Shown here in pieces: positions 1 through 64,000 of a stretch of 64,000 nt of DNA; the first letter of the stretch is position 1, and each line of letters opens with the position of its first letter. This DNA is from Pseudobdellovibrionaceae bacterium (GTDB lineage Bacteria; Bdellovibrionota; Bdellovibrionia; Bdellovibrionales; Bdellovibrionaceae). A program made the translations under genes and the position numbers. The notes under the pieces were generated by a model, which had not been told where the DNA came from, searched no databases, and saw only the letters and a program-made list of their open reading frames with translations. The stretch covers positions 248,001 to 312,000 of the forward strand of contig JAHBUW010000001.1 in the NCBI GenBank assembly GCA_019637875.1. The letters run 5' to 3'.

Positions 1-206
1 AGATGTCGCCCGCCGATCAGGCCGAGTTCAAACGTCCCATCCTGGAAAAGTACGACGAAGAGAGCTCGGCTTATTTCGCCAGCGCACGGATCTGGGATGA
101 CGGGATCATCGACCCTGCGGACACGCGTCGCGTGATCGCCCTGGGGATCGCGGCCAGCTTGAATTCCAAATGGGACGAGAAAAACCAAGGCGTCTTCCGG
201 ATGTGA
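1..206 (+). CDS. Acyl-CoA carboxylase carboxyltransferase (MCC beta) subunit, C-terminal end (partial)
   Basis: Only the last ~67 residues are present; the reading frame enters from the left edge. The tail carries the sequence ARIWDDGIIDPADTRR followed by a short helix and GVFRM, which matches the C-terminus of 3-methylcrotonyl-CoA carboxylase beta subunits. This subunit moves the carboxyl group from biotin to 3-methylcrotonyl-CoA in leucine breakdown. The assignment is strengthened by the next genes, which supply the hydratase, biotin carboxylase, biotin carrier and HMG-CoA lyase of the same pathway. The ATG at position 3 is an internal Met, not a start. The stop is TGA at 204-206, three bases before a large inverted repeat. 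Confidence 0.85.
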   Translation, partial: MSPADQAEFKRPILEKYDEESSAYFASARIWDDGIIDPADTRRVIALGIAASLNSKWDEKNQGVFRM

Positions 207-209
207 GGC

Positions 210-480
210 AAGGGCCTATCCTAAAACCAATTGAGGATTGAATCGAATGAAAGAGGGACAGATGCAAGGATCGACGACAAGTCATAGTCTCAACTATGGC
301 GCGGAGGAGAGACGCCGTCAGGTGGCCCTCTTTCATTCGACCCTGCGGGCATGCTGGAAAAAGCCTTGCTCTTCGTTTCCAACGTCTCGAATTGGTCAGG
401 ACCAGTCCTTCGACGTTGGCGCCTTGATCAAGGCTTTTTCCACCATGTTCAACCCTCAATTGGTTTTAGGATAGGCCCTT
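210..480. repeat. 271-bp element of nested inverted repeats (cloverleaf-like)
   Basis: An outer stem of 33 bp pairs 210-242 with 448-480 (one mismatch). Inside it, arm 1 pairs 243-257 with 326-340 (15 bp), a small CCC-TGC-GGG hairpin spans 341-349, and arm 2 pairs 350-368 with 429-447 (18 of 19 bp). The helices abut with no unpaired base at the junction. Arm 1 contains a further hairpin (283-287/294-298) and arm 2 contains two more (379-386/412-419 and 391-396/401-406). The element fills the whole gap between two genes of the leucine operon. Its right arm holds the probable ribosome site (AGGAT, 468-472) and ends on the TTG start of the next gene. It could be a structured RNA or a palindromic insertion element; I recognise no family. 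Confidence 0.85.
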
Positions 481-1253
481 TGAATACCATTAGCGTCTCT
501 GAAAAAAACAACGTCCTCGAAGTGCGGTTGAACAAACCGCAGATCCGTAACGCCTTTTCGCCCGAGATGATCCGCGAACTCACGCAGGTCTTCTCGACGG
601 TGAAAGAAAGCATCCGACTGGTCACCTTGTCGGGCGAGGGCTCGTCGTTCTGCGCGGGCGCGGATCTGAACTGGATGAAGTCCATGGTCGGCTTCTCGCT
701 GCAAGAAAATGAAAAGGACTCGCTCGAGCTGCACGATCTGTTCGCGAGTATCCGTCAGTGCCCGGCTCCCGTTTTGGGAATCGTGCAGGGTGCGGCCTTT
801 GGCGGCGGCGTGGGACTCGTGGCGGCCTGCGATTTCGTCGTCTGCACCGAAAAAACTCAGTTCTGCTTCAGCGAAGTGAAGCTCGGCATCGTGCCGGCGG
901 TGATCAGCCGTTTCGTTCTGGAAAAATCCAGTCCGGGCCTTGTCGGTCCGTGGATGATCTCGGGGCGCGTGTTCAAAGCGGCGCAAGCGCTGAACATGGG
1001 CCTGGTGCACGAAGTGGTCGAAGACGAAGAGCTGACCGAGCGTGCGCAAGAGATCGCGCGCGGTTTCCTGCAAGCGGGGGGCGAGGCCACTCGCGCCACA
1101 AAAAAACTCGTGGTCGACATCGGCGTTTGGGCACCGGCGGAAGCCCGTGTTGAAACCGCGCGTTTGATCGCGAACCGTCGCGCCTCGAAAGAGGGGCAAG
1201 AGGGGATCAAAGCCTTCCTCGAAAAACGGAACCCCAGCTGGAGGCCGGAATGA
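480..1253 (+). CDS. Enoyl-CoA hydratase family, probable methylglutaconyl-CoA hydratase
   Basis: 257-residue crotonase-fold protein. The substrate/oxyanion motifs are visible as FCAGADLNWMK and GAAFGGGVGLVAACD, followed by the usual helix and a C-terminal region of normal length. In this operon it most likely hydrates 3-methylglutaconyl-CoA to HMG-CoA (AUH/LiuC role), between the carboxylase and HMG-CoA lyase. I place the start at TTG 480, seven bases after AGGAT. The upstream in-frame ATG at 351 would translate through the inverted-repeat element and add about 43 residues with no crotonase likeness. It overlaps the next gene by four bases (ATGA at 1250-1253). Confidence 0.88.
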   Translation: MNTISVSEKNNVLEVRLNKPQIRNAFSPEMIRELTQVFSTVKESIRLVTLSGEGSSFCAGADLNWMKSMVGFSLQENEKDSLELHDLFASIRQCPAPVLGIVQGAAFGGGVGLVAACDFVVCTEKTQFCFSEVKLGIVPAVISRFVLEKSSPGLVGPWMISGRVFKAAQALNMGLVHEVVEDEELTERAQEIARGFLQAGGEATRATKKLVVDIGVWAPAEARVETARLIANRRASKEGQEGIKAFLEKRNPSWRPE

Positions 1254-2740
1254 GCCAAACGCGTTTTACCCGCGTCGCCATCGCGAACCGGGGCGAAGTC
1301 GCCGTGCGGATCATTCGCGCCCTGGATGAGATGGGCATCGAATCGGTCCTTCTGCATTCCGAGGCCGACGTCAGGACCCGCGCGTACCGTATGGCGACCC
1401 ACAAGGTTTGCGTGGGGCCCGCCGCGACCGCGCAGAGTTATTTGAATATCGAAGCGAACATCGCGGCGGCGAAGGGCGCGGGCGCGCAAGCGATCCACCC
1501 CGGCTTCGGCTTTCTGTCCGAGAACGCCGACTTCGCCGAAGCCTGCGACAAGGCGGGCGTCGTTTTCGTCGGCCCTCCGGCGGCGGCGATCCGTAAACTC
1601 GGCGACAAGGTTCAGTGTAAAGAGCTGGCGCAAAAGTTGGGACTGCCGCTCGTTCCCGGCTATCAAGGTAAAGATCAATCCATCGATAACCTGATCGGCG
1701 AGGCCGAGCGCATCGGCTTCCCCGTCATCGTGAAAGCGGCGGCGGGCGGCGGCGGGCGCGGCATGAAGGTGTTGCGTTCGCGTGAAGAAGCGCGCGAATT
1801 GATCGAGTCCGCGCAGCGTGAAGCGCAGTCGGCTTTCGGCTCGCCCATCGTCTTCCTCGAAAAATATCTCGAGCGCGCGAAACACATCGAATTCCAAGTC
1901 TTCGCCGACTGCACGGGCCGCGCGGTTCACTTGAATGAACGCGAATGCTCGGTCCAGCGCCGTCACCAGAAGATCATCGAAGAGGCCATGTCGCCTTCGC
2001 TGACGCTGGATCTGCGCCAGAAAATGGGCGAAGCCGCGTGCCTGATCGTCGAGGCGGCGAACTACCGTGGCGCGGGGACCGTCGAGTTCCTGTTCCAAGA
2101 CGGGCAGTTCTATCTGTTGGAAGTGAATACGCGTCTGCAGGTCGAACATCCGGTCACCGAACTGGTGATGGGCGTCGATCTGGTGAAAGCGCAGATCCGC
2201 ACCGCCGAAAACGAAGCGGTCTTCCCCGAGCACCAGGTTCGCGCACCCCGTGGTCATTCCATCGAGTGCCGCATCTACGCGGAAGATCCCGAACTTGGCG
2301 GCGTTCCCAGCACGGGCCGTATCGGTCATGTGCACTGGCCGGAAGGGCCGGGCCGTCGTTTCGACTATGGTTTCGATCCAAATGATGAAGTGACGCCTTT
2401 CTACGACTCGATGATCGCGAAAGTGATCGTCTGGGACGAGACCCGTCAGCGCGCCATCCAGAAAATGCTCCGCGTTTTGGACGAAAGCGTGATCTTCGGC
2501 GTGAAAACGAACATTCCGCTGCTCAAAAAAATCATCAACCATCCCGAATTTGTTGCGGGCACGATGACGACGCGGTTTATGGATCAGCATTTCCCCGGTC
2601 CCGTGAAACGCGAGAAAAAAACCGGCGAAGAGCAGTGGATCAAGGAAGCCCTACGGAAAATTCCGAAGGGCCTGAGCGTGGCGACTTCAACCGGTGGCGG
2701 CGGCTCCTCGCCTTTCCATACACCTTGGCGGGGGATCTAA
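1250..2740 (+). CDS. Biotin carboxylase subunit of acyl-CoA (methylcrotonyl-CoA) carboxylase
   Basis: 496 residues with the three biotin carboxylase parts in order: N-terminal domain starting VAIANRGEVAVRI, ATP-grasp domain with the glycine-rich loop KAAAGGGGRGMK near residue 165 and HIEFQVFAD, and the C-terminal domain with EVNTRLQVEHPVTE and IECRIYAED. It carboxylates biotin with ATP and bicarbonate. Classical MCC alpha subunits are about 660 residues with the biotin carrier fused at the C-terminus; here the chain stops after the carboxylase part and the carrier is the next gene. Its last ~25 residues are low-complexity Gly/Ser. Translationally coupled to the hydratase through ATGA. Confidence 0.93.
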   Translation: MSQTRFTRVAIANRGEVAVRIIRALDEMGIESVLLHSEADVRTRAYRMATHKVCVGPAATAQSYLNIEANIAAAKGAGAQAIHPGFGFLSENADFAEACDKAGVVFVGPPAAAIRKLGDKVQCKELAQKLGLPLVPGYQGKDQSIDNLIGEAERIGFPVIVKAAAGGGGRGMKVLRSREEARELIESAQREAQSAFGSPIVFLEKYLERAKHIEFQVFADCTGRAVHLNERECSVQRRHQKIIEEAMSPSLTLDLRQKMGEAACLIVEAANYRGAGTVEFLFQDGQFYLLEVNTRLQVEHPVTELVMGVDLVKAQIRTAENEAVFPEHQVRAPRGHSIECRIYAEDPELGGVPSTGRIGHVHWPEGPGRRFDYGFDPNDEVTPFYDSMIAKVIVWDETRQRAIQKMLRVLDESVIFGVKTNIPLLKKIINHPEFVAGTMTTRFMDQHFPGPVKREKKTGEEQWIKEALRKIPKGLSVATSTGGGGSSPFHTPWRGI

Positions 2741-2741
2741 G

Positions 2742-3134
2742 ATGAACCATCGTTATCTCCTTGAGGTGAATGGACAATCACGCTGGGTGGACGGCCAGTG
2801 GCTGCAAGGCCAATTGTGGATCCATTTGAATGGCGAGACCTTCATCGTCGAAAGCGAGACCAAGAATTTCGGTCAGGGCAAAGGCGGCAAGGCCAAGTCC
2901 GACATCGTCGCGCCCATGCCCGGCAAAGTGACCAAGGTCCTCGCGCAAGACGGCGCGAAAGTCGCCGAGGGCCAAGTCTTGATCGTGATGGAAGCGATGA
3001 AGATGGAGTACTCGCTGAAGGCCGAGCAGGCGGGCACGGTTCAAAAAGTCGACTGCAAAGTCGGCGATCAGGTCGTGCTTGGGAAAATCCTGGTGAAAGT
3101 AAATCCTGATGTGAAACCCGAGGCCTCCAAATGA
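2742..3134 (+). CDS. Biotin carboxyl carrier protein (biotinyl-lipoyl domain), stand-alone
   Basis: 130-residue protein starting one base after the biotin carboxylase stop. The C-terminal ~75 residues form a biotinyl domain with the target motif EAMKME; the biotinylated lysine is Lys87. The first ~50 residues are beta-rich and may be a remnant of the domain that docks carboxylase and carboxyltransferase in fused MCC alpha chains (inference). It carries CO2-biotin between the two catalytic subunits. The gene overlaps the HMG-CoA lyase start by four bases, so it belongs to the same operon. Confidence 0.9.
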   Translation: MNHRYLLEVNGQSRWVDGQWLQGQLWIHLNGETFIVESETKNFGQGKGGKAKSDIVAPMPGKVTKVLAQDGAKVAEGQVLIVMEAMKMEYSLKAEQAGTVQKVDCKVGDQVVLGKILVKVNPDVKPEASK

Positions 3135-4048
3135 AGAAGGCCGTGCGGATCGTCGATGTGTCGCTGCGGGACGGGCTGCAAAACGAAGCCACGCCGGTTT
3201 CGACCGCGAACCGCGTCCTGCTGGCGGAGCGTTTGATCGCGGCGGGCGTGACCCGCATGGAGCTGGGCGCTTTCGTCCGCGTCGAGAAAATCCCGCAGAT
3301 GGCGGGCTCGATGGATGTCATCACGAAGACGCTCAAACATTTTCCCGACCAGAAGAAATACGGCTTCGCCGCGCTCGTGCCGAATCAAAAAGGCATGGAT
3401 GACGCTCTGAAATCGGGGATCAAAGAGGTCGCGATTTTCACGGCGGCCTCGAACAGTTTCACGAAGGCCAACATCAACTGCACGATCGACGAAAGCTTCG
3501 AACGTTTCGCGGACGTCATGGCGGCGGCGAAGAAAAACAAAATCAAAGTGCGCGGTTATCTGTCGACCTGTTTCGGCTGCCCCTACGAGGGTGAGGTCGA
3601 CGAAAAGGTCGTCGTGAAAATGGCGGAACGTCTGTACGCCATCGGCTGTTACGAGGTCTCGATCGGCGATACGATCGGCGTCGCGAATCCGGCGCAGGTC
3701 GTTCGCGTCTTCGAAAAGCTCGCGAAAAAGATCCCCATGGCTAAACTGGCCGGGCACTTTCACGACACGCGCGGGACGGCGCTGGCGAACATCCTGGCGG
3801 CTTACCAGACCGGCGTGCGGGTCTTCGATGCTTCGCTGGGCGGGATTGGCGGTTGCCCCTACGCCCCGGGGGCGGCGGGGAACGTGGCTCTCGAGGACGT
3901 GATCTATATGTTCAACGGCATGAAGGTCGATACGGGCCTGGATCTGCGCCAGCTCGTCGATACGAACCACTGGTTCGCCGAGATCATGGGAAAGAAGCTC
4001 AACTCGAAGATGTCCTTCGCCGGGTTGCCGAAGACTCGGCCCTCGTAG
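3131..4048 (+). CDS. Hydroxymethylglutaryl-CoA lyase
   Basis: 305-residue TIM-barrel lyase that splits HMG-CoA into acetoacetate and acetyl-CoA, the last step of leucine breakdown. The N-terminal metal/catalytic motif VSLRDGLQNE (Arg13, Asp14), the HFHDTRG histidine pair and the family signature GIGGCPYAPGAAGN with catalytic Cys242 are all present. Length is normal. It overlaps the carrier-protein gene by ATGA and closes the operon; the following gene begins ~100 bp later without a clear terminator between them. Confidence 0.94.
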   Translation: MKKAVRIVDVSLRDGLQNEATPVSTANRVLLAERLIAAGVTRMELGAFVRVEKIPQMAGSMDVITKTLKHFPDQKKYGFAALVPNQKGMDDALKSGIKEVAIFTAASNSFTKANINCTIDESFERFADVMAAAKKNKIKVRGYLSTCFGCPYEGEVDEKVVVKMAERLYAIGCYEVSIGDTIGVANPAQVVRVFEKLAKKIPMAKLAGHFHDTRGTALANILAAYQTGVRVFDASLGGIGGCPYAPGAAGNVALEDVIYMFNGMKVDTGLDLRQLVDTNHWFAEIMGKKLNSKMSFAGLPKTRPS

Positions 4049-4149
4049 CTCGAAGCACGCGGAATTGTTTACAGTTTGACGAACCCGCCCTCGCGGATCG
4101 GGGGCTTTTCCGCTAGATCTGGAAGAGTCATAACGCGGGGCATCCATAC

Positions 4150-5451
4150 ATGTTGTTAGAACAACCGACGCCGACCGAACACCGCTGGCTGATGGGGCTC
4201 ACCTTCAGCCTGGTCGCCTGTTTTATTGCCGTCGCCTGGATCAACCGCGAACCCCTGTGCATCGAGTCCGAAATATTCCGCCGCGTAGAGTACCGCGCGG
4301 ACGGGGCGTCGACGGATGTCTTCCGCTGCCGCGCTCGTCGCCATATCGGCTACCATGCCGAAATCGCCCAACAGCTTCCCGAGTTGAACGCGCGCCTGCA
4401 GCGTTTGGAGTATGAAGGTCCCTACTTTCTGGGAAGTGACTGGAAAGTCCCGAGCTTCCGCCTACGCGTCGTCAACGAGCTGGCGAAAGAACCCGAAGAC
4501 GGCGTGATCGAAGTCACACCGAAAGAACTCACCACCGCGCACGTGATCGAATCGCGGGTCATGGACCGTGTCCTGCGCCAGAACCTGAAACACGCGAACG
4601 GCCCTTCGGCGGAACTTCTATCGGCGTATTTTCAGGATCTGACGGGACATCGCCCCGTTTTGCGGGAGGCACCCGAGCTCGAGGCGCGCGACTGGAAGAT
4701 CGCGCTTTACGCCGAAGCCGTCCGTCGCGCCCGCGGCCTTCTGCCCTTGGGTGAGCAGCGCATGGCCTTGGATGAGTGGCGCGCGCTTTTGAATCGTCCC
4801 GAGGCTTCCGCGTGGTCCCTGCCCGAGCGGGTGCAGAATCTGATGCACGAGTCCCTGGCCGCTTTCGGTTACCGCCAGGATCTGCGCGCCTTCCAAATTC
4901 CGTTCGCGGTGATGTGGCCGGATCGCAAAGTGGATCTGAGCGAAACGCAGATGAACCGCATTCAGCGCATGGTTGCGGCGGTGGTGCAGCCGGACCGGAT
5001 TTACTTTCCGTTCTCGCGCACGCCGTTTTCGCGAGTGAACGCCGCGCCCGTACAGGTCGGTCGTTTGGTGCTGTTCCAGTGCGGGCTTCCGCGTCTGGAT
5101 GAACTCGAAAAATTGGGCGTGGAGTTCGAACATCTGCTGTTCGTGCAAAACTGCGATGAGCCCGATGCCGATCTGATCGTCAGCGCGCTTCGCAATCCGC
5201 GTTACTTCGTGAAGGACTATCCGGCCGTGGACTTCGCCCAGATTCACTGGCCCAGTCTGCGCTTGGCGCTCGAGAAATCGGGCGTTCGTGAAACCAGTCT
5301 GACCGGGCTTTTCCGCGAGGACCGTTTGGCGAGCTTCCGCAAAATCGGCTTTCTTTCGAGCATCGACCAGGATCCCGTGACCGGGATCCAGTCGTGGAAA
5401 GGCGCCCTCGAGCCCGTTCCGATGTTCCGCCTAAAAGGCGGAACCAATTAA
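4150..5451 (+). CDS. Membrane-anchored hypothetical protein
   Basis: 433 residues, no family recognised. A single hydrophobic segment at about residues 14-31 follows a short N-terminus, which suggests an inner-membrane anchor or uncleaved signal with the rest outside the cytoplasm. The remainder is a soluble alpha/beta sequence without obvious catalytic motifs; pairs of cysteines occur near residues 37/57 and 314/337. The start codon ATG 4150 has only a weak upstream GCGGGG. Its stop codon lies directly against the stop of the convergent vWA gene, leaving no room for a terminator. Codon use looks like that of its neighbours. Confidence 0.75.
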   Translation: MLLEQPTPTEHRWLMGLTFSLVACFIAVAWINREPLCIESEIFRRVEYRADGASTDVFRCRARRHIGYHAEIAQQLPELNARLQRLEYEGPYFLGSDWKVPSFRLRVVNELAKEPEDGVIEVTPKELTTAHVIESRVMDRVLRQNLKHANGPSAELLSAYFQDLTGHRPVLREAPELEARDWKIALYAEAVRRARGLLPLGEQRMALDEWRALLNRPEASAWSLPERVQNLMHESLAAFGYRQDLRAFQIPFAVMWPDRKVDLSETQMNRIQRMVAAVVQPDRIYFPFSRTPFSRVNAAPVQVGRLVLFQCGLPRLDELEKLGVEFEHLLFVQNCDEPDADLIVSALRNPRYFVKDYPAVDFAQIHWPSLRLALEKSGVRETSLTGLFREDRLASFRKIGFLSSIDQDPVTGIQSWKGALEPVPMFRLKGGTN

Positions 5452-6420
5452 CTAACGCCAGTCCTGCGGGACGTAGCGGACTTTCAAACGTGTGCCTTCG
5501 GGCTGCGTGGTCCAAATCACGCGTGAGCCGATCAGGATCACGTTGCGGTCTTCGTCGAGAGTCCAGCCCGAACGAACCGCGCCGCCCAGGATCACCTGCG
5601 AACCATAGGTCACCACGATCGAAGACGGATCCGCCAAGGACGGGAGCGGAATTTCGATGGGCCCTCCGCCGTTGACGGGTTTCAAGATCGAGGTCAAAGA
5701 GGGACCCAAATCATTCTGGCAGATGGGGAAGGACTGGCCGGCGGCCAAACGCACGATCTCGAGGATACGTGTGGGCTCGGTGTTCGGGTCGTCCATCATG
5801 CAGGAGTTGGCCTTGTTGGCGATGAAGGCGTCCACCGAAACGACCGGTGCGACGAAGTGAAGCCGCTCCAACGCGATGTCGGGCGTCTCCTGGGATTGGT
5901 CCTCCGCGTCCGTGAACAGCACCACTTTCAACGCGGCACCGGGGCGGAAGAATCCGGCATTCGGGCCTTCACGTTTCGCGACCGAAACGGCCTCGACCAG
6001 CGAGGCGAAAGGTTTTTCGTCGCCCGCGCCATACGTGCCCACCAAAATCAATTGCTTCAAAACGGCCGCGGCGTCCGGCGTTTGGCGATTCACGAAGGTA
6101 TGGGTGCCCGCTTTGACGAGGTTGCCCCGGTGGGGTTGCATGAACGTGGTCGTGATCACGCCGACCTGCAAATCGAGGGCGGGGTTATTGATGAAAGAGT
6201 TCACGAACTGCTCGGCGAATTTCGCCAGGCTTTGCTGATGCGAGTACATCGAGCCCGAATCATCGATGACGAACAGCAGGTCCGTCGCGCCGGGGTTGAC
6301 CTCCTGATCGTAAGTGACCTCGATGTAACCGGGGAAGGTTTGGATTTCGGCCACTTGGAATCGGGCCTGCGCCGTGAACGTGGTGAGCGCGATGAGGACG
6401 GACAAAAGCAGGGACTTCAT
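5452..6420 (-). CDS. Secreted von Willebrand factor A domain protein
   Basis: 322 residues: a signal peptide (residues 1-19, ending AQA), then a vWA domain whose MIDAS motif DDSGSM follows LLFVI. vWA domains bind metal and mediate protein contacts; the location is periplasm or cell surface. Towards the C-terminus a beta-rich stretch (about 240-322) contains short strands typical of a small accessory domain. SD-like GGAGG lies just upstream of the ATG. The function in the cell is unknown; it is monocistronic, being separated from the pan operon by ~140 bp. Confidence 0.85.
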   Translation of the reverse strand: MKSLLLSVLIALTTFTAQARFQVAEIQTFPGYIEVTYDQEVNPGATDLLFVIDDSGSMYSHQQSLAKFAEQFVNSFINNPALDLQVGVITTTFMQPHRGNLVKAGTHTFVNRQTPDAAAVLKQLILVGTYGAGDEKPFASLVEAVSVAKREGPNAGFFRPGAALKVVLFTDAEDQSQETPDIALERLHFVAPVVSVDAFIANKANSCMMDDPNTEPTRILEIVRLAAGQSFPICQNDLGPSLTSILKPVNGGGPIEIPLPSLADPSSIVVTYGSQVILGGAVRSGWTLDEDRNVILIGSRVIWTTQPEGTRLKVRYVPQDWR

Positions 6421-6524
6421 GGAACCTCCGTGTTGTGAGAACGGCCCTATTGAAAAGGGGGTTCGCGGGAAGTTCGAGTGAAAATGCGACGTGCTATGAT
6501 TCGAAAGTGTTACAAGCCGTTACA

Positions 6525-6545
6525 ACGCCGGGTTTCAACCGGCGT
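6525..6545 (-). terminator. Possible terminator after panD
   Basis: On the minus strand a 7-bp GC-rich stem (6525-6531 with 6539-6545, loop of 7) lies ~15 bases after the panD stop and is followed by TTGTAA rather than a full T run. It is a weak intrinsic terminator or transcript-end hairpin for the pantothenate/CoA operon. Confidence 0.45.
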
Positions 6546-6558
6546 GGCTTGACCGGAT

Positions 6559-6933
6559 CTAAAGGTCCTTGGACAGCGGGCTGTCGCCGATGGCTTTGAT
6601 CTTGTTCTTTTCGTCGACGAAGACCACCGAAGGTTTGTGCGTCCGCGCTTCGCCTTCGCTGAGTCCGCAGTAGGCGACGATGATCACGAGGTCGCCTTTC
6701 TGCACGTGCCGGGCGGCGGCGCCGTTCAAACAGATCTCGCCGGGCTTGCCGAGGATCACGTAAGTCGAGAAACGCGCGCCGTTGTTCACATTGTAGATGT
6801 CGACGCGTTCGTAAATCAGCAGGTTGGCGCCCTTGATCAGCTCCGGACAAATCGAAATCGAGCCTTCGTAGTTCAGATCGGCGTCGGTGACGGTCGCGCG
6901 GTGGATTTTCCCTTTGAGCATGGACAGATTCAT
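6559..6933 (-). CDS. panD: Aspartate 1-decarboxylase
   Basis: 124 residues. This pyruvoyl enzyme makes beta-alanine from aspartate for pantothenate synthesis. The self-cleavage site Gly24-Ser25 (in NYEGSISI) sits at the same position as in E. coli PanD, and Lys9 in KGKIHRA, Tyr and Asn-Asn-Gly residues of the active site are present. It is the last gene of the CoA operon and overlaps the coaX stop by four bases (ATGA at 6930-6933). Confidence 0.95.
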
Positions 6934-7727
6934 TTGGCGGCTCCTTCACTGCTGTTTGTCAGGTTCATTTGCATGGCGATCGAAAGCCCTTTCAACACAA
7001 GGTCCGGTTGAATGGCGTCGAAGACTTTTTCACGTTCAAAAAGCGTCGAGAAACCGCCCGTGCCGATGACGAAGGGCTTTTCGTTGTTGAAGCATTCCAC
7101 GGTCAGGCGTTGGGTGATCTCTTTCATCTGCCCCAGATGCCCGTAGTAAAGACCCGACTGAATGCTCTCGACGGTGGTTTGTCCGAGCACGCGGGCGGGG
7201 GTGACGATTTCGACCAGCGGAAGTTTCGCGGTCTTCGCCTCGAGCGCCTCCATGTTCAAACGCATGCCCGCGATGATCGAACCGCCGAGATAATCCTTGT
7301 CCGCCGAGATCGCGCAGAAGGTCGTCGCCGTGCCGAGATCCACGATCACCAGATTGCGTTTCGGGTACATCTTCATGGCCGCGATGGAGTTCGCGATGCG
7401 GTCCGCGCCGACCTCCACGGGATTGTGGTACTTCACGCGCAAGCCGGTCTTCACGCCGGGCTGCAAGTTGAAGGGCGTGAGTTTGAAGTACTTCTCGCAG
7501 GCGCGGCGAAGCGAATACATCACGTCGGGAACGACCGTGCAGATCCCGATCTGGGTGATCTGTTTGAAGTCGAAGTCGTTTTCGCGCAGAACGTTGCGCA
7601 GGAAAACGCCGTACTCGTCCGCGGACGAACCGCCCTGCGAGGTCATGCGGAAACGCAGGCGGATGTTTTCACCGTCGAAAACGCCGCCGTACATTTGGGT
7701 GTTACCGACATCGAGAGCCAAAATCAT
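6930..7727 (-). CDS. coaX: Type III pantothenate kinase
   Basis: 265 residues. It phosphorylates pantothenate, the first step from the vitamin towards CoA. The ASKHA-fold motifs are visible: [12 protein letters not shown] at the N-terminus, GADRIAN in the middle and [13 protein letters not shown] chose ATG 7727, which is preceded by GGAGG and overlaps the coaBC stop as ATGA; a longer in-frame extension upstream lies inside coaBC and has no kinase likeness. Type III kinases are not feedback-inhibited by CoA (family knowledge). Confidence 0.95.
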
Positions 7728-8980
7728 AGGACCTCCGCGATCAGACTCGACAGTTTCTGCACCAGATCCGCGCGGGTCGTGCCGCTGGCCGCGACGCTCA
7801 GGTCGGAGCGGAAGATCTGGTAGGGATGTTCGTTTTTCTCGCGATTCAGGCCGCGTTGATCGTTCTGTACCACGAATTCGCAGGGGCACTGATCGAAGAG
7901 CGTTTTCACTTTTTGGCGCGCCTCTTCGTCGCTGAGCTGACTGGTGAGTTTGAAACCCACGATCTTCGCCGTTTTGTTGCGTGACCAGGGTTTCAGCTGG
8001 GTGATGATCTTCGGATTCGGGCGCAGCTCCAGCGTCAGGGGCGAACCCGAAGGAATTTTCCCGCCGCCGACCTCGAAGGAGCCTTGGACGACTTTGGCGA
8101 CCGAGTAGTCGCTGACGGCCGCTGCGTGGATGATGTGCGTGTAATCGCGCTCCGACAGCTCGGACTTCAGCGCGTCGGCCAGATCCTGGTAGGTGCGGAA
8201 TTCACGGCGACGCAGGTTCGCGGCCGAGCGGGGCGCATGTTTCGCCGCGAGCAAGGTCACCTCGGCCCCCATTTCGGCGAGCGCATTTGCGATGTCGACG
8301 CCGGTCTGTCCCGTCGATTCGTTCGCGATGTGGCGGACGTCGTCGATAGGCTCGATGGTTCCGCCCGCGGTGATCAGCACGCGCGGTGAAAAGGCCGTCA
8401 CCGGCGCGGATTTCGTTTCCGCCACGATGGGGGCGGCCGGGGCGCCCAGGCGTTTCGTGATCTCTTCCAAAAGCAGGTCGGGCTCCAGAAGGCGGCCGTA
8501 ACCCTGCTCGCCGCAGGCGAGGACGCCGCTCGCGGACTCGAGGATTTCGAGTTTCCAATCGCGCAATGTCTGAATCGATTTTTGCGTCGCCGGATGCAGA
8601 TACATCGAGGTGTTCATGGCGGGGGCGATCAAATAGGGTTTCTTGAAATCGTGGGCCAGGAACATCGTGGTCAGAAGATCGTCGCCGACCCCTTGGGCGA
8701 TGCGATTGATGAAATGGGCCGAGGCCGGGCAAACCACGATCAGATCCGCCCAGCGCATGGCGTGGATGTGATCCATGGCGTGACCCTTTTCCCAAAGATC
8801 CGTCAGGACGGGGCGACCGGTCAGTCCTTCGAGCGTCGCCGCGCCGATGAACTGCAAAGCCGCCGGTGAAGCGACGACTTGGATCTCGTGGCCCTGCTGT
8901 TTCAGCTTCGACAGGAGCGCCGCCGCTTTGAACGCCGCGATGGAGCCCGTCATTTTGAAGAGAATTTTAGATTTCGACAT
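7724..8980 (-). CDS. coaBC: Bifunctional phosphopantothenoylcysteine decarboxylase / phosphopantothenate-cysteine ligase
   Basis: 418 residues with CoaC first (flavin-binding [21 protein letters not shown] and APAMNTSMY, residues ~1-180) and CoaB second ([16 protein letters not shown] and NESTGQTG, from ~200). CoaB joins 4'-phosphopantothenate to cysteine, CoaC then decarboxylates it to 4'-phosphopantetheine. Length is typical. The start overlaps the end of panC by 14 bp and the stop overlaps coaX by ATGA. Confidence 0.95.
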
Positions 8981-9722
8981 TGTCGATCAACCTCACGTTG
9001 CCGAGCCATGCGGCGGCCAGTCTGCGTCCGTCCCATTCGCGGATGTACTCCACGCGAAAACCTTTTTCGGTGAGAATCTGCGTGCCGCGCGCAGGGTCGT
9101 CCACTTGGGTCAAAACCTGGTGGAGGAGCGGCGCGATTTTGCGTTCCGCATCGCTCAGCCGCACGTTGCGCGAACTCATCGCCAGGCCGTCGGCTTCGCG
9201 CAAGGTCGCGACGGGGACGATCTCGGTGGGAACCAAGAGCGCTTCGACCATACCGCGCACGAGGGAAAGCTGCTGCCAGTCCTTTTCCCCGAAGTAGGCG
9301 CGGGTCGGCTGCGCTCCGTTGAGGAGCTTGAGCACCACGCTCAGCATGCCGTCGAAGTGTCCCGGGCGGAATTCGCCTTCGAGGGTCTTCGAGACTTCGC
9401 TTTCCGTGACCTTGTAACGGTAAGCATCGGGATAAAGCTCGTCGTATTCCGGCGTCCACACCACGTCGGCGCCGGCTTCATCGGCGAGCTCCAGATCTTT
9501 TTCGATGGGACGTGGGTATTTCGCCAGATCGTCGGCGTTATTGAACTGCGTGGGGTTCACATAAATGCTGACGACGACGTGCTGGTTTTCCAAACGCGCG
9601 CGACGGATCAGCGAGGCGTGGCCCTCGTGCAAAGCGCCCATGGTGGGGACGAAACCCACGGATTCGCCACCGAAAAGGCGGCGGTAGGCGCGCATTTCTT
9701 GAAGGGCGGTGATCCGTTTCAT
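8967..9722 (-). CDS. panC: Pantothenate synthetase
   Basis: 251 residues. It joins pantoate and beta-alanine with ATP. The nucleotidyltransferase signatures PTMGALHEGHASLI near residue 25-40 and the KMSKS-like MSSRNVRLS are clear. I start at ATG 9722, which forms a TAATG overlap with the panB stop; a GTG four codons upstream (9734) is possible but less likely. It is translationally coupled to panB and coaBC. Confidence 0.94.
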   Translation of the reverse strand: MKRITALQEMRAYRRLFGGESVGFVPTMGALHEGHASLIRRARLENQHVVVSIYVNPTQFNNADDLAKYPRPIEKDLELADEAGADVVWTPEYDELYPDAYRYKVTESEVSKTLEGEFRPGHFDGMLSVVLKLLNGAQPTRAYFGEKDWQQLSLVRGMVEALLVPTEIVPVATLREADGLAMSSRNVRLSDAERKIAPLLHQVLTQVDDPARGTQILTEKGFRVEYIREWDGRRLAAAWLGNVRLIDNVEI

Positions 9723-10507
9723 TATTCGAACCACTCTTTCGCGGTGGGGAATTCGCCTTGTTTCACGTCTTGCGAGTATTTTTCGACGGCGTCTTTCACG
9801 AGTTCGGCGCCGTTTAGGTAGCGGCGCACGAACTTCGGTTTGAAGCTCGTCTGGAAACCGAGCAGATCGTGCCAGACGAGGACTTGGCCGTCGGTCTCGT
9901 CACCTGCGCCGATGCCGATCGTGGGGATTTTCAACTGGCGGGTGATGTCCGCCGCGAGTTGTTTGGGGACGCATTCGAGAACGACGCTGAACGCGCCGGC
10001 CTTTTCCAGATCGAGCGCGTCTTTCAAGATGCGTTCGCCCTCTTCGCTGCGGCGACCTTGCACTTTGTAGCCGCCGAGTTGGTTGACCGATTGGGGCGTC
10101 AGTCCCAAGTGACCCATGACGGGAATGCCCGAGTCGACCAAGTGCTGTACGAGTTCCAGATTGCCGCGCGCGCCTTCGAGCTTCACCGCGTGGGCGCCCG
10201 CGCGCATGAGCTTTCCGGCAGACAGCACATTCGTTTTGCGATCCAAACGGTACGACAAGAACGGCAGATCGCCGATGATCAGTTTCGAGGGCGCGAACTT
10301 CGCGACGGCTTGGGTGTGACGGGCCATCAACGAAACCGTGGCATTCAGCGTGGAGTCGTCACCGAACATCACCATCTGCAGGCTATCGCCGACGAGAATC
10401 GAATCCACCGAAGTCTGCTCGACGATTTGCGCGGCCCAGGCCTCGTAGCAGGTGATCATCGTCAATTTTTCTTGGCCTTTTTTATCGCGGAACTCGGGGA
10501 CTCTCAT
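9722..10507 (-). CDS. panB: 3-methyl-2-oxobutanoate hydroxymethyltransferase
   Basis: 261 residues. It adds a hydroxymethyl group from methylene-tetrahydrofolate to ketoisovalerate, giving ketopantoate. Family motifs: TMITCYEAWAA, ILVGDSLQMV, KLEGARGN and PVMGHLGLTPQ, with the metal-binding aspartates in place. Its ATG overlaps the stop of the upstream Rossmann-fold gene by four bases. Together with that gene it forms the start of the CoA operon. Confidence 0.95.
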   Translation of the reverse strand: MRVPEFRDKKGQEKLTMITCYEAWAAQIVEQTSVDSILVGDSLQMVMFGDDSTLNATVSLMARHTQAVAKFAPSKLIIGDLPFLSYRLDRKTNVLSAGKLMRAGAHAVKLEGARGNLELVQHLVDSGIPVMGHLGLTPQSVNQLGGYKVQGRRSEEGERILKDALDLEKAGAFSVVLECVPKQLAADITRQLKIPTIGIGAGDETDGQVLVWHDLLGFQTSFKPKFVRRYLNGAELVKDAVEKYSQDVKQGEFPTAKEWFE

Positions 10508-11205
10508 GGCGCCTCCACGGCTTTTTGAAACGCGCGGTAGATGCCCGCGAAGGGGTCGCCTCCGAGCGCTTCGAGATTCTTGTTCATGGTCTCGACATCG
10601 CCGCGAACCAAGGGGCCGGTGCGCGCGCGCGTGGGATCGTTGAAGACGTTATCGATAGTGACGTCCGCATAGGGACGCAGAATTTCCGCGGGTAGCCCGA
10701 GCTTCGCGAATTCACTTTGGGCTTTCGCCCACAGAAGGGTCGTGAAATTTCCCGACAGCACGCAGAGCGCATGGTAGAGCGCCTTCTGTTCGGGGTGGAT
10801 CGCGAAGAGCGCGTTCGGCAGCGGCAGCTCCGTCGGCCAGCGCGTTTCCGTACTGGAGGTGACGTAGTTGATGCGGCGGTAAGTGGCTTCGGTATAAAGT
10901 TCGGGACCGAAGGTCATCAGCGGATGGTAGCCGGTCATTCCCTCCAGCTCGAGCGCGCCCGAAAAATGAATCCAGCGCGCGCGGGGGGCGTGGTTTCGAT
11001 ATTGCGCGTGAAAAGTTTCGAGGGCGCGATCCGAGATGGCGAGGGCGATGATCTGCGCCGTGGGCAGAAGACGAAGGAGCTCGGATTCCGGCTGTGACCG
11101 GTCCCAAGTCAGAATGTCGTGGCTGGCGGTCAATGTCCGCTGCCAATCGGGGATCAGGTGGCGGGCCAGACGGCCGCGACCGATCCAAAGGATCTTGATT
11201 TTCAT
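10504..11205 (-). CDS. Rossmann-fold DUF2520-type protein, candidate ketopantoate reductase
   Basis: 233 residues. The N-terminus KIKILWIGRGRLARHL is an NAD(P)-binding GxGxxA fingerprint; the C-terminal half is helical, as in the two-domain DUF2520/6-phosphogluconate-dehydrogenase-like reductases. Family members are often found beside panB/panC. Because the operon has panB and panC but no panE in view, I infer it reduces ketopantoate to pantoate. Start ATG 11205 is preceded by AGGA; a longer in-frame start at 11244 adds 13 residues that do not look conserved. First gene of the operon, overlapping panB by ATGA. Confidence 0.75.
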   Translation of the reverse strand: MKIKILWIGRGRLARHLIPDWQRTLTASHDILTWDRSQPESELLRLLPTAQIIALAISDRALETFHAQYRNHAPRARWIHFSGALELEGMTGYHPLMTFGPELYTEATYRRINYVTSSTETRWPTELPLPNALFAIHPEQKALYHALCVLSGNFTTLLWAKAQSEFAKLGLPAEILRPYADVTIDNVFNDPTRARTGPLVRGDVETMNKNLEALGGDPFAGIYRAFQKAVEAP

Positions 11206-11359
11206 TCGTCCTGCTTCCTGAGGTACCTGTCCAGCTTGGATCAAGTCCCGGTCACACTCATTGCCCGTTCAGTGGGCGTTCATCTCCTAGGATGTATACC
11301 TCGGTCCGGCGCCTGACAAGGATTGCGCGCGTCAAACCGGGCGTGCTAGGCCCTAGGTC

Positions 11360-12082
11360 ATGAAAAAAGTCGGAATTCTGGGGCTTTGGCTCGCGGTTTT
11401 GCTGCTCGGAGCGGTCGGCATTTGGTGGTTCACCCAAGATCGTTTCATGGTCGATAGCGAGGTCGCGCGCGAGCTCGCGCCGATGGAGTCACCCGCCAAC
11501 GCACGCGCGGCCGTGACCCAAGCGTTGCGCGCGCCCGGGGCCGTGCCGACCATTCTGCTGTGGGGGCAATTTCCCGACGACCGCGAAGCCCTCGATATTT
11601 TGAATTCGATGTGGGAAAGCCGCGACGAAGCGGGACTGCGTTGGGACGAGATCTGGCTCGATGAAGGATTTCACAATCTGCTGCCCGGTCGAGCGGTGTA
11701 TCTGCGCGGCGCGGACGTGCCGCTCGCGAAGGAGCTCGAAGCGTTGCGCGCGGAGGGGCGCTCGGTGCTGATCCTGACCGCGCCGATCTTCGCCGCCACG
11801 GCCTTAAAAGGTTCGCCCGCGGCCGGACTGGCGCGTTTGAACGTGCCCTTTCAGTCGGTGCTGTGGTTGGAAGGCCCGCGCCGGCGGGAAGATGAAAAGA
11901 ACGTCCGCCCGCCCTGTCAGCTGCCGCATGTGGATCTGCAAGGCACGGGAGCGTTAGGCTGTCGCGTTCTGCAAAGCGCGCGCGGTGAATACCGCCGCAA
12001 CTTCAAAACCGGAGAGCGCCTGATGCAGATCGAACGCCTGAATGCGAACGACCTGCTGGTGTGGCGGGCGACTGAACCTTAA
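11360..12082 (+). CDS. Hypothetical protein with N-terminal signal/anchor
   Basis: 240 residues. Residues ~5-25 are strongly hydrophobic (GLWLAVLLLGAVGIWWF), giving a signal anchor; the rest is a soluble alpha/beta segment with no family I recognise. Two cysteines near the C-terminus (in PPCQLP and LGCRVL) could pair in the periplasm. The gene is transcribed away from the CoA operon across a 155-bp gap and converges on the patatin-like gene, whose stop overlaps its own stop by four bases. Confidence 0.7.
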   Translation: MKKVGILGLWLAVLLLGAVGIWWFTQDRFMVDSEVARELAPMESPANARAAVTQALRAPGAVPTILLWGQFPDDREALDILNSMWESRDEAGLRWDEIWLDEGFHNLLPGRAVYLRGADVPLAKELEALRAEGRSVLILTAPIFAATALKGSPAAGLARLNVPFQSVLWLEGPRRREDEKNVRPPCQLPHVDLQGTGALGCRVLQSARGEYRRNFKTGERLMQIERLNANDLLVWRATEP

Positions 12083-13887
12083 TTCATACAACCCGCATAG
12101 GGCGGATAACCGAGCTCCGGGTCGACTTTGTTGTCGTCGGCCGAGATCGTTTTCGGATTCGCGAAGGATGTGCGCGTCGGGGGCGTGCGCTCGAAGATCG
12201 GCGAGTTGTACGCCGCTTCGATCATCTGCGGGAACTGCGTTTTGGTATCGAACGCGTTCCAGTCCGAGCACAGAACCGCGTCGGCCACCGCGAGCGAACC
12301 CGCGAACGAGCTGTGCGGATTTTTCAGATTGTAGAGCTTGTGCCAAACCGAATCGGCGTAGTCGTCCGAGCCGTTGTTGTTGAGCAAGGTGCTCGCTTTT
12401 TTTCCGGGACCGCTCGAATCCAGAAGTTCCCAACCGGGGCGATCGAAGCCCAGAATCCGTTTCACGACGCCCTGACCGAACAGCGAATCGCCGCCACGAC
12501 GGGTGACGTAAACCACTTTGTCGCAGCCCGCGGCTTTCAGCACGGGAACCGGGTGCAGATCCGACCAGCCGCCGAAGGAAACCCAGTCCGGATTCATACC
12601 CACCGTCGAGAACTCCAAAGCGGGCGAGAGTCCCGGCTCGGCGGGGGACAGCGCGAGCGCTTGCAGCCAAGAGCCTTCACCCAAAGCCAAGAAGCGGTGG
12701 GATTTATCCAGCTTCGAAAGCGGGTTGTTGGGATTGCGCAGTTCCGCTTCGATCTGTTCTAGATCGGCAGGGCGGCCCCAGTAACCGAAGCGCAGATCCG
12801 TCGGCGAGACGCGAACGTCCGCGCCGACACCGGGGGCAAGGCTTTTCAGATAAGCGTCCCGCTGTGCGCGGAAGCTTTTCGCCGACTCTCCCGAAACGAC
12901 GGAAGTGGTCACGAGCGCCTGCGCGTACTGACCGACGGGTTCGTGAATGCGTGAACGTTGCGAGGGGACATAGTTACCGAAGTATTTCTCCACGCTGTCG
13001 CCGATCAGAACCTGACAGCGGGGCTCGGCCATCACGATCTCGGGCCAGGTGCGACCCGCCGAGACGGGAAGGCAGGTGCGCATGAAAAGTTCGTGCGCTT
13101 GTAAAGACTCGGTGCTGGCGTCACGTTGCGCGAGGTAGTCGCCCAGCGCGCCGAAGCGGATGGCGAGCGCCTGGAAGTCCACGATCCCGTTGCGGACGAA
13201 CAGCTGCGCATCGTTTTTCGCGTCGAACTTCCCGAAGACCGCGAGCGTCTGCTTCAAGGCTTCGATCCGTTTCATGAGGAGCGCCTGTTTCGCGCGATCT
13301 TTTTGGATCGAGGGATCCAGCAGAAGCTCCGCCACGGCGACGACCGCGGGACCGTAGAAGATCCCCGAGTTCTGCATGTCCTTCGCGGCGGCGATGGCTT
13401 TCGGCAGATGTTTGTTCATCGCCTGCTGCGACGACAATACGGTCACCGAGTCGTAGACGTTTTCCTTTTGGAGTTGCTTCATCCACTCGACGAGGGTTTT
13501 CCAACCACGTTGCTCGTACAAAAAGTAGCTGACGCCCTCTAACGACTTGATCATCAGTGCGAGGTGTTTGCCTTTGTCGTCGCGGGATTTCGGCAGATCG
13601 GCATTCGCCATGGCGCTTTCCCACAGGAAGGTCGTCATCGAACCCGAACTCGCGCCGGCCATGCCCACGGGAGCGCCGTAGGTTTCCAGCACGCGGGCCA
13701 AGGCACCCCAGTGCGCGGGCATCAGTTCGCCGTTGCCGCGAACGGCGACGCAGTAGTTCTCGGTGGACGAGGGCGTGCGGGGAGTGGTGGCGTTCGGCGC
13801 GGGTTTACCGGCTTGTTCGATCATCCAGGGCACGCCGGCGAGAAGAAGCAATACGATGACTGCGGCACCGATCCATTTGTGCGACAT
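12079..13887 (-). CDS. Patatin-like phospholipase family protein, membrane-anchored
   Basis: 602 residues. After an N-terminal anchor (residues ~5-22) comes a patatin-type core: a glycine-containing strand CVAVRGNGELMPAHWGAL and the nucleophile elbow GASSGS. Patatins use a Ser-Asp dyad to cleave lipid acyl chains. The region that should carry the DGG/DGA aspartate reads SFGGWSDLHPVPVL, so the usual catalytic Asp position appears to be Phe; Asp in SDL may or may not substitute. A helical insertion separates the two motifs, making the protein much longer than a minimal patatin (~300). Start ATG 13887 has AAGGAGA upstream. Confidence 0.75.
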   Translation of the reverse strand: MSHKWIGAAVIVLLLLAGVPWMIEQAGKPAPNATTPRTPSSTENYCVAVRGNGELMPAHWGALARVLETYGAPVGMAGASSGSMTTFLWESAMANADLPKSRDDKGKHLALMIKSLEGVSYFLYEQRGWKTLVEWMKQLQKENVYDSVTVLSSQQAMNKHLPKAIAAAKDMQNSGIFYGPAVVAVAELLLDPSIQKDRAKQALLMKRIEALKQTLAVFGKFDAKNDAQLFVRNGIVDFQALAIRFGALGDYLAQRDASTESLQAHELFMRTCLPVSAGRTWPEIVMAEPRCQVLIGDSVEKYFGNYVPSQRSRIHEPVGQYAQALVTTSVVSGESAKSFRAQRDAYLKSLAPGVGADVRVSPTDLRFGYWGRPADLEQIEAELRNPNNPLSKLDKSHRFLALGEGSWLQALALSPAEPGLSPALEFSTVGMNPDWVSFGGWSDLHPVPVLKAAGCDKVVYVTRRGGDSLFGQGVVKRILGFDRPGWELLDSSGPGKKASTLLNNNGSDDYADSVWHKLYNLKNPHSSFAGSLAVADAVLCSDWNAFDTKTQFPQMIEAAYNSPIFERTPPTRTSFANPKTISADDNKVDPELGYPPYAGCMN

Positions 13888-13956
13888 GAGGTCTCCTTGG
13901 GGTTTCCTGTTCAGTGTAACCGGGTCCCCCAAGGACGCCATACGACCAATGAATAG

Positions 13957-13980
13957 AAAAAAGCCCGCGCGGGGCGGGCT
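13957..13980 (-). terminator. Intrinsic terminator of the 5'-nucleotidase gene
   Basis: On the minus strand the stem AGCCCGC/GCGGGCT (13974-13980 with 13962-13968) is followed directly by a run of T. It lies 13 bases after the stop of the 5'-nucleotidase gene and upstream of the patatin-like gene. Confidence 0.8.
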
Positions 13981-13992
13981 CTTCGATCGGCT

Positions 13993-15366
13993 CTAAATCT
14001 CGTGCGCGAGGGGTCGGCGCGGGGCCCGGAAGTAAGTCCGGGGCGACAGCGCGAGCAGGTCCGAGAGTTTCGGCATGTACACGCAGGCGTAGCGGTCCAC
14101 TTGGTAAGCGAAGTAGCTTTCCTCGTTCCCCGAACGCATCAAGGGGCCCCAATAGCCGTTGAACAGACCTTGCTGCTGACGGATCAGCCCGCTGATCTGC
14201 GCATCGACTTCGGCGATTTTGGTCTGTAAAGCTTCGGTCTGCGCTTCGTCGGGCTTGATCTTGGCCTCGGTCTTTTGGGTCATGATCTGGGTCAACTCGT
14301 CCTCGAAGGGCTCTTTGGTGTGCATGAGCGTTTCGATTTCGGTGTTGATGGGCGATGCCTTCTGGTTCGCTTCTAGCTCATGGTCCAGCTCATCGATGAC
14401 CATGGCCGTCCGCCAGCCGCAGTCCTTCTTCAGGCGCAGGATGTCGCCGTAGATGTGATCGCCGATGTAAAGGATCTCGTCCCCTTGCAGGTCGAAGTCG
14501 CCGGTGAAGGCGTTCGCGCTTCCGCCCTGGTAAACGCCCGGCCCCAGCTTATCGTTGTGGTTCACCATGGAGCCGTCGGCGGGATTGACCTTCAGGTATT
14601 TGAGGTTGTCGTAGAAGTAGCGTGGCTTTTGCGCGAGCGTGACGACGATCTCGAACAGATCCAACCAGCTCTCGTGGGCCTTCAGATACGGATTGATCGC
14701 GTAGTCGAGCAGAAGTTTCGTGTAGTGATAGTCCGAGTTCGTCACGATGAAGATTTTCTTCCCGTGGGTTTTGAACTTCTCGAGGCCCGCGACGACGTCG
14801 GGATCCTTGATGATGAAGCGATCCAGATCCGACTTCACGGTGTCTTTCAGCGAGCCGTCCCGGTGCGCCTCATCGAGGGCGAAAAGGACGTCGTCCGCGA
14901 TGCGGGCGTACTCGGGAAGCACGTTCGCGTAAGTTTCCGAGTCCTTCATGTCCACGAGCTGCGCGAACAGCGTACACAGGCTGAGCGAGAAGGCGGTGTC
15001 GACGGCCAGATAAGACGAATCCGACAAATCGATGTAGGTCGACTTGTACATTTTCTGCTGGGTCTTGAAGTCGATGGGCTTCACGCCGTGGAAGCTCGCG
15101 CGGATCGCCGAGTGGCGATTCAGCTTCAGGATGTTGCCGTTGGCCTTATCGATGACGAGACCGCGGATGGTCAGGTTGTAGTCGAAGGGAAGTTGGCGCA
15201 CGGCCTCGGGATAACCCTTCTTGATGAGCTTATCCTTCATGATCGTATGCGAGAGGCCTTCGAACTCTTGGGTTTTGTAACGGATCAACGTGTGATCCAT
15301 GTCGAGGCCGAGGAATTTAATGCGTTTCAGATTCAGCGTGCGGTTCACGAAAACGTGAGCGTTCAT
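13993..15366 (-). CDS. HAD-IG family 5'-nucleotidase
   Basis: 457 residues. HAD superfamily motif I appears as FLGLDMDHTLIRY near the N-terminus, and later FIVTNSDYHYT and ILYIGDHIYGDIL supply motifs II and IV. This matches the cytosolic purine 5'-nucleotidase group, which dephosphorylates IMP/GMP. The segment before the C-terminus contains a coiled-coil-like stretch rich in Glu/Gln/Lys. I start at ATG 15366 with GGTGA seven bases upstream; a GTG three codons earlier has no ribosome site. The rhodanese gene precedes it by 18 bp, so the two may be co-transcribed. Confidence 0.9.
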   Translation of the reverse strand: MNAHVFVNRTLNLKRIKFLGLDMDHTLIRYKTQEFEGLSHTIMKDKLIKKGYPEAVRQLPFDYNLTIRGLVIDKANGNILKLNRHSAIRASFHGVKPIDFKTQQKMYKSTYIDLSDSSYLAVDTAFSLSLCTLFAQLVDMKDSETYANVLPEYARIADDVLFALDEAHRDGSLKDTVKSDLDRFIIKDPDVVAGLEKFKTHGKKIFIVTNSDYHYTKLLLDYAINPYLKAHESWLDLFEIVVTLAQKPRYFYDNLKYLKVNPADGSMVNHNDKLGPGVYQGGSANAFTGDFDLQGDEILYIGDHIYGDILRLKKDCGWRTAMVIDELDHELEANQKASPINTEIETLMHTKEPFEDELTQIMTQKTEAKIKPDEAQTEALQTKIAEVDAQISGLIRQQQGLFNGYWGPLMRSGNEESYFAYQVDRYACVYMPKLSDLLALSPRTYFRAPRRPLAHEI

Positions 15367-15384
15367 ATTTTTCACCAGATGCGA

Positions 15385-15747
15385 TTAAGGTTGGGTCGGC
15401 AGCTTGAGGTCGTTCCACAAGAGCATGCCGCCCTTCATGTTGAAGACGTGTTCGAAGCCTTGCGATTGCGCGTAGGCGGTGGCTTGCGCCGAACGTCCGC
15501 CGGAACGGCAGACGAAAACGATCACGTCGGATTTAGGAATTTTTGAAAGTTGATCGGGAACGTCGCCCAGGGGCATCAGCTCCGTGCCGGGCACATGGCC
15601 CAGCTCGCCCGTGTATTCTTCGGGCTGGCGAACGTCGATCATGCGGACGCCCGATTTTTTATCCCAGAGTTCAGTCGGCTGAATGTCGATAACCCCGGGG
15701 ACAAAGGGGTTTTCTTCAGCACTCTCAAAGCGATGGAAATTGGACAT
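15385..15747 (-). CDS. Rhodanese-like domain protein
   Basis: 120 residues, a single rhodanese domain with MIDVRQPEEY and the active loop VCRSGGRS; the catalytic cysteine is Cys80. A six-residue loop of this size is usual for sulfurtransferases. No signal peptide, so cytoplasmic. The start ATG 15747 has a weak GGTAA. It lies head-to-head with the helicase gene, whose start is 70 bp away on the other strand. Confidence 0.9.
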   Translation of the reverse strand: MSNFHRFESAEENPFVPGVIDIQPTELWDKKSGVRMIDVRQPEEYTGELGHVPGTELMPLGDVPDQLSKIPKSDVIVFVCRSGGRSAQATAYAQSQGFEHVFNMKGGMLLWNDLKLPTQP

Positions 15748-15817
15748 AGTTACCGAGCATAGCACAGAAACGCCGCGGTATCTCTCGCGCGTGACGCATC
15801 GGGATGGGCGTGATTCA

Positions 15818-17092
15818 ATGCCCGCGATGTCGTCGAAGAAACAACGGCCGCCGGCGGAATTGTCCCGCGAACAGGCTCAGGCCCTCGAAATTCTGCAGTC
15901 GGGTGAGAACGTCTTCCTGACGGGTGGGGCGGGCTCGGGAAAATCCTTTTTGATTCGCGAGTTTCGCTCGGGACTCGATCCGAAATCCATGCCGCTTTTG
16001 GCCTCGACCGGTGCTGCCGCCGTGCTGCTGGATGGGCGGACGTTTCACAGTTTCTTTGGACTCGGGATCCTGGAGGGGGGAGTCGACGCCACCCGCAATC
16101 GCTGTCTGAATAACCCAAAACTCATGACCCGTTTGCGGGCCATTGACGGATTCATCATCGATGAGATTTCGATGATTCCCGGGCAGGCGTTCGCTTTGGC
16201 GGAAGAGCTTTGTCGCGAGGCCCGGTCCTCGAATCTGGTTTGGGGCGGGCTGCGCGCCATCGTGGTCGGCGATTTCGCGCAATTGCCGCCGGTCACGCGC
16301 GGGACTCAACGCGACTGGTGTTTTCTTTCGCCCGTCTGGGACAAAAGCGGCTTCATCAATGTCGTCTTGCGCGAAAACCAGCGCGTGTTGGATGCGGACT
16401 TCATCGAAGTTTTGAACGACATCCGCGAGGGGAATCTCTCCGAGCGCGCGAAATCCTTCTTAGATCATCATGTGCGTGAACACGACGATTGGGATAAAAG
16501 CCCGCGTCTGTTCTCGCGCCGTGATCACGTCGAAAAATTCAATCAAGGCGAGCTCGCGCAGCTTCCGGGCGAGGATCTGGTTTTCGATTCGATCTATTTC
16601 GGCAGCGACCGCGGCGTGGAGCAGCTCAAAAAAAGCGGCCCGGTGCCGGGGCGTTTGGTTTTGCGCGAGGGCGCGCAGGTGCTGTTCATTCAAAATGATC
16701 CGAACAAACGTTGGGTGAACGGCAGCCGCGGCACGGTCGTCGGCGTCGAGACGGACGACACGGGCCTGGAGCGCATCGCGATCGAGAAAGAAAATTTCCG
16801 CCACGTGACCGTGGACCGGGTGCAATTTTCACTTCTTGACGGGGACGGCCAACACGTCGCCTCGGTCGTGCAATATCCGCTGATCCTGGGCTACGCGACG
16901 ACGATTCATAAAAGCCAGGGCGCCACCATGGACGAAATGTGGGTGAATTTATCGAATCTTTGGGAGCCGGGCCAAGCTTACGTCGCCCTGAGCCGCCTAC
17001 GGACGGGTCAGGGACTGCGTCTTTTGGGCTGGCATCCGCGGTCCTTTCTCGTTGACCCGCAGGTCATTCATTTCTACAACTCGCTAGAGTAA
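15818..17092 (+). CDS. PIF1/RecD-like superfamily 1 helicase
   Basis: 424 residues. Walker A GGAGSGKS at 36-43, Walker B/motif II as FIIDEISMI, motif III VVGDFAQLPPV, and the C-terminal motifs YATTIHKSQGATMD and YVALSRLRTGQGL mark a SF1B helicase of the PIF1/RecD2 type. It probably unwinds DNA 5'-3' using ATP. It is short, with no extra N-terminal domain. I start at ATG 15818 after GGGATGGG; ATG 15827 is an alternative. A longer reading frame from 15683 runs antisense through the rhodanese gene and is not credible. Confidence 0.88.
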   Translation: MPAMSSKKQRPPAELSREQAQALEILQSGENVFLTGGAGSGKSFLIREFRSGLDPKSMPLLASTGAAAVLLDGRTFHSFFGLGILEGGVDATRNRCLNNPKLMTRLRAIDGFIIDEISMIPGQAFALAEELCREARSSNLVWGGLRAIVVGDFAQLPPVTRGTQRDWCFLSPVWDKSGFINVVLRENQRVLDADFIEVLNDIREGNLSERAKSFLDHHVREHDDWDKSPRLFSRRDHVEKFNQGELAQLPGEDLVFDSIYFGSDRGVEQLKKSGPVPGRLVLREGAQVLFIQNDPNKRWVNGSRGTVVGVETDDTGLERIAIEKENFRHVTVDRVQFSLLDGDGQHVASVVQYPLILGYATTIHKSQGATMDEMWVNLSNLWEPGQAYVALSRLRTGQGLRLLGWHPRSFLVDPQVIHFYNSLE

Positions 17093-17108
17093 AAACTTGG
17101 AGGTTTCC

Positions 17109-18170
17109 GTGTCTGCTTCCGCTTTTGAAACCCGTGAAAATCCGGTTGGTTTGGACGGCGTCGAGTTCATCGAATATGCCGGCACCGATCCGAAATTCTT
17201 CGAAACTCTTTTCACTAAATACGGCTTCGAAAAGATCGCGAAGCACCCGACGAAACAGATCGAGCTGTATCGTCAAGGGAACATCAACTACATCGTGAAC
17301 ACCGAGCCCGGAACTTTCGCGGCGGAATTCGCGAAAGCGCATGGACCTTCGGTCGTGTCCACCGGCTTCCGCGTGAAGAGCGCGATCGAGGCGTTCCGCA
17401 CCGCCACCACGCGCGGCGCTCAAGGTTATCTCGGCGCGGACCATCTGCGCGGCGCGACTCCCTATCCCGCGATCTACGGGATCGGCGACTCGCTCGTTTA
17501 CTTCATGGACAAGGACAACACGAAGGACCTTTACGAAAACGTCTTCGGACTGAAGAACGGCGGTCCCGCGGTTGTCGGTAAGGGCTTCCTCGATGTCGAC
17601 CACTTCACGAACAACGTCCCCAAGGGCGAAATGGACAAGTGGAGCGACTTTTACACCGGCGTTTTCGGTTTCTACGAAATCAAATACTTCGACATCAAGG
17701 GCAAGTCGACCGGTCTGCTGTCCAAGGCGATGGGCTCGCCCTGCGGAAAGTTCGCGGTGCCGATCAACGAACCCTCGGACGGCAAATCGCAAATCCAAGA
17801 GTATCTCGACGAATACAACGGTTCGGGCATCCAGCACATCGCGATGACCACGAACGACGTCATCGGCACGCTCGAACAGCTCCGTGCCGCGAACCTCGAG
17901 TTCCTCGCGGCGCCGCCCGACACCTACTACCGCCAGCTGTCGGCGCGTCTGCCGATGGTCGTCGAAGATCTGGAGCGTTTGAAAAAGAACGCGATCCTCG
18001 TCGATGGTGATCAGCACGGCTATCTGCTCCAGATCTTCTCGAAAAACATCATCGGCCCGGTTTTCTTCGAAGTGATTCAACGTCGTGGCCACGATGGATT
18101 CGGTAACGGAAACTTCCAGGCCCTGTTCGACGCGATCGAGGCGGATCAGCGCGAACGCGGCTACCTCTGA
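17109..18170 (+). CDS. hpd: 4-hydroxyphenylpyruvate dioxygenase
   Basis: 353 residues. It converts 4-hydroxyphenylpyruvate to homogentisate in tyrosine breakdown. Two vicinal-oxygen-chelate repeats are visible; the iron ligands are the histidines in FLDVDHFTNNV and GIQHIAMTTND and the glutamate in GPVFFEVIQRRG. The GTG start at 17109 lies six bases after GGAGG (17099-17103); a TTG at 17097 would overlap that ribosome site. It is followed eight bases later by hmgA, with which it forms a two-gene unit. Confidence 0.95.
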   Translation: MSASAFETRENPVGLDGVEFIEYAGTDPKFFETLFTKYGFEKIAKHPTKQIELYRQGNINYIVNTEPGTFAAEFAKAHGPSVVSTGFRVKSAIEAFRTATTRGAQGYLGADHLRGATPYPAIYGIGDSLVYFMDKDNTKDLYENVFGLKNGGPAVVGKGFLDVDHFTNNVPKGEMDKWSDFYTGVFGFYEIKYFDIKGKSTGLLSKAMGSPCGKFAVPINEPSDGKSQIQEYLDEYNGSGIQHIAMTTNDVIGTLEQLRAANLEFLAAPPDTYYRQLSARLPMVVEDLERLKKNAILVDGDQHGYLLQIFSKNIIGPVFFEVIQRRGHDGFGNGNFQALFDAIEADQRERGYL

Positions 18171-18178
18171 GGTGAATC

Positions 18179-19288
18179 GTGCATCAGTACCAGCAAGGAC
18201 GCTCGACCAAGCAAGGGCATAAGGCCATTCCCGAAGGCCACTACGAGGAAGAGCAAGGGCGCGGCGGTTTCTTCGGACCCGTCTCGCACTTGATCAAACC
18301 CGCGCCTTCGACCCGGTGGACGAATATCGAAGGCCCGTTGCGGCCCCATCTGTTCGATCCCGTCCGCATGGAAAAGATGTGGGGCCATTGGCAACGCATG
18401 CTCTTCAATTCGGACGTCGTCATTTACAACTACTGGGACAAGGCGACCGCGCATCCGCTGCAAGGCGCTTTCCGCAACGCCGACGGCGATACGCTTTACT
18501 TCTGTCACGTCGGCTCGGGCACGGTGCTGACCGAATACGGGATTTTGCCTTTCACGAAGGGCAGCTACATCTCGATCCCGAAGTGCATCACGCACACATT
18601 CCACTTCAAAGAGGACTCGAACTTCCTGGTCATCGAGTCGCGCACGGGTCCCTACCGTGAACCCGATCGCGGCATGGTCGGTAAAAACGCGGTCTACGAT
18701 CTGGGCGCCCTCGGCAAACCCGAGCTGGAACCGATGCACGAGTTCAACAAAGCGCACGGCGTGAACGTCACCCAAGTGGTGGTGAAACGCTGGGATCAGA
18801 TGACCCGCTTCACCTACGAGGCGAACATCTACGACACCATTGGTTGGAAGGGCGACTTCTTCCCCTTCACCCTTCACATTTCGGATCTGATGCCCTTGCT
18901 GAGCGCGCGCGTGCACTTGCCGCCGTCGGCGCATACGACCTTCGTGTCACGGGGCTTTGTCATCTGCACGTTCCTGCCCCGTCCTTTGGAAGAGGATGCG
19001 GATGCGCTCAAGGTTCCGTTCTATCACCAGAATATCGATTACGATGAAGTCCTCTTCTATCACGACGGGAACTTCTTCAGCCGCGACAACTTGCACGCGG
19101 GCATGATGACTCTTCACCCGGCGGGCTTCGCTCACGGTCCCCACCCCAAAGCGGTGGACGCCGTGAAAACGAAGACCCACACCGACGAAGTCGCCGTCAT
19201 GATCGACAGCTGGCAAACGTTGAACGTCGACCCCGAATTCTCGAAGGTCGAGATCAACGAGTACTGGCAATCCTGGATGAAGAAGTGA
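18179..19288 (+). CDS. hmgA: Homogentisate 1,2-dioxygenase (short form)
   Basis: 369 residues. It opens the ring of homogentisate to maleylacetoacetate, following the hpd product. A double-cupin protein: the C-terminal metal site lies around SRDNLHAGMMTLHPAGFAHG, with further HTH/FHFKEDS and FLVIES motifs. It is shorter than the ~430-residue E. coli/human type, matching a group seen in many proteobacteria and Bacteroidetes. GTG start at 18179 with GAGGTGA just upstream. No fumarylacetoacetase is present in the window. Confidence 0.9.
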   Translation: MHQYQQGRSTKQGHKAIPEGHYEEEQGRGGFFGPVSHLIKPAPSTRWTNIEGPLRPHLFDPVRMEKMWGHWQRMLFNSDVVIYNYWDKATAHPLQGAFRNADGDTLYFCHVGSGTVLTEYGILPFTKGSYISIPKCITHTFHFKEDSNFLVIESRTGPYREPDRGMVGKNAVYDLGALGKPELEPMHEFNKAHGVNVTQVVVKRWDQMTRFTYEANIYDTIGWKGDFFPFTLHISDLMPLLSARVHLPPSAHTTFVSRGFVICTFLPRPLEEDADALKVPFYHQNIDYDEVLFYHDGNFFSRDNLHAGMMTLHPAGFAHGPHPKAVDAVKTKTHTDEVAVMIDSWQTLNVDPEFSKVEINEYWQSWMKK

Positions 19289-19290
19289 TC

Positions 19291-19422
19291 GCGGGCCGTA
19301 GAGGCCCGGGGCTTTCGTTGCCTTCGTCGGTCACTCCCTGCGGCGTCCATTAAGGACGCCTCAGACTAGGCGTCCCCGTCGACCCGTCCTCGTCGCCTCG
19401 GCCGCGGGCCTCTACGGACCGC
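19291..19422. repeat. Inverted repeat enclosing two competing hairpins, hmgA-ribD gap
   Basis: The outer arms 296-308 and 405-417 (offset 19000) pair over 13 bp, plus four more pairs after one mismatch (19291-19294/19419-19422). Inside, the sequence GGCGTCC (19342-19348) and AGGCGTCC (19368-19375) both complement GGACGCC(T) at 19354-19361, so two mutually exclusive stems of 7 and 8 bp can form. No T run follows, so it is not a simple terminator. It ends about 100 bp before ribD. I see none of the conserved FMN-riboswitch sequence in this gap. Confidence 0.7.
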
Positions 19423-19519
19423 TCCGCTTCCGGTGGCGCGTCGATGTGTCGGGCTCCCGCTGCGCGGTCGCAGTTAATCTTGGATTCACAACGGGCTTAT
19501 GGGTGAGTAGGATTTTTCT

Positions 19520-20788
19520 ATGAACGATATCCAGCAGCTCTTTCTTGGTGGTGTTGTTGCCGAGCCCAAGATGGGTGACAAACTTTCGCCTTACGAGGCC
19601 ATGCGGCTCGCGATTGCCGAGGCTTGGCGTGGGGCGGGTCACGTCAGTCCCAATCCGCAGGTGGGCTGCGTGATCTTAAGCGCGAACGATCAGTTCCTGG
19701 CGAAGGGATATCACCATGGCGTCGGCGGACCCCACGCCGAAATCGAGGCCCTCGCCGATCTGTTCGATGTGGAGGCCTTCAAACGTGACGACAAAGGTTG
19801 GCGCATCGAAGGCCCCGCCGTGAAAGAGGGCGCGGTCGATGCCCGGCAAGAGCTGAAGGGCGCGAAGATCTACGTGACGCTTGAGCCTTGCGCACACGAG
19901 GGGCGGACCCCGAGCTGCGCGAAGACCCTCGCGAAACTTCCGGTTCAAGAGCTTGTTTACGGATTGGAAGATCCGAATCCGCTCGTGGCCGGTAAAGGGA
20001 TTCAGGTCTTGAAAGACGCGAAGATCCGTTGCCGCGAATTTCGCGAGGTCAGTCCCGAGCGCGATCTGCGCGTCGAGCTGCGCGAGGTCTGCGAAGTCTT
20101 CCTGAAAAACTACTCCGAAAAACGTCCTTTCGTGGCCTTGAAGGTCGCGACTTCGCTGGACGCGGTTTTCGGTCTGCGTTCCGGTGAAAGTCAGTGGATC
20201 ACCAACGAGCGCTCCCGCGAGTTCGGTCACTTCTTTCGCGGCTTCTACGACGCCATGCTGGTGGGGCGTGGGACGATCGAAAAGGACAACCCCGCGCTGA
20301 ACATCCGTCATCCGCATTTCAAGGGCGTGCGGAAGAAAATCGTCGTTGTCGATTCGAAGGGGAAACTCCTCGAACAGCCTGATCTGAAAATCTTCCGTGC
20401 GCATGCTCCCGAAAATCTGATCTGGGCCGTGAACGAAAATTTCCGCGGTCATGTTCCCGACGACATTCGTTTGATCCGGATTCCCTCGGATAGCCGGGGG
20501 CTCGACCTTTACGAGCTTCACCAGCAGATCTGGAATCAGGGGATACGCTCGCTCTACATCGAGGGCGGTGGCAAAACGCTGTCGGCACATCTGCGCGCGG
20601 GCAGCGCCGACCGACTTCTGATGTTCCAGGCGCCGATCATCCTGGGTGGGCAAAACGGCCGCGTGTGGACCGAAAACTTCGGGGTCGAACGCCTGGCCGA
20701 TCAGATCCGTTTGTCGGCCACCCACCGGCTGGACCTGGAGGGCGACCAGCTCATCACGGGCCGCCTGATCTACGATATCGACCGCTGA
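19520..20788 (+). CDS. ribD: Bifunctional riboflavin biosynthesis deaminase/reductase
   Basis: 422 residues. The N-terminal cytidine-deaminase-like half has the zinc motif GGPHAEIEAL and PCAHEGRTPSCAKTL; the C-terminal half (from ~195) is a DHFR-like reductase starting VALKVATSLDAVFGL. It deaminates and then reduces the pyrimidine intermediate of riboflavin synthesis. An N-terminal extension of about 18 residues precedes the deaminase; an internal Met at residue 18 (MGDKLSPYEAM) could be the true start, but ATG 19520 has AGGAT upstream. It is alone here, without other rib genes. Confidence 0.94.
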   Translation: MNDIQQLFLGGVVAEPKMGDKLSPYEAMRLAIAEAWRGAGHVSPNPQVGCVILSANDQFLAKGYHHGVGGPHAEIEALADLFDVEAFKRDDKGWRIEGPAVKEGAVDARQELKGAKIYVTLEPCAHEGRTPSCAKTLAKLPVQELVYGLEDPNPLVAGKGIQVLKDAKIRCREFREVSPERDLRVELREVCEVFLKNYSEKRPFVALKVATSLDAVFGLRSGESQWITNERSREFGHFFRGFYDAMLVGRGTIEKDNPALNIRHPHFKGVRKKIVVVDSKGKLLEQPDLKIFRAHAPENLIWAVNENFRGHVPDDIRLIRIPSDSRGLDLYELHQQIWNQGIRSLYIEGGGKTLSAHLRAGSADRLLMFQAPIILGGQNGRVWTENFGVERLADQIRLSATHRLDLEGDQLITGRLIYDIDR

Positions 20789-20850
20789 ATCGGGCGGAAA
20801 TCCCCGTTCCGGGCCGACCAACGTCTAGGCGTGTAAATCATTCATGGGCT

Positions 20851-20862
20851 GCATCGCGATGC
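20851..20862. repeat. 12-bp perfect palindrome
   Basis: GCATCGCGATGC lies in the 216-bp gap between ribD and the coiled-coil gene. It could be a protein-binding site; no partner regulator is evident. The rest of the gap shows only a possible promoter near 20945-20973. Confidence 0.4.
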
Positions 20863-20944
20863 GGCAAGCTGGCGCAGCTCCTCAGCGTTCAGGCGGCCCC
20901 GACCTCGGTCCAGAGGGCATAACGAAAGCTTAAAATGGTGGCAG

Positions 20945-20973
20945 TGGAGAGTCGGTAAGTTCCCAGATATACT
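20945..20973 (+). promoter_or_regulatory. Weak sigma70-like promoter candidate
   Basis: A TATACT -10 box (20968-20973) lies 17 bases after a poor -35 (TGGAGA, 20945-20950), about 32 bases before the ATG of the coiled-coil gene. Confidence 0.3.
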
Positions 20974-21004
20974 GAGTTCTCTAAGAAACGAGGCTCCATT
21001 CTTT

Positions 21005-21490
21005 ATGGACGATGATAGTCGAACGACAACGAAAAGAACTCTCCGCAAATCCAACGCACGTAAAACTCCGCGCCCCAAAACTCCCGCGAAAGCCCCGGGC
21101 TTCGTCGATTCATTCAAGAATGAATGGTCACTTTTTTGGGAAGGGCTGACCGGCACCAACGCGGAAATCCGCGATCACCAAGATCCTGATTTCGCGACGG
21201 CGAAGCTGCAACCGATGAGTCTCAAACAAATCAAAGAGATCACGCGCGCGCTCAGTCACGAGAAAATGAAGCTTCATCAACAGCTTGAGTCCATTCACCG
21301 TGAGATCGAGCTCAACACGGCGAAGCTTCACAGCGCGCAGCTCGTGGGCGCGAATGCCGACGAAACCCTTGTGCGCATCAATGAGCTGACCGACCAAGGT
21401 CAGAAGCTCGCGTCCGAACTGCAGGCGCTGGATCAGCGTTTGAACCTCGTTCGTAAATCCAAAGCGACGGATAAGGTCGTCGCCGTATAA
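21005..21490 (+). CDS. Small coiled-coil hypothetical protein
   Basis: 161 residues. The first ~35 residues are very basic (Lys/Arg/Thr/Pro), followed by a helical region and a coiled coil from ~75 to 150 with heptad-like Leu/Ile spacing. No signal peptide. It could bind nucleic acid or a partner protein through the basic tail; no family recognised. It has its own promoter candidate upstream and a strong terminator downstream, so it is monocistronic. Confidence 0.75.
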   Translation: MDDDSRTTTKRTLRKSNARKTPRPKTPAKAPGFVDSFKNEWSLFWEGLTGTNAEIRDHQDPDFATAKLQPMSLKQIKEITRALSHEKMKLHQQLESIHREIELNTAKLHSAQLVGANADETLVRINELTDQGQKLASELQALDQRLNLVRKSKATDKVVAV

Positions 21491-21526
21491 CGGCGACGGG
21501 GTCTAAAGCAGTCGCGGTTTAATATT

Positions 21527-21555
21527 CATCCCGGTTATCACCGGGATGTTTTTTT
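21527..21555 (+). terminator. Intrinsic terminator
   Basis: Perfect 8-bp stem CATCCCGG/CCGGGATG with a six-base loop (21527-21548), followed by seven T. It ends the coiled-coil gene. Confidence 0.92.
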
Positions 21556-21617
21556 AGAATTATCCTTCATGACTGGGCCTGGGGCAGTTTCACCTCATCT
21601 CGAAAAGGGGGATGACG

Positions 21618-22304
21618 ATGGAACGCCGGCAATTCTTGAGATGGGGACTGGGAACTTCCGCGGCCGTGGCCGCAACGACCGTCGTGGGAGCGGCCGCGCA
21701 GGCCAGCGCCGCCACGCAAGCGGGTCTGATGTGCGCGCCCACCGCGCGCCAAACCTCGGGGCCCTTCTATCCCGGAGAAAAAGCCTTCACGAACAGCCAA
21801 GATCTGACGCGGCTGCCGGGTGCGCTGAACCGCGCGCGGGGACAGGTCGTTTACATCCGCGGGCAGGTGCGCGATTCGCAGTGCCGTCCTCTCGCGAACG
21901 CCAACGTCGAAATCTGGCAGGCCTGCGAAACGGGTCGCTACAATCATCAGAACGATCCGAATACCGCCGCGCTAGATCCCGATTTCGCCTACTGGGGCGA
22001 GACCTTCACGGACGCGAACGGCGAGTACATCTTCAAAACGATCATCCCGGGTTCGTACCCCGCGGACGAAGGTTGGGATCGCCCGCCGCACATTCACTTC
22101 CGCGTGTCCAAGTTGGGCTACCGTGAACTCGTCACGCAGAGCTACTTCAAGGGGCATCCGCTGAACGACAAAGATTTGATTCTGCTGAACATCCCCGAAG
22201 CGCAGCGCGGGGACGTGGTGGTGGACTTCCAGCCGTCGGCCAAAGGCCTTGAACCGAACTCACTGACGGGGAGTTTCAACATCACTTTGTTGTCGGTCCG
22301 CTAG
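21618..22304 (+). CDS. Tat-exported intradiol ring-cleavage dioxygenase family protein
   Basis: 228 residues. The N-terminus ERRQFLRWG with a following hydrophobic stretch is a twin-arginine signal, so it is exported folded. The body matches the protocatechuate 3,4-dioxygenase beta fold: GPFYPGE, the tyrosine in CETGRYNHQ, and RPPHIHFRV with two histidines as iron ligands. Exported members usually act on unknown catechol substrates. ATG 21618 is preceded at good spacing by AAGGGGG; ATG 21612 touches that site. No other catechol-pathway gene is nearby. Confidence 0.88.
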   Translation: MERRQFLRWGLGTSAAVAATTVVGAAAQASAATQAGLMCAPTARQTSGPFYPGEKAFTNSQDLTRLPGALNRARGQVVYIRGQVRDSQCRPLANANVEIWQACETGRYNHQNDPNTAALDPDFAYWGETFTDANGEYIFKTIIPGSYPADEGWDRPPHIHFRVSKLGYRELVTQSYFKGHPLNDKDLILLNIPEAQRGDVVVDFQPSAKGLEPNSLTGSFNITLLSVR

Positions 22305-22388
22305 GAGCGCAGAGTTTTTAGGTCCGCTAGGACTGCGGATGATTTAGATCCGTTGACCGCGGAGTTTTTAGATCCGTTAGATCCGCCA
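22297..22388. repeat. Degenerate tandem repeats (about 24-27 bp units)
   Basis: About three and a half copies of a unit beginning TCCGCTAGGA or TCCGTTAGA and containing GAGTTTTTAGA follow each other. The array covers the last codons of the dioxygenase gene and encodes the repetitive C-terminal tail of the convergent methyltransferase. It looks like replication slippage at a gene-gene border. Confidence 0.7.
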
Positions 22389-23163
22389 AGGGACGGCCGC
22401 TCTGGCCGTCCTTCGCAAGCCCCAAGAGTTCTCGCATGGAGTGATACTCTTTCATCTTGCGGATGCTTTGCTGAAGCACGACCTGCAGAGAGGCGACCTC
22501 TTTGCGGGTGGGCACCGAGTGCAGGAACAGGCGACGGATGACCGATAGCACGTTCACGCTGCGGTCTTCGACGTTGAAGCCCAACGTTTCGACCCAACTC
22601 CGCACGACGGCTTCCGGAAGATGCCCCGGTTGGTCCTCGAGCGCGAGGACGCCCCGGCGCGGACCGGTCGTCGCTTTCAACACATTCTGCGCGATGAAGA
22701 GCGCGAGTAAACTCGCTTGCGCGAGATTCAAACTCGGATTCGGCCCGTAGGTCGGGATCGAAACTCCGTAATGGCATTGATCCATGTCCTCGGTCGCAAG
22801 GCCCCAGTTCTCGGGTCCAAAAACCAAATCGATGTAGGGATATTCTTTGTCGGCGGTCAGACTCGTGAGGGTCTCTTGAAAATCGCGGACATCGCGACCG
22901 CGACCGTCGCGTGCGGTAAAGGCCAGGCGCAGCCCCATGGGCTCGGCTTGGTTATAGTCTTCCCACGAGGCATAGGTGCGGCGGTGGCGAAGCGCCTCTT
23001 GTCCGGTGGCGGCGGCTTTCTGCGCGGCCTCGCCGATCTCGCATTGCGGAGCGATCAGCACCAGCTCCTCAACCCCCATATTTGCCATGGCCCGCGAGGT
23101 TGCCCCGACATTGGAGTCGTACAAACTCTTCACCAAAATAACGCGCAAACGGGATCCGCTCAT
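22327..23163 (-). CDS. SPOUT-family RNA 2'-O-methyltransferase (TrmJ/TrmH-like)
   Basis: 278 residues. Knotted SAM-binding motifs are present: VGATSRAMANMG, LVFGPENWGLATED and IPTYGPNPSLNLAQA. The arrangement is closest to TrmJ-type tRNA Cm32/Um32 methyltransferases. The start at ATG 23163 is preceded by TTGAGG. The last ~18 residues (after SGRPLADL) are low-complexity and come from a DNA tandem repeat, so they are probably dispensable. Upstream is a 27-bp perfect hairpin and then the phenylalanine hydroxylase gene on the same strand. Confidence 0.87.
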   Translation of the reverse strand: MSGSRLRVILVKSLYDSNVGATSRAMANMGVEELVLIAPQCEIGEAAQKAAATGQEALRHRRTYASWEDYNQAEPMGLRLAFTARDGRGRDVRDFQETLTSLTADKEYPYIDLVFGPENWGLATEDMDQCHYGVSIPTYGPNPSLNLAQASLLALFIAQNVLKATTGPRRGVLALEDQPGHLPEAVVRSWVETLGFNVEDRSVNVLSVIRRLFLHSVPTRKEVASLQVVLQQSIRKMKEYHSMRELLGLAKDGQSGRPLADLTDLKTPRSTDLNHPQS

Positions 23164-23200
23164 GAACCTCAATTTAGTTCCGGTCGTGGGGGTCGTCCAG

Positions 23201-23255
23201 AGGTAGCCGCTCACTTCTTGAAATGCGCCGCATTTCAAGAAGTGAGCGGCTACCT
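23201..23255. repeat. Perfect 27-bp inverted repeat with one-base centre
   Basis: 23201-23227 and 23229-23255 are exact reverse complements around C23228. On the minus strand the hairpin starts one base after the phenylalanine-hydroxylase stop and ends 38 bases before the methyltransferase start. There is no T run on either side. It may be an RNase III-type processing or stabilising hairpin, or a repetitive palindrome; it is far longer than a usual terminator stem. Confidence 0.9.
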
Positions 23256-23256
23256 T

Positions 23257-25017
23257 TTACAGGACGGCGGCCATGGCCAGGCCGTCGCGGATGCTTTGGG
23301 CGAGGGCCGGGTTTTCGGCGGCGAACTTTTCGAGATCGGCCTTCCAGGCGTTTTGTAGGCTTTCGGTGCCTTCCGACGCGCGGGTTTGGATGAGCTCGAG
23401 GCCCTCGAGTTTCAAAAGCCAATCGTTCGGGAAGGTGCGCGCGTGAATGGTGACCAAGGGTTCGAGCTTCGTCGCCAAAGCCATGCCTTGTAAGTCGCCT
23501 TCGCGAAGGTCGCGCATCTGTTGGTAGTGGGCGTATTTCAGTTTTTCGGTTTCGCTGGGAGTGCGCGGGGGCACGCGGGTCGCGACGAAATCGTCGCGTT
23601 CGCCGTAGTGCGCGGTGTCCGCGGGACCGCCGTAAACCGAAACGATCTCAAGGCCTACGGCCTGATCGAAAGTCCCCCAGGCGGGTTCGAAGTAGGTTTT
23701 GCCGGCATGGGTGACGCGGCAATCGCTCCAGCTCAGCAGCAAAAGCGTATCGCCATCGCGGATGATCTTGGTGAGCTGTCCTTCGACCACGAAGCCCGAC
23801 GCGAGCTCCAGACGGGCGCGGTGGCCGGCGCGCAAGCCCGCCTCCGCGAGTTCGGCATCGGCCAATGTGGAAGGGCAACGTCCCGGGAATCGCGCGAAGG
23901 CGCCGAGCGGGGTCGAGAAACCTTCCGGATGCTGCGCGGGTCCCTGATTTTTCAATTCGGAATCCGCGAACGAGATCTGCGAAGGCCCGACGGCCTTTAC
24001 GAAGAGCGCGCGGCGGGGGTTCGCGCTCTTGTCGGCATCATCCCATTGAGCTTCGGTCCATTGACCCGAAATCTGCAAACCCGAGTTGAGCTCGATCGTG
24101 TTCACGCTCGCCGCTTTGACGGCTTTTTCGAAGCCGCGACGTCCGCCCAAGCGGAAGGCCATGTTTTCGGCCATCTCCTCAAGGACGCGGCTCAGGTGTT
24201 GAAAGTCTTCGGCGACGAAGAGCTGGGGCTGCGGCTCGGTGATGTCGTAGGTTTGTTTGATGCAGTCCACGGTCAGCGGCAGGCGCTTCACGTTCGGCCC
24301 CAAACACCAGCGCGATTCGCCGACCGAGGACAGGAGTCCCGCACCGAAAATTTTCGGGCGCGCGACTTCGCCGATCAAACCGTATTCGGCGGTCCACCAG
24401 TTCATGCGCGACAGCTCGCCCGCCTCGGAGATTTCCCCCATATTGGCGTTCACGTCGTTCAGGCGCGCGGTCGCGGCCTCGATCTGCGCGGGAGTGGAAG
24501 CCGGATTTTCCTTCATGTCGGAAAGATCGCGGATGGCTTCATACTGTTTGATGTCCTGGCGATTCAAGATCGCTTTGCGAGCGACCTGCGCGTACTGGCG
24601 CAGATACTCGGCGAATTCGGGATGCACCAGAATCGGGGCGTGGCCCGCGGCCTCGTGCACGATGTCGGGGGCGGGCGTGTACTCCAGATGCTCTAAGGAG
24701 CGCATATCGGAGGCGATCGGCAAAACGCCCAGACTCTGCAACTCCATGAAGGCCGCCGGGGGGATGAAGCCGCTGACGGGGAGCGCGCGCCAACCGAACT
24801 TTTCCAAATGCTCCGAGATCGTTTCGATCTGCGGAATGCGCTCGACGTCGATGCCGGTCTCCTTCAGCCCTTGCAGATAGACTTCGTGCGCGTGCTGACC
24901 CAAGTAGGCGCGGAGCTGGCGCAAGATGAAGCGCCAGACGGCGTGATCGACGGGCGTATACTTTCCGTAATCTTGCTCGACGATGTATTTGCGCAGGTGC
25001 TGGGGAAGGGCTTTCAA
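23257..25017 (-). CDS. Phenylalanine 4-hydroxylase-type aromatic amino acid hydroxylase with C-terminal extension
   Basis: 586 residues. The catalytic domain (about 1-330) has the iron ligands in DIVHEAAGHAPIL and the glutamate in WTAEYGLIGE, as in pterin-dependent phenylalanine hydroxylase. It would turn Phe into Tyr, feeding hpd/hmgA 4-6 kb upstream. Bacterial PhhA is usually ~270-300 residues; here ~250 extra C-terminal residues follow, partly beta-rich (SGLQISGQW..., GFVVEGQLTKI), function unknown. TTG start at 25017 overlaps the hldD stop (TTGA) and has AGGAG at 25023-25027, so it is coupled to hldD. Confidence 0.85.
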   Translation of the reverse strand: MKALPQHLRKYIVEQDYGKYTPVDHAVWRFILRQLRAYLGQHAHEVYLQGLKETGIDVERIPQIETISEHLEKFGWRALPVSGFIPPAAFMELQSLGVLPIASDMRSLEHLEYTPAPDIVHEAAGHAPILVHPEFAEYLRQYAQVARKAILNRQDIKQYEAIRDLSDMKENPASTPAQIEAATARLNDVNANMGEISEAGELSRMNWWTAEYGLIGEVARPKIFGAGLLSSVGESRWCLGPNVKRLPLTVDCIKQTYDITEPQPQLFVAEDFQHLSRVLEEMAENMAFRLGGRRGFEKAVKAASVNTIELNSGLQISGQWTEAQWDDADKSANPRRALFVKAVGPSQISFADSELKNQGPAQHPEGFSTPLGAFARFPGRCPSTLADAELAEAGLRAGHRARLELASGFVVEGQLTKIIRDGDTLLLLSWSDCRVTHAGKTYFEPAWGTFDQAVGLEIVSVYGGPADTAHYGERDDFVATRVPPRTPSETEKLKYAHYQQMRDLREGDLQGMALATKLEPLVTIHARTFPNDWLLKLEGLELIQTRASEGTESLQNAWKADLEKFAAENPALAQSIRDGLAMAAVL

Positions 25018-25979
25018 TTTTTCTCCTGGAGCAGGAAGTTCCGCACGTAGTCTTTCACGCCGGCTTCGAGGTCGTAACGGATCGGCGACAGGCCTTGGGC
25101 GCGCCACTTTTCCATCTTCGCTTCGGTGAAATACTGATACTGACCTTTGAGGTTCGCGGGCATTTCGATGAAGTCGATTTGCACGGGCCGTTCGAGCGCG
25201 TGGAAGACCGCGGTCGCGAGATCCACCCACGTGCGGGCCTGACCCGTGCCCATGTTGTAGATGTCGGACTGGGGTTTTTTCGTCAGCAGCTCATGGATCC
25301 ACAGGCAGATGTCCTTCACGTAAATGAAGTCGCGCTTCTGCTCGCCGTCCTTGTAGTCGGGAAGATCGGATTTGAAGAGCTGCAGTCGTCCCGTATCGCG
25401 GATCTGGTGGAAGGCCTTCAGCGCGACCGAAGCCTGCGCGCCCTTGTGGGTCTCTTGCGGGCCGTAGACGTTGAAGAACTTCAGTCCGTACCAGTGCGGG
25501 GGCGTTTTAGTTTGCGCGCGCGCCCAGATGTCGAATTCGACTTTCGAGCGGCCGTACAGATTCAGCGCGGTCAATTCGCGCGCGTCCGTGCGATCGTCGT
25601 AGCCTTTGTCGCCGCTGCCGTAGGTGGCGGCGCTCGAGGCGTAGATGAAGGTCTTTCCGTGCTCGGCGCACCAGGTCCACAGTTTCTGGCTGTCGCCGAC
25701 GTTCACGTCGAGCAGCAGATCCCAGTTCGTTTCGGTGGTCGAAGAGTTCGCGCCCATGTGGATGACCGCGGTGATGTCGCGTTTGGCTTCCGGAGTCTGG
25801 ATGAAATTGAACATTTCGAGGCGGCCCATGTAGCGGTAGTTCAGGCCGCGCAAGGGGGCGGGACGGGTTTCGGGACTGACGACGTCGACCGCGAGAACGG
25901 GGGTTTGGGGCTCCTTTTCGTTCAGGAGTTTCACCATCTGGCTGCCAATAAATCCGTTCGCTCCGGTCACTAAAATCAT
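25014..25979 (-). CDS. hldD: ADP-L-glycero-D-manno-heptose 6-epimerase
   Basis: 321 residues, extended SDR fold: GANGFIGS nucleotide loop at the N-terminus, SSAATYG and the catalytic YGRSK. The motif NVYGPQETHKG and the length match HldD/RfaD, which makes the heptose precursor of lipopolysaccharide core. It is followed with overlap by the phenylalanine hydroxylase gene. Starting ATG 25979 sits at the head of this minus-strand unit; a 150-bp gap separates it from the divergent protease gene. Confidence 0.93.
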   Translation of the reverse strand: MILVTGANGFIGSQMVKLLNEKEPQTPVLAVDVVSPETRPAPLRGLNYRYMGRLEMFNFIQTPEAKRDITAVIHMGANSSTTETNWDLLLDVNVGDSQKLWTWCAEHGKTFIYASSAATYGSGDKGYDDRTDARELTALNLYGRSKVEFDIWARAQTKTPPHWYGLKFFNVYGPQETHKGAQASVALKAFHQIRDTGRLQLFKSDLPDYKDGEQKRDFIYVKDICLWIHELLTKKPQSDIYNMGTGQARTWVDLATAVFHALERPVQIDFIEMPANLKGQYQYFTEAKMEKWRAQGLSPIRYDLEAGVKDYVRNFLLQEKN

Positions 25980-26129
25980 GGGGGCCCTCGCTCGTTTCTA
26001 TCCCTATTTAAACGCAGCTGACGGGGTGGGCAAGGCCTGTCCGCTGTCGAAGTTTTGGACGCCAATAAAGAGCTTTCAGTGGCCCGGTGAAGCCGTGCGT
26101 CCAAGGCCCAGATTCGTTAAACTCCGCGC

Positions 26130-27737
26130 GTGGTGCACCCCAGAACGATTCGCCTGTTTTTACTGTTGTCGCTCCTCTGCGCGCTCTTGCCCGGGGCGTT
26201 CCGTGCGTCTTCGTCCGCCACCGATTTCGATCCCAAAAACAGCAATACCAAGAACCTCGAATCCTACTGGGCCGAGGCCGATCTGAACGAATACGATTTC
26301 GTGAAGTTCATGGCCGACGACAACTGCCTGAAGAGCGAGCGTCAGTTCATGGCCTGCGTGAACGCGATCAGTTCGGTGGCCGAGCGCTTGAAATTGAAGT
26401 TCGCCACGAACGGTGAGTTTGAACCGCTGACCGACGCCGATATCGAAGATCGTTTGACCGAAAAGTCCGAACTCAGCATCTGGAAAGAGATCTACCGCGA
26501 AAACGGGACGGAAGTTCCGTATTCGTTCTTGGTGCTGTGGCTGCGTTTGAAAGAACACATCACGCAACCCACGCAGATGAACCTGCTGCTCGCGACCGGT
26601 ATCAACTCCTACTTGAGCGTCGCGCGCGATCCGCACACCTACATCGTGCCGCTCGCGTACTACGAAGAGGTCCTGTCGCAGTCGGAAACCCGTTCGGCGC
26701 ACCTGGGCTTTTTGGCCCGTCGGATCAAGGGCGGTGCCATGGTCCGCAAGGTCATGTCGAACTCGCCCGCCGCGCGTTCGGGTCTGCGCAAGGGCGATCG
26801 CATCTTGGAGTTGAACGGCACCGACGTGACGAAGCTTCACGCGGCCGAATTCAACGAGCTGGTCCGTGGCCAAAGCGCGGGCCGACTGCGTTTGAAGATT
26901 CGCCGTCAGGCGGGGGCACAGCCGATCGTACGTCATCTCGAAATCCTGCGCGGGGAAACCCAGTTCGTCTCGGTGGAAAGCCGCTTGATGGAGAAAGACA
27001 CGCGCGTGGGTCTATTGACCGTGCATAAGTTCGCGCGGGAAACCTGCGTGAACGCGCGCAAACATCTGATCGGTCTGATGGAGCAAGGGATCGAGGGTTT
27101 GGTGCTGGATCTGCGGGACAACCCCGGCGGTCAAGTGGACGAAGCGGCCTGCGTGGCGGGACTTTTCCTGACGCCGGGTTCTTTGGTCTTCCAAACGAAG
27201 TATCTGGATCCCACGAAAAAAGGCGAAGTCTACTGGGCCGAGGGGCCGCAGGTGTATGACGGTCCCATCGCGACCTTGATCAACAGCGGCTCGGCTTCGG
27301 CGGCCGAGATCGTCGCGGGCGCACTCAAGGACCTGGGCCGCACCACGCTCATCGGTGAGCGGAGTTTCGGTAAAGGCAGCTTCCAAGACGGGATGTTATG
27401 GCGTCAGCACGCGAAAATCGCGCTCTTCCAAACGCAAGGCTTCTACTATTTCGCGAGCGGTTGGACGCCGCAAATCGTGGGGCTTGAGCCCGACGTTCCC
27501 GCCGGGATGGGCGATGAGGGCACGGTCTCGATGCGTGAAGAGGACCTGTACCTGGTGCCGTTGCGCCCGATGGATCTGTGGACCGGTCCCCAGGGACTGG
27601 CTTGGCTGGAGCGCTCGGCCTGTATCGCCAGCGGCGTGGCCGCGATGGATGAAGACTCGCAAATTCAAAAAGCCACCGATTGGGTTCGTTGCAAGACTCA
27701 ACGTGCGGGCGACATGAACGGGAACCCTGGATTATGA
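26130..27737 (+). CDS. Secreted S41-family C-terminal processing peptidase with PDZ domain
   Basis: 535 residues. Signal peptide (~1-27), an N-terminal helical domain, a PDZ domain around 190-275 (GFLARRIKGGAMV, SGLRKGDRILELNG), then the S41 catalytic domain with LVLDLRDNPGG, the nucleophile region INSGSASAAEI and the general-base lysine in GERSFGKGS. It probably trims or degrades periplasmic proteins from their C-termini. GTG starts at 26130 or 26133 are equivalent. The stop overlaps the ATG of the esterase gene, so the two are coupled. Confidence 0.92.
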   Translation: MVHPRTIRLFLLLSLLCALLPGAFRASSSATDFDPKNSNTKNLESYWAEADLNEYDFVKFMADDNCLKSERQFMACVNAISSVAERLKLKFATNGEFEPLTDADIEDRLTEKSELSIWKEIYRENGTEVPYSFLVLWLRLKEHITQPTQMNLLLATGINSYLSVARDPHTYIVPLAYYEEVLSQSETRSAHLGFLARRIKGGAMVRKVMSNSPAARSGLRKGDRILELNGTDVTKLHAAEFNELVRGQSAGRLRLKIRRQAGAQPIVRHLEILRGETQFVSVESRLMEKDTRVGLLTVHKFARETCVNARKHLIGLMEQGIEGLVLDLRDNPGGQVDEAACVAGLFLTPGSLVFQTKYLDPTKKGEVYWAEGPQVYDGPIATLINSGSASAAEIVAGALKDLGRTTLIGERSFGKGSFQDGMLWRQHAKIALFQTQGFYYFASGWTPQIVGLEPDVPAGMGDEGTVSMREEDLYLVPLRPMDLWTGPQGLAWLERSACIASGVAAMDEDSQIQKATDWVRCKTQRAGDMNGNPGL

Positions 27738-28366
27738 GCCTGACCACCGAATTCAAATGCGAATTTCTTCCGGCGGCGCGGCCGTCGAAAAAGTTGATGC
27801 TCGTTCTGCACGGCAAGGGCGACAGCTCGAAGCCGTTTCGCAAATTCAACGAAGAGATCAATCTGCCGGAGATGAACTATCTGCTGCTGAATGCGCCCCG
27901 CAAATACATGGATGGCTATTCTTGGTACGGCGATCCGCCGTTTCAAGCCGACGCCGTCCCCAAGATGCGCGAGCGTTTGATGAAAGTGATCGATCAGTTG
28001 GTCGAGCAAGGCTGGGACACGAAGGACATCTACGTCTTCGGTTTCTCGCAAGGCTGCCTGATCGGTGCGGATCTCGTGTTGCACGAGCGCCGCGACTTCG
28101 CGGGTTTCATCGGGGTCAGCGGCTATTTCCATTTCTATCCGGGCTGGCGGCGCGAGCTGTCGTCCAAAAAACACCGCACGCCGTGGGTGATGCTGCATGG
28201 TCAGCGCGACCGCGTGCTGCCCATCGAAGACACACGCTTCGGGATGGAGAAGATCAAATCATTGGGAATGAAGATCGACTGGCACGAATCACAAAAAGGC
28301 CACTCGATGGACCAAGACGAAGCCGACGTGATCCACGCCTGGCTGAAGAAACAGCTGGGCAGGTAG
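27734..28366 (+). CDS. Phospholipase/carboxylesterase-family serine hydrolase
   Basis: 210 residues, alpha/beta hydrolase. LMLVLHGKGDSS gives the oxyanion HG, the nucleophile is Ser in FGFSQGCLIG, and the acid and base are in MLHGQRDRVLP and KGHSMDQD. It fits the YpfH/acyl-thioesterase group that cleaves short-chain esters. No signal peptide, so cytoplasmic. ATGA overlap with the protease. Confidence 0.9.
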   Translation: MSLTTEFKCEFLPAARPSKKLMLVLHGKGDSSKPFRKFNEEINLPEMNYLLLNAPRKYMDGYSWYGDPPFQADAVPKMRERLMKVIDQLVEQGWDTKDIYVFGFSQGCLIGADLVLHERRDFAGFIGVSGYFHFYPGWRRELSSKKHRTPWVMLHGQRDRVLPIEDTRFGMEKIKSLGMKIDWHESQKGHSMDQDEADVIHAWLKKQLGR

Positions 28367-28376
28367 CCGGGGGCGC

Positions 28377-30224
28377 CTATATGTCGTGGCGGTGGGTTTG
28401 GACGCAGTCGAGGATCCGGGCCAGCAGGCGGGTGTTCTCGATGGCGCGTGGACCGCGGACGTAGTGGCGGCTTTTTTCGACTTCCGGGAAATTCAAATGA
28501 CTGTGAATCAGGTGGTCGATGGTCGCCTGAATGTGCGCATGGGACATGCCCATGTTTTTCGATTTCAAAAGCTCATCGACGATATTGATCAAGGCGTTCC
28601 CGGTGATGCGATCGGTGGGATTGATCGCGGCGGCGCGCTCGGCGATTTCTTTTAGCTGGGCCGGTGAGGGCGCACCTTGGCAGGCCGCCATCAGCAGGCG
28701 CTTGTACATATCTTGGAATTCGAAAATCGCTTTCACGTGATGGGGCTTCATTTTTGAATCGCCGCGACGGGCGAAATCCGAAAGGATCTGACGGAAGAAT
28801 GTTTCCGGAGCCATCCACGTCGGACGGAAGCCCTTATCCACGAAGGTCTTCGGCAGTTCGCGCAGAACCGCGCGCATGTCGAAGATCGCCGGGCGGTTCA
28901 CGCCGTCGGCCACGCGTTTGATCGAACCCGTGACTTTCGCACGCTCGAACATCGAAAAGACGCGGTCGAAACGATTGAAGGTGCGGGGTTTCGCCAGAAT
29001 ATTTTTACGTTGATCGGCGTTGAAGCCCATCCGGTACAGAATCTGATTCGCCCGTGCTTCGCGGAAGCGGTCGTCGAAGATTTGCATCGTCGGATGTTTA
29101 TCGAAAGCCTTCATGGACTTCTTCACACCGGTGTTCAGATAGTCTGCGGCTTGTACGAAAACCTGCGCGATCAAACGGGCTTTGTGTTTTTGCTCATTCA
29201 ATGAGGTCGAAAATCTTTCGACATCGTCGTAGCGGTAAAGATCGTGGCGCAAGCCGAACTGGCGAACGCTGCCGTAATCGATGATGCCCGCATCGGACAG
29301 GACGTTGTCGCCGTCCCAATCCAGCCACGCGAAGATGTAGTTCACGTCGAGTTCAGCGGCGAACTCGGCGAAGCTGCGCGCGGCGGCGACCGCCATGTCG
29401 TCGTACCTCGTGGCCGAGCGGGGGCCGATCTTCCAACGTTTGTTCATCCGTTGACGATCGATCAAATAATCAGCCGCTTGCTTTAGCTCATGCAGACGGT
29501 TTTGTTTCAGATAAAGAAACATGTGCGCCGGACGGATCAGATTCGGCGCCGCGCGGACGCCGATACCGTAACCCTTGCCCAGGTCGATCACGCACAGCAT
29601 GCGCTCGGTACGGAAACCCTGCAGGTGCATGATTTCGGCCATGATGCTGGCGCCGTAAAGCTCATCCATTTCGGCCAGACCGCAGCCGTAGCCGAATTCG
29701 GTGCCGCCGGTTTTCAGCGGGCGGTCCGCTTGCACGGCACCGGGAGCGAGGCAGGTCACGCCCGTTCCGCGTGAGCTGACGTCCCAGATTTGTCCGTTGT
29801 TTTCGACGACGCCGTTCCAAATGCCGCGACCGTCGCCGCTGGTTTTACCCGAACGGCTGGTGTGCTGCAGTTGCAGGTAGCGCGAGGCCATGTAACGGTT
29901 CGGTTTGATCGTCGAAGGATCGATGCGGCGTTTCGTCAATTCATCGTATTCGTTAATGATCTGGATCGAGAAGGTGGCCAAAAGCTTCTCTTTGAGCTCG
30001 GCGGTCATTTCGTGCGGGTGGGAGGCGGGAATAAGGCCCATTTCTTTCGCGAGGACGAAGTTGAAATAAGCGACATCGCCGGTGCGGAGTTCGCGGACAC
30101 GATAGGGCACAAATCCCGACGGCACGGCTTGCATCCAAGGATGGCGGCCATCCAATTGGTCAAAAGATGTATAACTTCTTTTGATTTCCGATTTGCGAGA
30201 AGCCGATGTATCACGAACCGTCAA
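28377..30224 (-). CDS. Divergent SelO/YdiU-like pseudokinase (putative protein adenylyltransferase)
   Basis: 615 residues. Aligning by eye to SelO gives GQIWDVSSRGTGVT for the GAQWDLQLKGAGPT loop, then a helix with SIMAEIM carrying the conserved Glu, GVRAAPNLIRPAHMF for LMRVAPSHLRFGHFE, and WLDWDGDNVLSDAGIIDYGS for the NxDN...DYG metal site. SelO enzymes attach AMP to proteins under oxidative stress. The usual LKG lysine appears to be Arg here, and the C-terminal ~200 residues differ from SelO and lack its terminal Cys pair. TTG start 30224 follows GGAGG (30233-30237). No close operon partner; the next gene diverges. Confidence 0.7.
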   Translation of the reverse strand: MTVRDTSASRKSEIKRSYTSFDQLDGRHPWMQAVPSGFVPYRVRELRTGDVAYFNFVLAKEMGLIPASHPHEMTAELKEKLLATFSIQIINEYDELTKRRIDPSTIKPNRYMASRYLQLQHTSRSGKTSGDGRGIWNGVVENNGQIWDVSSRGTGVTCLAPGAVQADRPLKTGGTEFGYGCGLAEMDELYGASIMAEIMHLQGFRTERMLCVIDLGKGYGIGVRAAPNLIRPAHMFLYLKQNRLHELKQAADYLIDRQRMNKRWKIGPRSATRYDDMAVAAARSFAEFAAELDVNYIFAWLDWDGDNVLSDAGIIDYGSVRQFGLRHDLYRYDDVERFSTSLNEQKHKARLIAQVFVQAADYLNTGVKKSMKAFDKHPTMQIFDDRFREARANQILYRMGFNADQRKNILAKPRTFNRFDRVFSMFERAKVTGSIKRVADGVNRPAIFDMRAVLRELPKTFVDKGFRPTWMAPETFFRQILSDFARRGDSKMKPHHVKAIFEFQDMYKRLLMAACQGAPSPAQLKEIAERAAAINPTDRITGNALINIVDELLKSKNMGMSHAHIQATIDHLIHSHLNFPEVEKSRHYVRGPRAIENTRLLARILDCVQTHRHDI

Positions 30225-30340
30225 AGCAGTGGTCCTCCATGACTCTTTATGAATCGGCGGATGTACCGAAGACTTAAGTAGGACCTGGATGCTGACGATA
30301 AAAAACTGGACCTATGTAGGGTTTAGTTTTTTGAAGGGGA

Positions 30341-30916
30341 ATGACTTTGAAAGCTTTTCTGACGCTCATGGCAGCACTTTGGGCCGTTTCATTCGCCCAA
30401 GCCTCGAAACCCGACAGCGTTTCGCGGTGCCCGGCGAATCGACCGGCGCTTTTTGACGAGATTCGGTCGCCGCTGGCGAAGGCCGCTTTGCCCGAAAAAG
30501 TTCTGCTCGCTCGCGAAGCGAATCTGTGGGTGGAGGACGCCCGCTCCGGATTGAAGATCTGGGCTCGTCACAACTTCAAAACCGGCAAGAAGTCTTTCGT
30601 GTGCGCGAACTTGCCACCGAACACGGATAAACATCTGAGTGTGCCGTTGATCGTACTGTGGGATCGGACTCCCGAAACAAAGATCGGCGATTCGTTATGG
30701 CAGATGCAGGTGATGGCGAACAAATCGAAACTCGGTCTATGGAGCCAAAAAACCGGTCTGATGAGCGTGGGCGATCTGCTGAATGCCCGGCAAAGTCCGT
30801 GGAAGATCGAGTTCACCGATGGCGTCTTGGACGAAACGATTCTGCGTTCGGTTTCACGCCAGGGCGATTTGAATTTGACGGCGGTGATCCGCCTGGATCA
30901 CGCCGACCATCCTTAA
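30341..30916 (+). CDS. Secreted hypothetical protein
   Basis: 191 residues with a clear signal peptide (1-21, ending AQA). The mature protein has two cysteines (in SRCPAN and FVCANL) that may pair. No family recognised. AAGGGGA precedes the ATG. It diverges from the SelO-like gene over a 116-bp gap and converges with the next lipoprotein gene, only two bases separating the stops. Confidence 0.75.
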   Translation: MTLKAFLTLMAALWAVSFAQASKPDSVSRCPANRPALFDEIRSPLAKAALPEKVLLAREANLWVEDARSGLKIWARHNFKTGKKSFVCANLPPNTDKHLSVPLIVLWDRTPETKIGDSLWQMQVMANKSKLGLWSQKTGLMSVGDLLNARQSPWKIEFTDGVLDETILRSVSRQGDLNLTAVIRLDHADHP

Positions 30917-30918
30917 TT

Positions 30919-32295
30919 TTAGTTCGCGGCCACGCAGGTGCGGTCGAAAAGGCCTTTGTTCTCTAAATGGATCATGTAGGTTCCCAAACGGCTCTGCACG
31001 CGCTGGAAGAGGGGCGTATTGAACGTCTCGGTGTCCACGGGCATTTTGAAGGTGCGGGCTTTGACTCCGCCCACGAACGGCGCCCAGCGGATCGAAGTCA
31101 GCTTCATCCCTGTCGCGTTGCGCTCGTACTGGGCGACGATGCGATCCATATTTGAGGTCACGCGGATCTCTTTCGCGTTCAGTTGAATTTCGGCTTTCGC
31201 GGTATTCGCCATCTCGAGATCCACCGCTAAGTAATCGCGTTCACAGCGTTCCGTGATCGACTTGACGTCGAACTGTTGTGCCATGTCCCGGTCCACCGTG
31301 CCCGCGATGTCGTCGTAGACTCGGCAGAGTTCGGGATAGGTCGTCAGCAGCTGGCGTTGAGATTCGGAGTCGAGATTCAGGAACTCGACGACCTCGGGTG
31401 AAATCGCCATGCGCGGTTTGCAGTAGTTGTTGGGATCGGCGGAGTAGTATTTTTCGGAAATCTGCGAGCAAGCCGTCGGCGTCGCGCCCGCGAGTTGATC
31501 CACGATGAAGAAGACCCCGCCGGTCGCCATCGTCGCGGCGCCCAGGTAGGCGAGTTTCATCAGCGAACGTCCGAGGCGGACCTGGGTTTCGGTCGGACCG
31601 GGGGTCACGCCGAGATAGAAGGTTTCGTAACCGACCCGTGGCGAGCTGGTCCCGCTCCCGAAGTGAATGCGGATGCGGCGCTTCGGATCGAGGCTGATCG
31701 CATCCAGGGTCGAGGATTTGTAAGCCCCCAGTTGGCTCTGCGAGTACTTGAGGTTCTGCTGCTCGAAGATGCGCGCCATCGCCTGGTGGCGGATGATCGT
31801 GGCCCTACGGGCATCCTCTGGATGCGTATAAGGGGAGGACGGGAAGTGCGAGCCATCCCCGACCAGGAAAACCTCGTTCTCCAGGTTCCGGATCCACTGG
31901 AGAGTTTCCTGGGTCTGCTTGGAAAGGACGTTGCGCTCGCCGGCGATCACGCGCTGGAAGCTGCCGTCGCCGTTGAGCAGGCGGCGCCCGATGAGCGCCG
32001 AAGAACCCGCCACGGCCGCGCCCGTCACGACGTAGCTGGCCGCGCAGGTGGTGAGGTTGGTCTTTGCGCCTTCAGGGCCGACGAGGGACCAGATGTAGTC
32101 CATGGTGCAGAGGTTGCGCGTGAGGGAGTGCGCGATCTTGTTCACCGCGAAGTTCCCGCACATGGGGCCCTCGTCCGCCGCGTTCGCCGGCGCGCGGCTG
32201 GAGGCGTCGGGTGACGAGGCCGTCGAGCCGGAGGTGCAACCGGAGACGACGAAGCAAAGGGCCGCGATGAGCTGGAGAATCTGGCGAACGGGCAT
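30919..32295 (-). CDS. Hypothetical lipoprotein
   Basis: 458 residues. The N-terminus ends in VVSGC, a lipobox with Cys20, so it is lipid-anchored. A hydrophobic pair of segments occurs around 85-105 and 260-285, and at least eight further cysteines are spread through the chain (for example PMCGNF, NLCTMD, TTCAAS, ELCRVY). No family recognised. ATG 32295 has AAGGAGC upstream; a much longer frame further upstream runs antisense to the GtrB-like gene and is not real. Confidence 0.75.
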   Translation of the reverse strand: MPVRQILQLIAALCFVVSGCTSGSTASSPDASSRAPANAADEGPMCGNFAVNKIAHSLTRNLCTMDYIWSLVGPEGAKTNLTTCAASYVVTGAAVAGSSALIGRRLLNGDGSFQRVIAGERNVLSKQTQETLQWIRNLENEVFLVGDGSHFPSSPYTHPEDARRATIIRHQAMARIFEQQNLKYSQSQLGAYKSSTLDAISLDPKRRIRIHFGSGTSSPRVGYETFYLGVTPGPTETQVRLGRSLMKLAYLGAATMATGGVFFIVDQLAGATPTACSQISEKYYSADPNNYCKPRMAISPEVVEFLNLDSESQRQLLTTYPELCRVYDDIAGTVDRDMAQQFDVKSITERCERDYLAVDLEMANTAKAEIQLNAKEIRVTSNMDRIVAQYERNATGMKLTSIRWAPFVGGVKARTFKMPVDTETFNTPLFQRVQSRLGTYMIHLENKGLFDRTCVAAN

Positions 32296-32408
32296 GAACG
32301 CTCCTTCGGAAGGGAATGTCCTTATTATTCGCGGGCGCGCGCGTCTTGGCAATGGGGGTTCCTGGACCAACGGGCGGATTAACTCAACTTTTGCGAGAGC
32401 GGCGCTTC

Positions 32409-33596
32409 TTAGCTCGATTTCGAATGGATGGACATGATCGGGATCTGGGTCGGCGCCAGCGGTGCCGGTTCTTCCACCGGGGTGGCCGCCGCTTCCTCGG
32501 CCACGGGTTCCGAGTCGTCGACGGGTGCGATCGTGGTTACGTTCGTTTCTTCCGGAGCGATGATGGTCGCCGGGCGGTGAGAATAGCTTGCGGCTTGCGA
32601 GATGGGCGTCACGTTGGCGACGGGAAGCGGTTGATGTCCGCGCAGTTCGGCGGGTTTCGCTTCGGCCAGGCTGTTCTCTTGATAGCGTAAGGGCTTTTCC
32701 AAAGTCTGGCTGCGATCCCAGCGGCGCGCGAGGACCAAGAACAGAAACGCCGTCGAGATCAACTGCGCCGCTACGGCGAAACCGCCGAAAAGATAAAGCG
32801 AGTTCCACAGCGGGTGAATCTCGATGCCCGAGGCTCCCAAGATGAACGCCGCGATTCCCCCCAGGAACGAAAAGGCTCCCAGACCCAAGAACGCGTAGAC
32901 GAGTTGTTGCAAAGGGCGCGAACCTTGATTCAGCCAAAGCACCAGAACGTCGAGCGGCCGGGTGTAGGGGGCGTTCACGCGCGTCGAGCTTTGTACCGGG
33001 TTTTTCAAAGTCCACCGATCCATCGACCAGCCGGCGGCAACCACGTGACGCCACCAATGACTGGTGGAGGTCAGCATCGCGTTGTGCGTGATCATCACTT
33101 TGCGGTCGCAGACGATGAAGGCTCCGCGGTCTTGTTCGAAAAACTGATCGGCGAAACTTTGAGGATAATTCTTTTCCACGCGACGAAGCAACGGATCGAA
33201 AAAGCCCGAACTCATCGAAGAGGGCTTGAATCCCCAGATGATTTCGGCGCCGTCGTTCCACTGTCCGAAAATCGCTTCGAGTTCGTCGGTTTTCGGAAAA
33301 TCTTCAGGAGTACCGACCCAGGCGACCTGGCCGATGGACAGCCGTAACGCCAAACCCACGGCTTGGCTGTAGTGGCTGTAGTCCATGACGTCGACGACCT
33401 TCACCGCCGCGCCGACGTGACCGCCCTCGGCCCATTTCTCGATGATCCTTCGCGAGTCGTCATGTGAACCGAGATCGTAGAAATGAATCTCGGTATCATG
33501 GTGCTCGGCGCACCAGTGCGTGAGCTCGGTCATCAAACCGGGCAAGTTTTCTTGATCGTGCTTAAAAAGAATATTGAGCGAGAATTGCGGGATCAT
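32409..33596 (-). CDS. Degenerate GT2 (GtrB/dolichol-phosphate-sugar synthase-like) membrane protein
   Basis: 395 residues. The first ~225 residues follow a GT2 layout, with DLGSHDDSRRII in place of the D-GS-D-T motif. A QAVGLALRLSIGQVAW helix follows, and then VGTPEDFP sits where active enzymes have DADLQDPP. Two hydrophobic segments (~230-255 and 268-295) follow, as in GtrB, then a ~95-residue Pro/Glu/Thr-rich tail. The catalytic Asp-X-Asp appears lost, so I infer a non-catalytic or substrate-shifted protein at the inner membrane. A short palindrome lies right before its start. Confidence 0.6.
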   Translation of the reverse strand: MIPQFSLNILFKHDQENLPGLMTELTHWCAEHHDTEIHFYDLGSHDDSRRIIEKWAEGGHVGAAVKVVDVMDYSHYSQAVGLALRLSIGQVAWVGTPEDFPKTDELEAIFGQWNDGAEIIWGFKPSSMSSGFFDPLLRRVEKNYPQSFADQFFEQDRGAFIVCDRKVMITHNAMLTSTSHWWRHVVAAGWSMDRWTLKNPVQSSTRVNAPYTRPLDVLVLWLNQGSRPLQQLVYAFLGLGAFSFLGGIAAFILGASGIEIHPLWNSLYLFGGFAVAAQLISTAFLFLVLARRWDRSQTLEKPLRYQENSLAEAKPAELRGHQPLPVANVTPISQAASYSHRPATIIAPEETNVTTIAPVDDSEPVAEEAAATPVEEPAPLAPTQIPIMSIHSKSS

Positions 33597-33610
33597 CGAT
33601 GTTTACATCG
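33597..33610. promoter_or_regulatory. 14-bp palindrome at the start of the GtrB-like gene
   Basis: CGATGT/ACATCG arms around TT lie immediately upstream of the ATG at 33596, where the ribosome site should be. It could be an operator or a hairpin that hides the start. Confidence 0.35.
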
Positions 33611-33629
33611 GCAGAATCCCGCCTTTCGA

Positions 33630-34643
33630 TCACGGGGCTTCGGTCCAGGGGCGCAGGGTATCGCCGTCCAGGATCGAGGCACCGCCCCGCTGAAGTCGTG
33701 CATCGTCGCGGATCAGTAGGTCCAGAAGGTGCGCCGCCGCCGCACCTTGCGAGTCGGGAATCGCGTGCGACGAATTCGGCATGTAGATCAACTGCTGCAG
33801 ACGTCCCGGGGAGACGTTGCGTGCGGCTTTGAGCTGATCCTCGAATGCGCGCTTTTCGTCCTCTTGCGCGAGGATGTAGGTCACCGAACCCGCAGGAAGT
33901 TTTTTGAACTCAAGCTCGCGAAGGTCGAAGCTACGGACCGCGCGAATCAAGTGAAAGACCGACTCGCGATAGATGTCGGGAATCTCGCGCAGCTCTTCCG
34001 GAACGCGGTCGGGAAGAATGCGCTGGGCGAGGTAGCTCGAATAGATCTGACGGTAAGCGCTTTCGTAAAAGTACGGGCCCAAGAACGGTCCCCACCATAG
34101 TTTGATCCAATCGAGGCTCTGCATGATCCACGCGCCTTGCGCGTCGTATTTGTCGAGCGAAACCACGAGCGGAGCCAAGAAGACCAGACGCTCGACGCGG
34201 TCGGGGTGGGCGTCGGCGTAGCGGGCGGCGATGTGCGCGCCGTAAGAAAGACCGACGACCGTCGTTTTCTTCAAGCCGAGCGCTTCGGTGAGCTGAAACA
34301 GTTCATCGGTGAAGTCGCCACCTTCAAGACCGTCACGGAAAAACTTCGGCTTGCCGAAGGTTTCGGTTTCGGCAAGCAGGGTGCGGTGCTGGCCGCGGAA
34401 ATAGTAAAGGACGACGCCGTAACCTTTTTCTTCCAGTTTGGCGGTCAGGTCGCGCCAGCGGCGCAAGTCGTAGACGAGTCCGTTGGTGAACACCAGGGTG
34501 GATTTTCCGGGAGCGGCGGGCAGGTATTCGACGTAACGGGGGACGCCGTCGTTCAGGGTCGTCAGACCTTTTTGCCAAGTGCGGGGAGCCTGGGCCCAGC
34601 TCCAGGCGGGAATCAACAGCAGTAGCGCGAAGAGTGTTCTCAT
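33630..34643 (-). CDS. Secreted alpha/beta hydrolase
   Basis: 337 residues. Signal peptide (1-17, SWAQ), then an alpha/beta hydrolase fold: LVFTNGLVYDLRRW, nucleophile Ser in VVGLSYGAHIAARY and a late His in NSSHAIPDS. Substrate unknown. It lies 76 bp downstream of the porin gene and 33 bp upstream of the GtrB-like gene on the same strand, so it could be part of a longer transcript. Confidence 0.85.
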   Translation of the reverse strand: MRTLFALLLLIPAWSWAQAPRTWQKGLTTLNDGVPRYVEYLPAAPGKSTLVFTNGLVYDLRRWRDLTAKLEEKGYGVVLYYFRGQHRTLLAETETFGKPKFFRDGLEGGDFTDELFQLTEALGLKKTTVVGLSYGAHIAARYADAHPDRVERLVFLAPLVVSLDKYDAQGAWIMQSLDWIKLWWGPFLGPYFYESAYRQIYSSYLAQRILPDRVPEELREIPDIYRESVFHLIRAVRSFDLRELEFKKLPAGSVTYILAQEDEKRAFEDQLKAARNVSPGRLQQLIYMPNSSHAIPDSQGAAAAHLLDLLIRDDARLQRGGASILDGDTLRPWTEAP

Positions 34644-34719
34644 GGCGCCCGTCTAACGAGAGACGGCGGTCGGGGCAAGCGGAACGGCTAGAGTATGTGC
34701 TTGAGTGTCATGGGCCGAA

Positions 34720-35952
34720 CTAAAAGCTGCCACTCAGATCGAGGTGGGTGCGTACGTACTGCAGGTTGCGCTCGCTGACGAATTGGCGGTTCGCGAACTG
34801 GGTGTATTTGAAATTGAAGTTCTTGTTGATCTGGTATTGCAAAGACCACATGAACCCGCGCGTATCGGTCTGGCCGGCCGCGAAGTCCGAGAACGTGAAG
34901 ACTGCGGGCACGGCGTCGCTTTCGATTTCGCCGTAGGCGATTTGCGCGGTCCAAGGTTTGCGTGAGTAGCCGGTGCCGATCCACCACGCCCGGTTGGGAT
35001 CGCGCGTGTCCTCGTTCACGATCCGCTCGGCGAAGAGGTTCATGTCGCCGCCGAGAGCCGCGAAGCCTTGATCGACGTAGGCGCGCACCGGACGGAAGTT
35101 GTTCTTCACGGTGCCCGCCGGAAATTCCGAATTGCCCAAGGGCGCGCCGCCGGCCGCGAGCTCCGAGAACAGCCGTCCCTGGACGCCGACGAAATTGAAG
35201 ACGCTGATGCCGATTTTGAATTTCCAGTCGTCGTTGATGAACGTCAGGTCACCCGTGTGCAGGAAATTGTCGGTATGGTCTTCGGAATACACGAGGGCGT
35301 CGTAGTTTTCACGGATGAGCGCGCTGCCCACGCCCCACCCGATCTTCCAACTTTCGGTCAGGGGGGCTTCCCCGCGTACCGAGTAGCCCTCGAGCGCGAT
35401 GTCCTCGTCGAGCAGAACTTGCGTTCCTCCCGGCCGTTGGTGCCACTGCGGAATACGGCCCGCGTTCAAGCGGAACCATGACGTGGGTTTCCAATCCGCG
35501 TACGCGAGATCGAGTCCCATGTAGCGACGGGTGAAGCCGGGATCTTTGTCGTCACCCAGGGATTGATTGGTCGAACGGTAATTGGTGGTCGTCGCCAGAC
35601 GGAATTCCGTCCCGAGCGTTTCGCTGACGTCCGCGCGGAAGCCCAGCCGCGCACGGATGCGACCCGTCTTGCGCGAATCGGCGGCCTCGGTGTTTTCGAT
35701 CTGGCCGCGCAGGCGGAGGTCGCCTTTCCACTTCAGGCTTTTATCCACCTTCTTTTCCACAACCGGCGCGGCTTCCACCGAGCTGGTTTCCGGAGGGGCC
35801 GGGTCGAGCGAGCTGGCTTCGGCCGGCAGAGGTGCGGCGGGCTGAGCTGCGGCCGGCTGAGACGCGGCCCCTTGCGCGAATGCGGGCGCCGCGCGGAAGA
35901 GCGCGGTGGCGATCAGAATCGGTAAAAAGAAATTAAAGGTAATAATGCCCAA
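34720..35952 (-). CDS. Outer-membrane porin-like beta-barrel protein
   Basis: 410 residues. Signal peptide (~1-26), a Pro/Ala-rich periplasmic stretch (27-70), then a beta-barrel with alternating strands from WKGDLRLRGQ to the C-terminal aromatic DLSGSF. It resembles the Porin_5 'putative porin' group. It shares the motif LGDDKDPGFTRRYMGLDLA with the porin at 41395-42519 (LGDSKDPGFARRSFGLDLA), so the two are paralogues. TTG start; it overlaps the upstream haem-barrel gene by 20 bp, which ties it to the cytochrome operon. Confidence 0.8.
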   Translation of the reverse strand: MGIITFNFFLPILIATALFRAAPAFAQGAASQPAAAQPAAPLPAEASSLDPAPPETSSVEAAPVVEKKVDKSLKWKGDLRLRGQIENTEAADSRKTGRIRARLGFRADVSETLGTEFRLATTTNYRSTNQSLGDDKDPGFTRRYMGLDLAYADWKPTSWFRLNAGRIPQWHQRPGGTQVLLDEDIALEGYSVRGEAPLTESWKIGWGVGSALIRENYDALVYSEDHTDNFLHTGDLTFINDDWKFKIGISVFNFVGVQGRLFSELAAGGAPLGNSEFPAGTVKNNFRPVRAYVDQGFAALGGDMNLFAERIVNEDTRDPNRAWWIGTGYSRKPWTAQIAYGEIESDAVPAVFTFSDFAAGQTDTRGFMWSLQYQINKNFNFKYTQFANRQFVSERNLQYVRTHLDLSGSF

Positions 35953-37090
35953 TCAACCACACCGCATCTTGGAAGTCGCCGGAGGTCGCGGAGTTCCGCT
36001 CCTTCCGGTAAATCCCGTAAAGTTCCCAGTGGGCTTGGGGATACCACTGAGTTCCGAAACTGTAAGCCTCAAATTTGGGGTCCGTCTGATCCGTATTCAA
36101 GTTCGCGAATTCGTGCACGCCGAAAAGGTGAAAGCCCTGCCACAATTCGCGGCCCAATTTGAAAGTTTCGACGAAACCCCAGCGGCCGTCGGCGCGTTGG
36201 ACCCGGTTCAGATCCAAAAGACCGTACCACTCTTTCGTGAAGCCCATAAGCGCGTAAACGCCGTACATGCGGCGTTGGTAAGAACCGGCGCCGTCATCGC
36301 GCGTGGTTTGGTAGTAGTTCGCGCCGACTTTCGTGCTTTCGCCGAGGGCCGTGTTCACTTGCAGGATGCCGCCCATTTCCTTTTTGACGGTATTGCCGTT
36401 GGCTTGATTGTAGATGCCGGTCGCGACGATCGAGGTCATTTCGTGCGTCCACGCGAGTTCGGCGGCGCCGCGCTCTTGGCCGGGGCCGAAATCCAGATAG
36501 GTGCGGGTCGCGAAGGTGTGTTCGGCGAAAAGAATTCCGTAGGCGGGCGTGAAGCGCCCGACGCGCAAGGTGACGCGATCGTCCTCGGCTTCGGGATTCA
36601 GGATGAATTCGACGCCGTGACGGGGGCTTGTGACATAATCCTTGGCGACCGCGCCGTCGACGCGGGGTTCGACCCGACCGACCGAGAAGAAGACGCGAAG
36701 CCAATCCTTCACCTGAGCGGAGAGATCGAAGTCGACCTGCATGATCATGAAGCGACCACGCGAAGCCTGCGGGGACTCGATGAAGGATTGAAGGATGCGG
36801 ACGTCGCCTCCGGCCAGCAGCCATTCGGGAGTCTCGATCGCGCCGCCCAGAAAGTTTTCGCTGCCTTCCGGCGCCTGCAAGCCGAAGAAGTCCGTCTGCG
36901 AAAGCAGTTCTTTCGACAGTGAACGGCCGTAAGGGGTCAGCAGATTTCCGCCGACGAGGGTCGTATGGCAGACCGTGCAGTTCACGTAACCGTGCCGAAT
37001 CATCTCGGGAAACGCGTGCGCCCGCGCCGCGAGCAAGAAAATCGCTACGAGCGTCAGCACCGCCGCGAGGTAAAGCCAAAAACGCGTCAT
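35933..37090 (-). CDS. Outer-membrane beta-barrel protein with one N-terminal c-type haem site
   Basis: 385 residues. After a signal sequence (1-26) comes PEMIRHGYVNCTVCH, a CxxCH haem site at 38-42, then LLTPYGRSLSKEL and a barrel-like series of amphipathic strands to the C-terminal HYYL. The haem plus barrel arrangement suggests an outer-membrane electron-transfer protein with haem on the periplasmic side (inference). ATGA overlap with the two-haem lipoprotein; 20-bp overlap with the porin. Confidence 0.75.
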   Translation of the reverse strand: MTRFWLYLAAVLTLVAIFLLAARAHAFPEMIRHGYVNCTVCHTTLVGGNLLTPYGRSLSKELLSQTDFFGLQAPEGSENFLGGAIETPEWLLAGGDVRILQSFIESPQASRGRFMIMQVDFDLSAQVKDWLRVFFSVGRVEPRVDGAVAKDYVTSPRHGVEFILNPEAEDDRVTLRVGRFTPAYGILFAEHTFATRTYLDFGPGQERGAAELAWTHEMTSIVATGIYNQANGNTVKKEMGGILQVNTALGESTKVGANYYQTTRDDGAGSYQRRMYGVYALMGFTKEWYGLLDLNRVQRADGRWGFVETFKLGRELWQGFHLFGVHEFANLNTDQTDPKFEAYSFGTQWYPQAHWELYGIYRKERNSATSGDFQDAVWLIGHYYL

Positions 37091-37761
37091 TGAGGCATTC
37101 CCAGCTCGAACCACTTCAGAATCACACGTCTTTCCTTGGGCGATAGACCGGGCAGCGGCTGCACGGGCATATCCTGCTTCACAATAACGCGGTCGAAGAT
37201 CTTCGTCGCCGCGGCCTTCACTTGAGCGAAGTCCGTCAAATCTAGATCGGCCGCGGCACGCACCGCCACCGCGCCGTCGCCGTCGCCGTTGTACTTGGGT
37301 TGGTGGCACGACAGGCATTTACCGGCAAAGACGCCCTGACTGATTTTGCGAAAATCCGTCGGCCCCTGATCGAGGGCGCGGTCACCGCCATCGGGGATGC
37401 CCATGGCGATCTCCGGAGCGCCCGCATCCATCCACGCGGTCAACAGCGCCATCTCGTCCGCCGAGAGCGGATGCGCGGGTGGCATGTCCTTCGACTCCAA
37501 CGAGCGAAACGCCACGCGACCCAGCTGGGCACGCACGTCGTTGTAGGTCGCGAGGTTCGAGTTTCCTTTGTTGCCGGTCTCGGGCAAGTGGCAGCCGTAA
37601 CAGCGCGGGCCCAGGATATTCGCCTGGATCGTTTGGAAATCGAGCGGCCCCATGCTGCGCATATTCTGCGCGCCGAGATTGGGACGGTTTTCATTCTTCA
37701 TGCGGCTGTAGTTGCAACCCGCGAGCAGCAGCAACACCGGGATAAGGACGAAGGCTTTCAT
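37087..37761 (-). CDS. Two-haem c-type cytochrome lipoprotein
   Basis: 224 residues. Lipobox LLAGC with Cys16 gives lipid anchoring. Two haem sites: CYGCH at 54-58 and CLSCH near 150. Each is followed by a DMPP/DMPV segment, where Met may be the second iron ligand, so the protein is a tandem of two small cytochrome domains. ATGA overlaps at both ends couple it to the four-haem lipoprotein before it and the haem-barrel protein after it. Confidence 0.85.
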   Translation of the reverse strand: MKAFVLIPVLLLLAGCNYSRMKNENRPNLGAQNMRSMGPLDFQTIQANILGPRCYGCHLPETGNKGNSNLATYNDVRAQLGRVAFRSLESKDMPPAHPLSADEMALLTAWMDAGAPEIAMGIPDGGDRALDQGPTDFRKISQGVFAGKCLSCHQPKYNGDGDGAVAVRAAADLDLTDFAQVKAAATKIFDRVIVKQDMPVQPLPGLSPKERRVILKWFELGMPQ

Positions 37762-40397
37762 CACGTGCCGCCTTTCTTGTAGACCATTTCGCACTGGTCG
37801 TTGTTCGGACGAACGGTGCCCGACGCCATTTCTTTCAGGTATTCGTAGATCGCCCAACCCGCGTTCCAGGCGGCGCGGTCCAACCAGGCTTCGACCCGTT
37901 CCGGATGTCGCGGCTGACCCGAGGCCGGATCGAACTCCAGATCGGGATGGCCCGCGTAAAGGTTTTCCATGAAACAAACGGCGCGGAAAATCTCGTGATC
38001 CATGAAGTTCGGCGACGACGCCTTTTCAATGGAGATCTGCGACAGACACTTCTCGCGAATGCCGTTCAGCATCTGCCCGCCGTGTTTTCCCATGGCGCTG
38101 GCGACCTCGGGCGGGAACTTCACGCGCGTTCCTTCCATCGCCATCCAGATCAGATACTGACCGCCGTAGTTCACGCCGTCGATATCGAAGGTTTTCAGAT
38201 TCTCGTTTTTGTTGCCGAACATGCCTTCCATGAAGTTCGCGACCCGCACGCCGCCGCCGGACCAATTCAGGATCGAGCGCGCCAGCGGTGAATCTCCATC
38301 ACCCTTGGGGCCATGGCATTTCGCGCAGGTGTTCTTGAAGAAGTGCGCGCCGGGCGAAGCGTAGTAGATCTCGCCGTAGGGACGTTTGGGTTGCGTCCCC
38401 TTCATCATCCAGGGCAGACGTTTTTCCGGAGGCAAATCCGTTTTCGGGAACTCGCACGCCGGGCGTTTCAACCAGTAACCCACCGGGTATTCGGTGGTGA
38501 TCGCCTGACGCAAGTTTTCGGTCAGCTGAATGTCGCGGTATTTTTGCGGCATGCCTTCGACGGGATCTTTCCAATCGTTCCGACGGGGCATGAAGGTTTC
38601 GCCGCTCGGCCACGTCAGATCCATGTCGATCCAGTGCAGGGTCGAGGAGGGTTTACAGTTGTTCTCCCAAGTTTCGGCGGCTTGGAGGCTTTCGAAACTG
38701 CGGATCCAGCGGCCCATGACTTCCAGGACGCGGCAATCCGGCGCGCCGGGCGTGTGCATGGGCATCTGGGAATAGATCCCCTGCGCCGTCGGCGGATCGG
38801 CGACTTTGCGCCAGATGTGCGAGCTGTCGAGTTCACCGTTCTGGTGGACCATACGGCGTTGGGGTTGCTGCACGGATTTCAGCTGGGTGTTGAAGCTGAA
38901 GAGTTCGCCCGGCCCCAGTCCCAAACGCACGCCGTTGTCTTTGTTGAACGCGATGCCGTCGGGATTGTGGCAGTGGAAGCAGTTGCCGACGGTATAACCG
39001 TTCGCGCGCAGCTCATAGACGTTGCGCGCGGGCATGTTGCCGCTGTCTTCCAGGCGCGGCAGATCCGCCGGGGATTTGATTCCCGAGATGACGCCGTACT
39101 CGAGGAAACGTTGCACCTGCGACAGATCGCTCGACAGGGCGGGATCCAGGCGACCGGCTTCACCGAAGGCGCGTTTGTTGATCTGTAAGGGTTGGAAACC
39201 CAGGATGAAGTTCTTCGAGGGGCTGCCGACGTGACAGTCGATGCAGCGTTGACGGCCGGGGATCGCGTAGTCGCGGAACTTCCCTTTCACTTCGTCGATG
39301 GGGACCGCGTAGACCAAGTCCTTCCAAGGCGTGCCGTCACGGTAGGGCGCGGTGACGAGCGTCGCCACCTGTTCGGTTTCGTCCCACTGATAGGTACCGA
39401 ACAAAGACTTGTCCGAAGGCGTGCGCGCGACGATCAGGCGCGTCTCCATCCGGCGCATGCGGATCTTGCCGTCGGGCATGGTGATCGCGCGGTAGAAGCT
39501 TTTGTAGAAACGGGTGTTCTCGGGGATGTCGAAATTTTTGGTCTCTGGATTGTAGCGGATCGACTGTTTCACCAGACGACCGTTTTCGAGTTTCCACGGC
39601 ACGTGCAGCCAACGACCTTTTTCGGCGTTGTCGGCCCAGAGCGGATACTCGACGTTGTAGGCGAAGGTTCCCGTGCGCGCGAGCGCGAGGGGATCCAGGC
39701 TTGTCATATCAGTTTCACTCAGGTGTTTCGGAAGTTCCGTGGCGTTTTCGAAGAAACGGTCCATTTCGTAGTCGAAGCCGACGATGCCCGCGACTGGAAC
39801 GCAGTCGCCCAGTTCGGAACTCGACATGGGCTTCACGGGACGGGGTTTTCCGGTCAGCACTTTCGGACCGGTGCCCGCTTTGAAGTTGCCTTCGGGTTTG
39901 CCGGCTTGAATCCAGATCTCGAGTTCGCGACCCATCTTCAAGAAGGCTTCGGGATTTTTCGCGCGGCGATCCGCCGGCGGCATTTGTTTCGAAGGATCGG
40001 CGTGAAAGATCGACTCACGCATTTTTTCGGCGGTCTCGAAGAAGCCGTCCACCCAAGTGAGCTTTCCACCGAGAGAGATCTCTTGCGCGCGGTAGGTATC
40101 GATGTAAGTGAAGCCGCCGCTTTTCGCGGGACTCAAATGGCAACTGGCGCAGGCCGAATTCAAAGTGGCGCGCAGGTTCTGGTAGGTGTGCACGATGTCT
40201 TGCGAGCCGACGTAGGGAGTTTCCTGATACGAACGGTAGGACTCGACGGGTTTGCAGTTCGCGAGGCGGTACTTCTCTTCTTCCGACATCTGGCGGGGAG
40301 CCCCGCAGGCGGTGAGGAAGAGGACCGGAAATGCACAAAAGGCCGCGAGTGCGGCCTGATGAAAACGGGATGAGAATTTCAATTTTCGTAAGAACAT
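37761..40397 (-). CDS. Large four-haem c-type cytochrome lipoprotein
   Basis: 878 residues. Lipobox LTAC with Cys31. Four CxxCH sites: CASCH (83-87), CIDCH (~385), CFHCH (~473) and CAKCH (~690), separated by long non-haem regions. The central part (about 200-600) resembles large cytochrome proteins of unknown function seen in delta- and Bdellovibrio-type bacteria; I cannot name a reaction. The protein probably faces the periplasm or outer membrane. First gene of a four-gene operon whose members overlap by 4, 4 and 20 bases. Confidence 0.8.
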   Translation of the reverse strand: MFLRKLKFSSRFHQAALAAFCAFPVLFLTACGAPRQMSEEEKYRLANCKPVESYRSYQETPYVGSQDIVHTYQNLRATLNSACASCHLSPAKSGGFTYIDTYRAQEISLGGKLTWVDGFFETAEKMRESIFHADPSKQMPPADRRAKNPEAFLKMGRELEIWIQAGKPEGNFKAGTGPKVLTGKPRPVKPMSSSELGDCVPVAGIVGFDYEMDRFFENATELPKHLSETDMTSLDPLALARTGTFAYNVEYPLWADNAEKGRWLHVPWKLENGRLVKQSIRYNPETKNFDIPENTRFYKSFYRAITMPDGKIRMRRMETRLIVARTPSDKSLFGTYQWDETEQVATLVTAPYRDGTPWKDLVYAVPIDEVKGKFRDYAIPGRQRCIDCHVGSPSKNFILGFQPLQINKRAFGEAGRLDPALSSDLSQVQRFLEYGVISGIKSPADLPRLEDSGNMPARNVYELRANGYTVGNCFHCHNPDGIAFNKDNGVRLGLGPGELFSFNTQLKSVQQPQRRMVHQNGELDSSHIWRKVADPPTAQGIYSQMPMHTPGAPDCRVLEVMGRWIRSFESLQAAETWENNCKPSSTLHWIDMDLTWPSGETFMPRRNDWKDPVEGMPQKYRDIQLTENLRQAITTEYPVGYWLKRPACEFPKTDLPPEKRLPWMMKGTQPKRPYGEIYYASPGAHFFKNTCAKCHGPKGDGDSPLARSILNWSGGGVRVANFMEGMFGNKNENLKTFDIDGVNYGGQYLIWMAMEGTRVKFPPEVASAMGKHGGQMLNGIREKCLSQISIEKASSPNFMDHEIFRAVCFMENLYAGHPDLEFDPASGQPRHPERVEAWLDRAAWNAGWAIYEYLKEMASGTVRPNNDQCEMVYKKGGT

Positions 40398-40449
40398 CGT
40401 TCAAACCTCAAAGGAAAGAGTTCCATCCCGATTGAAGCGGGCGCGATTA

Positions 40450-41271
40450 CTAGTCGATGGTGATGAATTCGTGCGATTGGACGATCGGGTCCATGAACGA
40501 GCGGTCAGTGACGTAGCTCATCAGGTCCGCCTCGGGTTGGCTCAGCTCGCGGCCGATGACTTCGTAAACGTAGAGGTTACGTGCCATGGGGTACGAGAAG
40601 TTGCGGATCGAAGTGGTGTTGGGCAGCACGGGAGCCGCACCAGCCGACTTTGCGATCGCGAGGGTACGGTTGTCCGCCAGTTTACCCGAGAGACCCGCGT
40701 AACCGATGGTCAGACCGTCGCGCGCTGTCGCTTCGGCGATATCCGCGGTTTCGTTCAGAACGGTCACGCAAGCACCGAAGTTCTTCAGGCCGGTGAAGTG
40801 TTTGAACGCGTCGGTGGTGCCCGAAGCGTCGTTACGGCGAACGACGCGGATTTGGCCGCGCAGATTCGAACCGGGGATTTGTTCCCACTGGGTGATTTCG
40901 CAAGTGAAGATGCGAGTGACGGTGGGCAGATCCAGGGCTTGCACGGGGCTCGACGCTTTCACGAAGAGCGCGATGCCGTCCAGACCGATGACGTGGGGAA
41001 CGACGTCCAAACCGCGTGCTTTCATTTCATTGAGGACTTCGGGTTTGATTTCGCGCGACATGGGACCGATGTTTTGATCGCCGTTCGCCAGACCTTTTTC
41101 CGCCAGACCCGAGCCGCCGCCGGTGTACTGGATTTGCGAGTCCATGCCCGCCGCGATGATCGCGTCGGTCATCATACCGCCGAGGGTATCCGAGCCAGCG
41201 AACAGAACTTTGTTTTGTGCGGAAGCGGTGGCTGCCGCGAAGACCAGAGCCGAGAACACAAGCTTTTTCAT
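40450..41271 (-). CDS. PstS-like phosphate/anion-binding periplasmic protein
   Basis: 273 residues. Signal peptide (1-18, ASAQ), then a type II binding-protein fold with FAGSDTLGG, the oxyanion loop TGGGSGLAEKGL and NDASGTTDAFKHF, all typical of PstS-type phosphate binders. No pstC/A/B gene is near, so it is an orphan. AGGAG (in TTGAGGAGTAG) precedes the ATG. It lies 52 bp upstream of the cytochrome operon and 123 bp downstream of a porin gene on the same strand, which suggests an outer-membrane phosphate-uptake or regulatory link (inference). Confidence 0.85.
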   Translation of the reverse strand: MKKLVFSALVFAAATASAQNKVLFAGSDTLGGMMTDAIIAAGMDSQIQYTGGGSGLAEKGLANGDQNIGPMSREIKPEVLNEMKARGLDVVPHVIGLDGIALFVKASSPVQALDLPTVTRIFTCEITQWEQIPGSNLRGQIRVVRRNDASGTTDAFKHFTGLKNFGACVTVLNETADIAEATARDGLTIGYAGLSGKLADNRTLAIAKSAGAAPVLPNTTSIRNFSYPMARNLYVYEVIGRELSQPEADLMSYVTDRSFMDPIVQSHEFITID

Positions 41272-41323
41272 GTCTACTCCTCAAAGGGGTTAGTGGATAA
41301 CCCGGCTTCTAGCGAAGGAGTTC

Positions 41324-41347
41324 ACGGAAAGCCCGTTGGCTTTCCGT
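41324..41347. repeat. 10-bp stem hairpin between porin and pstS-like genes
   Basis: ACGGAAAGCC (41324-41333) pairs with GGCTTTCCGT (41338-41347) around CGTT. It lies ~50 bases after the porin stop on the minus strand and lacks a T run. It may be an attenuating or stabilising hairpin, or a binding site upstream of the pstS-like gene. Confidence 0.55.
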
Positions 41348-41394
41348 TGGAATTGTCGGGAAAATGTCAGGAGACTGCGTGGGTGGAGGGCAGC

Positions 41395-42519
41395 TTAGAA
41401 GTTCATCATGAAGTCGACTTGGGTGAGGCTGTAATCGCGCTCGGTCGAACTGATACCGCGTTTGGCATTGTATTGATTGATGGCGAAGGCGGAGTTGTCG
41501 CTGAACTGATAGCCCACGGTGATACGACGGCCGTCCGCATCCGTGCCGCCGCCATTGGCGTCGCTGTCGGAGTAGGCGCCGATGACCGAGTCGGCTTCTT
41601 TACGGATCAAACCGAAGCCCAGCGAGGTGCGCTCCCACTTGAAGCCGATGCCGAACTCGTGACCGCTACCGTCGGTCGAGACCTCGCGGTTTTTGACGAA
41701 ATCCGCGAAGAGATTCACGTCGACGAGGGCGAGTTTGGATTTCACCTCGGCGCCCACGATGTCGAGCACGTATTTGTTCGACATGCGGAAAGGGTCGCCG
41801 GGCAACAAACGGTAGATCGAGTTCCCGCGGTAGCGGTCGAAGGGGATCGAGTACATATCGTAGCTCGCGCCTTTATCCAGACTGGTGATGAGCTGATCCT
41901 GCACGTTCACGTAGTTTTGATTCGCATAGTGGATCGTCGCTTGGACGCCGCCGAAGTCATGGCTGTAGCCCAGCTGGAAACCCGGGATGCCGATGTCCAC
42001 GACGTCCGAACGAGTGGCCGAGTCGTAGTTTTCCGAGATCAGGAAAGCCCCGGCGTTCACGAAAAAGCCGCCGGTTTTGTACTGGACCGAGAGGCCCTCG
42101 AAGTTCAGATCCGAATCGAAGACGAGCTGATTTTTACCCGCCGAGAAATAGGGATTGGGGACGCGTCCGCCCGAGACCGTGAGTCCTTTGACCGCGGTCC
42201 ACTGCATGGCCGCCAGATCCAGGCCGAAACTGCGGCGGGCGAAGCCGGGGTCTTTCGAGTCCCCCAAAGTCTGATTCGTGCTGATGGCGGAGGAAGCCGT
42301 CGCCAGACGGATCACCGCGCGCAGCTCGGGATTCACTTCGGCCTTTACTTGCAGGCGCGCGCGCAACTGTTGGTAAGGGCGGGGTTGATCTTCGGCTTCT
42401 TTGGCTTGGACCAAGCGGTAACGGAGGTCGCCGGACCACTCGGGTTTCAGCTCCAAGCCTTGCGCGAAGATTCGCGGCATCCATCCCATAAATACGAAGA
42501 GTGCGATGATGTACTTCAT
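41395..42519 (-). CDS. Outer-membrane porin-like beta-barrel protein (paralogue)
   Basis: 374 residues. Signal peptide (1-19), then WSGDLRYRLVQ and a run of amphipathic strands ending in VDFMMNF, with a terminal Phe as in outer-membrane barrels. It shares TNQTLGDSKDPGFARR with the porin at 34720-35952. With the PstS-like gene downstream, anion or phosphate uptake is a plausible role, resembling the OprO/OprP idea, but I see no direct proof. Start ATG 42519; upstream frame extension is not barrel-like. Confidence 0.8.
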   Translation of the reverse strand: MKYIIALFVFMGWMPRIFAQGLELKPEWSGDLRYRLVQAKEAEDQPRPYQQLRARLQVKAEVNPELRAVIRLATASSAISTNQTLGDSKDPGFARRSFGLDLAAMQWTAVKGLTVSGGRVPNPYFSAGKNQLVFDSDLNFEGLSVQYKTGGFFVNAGAFLISENYDSATRSDVVDIGIPGFQLGYSHDFGGVQATIHYANQNYVNVQDQLITSLDKGASYDMYSIPFDRYRGNSIYRLLPGDPFRMSNKYVLDIVGAEVKSKLALVDVNLFADFVKNREVSTDGSGHEFGIGFKWERTSLGFGLIRKEADSVIGAYSDSDANGGGTDADGRRITVGYQFSDNSAFAINQYNAKRGISSTERDYSLTQVDFMMNF

Positions 42520-42602
42520 CGCGGACCATTTACCGGGGGGGGCCGAGGGCGCGTCAAAAAGCGCGCGGCGTCCAAACCCATTCCTGACAATCGCCATGAC
42601 AT

Positions 42603-43754
42603 TTAAACAAAACGAACGCATGTGAATCCGCCGTATTTGGTGCGCATATTGGTCAACTGCCCTTGATACAGGCGGGCGATGGCCCCCTGAACCCGGCCTT
42701 TGTAGGCATAGAAGCGCAGATCGTATTTGAAATCCTGGAAGCCGTCGGGTGTTTCGAAGCGCGCCTCGGGGGCCGGGCAGTACTCTTGCGCCAAGATGTC
42801 TTCGCCCACAAGACCGTCGAAGACTTTGCGTGAAACGGACGAACCCCGATAGGTCTGCTTTCCGCCATAGGCCCGCAGCGGTTTGAAGAAGAGCTGCTTG
42901 CGCCGTGCCCACAGGTCGTCGGCATTTTCCGCCGTCAAGACTTCGGCTTTCAAAAGCGCGCGTTCGATGGCGTCGGCTTGCGCCGACGAGAGGCGGTCGA
43001 GGTAGGTGCCCGCATCGGCGGTCATTTCACGCAAACGCTCTTTGTCCGCGAGCGCGAGATATTCGAAAGGATGGGGCGAGAAGCAGGTCGTCCGCGCAAG
43101 ATACAGTTCCCGCAACGCCTTCGACTTTTCCTCTTCGAAATAGAAATCGGTGTAACGGTTGTAAACGAAGCGATCTTTCGCGGTGACTTCATGCAAATCG
43201 GCCAGACGGGCTTCGTAGCCCCATTTGCGGAACTGCGAAAGGAAGTAGTCGAACTCGATGCGAAGTTTCTGTTCCGTCGGTTTCTCGTCGAGCACCAGCC
43301 AGGGACCTTGCGCGTTCGTGGGCGCGGCCAGTTGCAATTCTTCTTCGATCGCGCGACGGAGTTCGTTGGGATTGTAACCCGCGACCGGCCAGGGCAGTCC
43401 CTGCGATTCGTAAAGCGGCCAGGCCAGGCCTTGGAAGGCCGCGTTCGTATTGATTTCGATGAGCTTCAGCGTGTCGTCGGCCGCACGGTGAAAGTCGTAG
43501 CTCATGCAGATGGCGAAGTTGCCGGGATTTTGCAGGCCCCGCTTCGCGGCCTCGGCTTCGAAATGCGCGACCGAGGCGGGATGCTCGCGCCACGCGAAGA
43601 AGGCGGCCACGGCCTCTTCGGCCTGGGTTAAAATCGCGCGGGGCAGCTCCAGAGTAAATTCAGAGATGAGCTCGGGCGTGACCAGGCTTTCGATCTCGGT
43701 CCGGCTTTTAAAGGGGATCTCTTGCGCCAAAAGATCCAGAAACTTCGCGCGCAT
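42603..43754 (-). CDS. ATP-grasp-like protein of unknown substrate
   Basis: 383 residues. The C-terminal half has the ATP-grasp pattern: LFFKPLRAYGGKQTYRG, then ILAQEYCPAPE, DLRFYAYKG and TNMRTKYGGF, recalling glutathione-synthase-like ligases. The N-terminal half contains SYDFHRAADDTLKLIEINTN, where the Glu-Ile-Asn-Thr-Asn resembles a metal/substrate site. Such enzymes join a carboxylate to an amine using ATP. I choose ATG 43754 with GAGGTA upstream over ATG 43799, which lacks a ribosome site. Substrate unknown. Confidence 0.7.
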   Translation of the reverse strand: MRAKFLDLLAQEIPFKSRTEIESLVTPELISEFTLELPRAILTQAEEAVAAFFAWREHPASVAHFEAEAAKRGLQNPGNFAICMSYDFHRAADDTLKLIEINTNAAFQGLAWPLYESQGLPWPVAGYNPNELRRAIEEELQLAAPTNAQGPWLVLDEKPTEQKLRIEFDYFLSQFRKWGYEARLADLHEVTAKDRFVYNRYTDFYFEEEKSKALRELYLARTTCFSPHPFEYLALADKERLREMTADAGTYLDRLSSAQADAIERALLKAEVLTAENADDLWARRKQLFFKPLRAYGGKQTYRGSSVSRKVFDGLVGEDILAQEYCPAPEARFETPDGFQDFKYDLRFYAYKGRVQGAIARLYQGQLTNMRTKYGGFTCVRFV

Positions 43755-43843
43755 CCGCGGGGTACCTCGTTGAATTTGAGGCGCGCCTAAGCGCGACATG
43801 AAGAAGGTTGCGTGAGACCCGGGAATTTGCAATGGATGGGGGC

Positions 43844-44623
43844 ATGAAGTCCACTCTGAAATTGGTCTCTTGGAATGTGAACGGGATTCGTGCTTGCGGC
43901 AAAAAGGGTTTGCCTGAATTTGTCGCGCAGGAAGAGCCTGATATTCTTTGCCTGCAGGAAACGAAAGCGAATCTAGAGCAGGTCGAACCCGATCTGCAGC
44001 GTTTGGGCTATGAATACGCGGACTGGTCCAGCGCCGTGCGTAAGGGCTATTCGGGAGTGGCGACTTTTTCAATTCGTCCGCCCGACCGGGTCGTGAAAGG
44101 CACCGGGAATAAGGATTACGACTCGGAGGGGCGTTTCGTGATTACCACCTACCCCGAGTTCGATTTGTACAACATCTACTTCCCTAACGGCGGCTCGGGA
44201 GAGCTGCGCCACAATTTCAAACAGGGCTTCCTGCGCGATCTCAACGTCCATCTGGCGAAGGAACTCGCGGCGGGAAAAAAGATCGTCGTCGTCGGTGATT
44301 ACAACGTCGCGCACGCGGAGCATGACGTTCACGATCCCAAACGCTTGTCGAAAGAGAGCGGCTTTTTGCCGGAAGAGCGCGCATGGTTGACCTCGTTCCT
44401 GGAGCTGGGCTTCGTCGATACTTTCCGCCACTTCCATCCCGAAGCGAAAGAGCGTTACAGTTGGTGGAGTTACCGTGAGCTGGCCCGTGTGAACAACCGC
44501 GGCTGGCGGATCGATTACATTTGCATCAGCCGAAATCTGTTGCCCCATTTGACCAGCGCCGACATCCTGGATCAGGTCGAGGGCAGTGACCACTGTCCCG
44601 TTGTCGCGGAGTTCAAGTTTTGA
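43844..44623 (+). CDS. xth: Exodeoxyribonuclease III (AP endonuclease family)
   Basis: 259 residues. Motifs SWNVNGIRA, LCLQETKA, VGDYNVAH, WRIDYI and GSDHCPV define the exonuclease III/APE1 family with its metal-binding Glu, Asp-Asn and Asp-His residues. It repairs abasic sites and trims 3' ends. ATG 43844 follows a GGGGG stretch; ATG 43832 is an alternative. The stop overlaps the next start (TGATG), so it is coupled to the metallo-hydrolase gene. Confidence 0.94.
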   Translation: MKSTLKLVSWNVNGIRACGKKGLPEFVAQEEPDILCLQETKANLEQVEPDLQRLGYEYADWSSAVRKGYSGVATFSIRPPDRVVKGTGNKDYDSEGRFVITTYPEFDLYNIYFPNGGSGELRHNFKQGFLRDLNVHLAKELAAGKKIVVVGDYNVAHAEHDVHDPKRLSKESGFLPEERAWLTSFLELGFVDTFRHFHPEAKERYSWWSYRELARVNNRGWRIDYICISRNLLPHLTSADILDQVEGSDHCPVVAEFKF

Positions 44624-45651
44624 TGATGAAATGGCGTGGTTGGGGGCAGGCGCTCGTTCTTTGCGGAGGACTGGCGATCGGAGGATGTGCGGTGGCATAT
44701 GAAGGACCGAAATCGGACCACTTCGACGGTCAGAAATTCTTCCTGCCCGGTGGCCCGAACAACGCCAAAAGTTTTCTGACGCTACTCAAATGGCAGATGA
44801 CGGCCGACCGCAAAGTCTGGCCCGCGTGGACCGAAAACACGAAGCAGAACGACTTCTCGCGCGCACCGGCGCCCGGTGAACACCATATTCATTTCGTGAA
44901 TCACGCGACCCTTTACGTGCATACTTCCCAGGGCGCGTTTATCACGGATCCTTTGTTTTCGCTGCGCGCGAGCCCTTTCCAGTGGGCGGGACCGAAGCGG
45001 GTGCGCCCGCCGGGGACCGAGCTCGAGTCGCTACCGAAACTCGATTTCGTGCTCGTCTCGCATAACCATTACGATCATCTGGACGAAGAGAGTCTGGTCC
45101 GTCTGAAGGACAAATACGATCCGAAGTTTTTCGTCGCCCTCGGCGACGGCGCGTTGTTGAAAAAACGCGGCATCACCAAGGTCACCGAGATGGATTGGTA
45201 CCAGACCGCGAAGGTCGGCGAGTTCGAGATCGTCTTCGTGCCTTCCCAACACTGGTCGGCGCGGGGGATGTTCGATCGCAACGAAAGCCTGTGGGGCGGT
45301 TACATCGTCCGCTCGCAGGGGAAGCAGATCTACTTTGCGGGGGACTCGGGTTACGGTCCGGTCTTCAAGGACATTCACGCCCGTTACGGCGATATGGACA
45401 TCTCGTTTCTGCCCATCGGCGCCTACGAGCCGCGCTGGTTCATGGAAGAGATGCACATGAATCCCGACGACGCGGTGAAGGCGCATCAGGACGTGAAGTC
45501 CAAGCGCTCCATCGGCATCCACTTCGGAACTTTTCAGCTGACGGACGAAGGCATCGACGAGCCCGCGACCGATCTGCAGACCGCGCTCAAAAAATACCCC
45601 GAGCTGACGCCCTTCGTGGTGCCGGATAACGGCGAAACCTTTTACTGGTGA
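44623..45651 (+). CDS. Metallo-beta-lactamase-fold lipoprotein (NAPE-PLD/UlaG-like)
   Basis: 342 residues. The N-terminus ends in AIGGC, a lipobox, so it is exported and lipid-anchored. The zinc motif SHNHYDH, AGDSGYGPVF and a late HFGTFQL place it in the metallo-beta-lactamase superfamily near N-acyl-phosphatidylethanolamine phospholipase D. It may cleave a phosphodiester in membrane lipids (inference). ATG 44623 overlaps the exonuclease stop as TGATG. Confidence 0.88.
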   Translation: MMKWRGWGQALVLCGGLAIGGCAVAYEGPKSDHFDGQKFFLPGGPNNAKSFLTLLKWQMTADRKVWPAWTENTKQNDFSRAPAPGEHHIHFVNHATLYVHTSQGAFITDPLFSLRASPFQWAGPKRVRPPGTELESLPKLDFVLVSHNHYDHLDEESLVRLKDKYDPKFFVALGDGALLKKRGITKVTEMDWYQTAKVGEFEIVFVPSQHWSARGMFDRNESLWGGYIVRSQGKQIYFAGDSGYGPVFKDIHARYGDMDISFLPIGAYEPRWFMEEMHMNPDDAVKAHQDVKSKRSIGIHFGTFQLTDEGIDEPATDLQTALKKYPELTPFVVPDNGETFYW

Positions 45652-45815
45652 GCCCGGAGGGGCGCCTATACGCCGCCGTGGAAGGGCCCCTGTCAATGCG
45701 GTGGACAGTAAAAACTGCCTGGCCTGTGAATAAACCGTGAAAGGCGCGGGGGCCGCGTTTGCACCAAGAGCCCTCGGGTCCGCACTCACGTTAGCCCACG
45801 GACCCGGAGGACGAC

Positions 45816-46175
45816 ATGAAAGCCATCGTCATGACCCTGCTCTTGAGCCTGACCGCATCGCTGAGCCACGCGCAAAGCATCCTGCGCCTAGACACGGCGA
45901 ACGCCTTCGGTGGCGCTTGCCACGACGCGATCTGCTTCGACGGCATGCTGGGGCAGAAACAGATCGGCGTGATGATCGTCGACGGCCAGCTGTCTTTCGT
46001 GGACGAGGATGAAGATGGAAATGGTTTCCGCGTTTTCCTGGAAAAGGCGCAACCCTGCGCCGACTCCGATTCGGATCCCGAAGGCGCGCGTGAGTTCTTC
46101 ATCGATCTCGAGAAAGGGATCTGGTCCGACGAGGCGAAACCCGTTCGCCAGTGCCAAGAGGATTTGCTCAGCTAA
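45816..46175 (+). CDS. Small secreted hypothetical protein
   Basis: 119 residues. Signal peptide (1-19, SHAQ), then a short acidic protein with four cysteines in ACHDAICF, QPCADS and RQCQED, likely forming disulfides. GGAGG precedes the ATG. No family recognised. The upstream gap (164 bp) shows nothing clear. Confidence 0.75.
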   Translation: MKAIVMTLLLSLTASLSHAQSILRLDTANAFGGACHDAICFDGMLGQKQIGVMIVDGQLSFVDEDEDGNGFRVFLEKAQPCADSDSDPEGAREFFIDLEKGIWSDEAKPVRQCQEDLLS

Positions 46176-46213
46176 TGGTTGATTCCGGCATCCGTGGCCG
46201 CTAAACCGGCCCC

Positions 46214-46471
46214 ATGGATTTTTGGGATGTTCACGGCATCTGGTTCATCATTTTCATGTTCTTCTTCCCGCGCCTGACGCTGCTGTTCTCGTCGGTCGCC
46301 TTCGGCGGCCTGTTCTGGTGGCTGGGATTCATCTTCACGCCGCGCCTTTTGGTGGCGATCCTGGCGACGACCGCGTACTGGGAAACCAATCAAATTTTAG
46401 TGGTGTTCACTTGGTTTTGGGCCCTGGGGCTCGAAAGCGCCGAGAAGCGGATGCTCCTCGGCTCACGTTGA
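46214..46471 (+). CDS. Small inner-membrane hypothetical protein
   Basis: 85 residues, mostly hydrophobic, with two to three probable transmembrane helices (about 8-28, 30-50 and 57-75) and many Trp/Phe residues. No family recognised. It lacks a strong ribosome site. The next gene converges with a 4-bp gap. A second frame of similar length overlaps it, but this one has the membrane pattern. Confidence 0.65.
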   Translation: MDFWDVHGIWFIIFMFFFPRLTLLFSSVAFGGLFWWLGFIFTPRLLVAILATTAYWETNQILVVFTWFWALGLESAEKRMLLGSR

Positions 46472-46475
46472 TCGT

Positions 46476-47741
46476 TTAGCGCTCGGTTTCCGAGGCTTGA
46501 TCGTGACGGGCGACCCAGGCTTCCATGTCGCGGAAGTGACGGCGTACGACCGATTGCGCGAGGATCGAAGATTTCACGCGCCAGAGTTTTTCATGAACGG
46601 TGACCGCGGCGATGGCGAGTTTTTCGCCGTTGTCGCCGATGGCGTAGCCGACGAACCAGTCGGTTTTGCCCCGGGGATTGGTGCCGGTCAGTGAGCCCGT
46701 TTTGCCGCCGAGTTCGACCTCGCGGAAGCGGCGGTCGCGACGCAGGTGCTTGAAGCTTTTGCGCGAAGTTCCCGACACGATCGTCTCTTCCATCAGGACT
46801 TTCATTTTATCGTTGCCGTCGGCGGTCAGGACGTCGAAGTCGGTCGCGGGCGTGCCCTCAAGGACGACGCGATTCGATTGATCGGTGACCTTTTCGATCA
46901 TCTGCACCTTGGGCATCTTCCCGTCGTTCGCGATCGTCGCCGCCATCAGCGCGCCGTGCAGCGGGCTCATCTTGGTGACGCGGTTGAAGCCGGAGGCGAT
47001 CTCGGCCATGTGGAAGTTCTTCTCGCTGGGAATTTCGGTCACGCTTTGATCGAACAAAAGGTCGCCGTGGATTTGGCGATTGAAGCCGAAGCGGAACGCG
47101 TACTCTTCCAGATCCTGGGGCTGAAGTTTTTCAAAGGCGACGCGGGCGAAGGCGGTGTTGAAGCTGCGGGCGAAGGCCTCGCGCAAAGAAACTTCGCGGG
47201 TCCAACGGTTGACCACGGTCGACATCGCGTTCCGGCGGTACAGCGTGTGGCTGCCACCGTTGAAGTGGATCAGGCCTTCGGGATCCATGCCGCGCCGATC
47301 GACGGCGGCCGCCGCGGTCACCATTTTGAAGATCGAGGCGGCGGGGAAGGTGCCCCGGATCGCGAGGTTCTCGCCGATCTTTTCACCGCGTTCAAAAGAG
47401 GCCATCGCGCGGACCTTGCCCGTGCGCGCCTCGACGACGACGATGGCGCCGAAATCGGGTTTGTACGCCGACAACAGGCGCTCCGCTTCGTGCTGCAGCT
47501 GATCGTTCAGGGTGTATTCGATCGCGAAGTTCTCGCGACCGTCATTGATGCTTTTCGGAAACTCTTTGCCGCGAATACGGCTCGAGACCTCTTGCACCAC
47601 CCAATCTTGCTTTTCATTGCGGCCCGTCGCCTCATTCTGAGACGTCGCATGGGAATTATTGATCAACCATCCGGCAAAAGCCCATGGAGCGACGAAGACG
47701 ACCATCCAGGTCAGTACCGACCCCTTCAAATTTCTGCGCAT
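46476..47741 (-). CDS. Penicillin-binding transpeptidase-domain protein
   Basis: 421 residues. Signal anchor at ~8-26, then a serine transpeptidase domain with ASIFK (SxxK), SFN (SxN) and GGKTGS (KTG). There is no glycosyltransferase or dimerisation domain, so it is shorter than PBP2/PBP3. It probably makes or edits peptidoglycan crosslinks in the periplasm. The bacterium's predatory relatives use several such enzymes; no specific role can be claimed. It diverges from the TetR gene. Confidence 0.88.
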   Translation of the reverse strand: MRRNLKGSVLTWMVVFVAPWAFAGWLINNSHATSQNEATGRNEKQDWVVQEVSSRIRGKEFPKSINDGRENFAIEYTLNDQLQHEAERLLSAYKPDFGAIVVVEARTGKVRAMASFERGEKIGENLAIRGTFPAASIFKMVTAAAAVDRRGMDPEGLIHFNGGSHTLYRRNAMSTVVNRWTREVSLREAFARSFNTAFARVAFEKLQPQDLEEYAFRFGFNRQIHGDLLFDQSVTEIPSEKNFHMAEIASGFNRVTKMSPLHGALMAATIANDGKMPKVQMIEKVTDQSNRVVLEGTPATDFDVLTADGNDKMKVLMEETIVSGTSRKSFKHLRRDRRFREVELGGKTGSLTGTNPRGKTDWFVGYAIGDNGEKLAIAAVTVHEKLWRVKSSILAQSVVRRHFRDMEAWVARHDQASETER

Positions 47742-47809
47742 TCCTTAAGTTTGCGGGCGGGGAGCCGGTTTCGCAACCCTCAATTGCCCGGGTTAGCCTG
47801 GATTATGGC

Positions 47810-47838
47810 TTGTCATTTCTGAGCCCTGGAACTATTCA
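47810..47838 (+). promoter_or_regulatory. Sigma70-like promoter for the TetR gene
   Basis: TTGTCA (47810-47815) and TATTCA (47833-47838) are 17 bases apart, ending nine bases before the ATG. Transcripts would be nearly leaderless. Confidence 0.4.
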
Positions 47839-47847
47839 GCCTGAGAC

Positions 47848-48489
47848 ATGAAGACCAAAGACCGGATCCTCCTGACATCCATCGAGCTCTTTAATCGCAA
47901 TGGCGTGGTCGCCGTAACGACGAACCACATCGCCAAAGAGCTCGGCATGAGTCCTGGAAATCTGTATTTCCACTACGCGAACAAAGAGGAAATCATCCGT
48001 TCGATCTTCAAAATCATGTGCGCCGAGACCTACAAACTCTGGCACATGAAAAAGGGCCAGCAGCTCGTGCACCCGCTGGATCTCATCGAAAAGAACTTTG
48101 AAATTTTCTGGAAGTACCGTTTTTTCCACAGGGAGATGTACTATCTCCGCCGTAAAGACGCTCAGCTGGGGCGTCTTTGGAAAGCGCACATCGCGAAAAT
48201 TTTGAAACTGATGAACGTCCTGTACCGTCGTTGGCTCAAAGCCGGTTGGATGAAACCGATCGAGTCGGCGGAAGAGATGAACTTCATCGTCAGCGTTCTG
48301 CTCGCGACCGCGAGCACCTTTTTGCAGTTCTTCGAAAGTGCGGATCGTCAGCCGGCGAAAAAGCACGTCGAGTTGGGCTCGATCTACGTGGCCCGCCTCC
48401 TCATCCACTGGACGCAGGGCGAAATGCGCCAGGACTTCGAAAAATTCATCGCGAATTCGAAGGTCTCGATTTCGAGCTCGGTCATTTAA
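47848..48489 (+). CDS. TetR-family transcriptional regulator
   Basis: 213 residues. N-terminal helix-turn-helix (TTNHIAKELGMSPGNLYFHYANKEEI) at ~24-50, followed by an all-helical ligand domain. It diverges from the PBP gene, and may control that gene, itself, or the following secreted protein (inference from position). Ligand unknown. Confidence 0.9.
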   Translation: MKTKDRILLTSIELFNRNGVVAVTTNHIAKELGMSPGNLYFHYANKEEIIRSIFKIMCAETYKLWHMKKGQQLVHPLDLIEKNFEIFWKYRFFHREMYYLRRKDAQLGRLWKAHIAKILKLMNVLYRRWLKAGWMKPIESAEEMNFIVSVLLATASTFLQFFESADRQPAKKHVELGSIYVARLLIHWTQGEMRQDFEKFIANSKVSISSSVI

Positions 48490-48527
48490 ATTCTGGACGT
48501 TGGTCCTCCTAAAAATTGGGCAGGGCG

Positions 48528-48587
48528 TCGGCGCTTGGGCCTCGACAAAAGTCGAAGCGGACGCCTAGGCTTTCGGCATTAAAGCCT
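48528..48587 (+). other. Structured leader upstream of the secreted 153-aa protein
   Basis: TCGAC-AAAA-GTCGA (48542-48555) sits inside a larger pairing of GGCGTC with GACGCC, followed by a 7-bp stem AGGCTTT/AAAGCCT (48567-48573/48581-48587). Both lie in the 145-bp gap before the next gene. They may form a regulatory 5' leader; I recognise no riboswitch class. Confidence 0.45.
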
Positions 48588-48634
48588 TCCGGGGCAAGCC
48601 TTTGCGGGCCTCGGACTACTCCAAGGAGAGCCTC

Positions 48635-49096
48635 ATGAAAGCATGGATGTTTGCACTGCTCGCGAGCTTGAGCCTGACCGCGTTCGCCGCCGGAAATCCC
48701 GATCAGCAAGAGATGCCCATCGAAGACAAGCCCACCATCGAGGGGAGCTGGGAAATTCAAAATCGCTACTGCTACTCGGGCGCGCCCGTGCGCGACGCTT
48801 TCGTTCCCGGTCGCGACACCATGGAGCTGATGTTCCGCAACGGCGAGTTCCGTTCGTTCAGCGACGTTCAAGGCTGCATCGGTTATTCGGCGGGCGACTA
48901 CGAAGTGCGCCGCGGACAAATCACCCTGCACATCATGAAGCAGGTCTCGACCTGTTCGCCGGATCGCTTCCGCGGCACGGTCGTGAACCCTTACCAATTG
49001 CGCGGCAATCGCCTGACCGTCACCGTGGGACCCATCGGCTACGGCGGCCCCTGCCCGCAGGGCGACTCGCTCGCCGTCGTTTACCGCCGCCTCTAA
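48635..49096 (+). CDS. Secreted hypothetical protein, cysteine-containing
   Basis: 153 residues. Signal peptide (1-19, AFAA). The mature part has four cysteines (RYCYSG, QGCIGY, STCSPD, GPCPQG), suggesting two disulfides, and is beta-rich in the style of small lipocalin-like domains. AAGGAGAG precedes ATG 48635. No family recognised. Confidence 0.75.
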   Translation: MKAWMFALLASLSLTAFAAGNPDQQEMPIEDKPTIEGSWEIQNRYCYSGAPVRDAFVPGRDTMELMFRNGEFRSFSDVQGCIGYSAGDYEVRRGQITLHIMKQVSTCSPDRFRGTVVNPYQLRGNRLTVTVGPIGYGGPCPQGDSLAVVYRRL

Positions 49097-49199
49097 AACG
49101 GGCGCCGCGGAAAAAAGTCACAGACCTTGCCAGCCGCGAATTTGCACCCAGATTCGCGGTTACTCCTTGGAGATCATTTCCCAGGAGGCGGGAGGTTCT

Positions 49200-49691
49200 A
49201 TGAGCAAAGCATTCACTGAAGAAGAAGTCCCGGTCCAAGAGGTTTTCTTTCAACCTCGCGATCTGAACACCGGCACCGACAATTACATCACCCGCCAAGG
49301 TTATGAGCACCTGCAGACGCAGGTCCGTCAGCTGGGCGCCGAGCACGAGCTGCTGGCGGCGTCCGATCGCGCGACCGACGAGGTGCGCCTGCGCGAAGTC
49401 GACCATCGTTTACAGTTGATGAAAGCACGGCTCGAAACGGCCGTGATTATCGAACGTCCGCAAAAAGAGGACGGACGCGTGTTCTTCGGCTCGACCGTCA
49501 CCGTGAAGGACGAGGAAGAAGACGAGCACCGCTACCAACTGGTGGGCGTGGACGAAACCGACGCGAAGAACGGCAAGATCAGCTGGATCTCGCCCGTGGG
49601 GAAAGCCCTTCTTCGCGCGAAGGTCGGTGACTTCGTCATCGTCAAAACCCCGCGCGGGGAAGAAGAGCTCGAGATCACGGCGGTCAGCTAG
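49200..49691 (+). CDS. GreA/GreB-family transcription factor with shortened coiled coil
   Basis: 163 residues. The N-terminal coiled coil begins NYITRQGYEHL and ends LREVDHRLQLMKARLE; the C-terminal FKBP-like domain has VFFGSTVTVKD, YQLVGVDETDA and ISWISPVGKALLRAKVGD, as in GreB. Compared with GreB, about a dozen residues are missing at the coiled-coil tip, including the acidic SENAEY motif that enters the polymerase channel. It may bind RNA polymerase without stimulating cleavage. GGAGGTTCT precedes the ATG. Confidence 0.85.
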   Translation: MSKAFTEEEVPVQEVFFQPRDLNTGTDNYITRQGYEHLQTQVRQLGAEHELLAASDRATDEVRLREVDHRLQLMKARLETAVIIERPQKEDGRVFFGSTVTVKDEEEDEHRYQLVGVDETDAKNGKISWISPVGKALLRAKVGDFVIVKTPRGEEELEITAVS

Positions 49692-50353
49692 TTCGATTTT
49701 TGGGGGTATCTGTCTTCACAGATATCCCCGTTTCCACCGTTCAAAATTTGGTTCTCTGAAAGGCCCGTGAGGTTCGCCATCTTTTTGGCGTTCTGTTCGC
49801 GGTGCCCTTTCACCCAGTTGATGCCCAGCAGGTTGCAGCCGCCCAGGTTGTACTCGAACGGATAATCCGGAACTTTGATTTTTTCCCGTTCCTTCATACA
49901 GCGTTTCATCTCGACCCCTTGTTGCAGGCAGGCCTTCGTGATTTTCATATAGGCGTCTTGCCCCGAGCGGCGGGTTTTCAAGAGCTGCTGCATCTTTTTG
50001 TCTTTGTTCGCTTTGATCAGCGCGCGGATCTTGTCGGATTTCTTTTGGGCGGCGTCGAATGAGTCGCCCGCGCCTTGCCGGACGGCAAGGTAGTAGACGT
50101 GCGCGGTCGAGTTGCAGACGAAGCTGCGGCCCGCGCAGCTGGCGCGCATTTCCCGAAGGAAGCGCGTATCGCACTCGTCGCGTTTGAAGCCCAGAAGCCC
50201 GGCTTCAGAATAGCAGACGTCGTGTTTGAAACACGCCTGGCGGAAATCGAAAAAGCCGGATTTGTCATAGGCGTCCGAGCAGTTTTCGCCGGCCATGGCG
50301 GCGAGCGGTGAAAAGAGCAGGGCGATGACGACGACACGACAGAACGCAAACAT
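49688..50353 (-). CDS. Secreted phospholipase A2-like protein
   Basis: 221 residues. Signal peptide (~1-21, AMAGE), then ACFKHDVCYSEAG, the His-Asp-x-Cys-Tyr catalytic/disulfide motif of bacterial and fungal phospholipase A2, with partner cysteines in DECDTRF and ASCAGR. A ~100-residue Lys-rich C-terminal extension follows, with further cysteines. The enzyme would release fatty acids from phospholipids outside the cell. GGAGG precedes ATG 50353. It converges with the Gre-like gene (4-bp overlap of stops). Confidence 0.82.
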   Translation of the reverse strand: MFAFCRVVVIALLFSPLAAMAGENCSDAYDKSGFFDFRQACFKHDVCYSEAGLLGFKRDECDTRFLREMRASCAGRSFVCNSTAHVYYLAVRQGAGDSFDAAQKKSDKIRALIKANKDKKMQQLLKTRRSGQDAYMKITKACLQQGVEMKRCMKEREKIKVPDYPFEYNLGGCNLLGINWVKGHREQNAKKMANLTGLSENQILNGGNGDICEDRYPQKSN

Positions 50354-50534
50354 GGGAGTCCTCCAAAAGGCCTCCCGAACGACAGCGCTTTCAGAATAAC
50401 GGGGTCGAGTTTCGAAAGCGAGGCCCCCGACCGACATTTCGCGGTCTTTTCACGGATGAAGGACGTTACTTTGGTCTAGGCTCAAACCAGCGCTCGACTT
50501 GCGGAAAAAGACCCGCGCGGGCGACAATTTGGAC

Positions 50535-51296
50535 ATGAAATACCTTTTTTCGATTCTGACGATTTTGCTCCCGGTCGCCTCTTTCGCGGCGGAAACCCCC
50601 TTGGCTTGTGAAGACAAGTTGGCCGTGCTCGAACGCCAAGGCGTGAACCGCGGCGCTTTCCTGCAGGCGCTGAAAAACGTGCGCAGTTACGACACGCCTT
50701 CGCGTTACGTGCTGATGGCGCACCTCGGTCGCCAACGCGAAGGGGAAATGCACTTGGTCGATACGCAGACGGGACAGGTGCGTACCTTCAAGATGTGGCA
50801 CGGCTTTCCCGAAAACCACGGCGAGATATTGAATAAAGAAGCGCACGAAACGACCTACTTCGGCGGGCAACAGTTGCGCTTCGACGAAGAGGACTTCCGC
50901 AAATATCACCGCATCAAAACGGAAGTCATCTCGCCCAGCTTGAAGAACAAGCTGGCGGCGCGCGGCGATCGTCCCGGTGGTAACCAAGTGCTGCTGAAGT
51001 GTTCAGAGCGCTTTCGCAACAATCCGAAGCGCGCGATTCCCAGCTTGAACGATCCGTGTATGGAGCCGAAAGACGTCGATCAGCTTTTCAATTTGTTGAA
51101 AGCTGAGCAAAGAACTTCGACCGCGACGCCCAAACCCAGCGTCGTGATGTTCACTTATCCGACTCGCAATCTGAATAATTATTTGAACCAAGTGAAGCTT
51201 GCGAACGATACGCCCGACGTCTGTAAGACGCTCGCGCAGATGCCCGTCGCGCCGACGAATGCGACCGAGAGCGCGCCCGCTGACGGCGTGGAATAA
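50535..51296 (+). CDS. Secreted hypothetical protein (tandem paralogue 1)
   Basis: 253 residues. Signal peptide (1-18, SFAA). The mature protein begins with GAFLQALKNV and has MHLVDTQTGQVRTFKMWHG, which recalls the first strands of YkuD_2-type L,D-transpeptidase-like proteins; the catalytic Cys motif of those enzymes is not evident. It ends with FTYPTRNLNNYLNQVKLAND. The next gene, ten bases downstream, is its paralogue. Confidence 0.8.
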   Translation: MKYLFSILTILLPVASFAAETPLACEDKLAVLERQGVNRGAFLQALKNVRSYDTPSRYVLMAHLGRQREGEMHLVDTQTGQVRTFKMWHGFPENHGEILNKEAHETTYFGGQQLRFDEEDFRKYHRIKTEVISPSLKNKLAARGDRPGGNQVLLKCSERFRNNPKRAIPSLNDPCMEPKDVDQLFNLLKAEQRTSTATPKPSVVMFTYPTRNLNNYLNQVKLANDTPDVCKTLAQMPVAPTNATESAPADGVE

Positions 51297-51305
51297 GGAC
51301 GGCCC

Positions 51306-52076
51306 ATGAAACGTGGATGGTGGCTCTCGCTTTTGCTTTTACCGATTTCCGTTTTTGCCGCCGGCGATCCCAACGCCGCGTGCTCGAACAAGATCGCACA
51401 AATCGAGAACCAGGGTGTCCACCGGGGCGCCTTCCTGCAGGCGCTGAAGAACATCGACACGCGCACGGACAAAAGCCCGCGTTACATCTTCATGTCGAAG
51501 CTGGGCCGTACGCGCGGACCGGGTGAGCTGCTCGTCGTCGACACCCATACCGGACACGTCACGCCGATCCCGATGACCCACGGGGTTCCCGAGAACGCGC
51601 CCGACGTGTTGAACCACCGCCGCGCCTTCGTCATGTATTTCGGTGGCGCGCAGGTGAAGTTCGACGAAGACCAGTACATGAAAACCGGCGAGATCTCGAC
51701 GGTTCCCGTCTCGGCGAGTCTGCGCAACAAACTCGCGCCCGGCAGCGACGGCGAGCCGCAGCTGATCCAGGGGATTTCGCGCTGTGAACGTTTCGGGCGC
51801 AAGAAACAGGCGCTGCAAATGCACCTCGTGAACAACTACTGTTTCGAAAAAGAGAACTTCGATAAAATCCGCAAGCTGATCGAGGACGACGCGAAGGCGG
51901 GGAGTGCGCCGCCGCTGATGTTCACTTATCCGACACGTAATTTGGACAATTACCTTAACCAAGTGAAGTTGGCCAACGACGCGCCCAACGCGTGCAAGAT
52001 CCTCGAGCGGATGCCGAATCCCTCGGTGTCCGCGCCCATGGTGGATTCCGGCTCTTCTCCAGATACCGTTCAATAG
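51306..52076 (+). CDS. Secreted hypothetical protein (tandem paralogue 2)
   Basis: 256 residues. Signal peptide (1-18, VFAA). It shares with its upstream neighbour GAFLQALKN, LVVDTHTGHV, YFGGAQVKFDE and the near-identical tail FTYPTRNLDNYLNQVKLAND, so the pair arose by duplication. Cysteines in AACSNK, SRCERF, NYCFEK and NACKIL are largely shared. Function unknown; possible distant YkuD_2 relation. A hairpin terminator candidate follows. Confidence 0.8.
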   Translation: MKRGWWLSLLLLPISVFAAGDPNAACSNKIAQIENQGVHRGAFLQALKNIDTRTDKSPRYIFMSKLGRTRGPGELLVVDTHTGHVTPIPMTHGVPENAPDVLNHRRAFVMYFGGAQVKFDEDQYMKTGEISTVPVSASLRNKLAPGSDGEPQLIQGISRCERFGRKKQALQMHLVNNYCFEKENFDKIRKLIEDDAKAGSAPPLMFTYPTRNLDNYLNQVKLANDAPNACKILERMPNPSVSAPMVDSGSSPDTVQ

Positions 52077-52092
52077 TGCCAAACTTTGGCAC
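52076..52092 (+). terminator. Hairpin after the paralogue pair
   Basis: GTGCCAAA and TTTGGCAC pair over eight bases around a single C, starting at the stop codon region; CCCTTT follows, a weak T tract. Confidence 0.45.
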
Positions 52093-52211
52093 CCCTTTCG
52101 CTATTCCCCCTGCGGGCGGGACGATTCCAGCGATAAAAGCGGGGTCTTCCCAGGGGAAATTTCAGGCTTGTCTACAATGTCGACAGGCCGCGGGTGATGG
52201 GGAGTCTAGGC

Positions 52212-52625
52212 ATGAGAGAGATTTTGGTTCTCGGCATTCTGATCGCGGGGCTTTGGGGGAATGAAGGGCACGCGAGCGTACCCTTGGTGGCGCCGAAGGC
52301 TTCGGACTGCCGGGCGCTGGTGAAAGAGCTGCGGGCGTTCCAGAACGCCCAATCGTCCCTCATGCGGGGCTTCGTGCAAAAGAACGAAACCCTCGCGGAA
52401 ACCCTCGATCTATACTCTGCGCAATTCCAAAAACGTAAAGGCACGCTCAAGAAAGGCGACTACGCTTCGCTCACGCAGTCGGCCGATGCGTTCCGCGCTC
52501 ATGGTCAACGTGAGGCGAATCTGGTGGGACGTTTTGAGACGTCTTCGGGCGCCCTCCTGGACCAAGTGGCCCAGTGTCTGGAATCGACCGGACCCAGCCT
52601 TTCGCTCGCGCCGACCCACCAATAG
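52212..52625 (+). CDS. Secreted helical hypothetical protein
   Basis: 137 residues. Signal peptide (1-20, GHAS), then an all-helical stretch with heptad-like spacing and one cysteine pair (SDCRAL, AQCLES). No family recognised. I use ATG 52212 because the signal peptide starts there; GTG 52194 and ATG 52197 are possible. Confidence 0.7.
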   Translation: MREILVLGILIAGLWGNEGHASVPLVAPKASDCRALVKELRAFQNAQSSLMRGFVQKNETLAETLDLYSAQFQKRKGTLKKGDYASLTQSADAFRAHGQREANLVGRFETSSGALLDQVAQCLESTGPSLSLAPTHQ

Positions 52626-52632
52626 CCGGGCG

Positions 52633-52689
52633 CGGTTTCTGACGAAACCTCGACTGGCCAAGGCTCGGTTTCTTACGAAACCTCGACTG
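52633..52689. repeat. Two direct copies of a 24-bp sequence
   Basis: Units at 52633-52656 and 52666-52689 differ at one base. Each contains a small hairpin GGTTT/AAACC. They lie between two secreted-protein genes. A third, weaker resemblance (CAAACCTCGACCTG) occurs near 53215. Confidence 0.65.
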
Positions 52690-52721
52690 TTCCCCGACCT
52701 TGCCCGTGCCGATGAGAAGTT

Positions 52722-53207
52722 ATGCTCCGGGCCCGGGTCATTCTCGTTTTTCTTTTGTCGCTCTTCTGCGCGAGCTTCGCCTTCGCGCAGGCGTACTGCG
52801 TGACGAAGTCGGGCGCGCGCCTGAAGAAGACCGCGAGCGCGAAAGCCGCCACCAGCTGGCGTGTCCCGCGCCACATGCCTTTGCAGGGCACGGGTAAACG
52901 CCAAGGCGCTTTCCTTGAAGTCAAAGACGTCGACGGGCAGACCCACTGGGTTTCCCGCAGCGAGGTCACGACCGCGAAAACCTGCGTCGTCGTCCGCGTG
53001 CAGCTTTCGCGTCTTCGCCAAGGCCCGGGGAAGAGCTTCCAGGCGTCTCAACTTGGACTTGCGGATCGCTATATGGCGTTTCTCGATCTCGGAGGGGAAG
53101 AGGGATGGACGCAGATCGAGGACGAAGATGGCGAGAAGGCCTGGATCTCGATCGATCACATCTGGAAACCCTTGCGTAAAACCCGCGTGAGCTTCGAGGG
53201 ATCCTAA
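52722..53207 (+). CDS. Secreted SH3-domain protein
   Basis: 161 residues. Signal peptide (1-22, AFAQ), then two bacterial SH3 (SH3b) repeats: CVTKSGARLKKTASAKA... WVSRSEV (23-85) and VVVRVQLSRLRQGPGKS...WTQIEDEDGEKAWI (87-150). Such domains bind peptidoglycan stems or partner proteins in the periplasm. The protein is nothing but signal plus SH3b, so a binding role is likely. Confidence 0.85.
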   Translation: MLRARVILVFLLSLFCASFAFAQAYCVTKSGARLKKTASAKAATSWRVPRHMPLQGTGKRQGAFLEVKDVDGQTHWVSRSEVTTAKTCVVVRVQLSRLRQGPGKSFQASQLGLADRYMAFLDLGGEEGWTQIEDEDGEKAWISIDHIWKPLRKTRVSFEGS

Positions 53208-53687
53208 ACTCGCCGCAAACCTCGACCTGCTTTCGTCCGGAAAAGGTCGAGGCCCTCGCGTCCGAACACAACGCGTTGTAAGCTGAAAGACAGAGAGAAA
53301 CAGAACCTGTTTTAGCCTGTCTCGGCCTTGAATCGCTTTAGGGACAAGCTTTTCTCAGTTTCTGCGCCACATCGTGAGCAGTCAGCGAAATCACCCAAGA
53401 AAACCTGGTTTAAGGTCCTGTAAGAATTGTGTTGTAAGTTCAGATCGATTGCTTTTATATAAGCCAGTTCCAAAATGGGTCCACGCGGAAATGAAGCTCC
53501 AACGGAAAGGGGCGAACGACCGCAAAGTGGCTCAGGGACTGAAGAAGCGGGCACCCGGGTCGCTTGAAAAATTGAGGGGGACTCAAGTTTTTCAGGGGGC
53601 TGCCGATAAGGGAAACCTTACGGGCCATGGTCCAGGTGTGCTTCACAAAAAGTAAAGAAACTGTGCATGGATCAAGGAGGGGAGTTT
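53208..53687 (+). other. 480-bp gap with promoter and structured leader
   Basis: No convincing gene. After ~220 unremarkable bases comes a promoter candidate (53432-53461), then a ~220-nt stretch able to form several hairpins: AAGCG...CGCTT (53544-53566), an imperfect 14-bp pairing of 53563-53576 with 53582-53595, and CCG-A-TAAGG-GAAA-CCTTA-CGG with a GNRA loop (about 53603-53623). GGA triplets recur. It may be a 5' leader or small RNA feeding into the DksA-like gene. A 93-codon frame from a GTG here lacks a ribosome site and is rejected. Confidence 0.55.
53432..53461 (+). promoter_or_regulatory. Sigma70-like promoter upstream of the DksA-like gene
   Basis: TTGTAA (53432-53437) and TATATA (53456-53461) are 18 bases apart. 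Transcription would begin near 53468, giving a leader of about 220 nt. Confidence 0.5.
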
Positions 53688-54059
53688 ATGCAACAGATAC
53701 CGGAAACGCTCATTAAAGAGTGCCGTACCAAATTGCTGACCGCAAAGATGGATCTGCTCAACCGCGTGAAGGAATCGCGCAGTGATCTCCATCAAGAAGA
53801 CAAAGGCGGCGACGAAGCTGACCAGACCGTCCGCGTTCTGGCTGAAGCGGAGTTTCTGTCGATGCACGAGCGCCTTCGTTTTCAGCTGACTGAAATCGAA
53901 GCAGCCCTCAGCCGCATTGAAAGCGGTGGTTTCGGAATCTGCGAAGAGACCGAAGAATACATCGAGCACGAACGTCTTCGTGCCATCCCCTGGACACGCT
54001 TGAGCATCGAGGGCGCGGAAATCCGCGAGTCGATGAACAAGAAGTACGCCCGCTCATAA
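53688..54059 (+). CDS. TraR/DksA-family protein without the zinc cysteines
   Basis: 123 residues. A helical hairpin (1-90) is followed by SGGFGICEETEEYIEHERLRAIPWTRL, the DksA-type finger region, but only one of the four zinc-binding cysteines remains. DksA-like proteins enter the RNA polymerase channel and adjust initiation with ppGpp. ATG 53688 is chosen because AAGGAGGGGAG lies just upstream; ATG 53667 would be too early. A long structured leader precedes it. Confidence 0.85.
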   Translation: MQQIPETLIKECRTKLLTAKMDLLNRVKESRSDLHQEDKGGDEADQTVRVLAEAEFLSMHERLRFQLTEIEAALSRIESGGFGICEETEEYIEHERLRAIPWTRLSIEGAEIRESMNKKYARS

Positions 54060-54072
54060 CCGATTCTTAGAA

Positions 54073-54113
54073 CAGCCCATGGGTTTCGTTTAAGCGCGAT
54101 GCGCCATGGGCTG
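54073..54113. repeat. 10-bp inverted repeat after the DksA-like gene
   Basis: CAGCCCATGG (54073-54082) pairs with CCATGGGCTG (54104-54113) across a 21-base loop. No T run follows. It is a terminator-like or regulatory hairpin between the DksA-like gene and the peptide-binding protein gene. Confidence 0.5.
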
Positions 54114-54185
54114 GAGTCCGCGCTCTAAGCCTTGATTCTTCAAAGCTAATGACCCAGATTGCACGCATCTTAAGGGAGGACCTTT

Positions 54186-55826
54186 ATGGTGCGCGCTACC
54201 GCGTTTCGGAAAACTGTTCTGTTCACGATTCTGGGTTTGATGGTCGCGGGATCCGCTGCTCAAGCCGCTGTCCCGAATGAGAAGGCCCCGGTGGGCGGCC
54301 AATTCACACGCAACCTCAAAGGCGAACCGCCGACGCTGCATCCGGTCATGTCGACCGATGTCTACGCGAGCGATGTCCAGAACTACGTCATGGACACTCT
54401 GGCTTCACGCGATCCCCAAACTTTCGAATACAAGCCCCGCATGGCTGAAAAGTGGGACGTTTCGAAGGACGGCAAGGTCTATACCTTCATACTCCGCAAA
54501 GATCTGACCTTCCATGACGGTAAGCCCGTCACCGCGGAAGACGTGAAGTTCTCGTTCGATGCGATCTTCGAAAAGGCTTACGGCGCGGCCGAGAAGCAAG
54601 TTTACTACGAAGGCATCGAAAAAGTGGAAGTCGTCGATGCGCAAACTGTGAAGTTCACTCTGAAGAACACGTACTTCCAAAACTTCATCGCGATGGCCGA
54701 GCTGACCATCCTCCCCAAACACGTTTACGGCGATGTCGACAAGTCGAAGAAAATGACTCGTGAACTCGTCGGTTCGGGCCCCTACCGCCTGGATCGTTTC
54801 GACCGCGGTCAGCGCATCGTCCTGAAGCGCTACGACAAATGGTACGGCTTCAACACTCCCGAGTGGAAAGGTTCGAACAACTTCGAAACCGTTGTTCTGC
54901 GCTTCGTGAAAGAAGATGCCGTTTCGCTGGAGATGGCGAAGAAGGGTGACCTCGATCTCGAACCCCTGACTCCCGAATTCTTCGAGAAAAAAGCGACGGG
55001 CGAGCCCTGGGGCAAGTCGGTCTTCAAGTTCAAAGTCGAAAACTCGGCGCCCAAAGGCTTCGGTTTCGTCGGCTGGAACCTGCGTAATCCTTTGTTCCAA
55101 GATAAAAACACTCGCGTCGCCTTGGCTCACCTGATGAACCGCGACGAGATGAACAAGAAATTCCGCTACGGTTACTCGCTCCCCGCAACGGGCCCCGTGT
55201 ACCAGCAGTCGGAGTACGCTTCGCCCAAAACGAAAGCGATCCCCTTCGACGTGAAGAAGGCGCAAGAGCTGCTCGCGAAAGCGGGTTGGAAAGATTCGAA
55301 CAAAGACGGCATCTTGGACAAGACCGTCGACGGCAAAGTGCAGAACTTCCGGTTCTCGCTGATCCACGCCAACAAAGATGCCGAGAAGTATTGGACTCTC
55401 TACAAAGAGGACATGAAAAAAGCCGGCGTCGACATGGAGATCAAGTATCTCGAGTGGAACTCGTTCTTGAAGATGCTGGATGACGGTAACTTCGAAGCGG
55501 TGGCCCTGGCTTGGTCGGGTTCGGCGGACTGGGATCCCAAGCAGATCTGGCACTCGGCCAGCGCGGTTCCCGGCGGATCGAACTTCATCTATTACAAAAA
55601 TCCGAAAGTCGATGAGCTGATCGACAAAGCTCGTATGGAGCCGGACAAGAAAAAGCGCATCGGAATGCTCCGTAACGTCTACGAGATGATCGCGGACGAC
55701 GCTCCCTACGCGTTCCTGTTCAACGACAAATTCGCGTTCTATGCGAACTCGAACAAAGTTGAAAAACCGGGTGATACCTTCAAGTACGAAGTCGGCCACT
55801 CGTACTGGTGGACCAAGCAGAAGTAA
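54186..55826 (+). CDS. Peptide-binding periplasmic protein (SBP family 5)
   Basis: 546 residues. Signal peptide (1-27, AQAA), then the large three-lobed oligopeptide-binding fold: GEPPTLHPVM, the repeat-type core DLTFHDGKPVTAEDVKFSFDA, and GSGPYRLDRFDRGQRIVLKRYDKWYG. It binds peptides for the Yej-type permeases downstream. GGGAGG lies before the ATG. A stem-loop follows the gene and may let it be made in excess over the permeases. Confidence 0.92.
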   Translation: MVRATAFRKTVLFTILGLMVAGSAAQAAVPNEKAPVGGQFTRNLKGEPPTLHPVMSTDVYASDVQNYVMDTLASRDPQTFEYKPRMAEKWDVSKDGKVYTFILRKDLTFHDGKPVTAEDVKFSFDAIFEKAYGAAEKQVYYEGIEKVEVVDAQTVKFTLKNTYFQNFIAMAELTILPKHVYGDVDKSKKMTRELVGSGPYRLDRFDRGQRIVLKRYDKWYGFNTPEWKGSNNFETVVLRFVKEDAVSLEMAKKGDLDLEPLTPEFFEKKATGEPWGKSVFKFKVENSAPKGFGFVGWNLRNPLFQDKNTRVALAHLMNRDEMNKKFRYGYSLPATGPVYQQSEYASPKTKAIPFDVKKAQELLAKAGWKDSNKDGILDKTVDGKVQNFRFSLIHANKDAEKYWTLYKEDMKKAGVDMEIKYLEWNSFLKMLDDGNFEAVALAWSGSADWDPKQIWHSASAVPGGSNFIYYKNPKVDELIDKARMEPDKKKRIGMLRNVYEMIADDAPYAFLFNDKFAFYANSNKVEKPGDTFKYEVGHSYWWTKQK

Positions 55827-55839
55827 GCTGTTCTTTTCG

Positions 55840-55864
55840 CGCGGGGTTTAGGTTGAACCCCGCG
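55840..55864 (+). terminator. Intercistronic stem-loop after the binding-protein gene
   Basis: CGCGGGGTT (55840-55848) pairs with AACCCCGCG (55856-55864). A modest T-rich stretch (GTCCGTTCTT) follows. Such hairpins often give partial termination or 3' protection so that the binding protein outnumbers the permeases. Confidence 0.6.
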
Positions 55865-55951
55865 TCCGTTCTTGGGCAGGGACTGCCGCTCTGTTTTGGG
55901 GTTCGTCGATCGCGAAGCGGTGACGTGACTTGGGTTTAGGGGTTCTCCAGT

Positions 55952-56971
55952 TTGAAAACATTCATTCTGCGTCGATTGCTTTTGATGATTCCGACGTTTT
56001 TCGGGATCACGCTGATTTCCTTCTTCATTCTGAATCTGGCGCCAGGTTCGCCGATTGAGCAGAAGATCCAGGCCATGCGCTTTGGCGGTGGTGAAGGCGC
56101 GTCCAATACGCGCGGGAACGTCGGCCTCAATCAAGAGGTCATCGAAGATCTGAAGCGGCACTACGGATTCGATAAACCCGTTTACGTTCGTTACGGCATC
56201 TGGCTCAAAAACCTTTCGAAACTCGATTTCGGCAACAGCTTCACTTACGAAGAGCCCGTGATCGACGTCATCGTCAGTAAGTTTCCGGTCTCGCTACAGT
56301 TCGGGATCGCGACGTTTTTTCTGACCTATTTGATTTGTATTCCCCTAGGGGTCGCCCGAGCGGTGAAGGCGGGGACGGCCTTCGACTTCGGCTCCAGTTT
56401 CGTCCTGACGGTCCTTTACGCGGTCCCTTCGCTCGTGTTGTCGATCATGTTGATCGTCTTCTTCGGGGGCGGAAGTTACTACGACTGGTTCCCCATCGGG
56501 GGGCTGTTCTCGGATAACTATTTCGACATGACCTTGAGCGAGAAAATTTACGACCGCTTTATTCACATGGTGTTGCCGCTGACCTGCTATCTGGCGGGGG
56601 GATTCACCGTGCTGACGCAGCTCATGCGCAACTCGATGTTGGATGTCATGAGCATGGATTATATCCGTTTCGCGCGCTCGAAAGGCCTGCGCGAGAAAAA
56701 GGTTCTTTTCAAACACGCCTTGCGCAACGCTTTGATCCCGATCGCGACGGGAATGGGCGGTTTCTTGGGCGTCTTTTTGACCGGCTCGTTCATTTTGGAG
56801 AACGTCTTCCAATTGGACGGAATCGGTCGCTTGTCTTACACCTCGCTGCTCGCGCGCGATTACAACGTCATCATGGCGATCATCTTTTTGTCGTCCGTGA
56901 CCCTGATGTTGGGCCGTCTGTTGAGCGATCTGATCTACGTGCTGGTTGACCCGAGGATTGATTTCAAATGA
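55952..56971 (+). CDS. yejB: Peptide ABC transporter permease, YejB type
   Basis: 339 residues, with six predicted membrane helices (first at ~5-27). It follows E. coli YejB almost motif by motif: QAMRFGGGEG, VFFGGGSYYDWFPIGGL, the EAA loop ARSKGLREKKVLFKHALRN and the end LVDPRIDFK. Yej transporters import peptides and microcin C-like compounds. Start TTG 55952 with TAGGGG about ten bases upstream. It overlaps yejE by ATGA. Confidence 0.93.
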   Translation: MKTFILRRLLLMIPTFFGITLISFFILNLAPGSPIEQKIQAMRFGGGEGASNTRGNVGLNQEVIEDLKRHYGFDKPVYVRYGIWLKNLSKLDFGNSFTYEEPVIDVIVSKFPVSLQFGIATFFLTYLICIPLGVARAVKAGTAFDFGSSFVLTVLYAVPSLVLSIMLIVFFGGGSYYDWFPIGGLFSDNYFDMTLSEKIYDRFIHMVLPLTCYLAGGFTVLTQLMRNSMLDVMSMDYIRFARSKGLREKKVLFKHALRNALIPIATGMGGFLGVFLTGSFILENVFQLDGIGRLSYTSLLARDYNVIMAIIFLSSVTLMLGRLLSDLIYVLVDPRIDFK

Positions 56972-58083
56972 TCGAGAAGCTGATTCGCAACGATTTGAGT
57001 TTGAAGCGTTGGCGCCGGTTCAAGAACAGCACCTCGGCCGTGATTTCGGTTTGGGTTCTGCTCTTGATCACCTTCTTCAGTTTCACGGCCGAGTTCTGGG
57101 CGAACAATCGTCCGATCGTGATGAAATACCACGGGTCGCTCTATTTCCCCGTTCTGAAGGATTACCACCCCACGGTCTTCGGAATCGACGGTTCGTTCCG
57201 CACGGATTACCGAGCGTTGGAGTTCGGCGAAAACGACTGGGCCGCATGGCCGATCGTGCAGTGGGACGCCTACGAGTCGAATTCCCACGTGGACAATTAT
57301 CCTTCACCGCCGACCTCGACCAACTGGTTCGGGACGGACGATCGCGGTCGGGACGTGTTCTCGCGTCTGCTTTACGGCTTCCGTTACTCGCTGGGCTTCG
57401 CCCTGGGCGTGTGGTTTCTGTCGTACGTGGTCGGCGTGATCGCCGGCGCGGTTTCGGGCTTCTACGGTGGCAAACACGACATCGTGTTCAGCCGCGTGGT
57501 TGAGGTTATCGAGACGACTCCCGTTCTGCTTTTGCTGATCACCTTGATCTCCATCTTTTCACCGAGTTTGGGTTTGCTGATCGGGTTTACGGTCTTCTTC
57601 GACTGGACGGGGATCTTCCACCAGATGCGGGGGCAGTTCCTGCAGCTGCGCCGTCGTGATTTCGTCGAGGCCGCGCGCGCTTTGGGTGCGACCGATCGTC
57701 AGATCATCTTCAAACATATCTTGCCGAACGGACTGACGCCCATCGTGACGTTCTCGCCGTTCATCATCGCGGCGAACATCTACTCGCTGGCGATCCTCGA
57801 CTTCCTGGGCTTCGGGCTGCAAGCGCCGACGCCCAGCTGGGGTGAGCTGATGGCGCAGGCGCAGAAGTACTTCACCGTCGCCGAGTGGCTGGTGTGGGCT
57901 CCTTGCGGCGCCTTGGTCATCACGATGACGGCGTTGATCCTGATCGGTCAGGCGATCCGTGATGCTTACGATTCGCGGACTTACATCGGTAAAATCAAAA
58001 TTCCGAAACCCGCGGTTCAGCAGAAGACCGTGACAGCGGCGGGGGCCGGTCCCTCGGCACCGGCGGCGGGTCGGGACGCGTAG
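56968..58083 (+). CDS. yejE: Peptide ABC transporter permease, YejE type
   Basis: 371 residues. N-terminal helix at ~20-42, then a periplasmic part with NRPIVMKYHGSLYFPVLK and PSPPTSTNWFGTDDRGRDVFSR as in YejE, then the permease helices with the EAA loop EAARALGATDRQIIFKHILPNG and LDFLGFGLQAPTPSWGEL. A Pro/Ala/Gly-rich tail of ~25 residues ends it. The expected ATPase yejF is not next; a 14-bp tandem repeat and a serine hydrolase gene follow instead. Confidence 0.93.
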   Translation: MIEKLIRNDLSLKRWRRFKNSTSAVISVWVLLLITFFSFTAEFWANNRPIVMKYHGSLYFPVLKDYHPTVFGIDGSFRTDYRALEFGENDWAAWPIVQWDAYESNSHVDNYPSPPTSTNWFGTDDRGRDVFSRLLYGFRYSLGFALGVWFLSYVVGVIAGAVSGFYGGKHDIVFSRVVEVIETTPVLLLLITLISIFSPSLGLLIGFTVFFDWTGIFHQMRGQFLQLRRRDFVEAARALGATDRQIIFKHILPNGLTPIVTFSPFIIAANIYSLAILDFLGFGLQAPTPSWGELMAQAQKYFTVAEWLVWAPCGALVITMTALILIGQAIRDAYDSRTYIGKIKIPKPAVQQKTVTAAGAGPSAPAAGRDA

Positions 58084-58141
58084 TCGGGGACGCGCAGTCT
58101 GGGACGCGCAGTCTGGGACGCGCAGTCTGGGACGCCTAGTC
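58082..58141. repeat. 14-bp tandem repeat, about four copies
   Basis: AGTCTGGGACGCGC repeats with period 14 starting in the yejE stop codon; the first and last copies are slightly altered (the last ends GACGCCTAGTCC). The array ends ~30 bases before the next ATG. Confidence 0.9.
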
Positions 58142-58173
58142 CACCGCTCTATGATTTAGGGGAGGAACTCTCG

Positions 58174-59784
58174 ATGACATCGAAAAAACTCCAACTGAAA
58201 AAAACCTCGGGCTTCGCGGGTCGCGGAGCCTTCGCACGGGGCTTGGTGTTGGGGCTTGCGCTGCTTGTGGGGGCCGGAGCTTCGGCGAACGACCTCGTGG
58301 CGGAGCGCGCGCTTCATCAGCTCCAGACGCTCAATACGAATCAGTTCTTGAACGAGAAGCCGCCCTTTCAGGCGGATGCCGATGCTTTGTCGTCGTGGAA
58401 ACCCGAATTTGAACAGTATCTGCAAGGCGTGATGAATGAATACCGCCTGCCGAATATCGCGGTTCAGCTGATCGACCGTCAGGGCGCCATCTGGCAAATC
58501 ACTCTCGGTCATCGTGACGTCGTGAAAAAGCTCCCGATCACTTCGAAGACTTTGTACGCCATCGGTTCGACATCGAAGGCGTTCACGGGCGTGCTGGCCA
58601 TGCAGCTTCAAGAGCAGGGCCGTCTCCATATCGACGATGTCGTACAAAAGTATCGCCCGGATTTCGCGGTCTCGGACGTACGCTATTCATCGCATATCAC
58701 CTTGCGGGATCTGATGACCCACCAAACGGGTGTGGGCCGTCACGACTTGGCTTGGTACCACCGCGCCGGCGAAACGCGGGAGTCGCTGTTTGCGAAGATC
58801 CCCTCGCTCGAGATGGGCGCGGCGCCGCGGACGGAATTCATTTATAACAACTGGATGTGGACGACCGCGGGCCTCGTCACCGAAAAAGTGACGGGCGAGT
58901 CCTGGGAACAGCTCATGCGCACGCGTCTTTTTATCCCGCTCCGGATGCATTCGACCGTCATGTCGGTCGCCGACGTGCGCCGCTTCGGCGATTACGCGCT
59001 TCCTTACGAGGTCGGAAGCCTCGGCGTGAACGCGGTGCCGTTCTACGACATCGCGCCGATGAATCCCGCCGGCGGAATTTTTTCGAATCTCGACGACATG
59101 GCCCAGTGGGTGCGTTTCCACCTGAGCGGCGGCTCGCTGCACGGGCAGATGATCTTGTCGCCGGAGGGTCTGCGTGAATCGCATCGTGGAACCGCGGTGA
59201 TGGGTGGGCCGAACACCTATGCGCTCGGTTGGGGCTCGACGGATTTCGGCGGCGATCAGCTGCTGACTCACGACGGAGGGATCGACGGTTTCGCGGCGAA
59301 CGTGTCGTTGATGCCTTCGAAAGGTTTGGGCGTCGTCGTTTTGATGAATGCCTCGATCGTGCAACCCCAGGCGGTCGCGCTACGGATCTGGCAACATATC
59401 CAGAATATGCCGCTCAAAGATTTCGTCCGCGACACCGCGAAGATGGCGGAAGAGCAGTTCGAAAAGGCCGTGGATCTTTATCCGGATCCGCCCCAAGTCG
59501 CTTTGACGTCGGAGATCACTGAGTATCTGGGGTCGTTCTGTCATCCCGCCTATCCGGCGGCGACGGTTCAACGTGGACCGAAGACGGACGAGCTGATGCT
59601 GACTTTGTCGGTGCTGCGTTCGACGATCTACCCCGTGGGGGCGGACCGCTTCTCGGTGCGCGGTCAGTACAATGACGGCAAGATCGTCGCGTTCGAGCGC
59701 GATGCCAAAGGAGCCGTTACGGAACTGCACTGGAAAATCGAATCCAGCGTGAAGAAACCCTTGGTTTTCAAGCGCTGTCCGTAG
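58174..59784 (+). CDS. Secreted serine hydrolase (class C beta-lactamase-like)
   Basis: 536 residues. Signal peptide (~20-40, ASAND) after a basic stretch. The catalytic domain has IGSTSKAF (SxxK), YNNWM (YxN) and THDGG (HxG in place of KTG), the set used by penicillin-binding-like esterases and D-aminopeptidases. A C-terminal ~110-residue beta domain follows, as in many such hydrolases. Substrate unknown. GGGGAGG precedes the ATG. Confidence 0.9.
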   Translation: MTSKKLQLKKTSGFAGRGAFARGLVLGLALLVGAGASANDLVAERALHQLQTLNTNQFLNEKPPFQADADALSSWKPEFEQYLQGVMNEYRLPNIAVQLIDRQGAIWQITLGHRDVVKKLPITSKTLYAIGSTSKAFTGVLAMQLQEQGRLHIDDVVQKYRPDFAVSDVRYSSHITLRDLMTHQTGVGRHDLAWYHRAGETRESLFAKIPSLEMGAAPRTEFIYNNWMWTTAGLVTEKVTGESWEQLMRTRLFIPLRMHSTVMSVADVRRFGDYALPYEVGSLGVNAVPFYDIAPMNPAGGIFSNLDDMAQWVRFHLSGGSLHGQMILSPEGLRESHRGTAVMGGPNTYALGWGSTDFGGDQLLTHDGGIDGFAANVSLMPSKGLGVVVLMNASIVQPQAVALRIWQHIQNMPLKDFVRDTAKMAEEQFEKAVDLYPDPPQVALTSEITEYLGSFCHPAYPAATVQRGPKTDELMLTLSVLRSTIYPVGADRFSVRGQYNDGKIVAFERDAKGAVTELHWKIESSVKKPLVFKRCP

Positions 59785-59801
59785 TCTTTAGCAGTCTGAC
59801 G

Positions 59802-60314
59802 ATGAGATTTCTACGCGCGGTTTGTTTTTTGACGGCGGTTTTCATTTTCCCTCTCGCGGGGGCCGAGTCCCCGTCGGGAGACCTCGGCTATATGTTGAGC
59901 CCCGAGGCGAAGTCCTTCACGAAAGAAAGCATCGTCGAGATCCAAGGTATCACTTACCGTCGAGTCGACTACCGGAATTCCACTTACTTCTTTCAGCTGA
60001 TGGGAGCCCAAGGCTCGGCGGAAGATTTGAAGATCTTGTGCGAAAATCCGGACCCGGCGGCGACCGCGCTCGTGCGTGTGGGGGTCAGGGTGATGGAGCG
60101 GACCCATGCCTTCGTCGAAGGACTCCAGATGGTTTGTAAGAACGCGCGCGGCGGTCGGATGACGACCGCGTCGGATGTGCGATTGAGCTTGATGCCCGCG
60201 CTCGCCGTGGGCTTTACCCTGGATGATGGCGTCGGGAAGTCGATCGCGCCGGGCCTTAAGAACAAGCGACTGATCGTTTGGCCTTATTTCGGCTTCGCGG
60301 CGGAAACGCCGTAG
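59802..60314 (+). CDS. Secreted hypothetical protein
   Basis: 170 residues. Signal peptide (1-21, AGAE). The mature protein has two cysteines (LCENP, VCKNA) and a run of beta strands. No family recognised. It starts 17 bases after the serine hydrolase and may be co-transcribed with it. Confidence 0.7.
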   Translation: MRFLRAVCFLTAVFIFPLAGAESPSGDLGYMLSPEAKSFTKESIVEIQGITYRRVDYRNSTYFFQLMGAQGSAEDLKILCENPDPAATALVRVGVRVMERTHAFVEGLQMVCKNARGGRMTTASDVRLSLMPALAVGFTLDDGVGKSIAPGLKNKRLIVWPYFGFAAETP

Positions 60315-60339
60315 TTCGCCTTCGGTTCTGGTTTATTGG

Positions 60340-60354
60340 CGAGCCTTCGGCTCG
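60340..60354. terminator. Bidirectional hairpin between convergent genes
   Basis: CGAGCC/GGCTCG around TTC forms a short stem in the 43-bp gap between two convergent genes; related CGCCTTCGG sequences repeat on both sides. T tracts are weak. Confidence 0.4.
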
Positions 60355-60357
60355 GGC

Positions 60358-60783
60358 TTATTGACCCGCCTTCGGCTTTTCCTCGATCACGCGACCGTCG
60401 CGGAAGTACCAGACGCCGCCTTGTTTGCGGAATTTCGAGATTTCGTGATGGACGTGTTCGACGGGGGCGCCGCCGGGTTCGGTCGGCATTTTGAAGCGGG
60501 CCTTGAATTCCACGCTGCCTTTGTTGCCTTCGTCGGTGGCTTTGATGATCTCAAGACCGGTGAATTCGGCGTTGTTCGCCCATTCTTCGGTCGATTTGGG
60601 ATCCCAGTCGTGGCGAGCCTGGGGATCCAGGCTCTCGTAAAGATAATCGATGTCTTTGTGAACGAAGGCCGAGTAGCGCGAGCGCATGAGGGTTTCCGGG
60701 CTGTCCGCCGTCGCGTCACCCTTCATGAGGGGTTCGCAACAGTCTTTGAAGGACTTGGCTCGGCCGCAGCTGCATGTGCTCAT
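60358..60783 (-). CDS. YchJ-like SEC-C motif protein
   Basis: 141 residues. It starts CSCGRAKSFKDCCEPL, a SEC-C zinc motif, followed by the YchJ-family NTF2-like domain with LMRSRYSAFVHKDIDYLYESL and HDWDP. Function in bacteria is unknown; zinc binding is likely. ATG 60783 is preceded by GGGAGAG; a longer frame to 60831 overlaps speA and is not used. Confidence 0.9.
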   Translation of the reverse strand: MSTCSCGRAKSFKDCCEPLMKGDATADSPETLMRSRYSAFVHKDIDYLYESLDPQARHDWDPKSTEEWANNAEFTGLEIIKATDEGNKGSVEFKARFKMPTEPGGAPVEHVHHEISKFRKQGGVWYFRDGRVIEEKPKAGQ

Positions 60784-60796
60784 CGTGACTCTCCCT

Positions 60797-62728
60797 TTAT
60801 TCCGGATCTTCGAGGTAAGTGTAGCCCGCAAGACCTTCTTCGTAGTGCTTGATCAGAAGCTTCGCCTCGGTTTTCGTCAAGGTGCCTTTTTGGATGCTTT
60901 CCTCGCACGAATTACGAATGGCTTCGACCATATGGGTCTGCGTGTACTGAACGTAACTCAGAACCTCGGTGACGGTGTCGCCGGGGACGAAGTGATCCAG
61001 CGTATAGCCGGTGTTGGTCACGGACACGTGAACCGCATCGGTGTCGCCGAAGAGGTTGTGCAAGTCGCCCAAGATCTCTTGGTACGCGCCCGTCAGGAAG
61101 ACCGCCAGGTAGTAGGGCTTGCCTTCCACATAGGGGTGCACGGTCAGGGTGCGACGGGTTTTACCGGTTTCGGTGTCGATGAACTTTTCGAGTTTACCGT
61201 CCGAGTCGCAGGTTAGGTCGGCGAGCGTGCACTGACGTGAGGGCTCTTCGAGCAAACGGTGGATCGGCATCACGGGGAACATCTGACCTACGGCCCAGCT
61301 ATCGGGGATCGACTGGAACACCGAGAAGTTGCAGAAGTAGGTGTCGCACATCTCGTCCGAGAGCGCCTGGACGATCTCTTCGCCGTCATCGGATTTCTGC
61401 GCGAGTTTGATCATCTTCGTCGCGATGGCGAAGTACATGCTTTCGCACCACGCGCGCTGTTGAAGATTCAAAACGCCGTAAGTGAACAGTTGCATCGCCT
61501 CTTGGCGCGATTGGCTCAAGTCGTTGAAGCACTCGTTCAAGTTATCGGGATTCAGCTTCTCGTGGATGTACTGCATGTCTTGCAGCACGGGATGATCCGC
61601 TTTGGTCGCGGGACGCGGGGGCTCTTTACGGCTCAGGTTATTGACGCCGAGGACGTTGAAGACGAGCACCGAGTGATGCGCGGTCAGGAAACGTCCCGAT
61701 TCGGTCACGATGTTCGGGTGCGGGATGTTGCGCTCGTCACAAGCCGCTTGCAAGGCCGAGACGACGTCGTTCGCGTACTCTTGTTCCGAGTAGTTGATCG
61801 AGCTGTCGGAGTTTCCGGTCCCGTCGTAATCGACGCCCAGGCCGCCGCCGACGTCGATGAATCTGAGGCCATTCGCGCCCATATTGTAGATCTCGGTGAA
61901 GAAGCGCACGCCTTCTTTGAGCGAGGACTTGATGCTCGTGATGGCGGGGATCTGCGAACCGATGTGGAAGTGAACGAGCTCCAGGCAGTCGAGCATGTTC
62001 TCTTTGCGCAGGTACTCGATGCCTTCGACGACTTCGACGGTGGTCAAACCGAACTTCGAACGGGCGCCGCTCGAATCCACCCATTTGCCCGCGCCTTGCG
62101 AATTCAGCTTCATGCGGAAGCCGATGTGCGGTTTCGCATTCAACTTTTTCGCCGCGTTGACGATCAGGATCAGCTCTTCGTAGCGATCGACGACGATGAT
62201 GGTGTGTTTACCGATCTTCTGCGACAGGATCGCGGTCTCGATGTACTCGGTGTCTTTGAAGCCGTTGCAGATGATCAGCGAGTCGTTGTTTTTCGCCATG
62301 GCGAGAACGATCAGGAGTTCGGGTTTTGAACCGCACTCCAGACCCAGGCGACGCGAGGATCCGCGTTTCACGAGCTCTTCGACGAGGTGGCGCTGCTGGT
62401 TCACTTTCACGGGGTAAACGCCCGCGTAGTAACCCTTGTAGCTGTGGTCGGCGATGGCTTTCCCGAAGCAGTCGTTGATCAGATCGACGCGGGCTTTGAG
62501 GATGTCGGGGAAGCGGATCATGATCGGTACGCGGATTCCGCGGTCGAGCAGATCTTGCGTCAGTTCATGAAGGTCGACGCTGGGGGCATCGGCCGCGCCG
62601 CTGTTGTGGACGGCGACATTCCCGGAGTCGTTAATGCGAAAGTAACCTTCGCCCCAAGCGTTGATTCCGTAGACTTCTTCGCTCTGCTGCTTAGACCACT
62701 CGCCGGATGAACTGCGGGTTTGTTCCAT
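60797..62728 (-). CDS. speA: Biosynthetic arginine decarboxylase
   Basis: 643 residues (E. coli SpeA is ~658). The PLP-binding Lys is in YYAGVYPVKVNQQRHLV; DVGGGLGVDYDG binds the phosphate; the catalytic Cys region is CDTYFCNFSVFQS. It makes agmatine from arginine for polyamine synthesis. GGGAGG lies 11 bases before the ATG. It follows leuS on the same strand but a terminator separates them. Confidence 0.95.
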   Translation of the reverse strand: MEQTRSSSGEWSKQQSEEVYGINAWGEGYFRINDSGNVAVHNSGAADAPSVDLHELTQDLLDRGIRVPIMIRFPDILKARVDLINDCFGKAIADHSYKGYYAGVYPVKVNQQRHLVEELVKRGSSRRLGLECGSKPELLIVLAMAKNNDSLIICNGFKDTEYIETAILSQKIGKHTIIVVDRYEELILIVNAAKKLNAKPHIGFRMKLNSQGAGKWVDSSGARSKFGLTTVEVVEGIEYLRKENMLDCLELVHFHIGSQIPAITSIKSSLKEGVRFFTEIYNMGANGLRFIDVGGGLGVDYDGTGNSDSSINYSEQEYANDVVSALQAACDERNIPHPNIVTESGRFLTAHHSVLVFNVLGVNNLSRKEPPRPATKADHPVLQDMQYIHEKLNPDNLNECFNDLSQSRQEAMQLFTYGVLNLQQRAWCESMYFAIATKMIKLAQKSDDGEEIVQALSDEMCDTYFCNFSVFQSIPDSWAVGQMFPVMPIHRLLEEPSRQCTLADLTCDSDGKLEKFIDTETGKTRRTLTVHPYVEGKPYYLAVFLTGAYQEILGDLHNLFGDTDAVHVSVTNTGYTLDHFVPGDTVTEVLSYVQYTQTHMVEAIRNSCEESIQKGTLTKTEAKLLIKHYEEGLAGYTYLEDPE

Positions 62729-62750
62729 CGTTCTGATCGCCTCCCATTAT

Positions 62751-62778
62751 AAAAGTCAGCCGCTTCAAGCGGCTGACT
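62751..62778 (-). terminator. Intrinsic terminator of leuS
   Basis: On the minus strand AGTCAGCCGCTT pairs with AAGCGGCTGACT (12 bp, tiny loop), followed by TTTT. It begins ten bases after the leuS stop. TATAAT overlaps the T stretch and could be a -10 box for speA, though no good -35 is at the right distance. Confidence 0.85.
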
Positions 62779-62787
62779 AAATATGAA

Positions 62788-64000
62788 TCAGGCGATCAAA
62801 TTAACGATTTTTCCGGCTTTGTAAATGATCTTTTTCAAGGGCTGGCCGTTCACCGCGGCCGCGACCGAAGCCACGGCCAGCGCGGCTTTGACGGCCTCTT
62901 CCTCCGAGGCGTCGAGCGCCAGCTCCACCGTGCCGCGCATCTTGCCGTTCACCTGCACGCCCACGACGGCCGTGTTGTCCACGGTCTTTGCGGGATCGTA
63001 GGTGGGCCACGGCGCCAGCGAGACGAGTCCTTCACCGCCCAGGCGCGACCAGAGCTCCTCGGCGATGTGCGGGCCGAGCGGCATCAGCAGCTGCGACAGC
63101 GTGCGCAGGGCCGCTTTGGGACGCAGGTTCTGTTTGTACAGCTCGTTCACGAAAATCATCATGGCCGAGATCGCGGTGTTGTAGCTCAGGATCTCGATGT
63201 CCTCGGTGACCTTCTTGATCGTTTTGTGCAGGAGCTTTTCCACGTCCGCGGGCAATTCCTGATCCAACGCTGACAATTGACCGTCTTCGCTGACGGCCAA
63301 ACGCCACAAACGATCCAGGAAGCGCTTCACGCCGTCGATCCCGTTCGTCGCCCAGGGCTTGTCCTTGTCGGTGGGACCCATGAAGCAGATGTACAGACGG
63401 ACGGCATCTGCGCCGAAGCTCGCGCGAACGTCGTCGGGGTTGATGACGTTGCCGCGAGATTTGGACATTTTCTCGCCGTCGGGGCCTAGGACCAAACCTT
63501 GGTGGAAGAGTTTTTGGATGGGCTCATCGTGCGAAACAAGGCCCGCGTCGAAAAGCACCTTTTGCCAGAAACGCGCGTACAGCAAATGCCCCACGGTGTG
63601 TTCGGCGCCGCCGACGTACAAATCCACGGGCATCCAGTACTTCTGCGCTTCGAAGCTGAACGGTGCCGAGTTGTTTTGCGGATCCGCGTAGCGCAGGAAG
63701 TACCACGAGCTTCCCGCGGACCCCGGCATGGTGTCGGTTTCACGTAAGACGCCCGCGCCGACTTCGACCCAGTCCTTCACTTTCGCGAGGGGGGCTTCGC
63801 CTTTATCCGAGGGTTCGTAGTCCGCGACTTCCGGGAGCACCACGGGGAGCTCCGCCGTGGGCACGGGTTTCAGGCCGTCTTTGGTGTGCAACATGGGGAT
63901 GGGCTCGCCCCAATAGCGTTGGCGCGAAAACAACCAGTCGCGCAGTTTGTACTGCACCTGGCGCTCGCCGAGTCCGCGTTTTTGAATTTCCGCGACCGCT
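62788..64000 (-). CDS. leuS: Leucyl-tRNA synthetase, C-terminal part (partial)
   Basis: About 404 residues are visible; the frame runs off the right edge (5' end missing). It contains RDWLFSRQRYWGEPIP, the KMSKS loop in GEKMSKSRGNVINPDD, the LeuRS anticodon-binding helical domain and the small C-terminal domain ending KIIYKAGKIVNLIA. It charges tRNA-Leu. Confidence 0.97.
   Translation of the reverse strand, partial: AVAEIQKRGLGERQVQYKLRDWLFSRQRYWGEPIPMLHTKDGLKPVPTAELPVVLPEVADYEPSDKGEAPLAKVKDWVEVGAGVLRETDTMPGSAGSSWYFLRYADPQNNSAPFSFEAQKYWMPVDLYVGGAEHTVGHLLYARFWQKVLFDAGLVSHDEPIQKLFHQGLVLGPDGEKMSKSRGNVINPDDVRASFGADAVRLYICFMGPTDKDKPWATNGIDGVKRFLDRLWRLAVSEDGQLSALDQELPADVEKLLHKTIKKVTEDIEILSYNTAISAMMIFVNELYKQNLRPKAALRTLSQLLMPLGPHIAEELWSRLGGEGLVSLAPWPTYDPAKTVDNTAVVGVQVNGKMRGTVELALDASEEEAVKAALAVASVAAAVNGQPLKKIIYKAGKIVNLIA

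Follow-up and report, generated by a model that had tools for sequence, protein, structure and literature searches.

The locus raises the question of what is served by a set of haem proteins encoded next to outer-membrane barrels, and whether together they form the porin-cytochrome conduit that a sequence-only reading had proposed. The four ORFs named in that reading are all present on the minus strand of the window (the whole 64,000-nucleotide stretch analysed). TetraH (37761-40397; 878 aa; lipobox LTAC) is a lipoprotein with four haem sites, CASCH (40137-40151), CIDCH, CFHCH and CAKCH, the last three sites beginning at 39245, 38981 and 38327. DiH (37087-37761; lipobox LAGC) is a lipoprotein with two, CYGCH and CLSCH. 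HemBar (35933-37090; 385 aa) combines a signal peptide, one N-terminal haem site (CTVCH, 36965-36979) and a barrel of 16 strands in the AF2 model, and PorinB (34720-35952; TTG start) is an outer-membrane porin of the Porin_5 family (PF16930, E 5e-26). The predicted total of seven CxxCH sites (4 + 2 + 1) is correct. As a six-frame scan found only eight such motifs in the entire window, seven of them inside these ORFs, the grouping of haem sites is not due to chance. The proposed overlaps of 4, 4 and 20 nt hold for DiH/HemBar (4 nt, ATGA) and HemBar/PorinB (20 nt, counted from the TTG); for TetraH/DiH, the 4-nt overlap requires an alternative GTG start at 37764, the overlap being 1 nt from the DiH ATG that follows.

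The unit is, however, longer than the four genes initially assigned to it. Upstream lie a PstS-like phosphate-binding protein gene without an ABC transporter of its own (40450-41271; PBP_like_2, E 5e-24), separated from TetraH by 52 nt, and a second Porin_5 gene, PorinA (41395-42519; PF16930, E 1.1e-27). Both genes occur in synteny with the cassette in relatives (PorinA in L023 and L043); the full unit comprises six minus-strand genes: PorinA, PstS-like, TetraH, DiH, HemBar and PorinB. The core order PstS-TetraH-(YceI)-DiH-HemBar-porin is kept in ten Bdellovibrionota genomes from at least three families, with a YceI gene sometimes found within the cassette. TetraH adjoins the PstS-like gene in every cassette whose contig extends that far, and nearly every related locus with HemBar also encodes DiH. 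Other HemBar modules contain DiH and YceI and lack PstS; the cassette HemBars form a branch separate from theirs. In genome contigs, a single, narrow peptide pattern matched only sequences titled as Bdellovibrionota-type, or MAGs titled 'Deltaproteobacteria' or 'bacterium'.

HemBar has no match in Pfam or NCBIfam. Its CTVCH occupies residues 38-42, just past the signal peptide (judged by eye), and residues C38, C41 and H42 are invariant across 20 sequences. The AF2 model (pLDDT 80.7) is a predicted outer-membrane barrel whose best structural matches are OprP and OprO (2O4V, 4RJW; Z 24.8); many other porins match at Z 22-24, the OprP-like shape being common among 16-strand barrels. With the barrel predicted and the gene order conserved, neither of the two findings that were to count against the conduit (barrel proteins without an outer-membrane barrel, gene order not conserved) was made. 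The reading was also right that the proteins do not match the MtrCAB or OmcB-type arrangement, a candidate we rejected on haem number (four, two and one) and barrel size (16 strands). Like MtrCAB and OmbB-OmaB-OmcB, the cassette encodes c-type cytochromes with outer-membrane barrels; it differs in having neither 8-12-haem proteins nor proteins homologous to theirs, in carrying a haem within the barrel protein itself, and in a barrel of 16 rather than about 26 strands (PMC4245776). The Geobacter extHIJKLMNOPQS cluster likewise places an OprP-type porin, ExtI, beside multihaem cytochromes, but ExtI is haem-free and shows no phosphate response, and no PstS is among the listed cluster genes (PMC5877670).

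The notion of haem lipoproteins beside barrels stands, while the nearest architecture is that of monohaem Cyc2 and not of the multihaem conduits. Cyc2 moves electrons inward as Fe(II) is oxidised, has OprP/OprO as its closest porin, and carries a haem domain whose proposed position is that of an N-terminal periplasmic plug (PMC8406198). HemBar shares with it a signal peptide, a single N-terminal CxxCH, a length of at least 365 aa and, by prediction, a fused 16-strand barrel nearest to OprO/OprP (PMC8406198). The spacing A-x-P-x(3)-R-x(5)-CxxCH is also the same in HemBar and in the Cyc2-motif proteins found in this analysis. However, of the AXPXFAR[Q/K][T/Y] motif preceding the Cyc2 CxxCH, HemBar (AFPEMIRHG) retains A, P and R only; the cassette HemBar of L082 reads AFPEFARHG. 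Where Cyc2 has PXL soon after the CxxCH, HemBar has GGNLL (TTLVGGNLLTPYGR) and, after the haem, a conserved GG...YGR segment in its place. Unlike those of Cyc2, the neighbours of HemBar are haem lipoproteins, a PstS-like protein and porins, behind a PHO-box-like element. Comparison by blastp with Cyc2-motif proteins of the same phylum (none a characterised Cyc2), in a set of eight sequences, gave E values of about 1e-5 at best, confined to the N-terminus, where clear kinship would show as full-length similarity at E 1e-5, and hhalign gave 92% over 81 columns of the barrel only, which is not proof of kinship. A strict Cyc2 DNA pattern found no match in the bacterium's own genome or in viral contigs. 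Membership of HemBar in Cyc2 was rejected on the motif, and the likeness is retained for architecture only.

TetraH is 50-66% identical across cassettes, with its four CxxCH invariant in eight homologues and long conserved stretches also away from the haem sites. Residues 223-486 match positions 2-234 of the TIGR03806 (SO2930 family) profile (E 1e-29); assignment to this family was rejected, as this partial match scores 103.7 bits against a curated cut-off of 313.3. Compared to the dihaem cytochrome of that family, TetraH has four haems and two additional cytochrome c domains, which flank the matching region on either side. Pfam and NCBIfam profiles detected no known catalytic domain; the structure prediction is of low confidence (pLDDT 41.6), which leaves room for a catalytic role. 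DiH contains Cytochrome_CBB3 (E 1.8e-7) and Cytochrom_C (E 1.2e-6) domains.

The two porins score well above the Porin_5 gathering cut-off of 22 (PorinB 91.8 bits, PorinA 97.3 bits). In L092 and L093, the PorinB slot holds a member of the phosphate-selective porin family (Porin_O_P, PF07396), and in L094 a protein with a weak match to ExtI (NF040900; 54.7 bits, cut-off 150). The PstS-like protein scores above the cut-off for PF12849 and below that for TIGR02136 (118 bits), and aligns with the solved PstS structures 4PQJ/4OMB (E 1.7e-20). Its GSDT, GGGS and RxDxSGT motifs align with theirs and are invariant in eight cassettes. On this evidence from sequence, it is a PstS-type fold with a conserved phosphate-binding loop, and is predicted to bind phosphate.

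The promoter regions also resemble those of phosphate-controlled genes. A PHO box is defined as two 11-nt direct repeats, each of seven conserved and four loose bases (PMC4415409). The repeats of the cassette fit this 7+4 layout and are shared with pst genes, although their derivation is partly circular, as they were first noticed in cassettes and the pst sites are the best matches of a cassette-trained matrix. The best match to the pst matrix in the 64 kb, CCTGACA-TTTT-CCCGACA (41354-41371, minus strand), lies before the PstS-like gene; the second-best, CCAAACC-CATT-CCTGACA (42572-42589, plus strand), lies before PorinA in the orientation opposite to the gene. Sites comparable to the former in place and strand occur in eight other cassettes, and similar minus-strand sites precede PorinA in L023 and L043. 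Altogether, all nine genomes whose DNA upstream of the cassette could be read have the 11-bp repeat there, in one case as a weak site, and have it before their pst genes as well. The cassette-built matrix finds it before pst in seven of eight genomes (p 0.0007-0.0067 each); in the eighth, G000, it is also present relative to the correct start codon. Conversely, with a pst-only matrix the PstS promoters of the eight cassettes all rank within about the top 1-2%, on the same strand and 68-149 nt before the start, while 15 other HemBar modules scored with this matrix have no PHO-box-like element. In a ninth cassette (G281), included in no matrix, the best site is at the right place and strand with a modest score of 10.9; the G012 promoter is weak (9.8, p 0.02). 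Against other ORF upstream regions alone (n = 271, tested sites included), single p values are 0.02-0.06. Perfect-consensus sites are rare: seven occur in six genomes, three of them directly before pst genes. A classical E. coli TGTCA-N6-TGTCA box was tried and rejected, since it reached significance in some of the promoters only and accounted for less than the 7+4 repeat. Many candidate PhoB-like proteins score below the NCBIfam cut-off and none above it.

Given its PstS-like protein, PorinA and PHO-box-like promoters, the unit suggests a response to phosphate starvation and not generic extracellular electron transfer. Our preferred reading, which we hold at slightly less than an even balance, is that the six genes are a Pho regulon unit building an outer-membrane redox conduit. 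Judging from the shared promoter elements, phosphate limitation would very likely cause a PhoB-type regulator to bind the 11-bp repeats before the PstS-like gene and PorinA. TetraH and DiH, as periplasmic outer-membrane lipoproteins, would probably exchange electrons with the haem of HemBar, which would sit at the periplasmic mouth of a predicted OprP-like barrel of Cyc2 build. More tentatively, electrons might move outward to an oxidant, Fe(III) or some other, within phosphate-binding phases or complexes and reduce it. PorinA and PorinB would then admit the freed phosphate, and the PstS-like protein, a PstS homologue, would trap it and could deliver it to PstSCAB, a separate transporter of the cell. 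Against outward flow stand the single haem of HemBar and the inward direction of Cyc2; the monohaem plug, being short, may also be unable to reach solid minerals. That this amounts to dedicated reductive phosphate scavenging, with a starvation-installed haem barrel delivering electrons to phosphate-holding Fe(III) and the co-encoded porins and binding protein importing the phosphate, is on balance doubtful.

Other readings place the phosphorus chemistry or the direction of electron flow elsewhere. TetraH could be a periplasmic dehydrogenase of a phosphorus compound (phosphite, phosphonate or another organic-P compound), its electrons leaving through DiH and HemBar or joining the respiratory chain and the PstS-like protein binding the product or substrate. 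The size of TetraH, its conservation beyond the haem sites and its place beside the PstS-like gene agree with this, and a Pho-type promoter would suit any phosphorus source. Nevertheless we judge it improbable: the Pfam and NCBIfam profiles detected no known catalytic domain in TetraH, no phosphite or phosphonate genes were seen beside the cassettes (whose flanks are partly annotated), and a periplasmic enzyme needs neither a barrel-borne haem nor two extra porins. It also seems unlikely that HemBar is a Cyc2-like oxidase that takes electrons from dissolved Fe(II) into the cell, either to gain energy or to limit an iron toxicity that may increase when phosphate is scarce. The shared architecture, the L082 variant and the stretch before the CxxCH, against which the top-scoring haem segments outside HemBar are those of Cyc2-motif proteins, speak for an oxidase; the divergent motif, the missing PXL and the marginal blastp similarity speak against it, and it leaves the PstS-like protein, phosphate-type porins and PHO-box-like sites unexplained.

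A very unlikely reading makes the cassette a gated phosphate porin instead of an electron conduit, the haem domain acting as a redox-sensitive plug of an OprP-like channel whose redox state is set by DiH and TetraH. It draws on the OprP/OprO matches, the Pho-type promoter and the plug position proposed for the Cyc2 haem domain (PMC8406198), but the OprP-like shape is common among 16-strand barrels, and HemBar modules with DiH and YceI exist without PHO-box-like site or PstS. For the latter reason, the basic job of HemBar does not appear to be phosphate-specific. Finally, there is a small chance that the promoter repeats are fortuitous, or the site of another OmpR/PhoB-family regulator, in which case the cassette would be a general electron-transfer module and the PstS-like protein would bind another oxyanion. 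Direct repeats of 10-11 bp are frequent binding sites of OmpR-family regulators, and the partial circularity of the motif analysis adds to this concern. The OprP-type porin of the Geobacter cytochrome cluster, ExtI, is moreover unresponsive to phosphate (PMC5877670). Against this stand the occurrence of the same repeat before pst operons, the rank of the two sites as the top two of 64 kb, and the presence of the repeat in the untrained ninth cassette but not in the 15 control modules.

With the Pho regulon (pst operon, OprO/OprP, PhoE), the cassette shares PHO-box-like repeats, a phosphate-binding protein and a phosphate-type porin in one slot; it differs by its haem proteins, as we found no described Pho member that is an outer-membrane cytochrome and no paper linking the regulon to one. 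What is new here is the PHO-box-like 11-bp repeat common to a haem-barrel cassette and pst genes. Outer-membrane cytochromes are almost always interpreted as respiratory devices. If the cassette is truly phosphate-controlled, outer-membrane electron transfer can serve nutrient acquisition; if the scavenging reading is true, extracellular electron transfer would here be tied to nutrient acquisition and not to respiration. Much of the phosphorus in sediments and soils is stored as iron-bound phosphate, and a phosphate-controlled cassette would be a genetic marker of microbes that may mobilise this pool. HemBar represents a further haem-barrel family next to Cyc2, from a phylum known for its predators. 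Cyc2-like architecture alone is no ground for inferring iron oxidation. As to haem attachment, the bacterium's own genome has no match to CcmE and a weak match to a ResB-like protein (E 2.6e-8), which suggests that haem is attached through system II.

The four haem/porin genes that the sequence-only reading took for an electron conduit exist as it described them and lie on the minus strand of the window: TetraH (a four-haem lipoprotein), DiH (a two-haem lipoprotein), HemBar (a barrel with one N-terminal haem) and PorinB. A six-frame scan placed seven of the eight CxxCH motifs of the window in these genes, matching the seven sites claimed. The claimed overlaps of 4, 4 and 20 nt hold for the last two, while that between TetraH and DiH is 4 nt from a GTG start but 1 nt from an ATG. 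The unit has two further members on the same strand, encoding a PstS-like protein (41271-40450) and PorinA (42519-41395). In Pfam and NCBIfam searches the former was identified as a phosphate-binding-type protein, PorinA and PorinB both as Porin_5, and DiH as containing cytochrome c domains; the NCBIfam SO2930 family covered part of TetraH at a score below cut-off, and profile searches with HemBar gave no match. Lipoprotein cysteines lacking a following aspartate generally direct outer-membrane anchoring; since neither the LTAC lipobox of TetraH nor the LAGC lipobox of DiH is followed by one, both proteins are expected in that membrane. PorinA has a conserved neighbour (42603-43772, minus strand) that matches no Pfam or NCBIfam family; a gene adjoining the G018 cassette (L023) is 41% identical to it.

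Gene order is conserved. Of 60 related genomes, 45 encode HemBar relatives, and the majority of those examined belong to a simpler module in which DiH and a YceI-family protein accompany HemBar, in many cases with a divergent TPR/winged-helix regulator alongside. The larger cassette with TetraH recurs in ten genomes of families f1, f18 and f25. Those relatives that carry names are Bdellovibrio-type MAGs. YceI is inserted in G012, G153, G147, G218 and G203 and absent from the window's cassette, G018, G016, G031 and G281; the G147 contig stops within TetraH, leaving the PstS-like gene out of view. Distribution is patchy, with full-length TetraH in 8/66 genomes of the window's family and 7/192 sampled across the phylum. 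In a tree of 27 HemBars, ten cassette members (from nine of the ten genomes plus a reduced cassette, L043) group on one side of a 98/99 branch. The reduced cassette (L043:6347-10190) comprises PorinA, a 121-aa one-haem protein matching the TetraH N-terminus only, HemBar and PorinB, with PHO-box-like sites preceding PorinA and the one-haem gene; it represents either a deletion or a separate design. The window's genome has a second module of DiH, YceI and HemBar (G000:C4:9076-10176; L002, L027), with the divergent regulator found beside it in several genomes and no PHO-box-like site. A third, distant HemBar-like protein (G000:C4:215380-215967; L003, L028; 405 aa, one CxxCH, GGG..YGR) lies close to other one- and two-haem proteins.

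HemBar was modelled with AlphaFold2 from 20 sequences (pLDDT 80.7; residues 22-26 and 31-34, just ahead of the haem site, under 50). The model has 16 strands, in agreement with the barrel first proposed. OprP and OprO are its top structural matches (Z 24.8, 2.6 A, 284-285 residues), and many other 16-strand porins match at Z 22-24. M117 and H191 in the barrel part of HemBar (35933-37090) are invariant in the 20 sequences; either is a possible second haem ligand. Cyc2, a monohaem cytochrome-porin, has the same layout and closest porins, and its haem domain is a proposed plug at the periplasmic mouth (PMC8406198). However, the Cyc2 motif AXPXFAR[Q/K][T/Y]...CXXCH is replaced by AFPEMIRHGYVNCTVCH, and GGNLLTPYGR stands where Cyc2 has PXL; one cassette HemBar reads AFPEFARHG. 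Cyc2-motif proteins occur in the phylum and, among loci partly picked for Cyc2-likeness, rank top of the non-HemBar haem segments on a score that was derived from HemBar and covers the twelve residues upstream (CxxCH masked). Because of this preselection, and because full-length similarity to a Cyc2-motif protein is marginal, we call HemBar built like Cyc2, not a Cyc2. Strict or near-strict Cyc2-motif proteins of Bdellovibrionota are at L075, L077 (G007), L076 (G186), L102 and L118. In G007, which gave no HemBar match, a small single-haem protein comes after each of two Cyc2-motif proteins, an arrangement reminiscent of cyc2-cyc1; the one of these small proteins that was scanned is a Cytochrom_C.

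By reading, a CYTRACA-like heptamer was noticed upstream of the PstS-like gene in eight cassettes, repeated at 11-bp spacing, which is the published PHO-box arrangement (PMC4415409). A matrix from these repeat units, applied to pst genes elsewhere in the same genomes, matched seven of eight promoters (p 0.0007-0.0067); the eighth, in the window's genome, yielded CCTGACA-TGAC-ACTGACA once the pst start was reassigned. Conversely, a matrix from the pst sites only found in 8/8 cassette promoters a site of the same strand, 68-149 nt ahead of the start, with a score that only about 1-2% of random 250-bp windows reach, a result not independent of the first since the repeats were first noticed in cassettes and the pst sites are the best matches of the cassette-trained matrix. 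Better guards are the forward test, 15 other HemBar modules that do not stand out (Fisher P 0.23 vs 5e-10 for cassettes), the ranking within the window and G281, a genome in no matrix, whose best site lies 61-78 nt ahead of PstS-like. The two best pst-matrix matches in the 64 kb precede PstS-like (41354-41371) and PorinA (42572-42589); it is their position that counts, their score alone being unremarkable because 3/10 shuffled windows hold sites of 14.5 or more. When the comparison is confined to regions upstream of other ORFs (n=271, among them the tested sites), individual p values are 0.02-0.06. The PorinA sites have the opposite orientation. We infer that the cassette belongs to the phosphate-starvation (Pho) regulon. 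No PhoB-like protein above the curated cut-off was found; PhoB-type regulators are many, and one adjoins pst in G218. An overlapping 11-bp repeat run with a high pst-matrix score (L040:13049-13088, G012) is probably another Pho regulon promoter.

The PstS-like protein retains the binding-loop positions of solved PstS, although a separate pstC lies elsewhere in all cassette genomes tested. The haem proteins would form a conduit, and we tentatively favour an outward flow of electrons to Fe(III) that binds phosphate, as redox barrel, porins, phosphate trap and Pho control thereby gain one purpose. Alternatively, HemBar may oxidise Fe(II), as its likeness in architecture to the Fe(II) oxidase Cyc2 would suggest and its divergent motif would not. 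HemBar may also be a redox-gated phosphate pore, to which its OprP/OprO-like fold would point, a shape common among 16-strand barrels, or the cassette may oxidise a phosphorus compound, a reading that a Pho-type promoter would fit too. Open-licence literature on phosphate starvation and cytochromes, electron transfer or Cyc2 yielded no description of an outer-membrane cytochrome as a Pho regulon member. The porin slot at L094:3743-4753 holds a protein with weak similarity to the Geobacter selenite/tellurite porin ExtI (54.7 bits, short of the cut-off).
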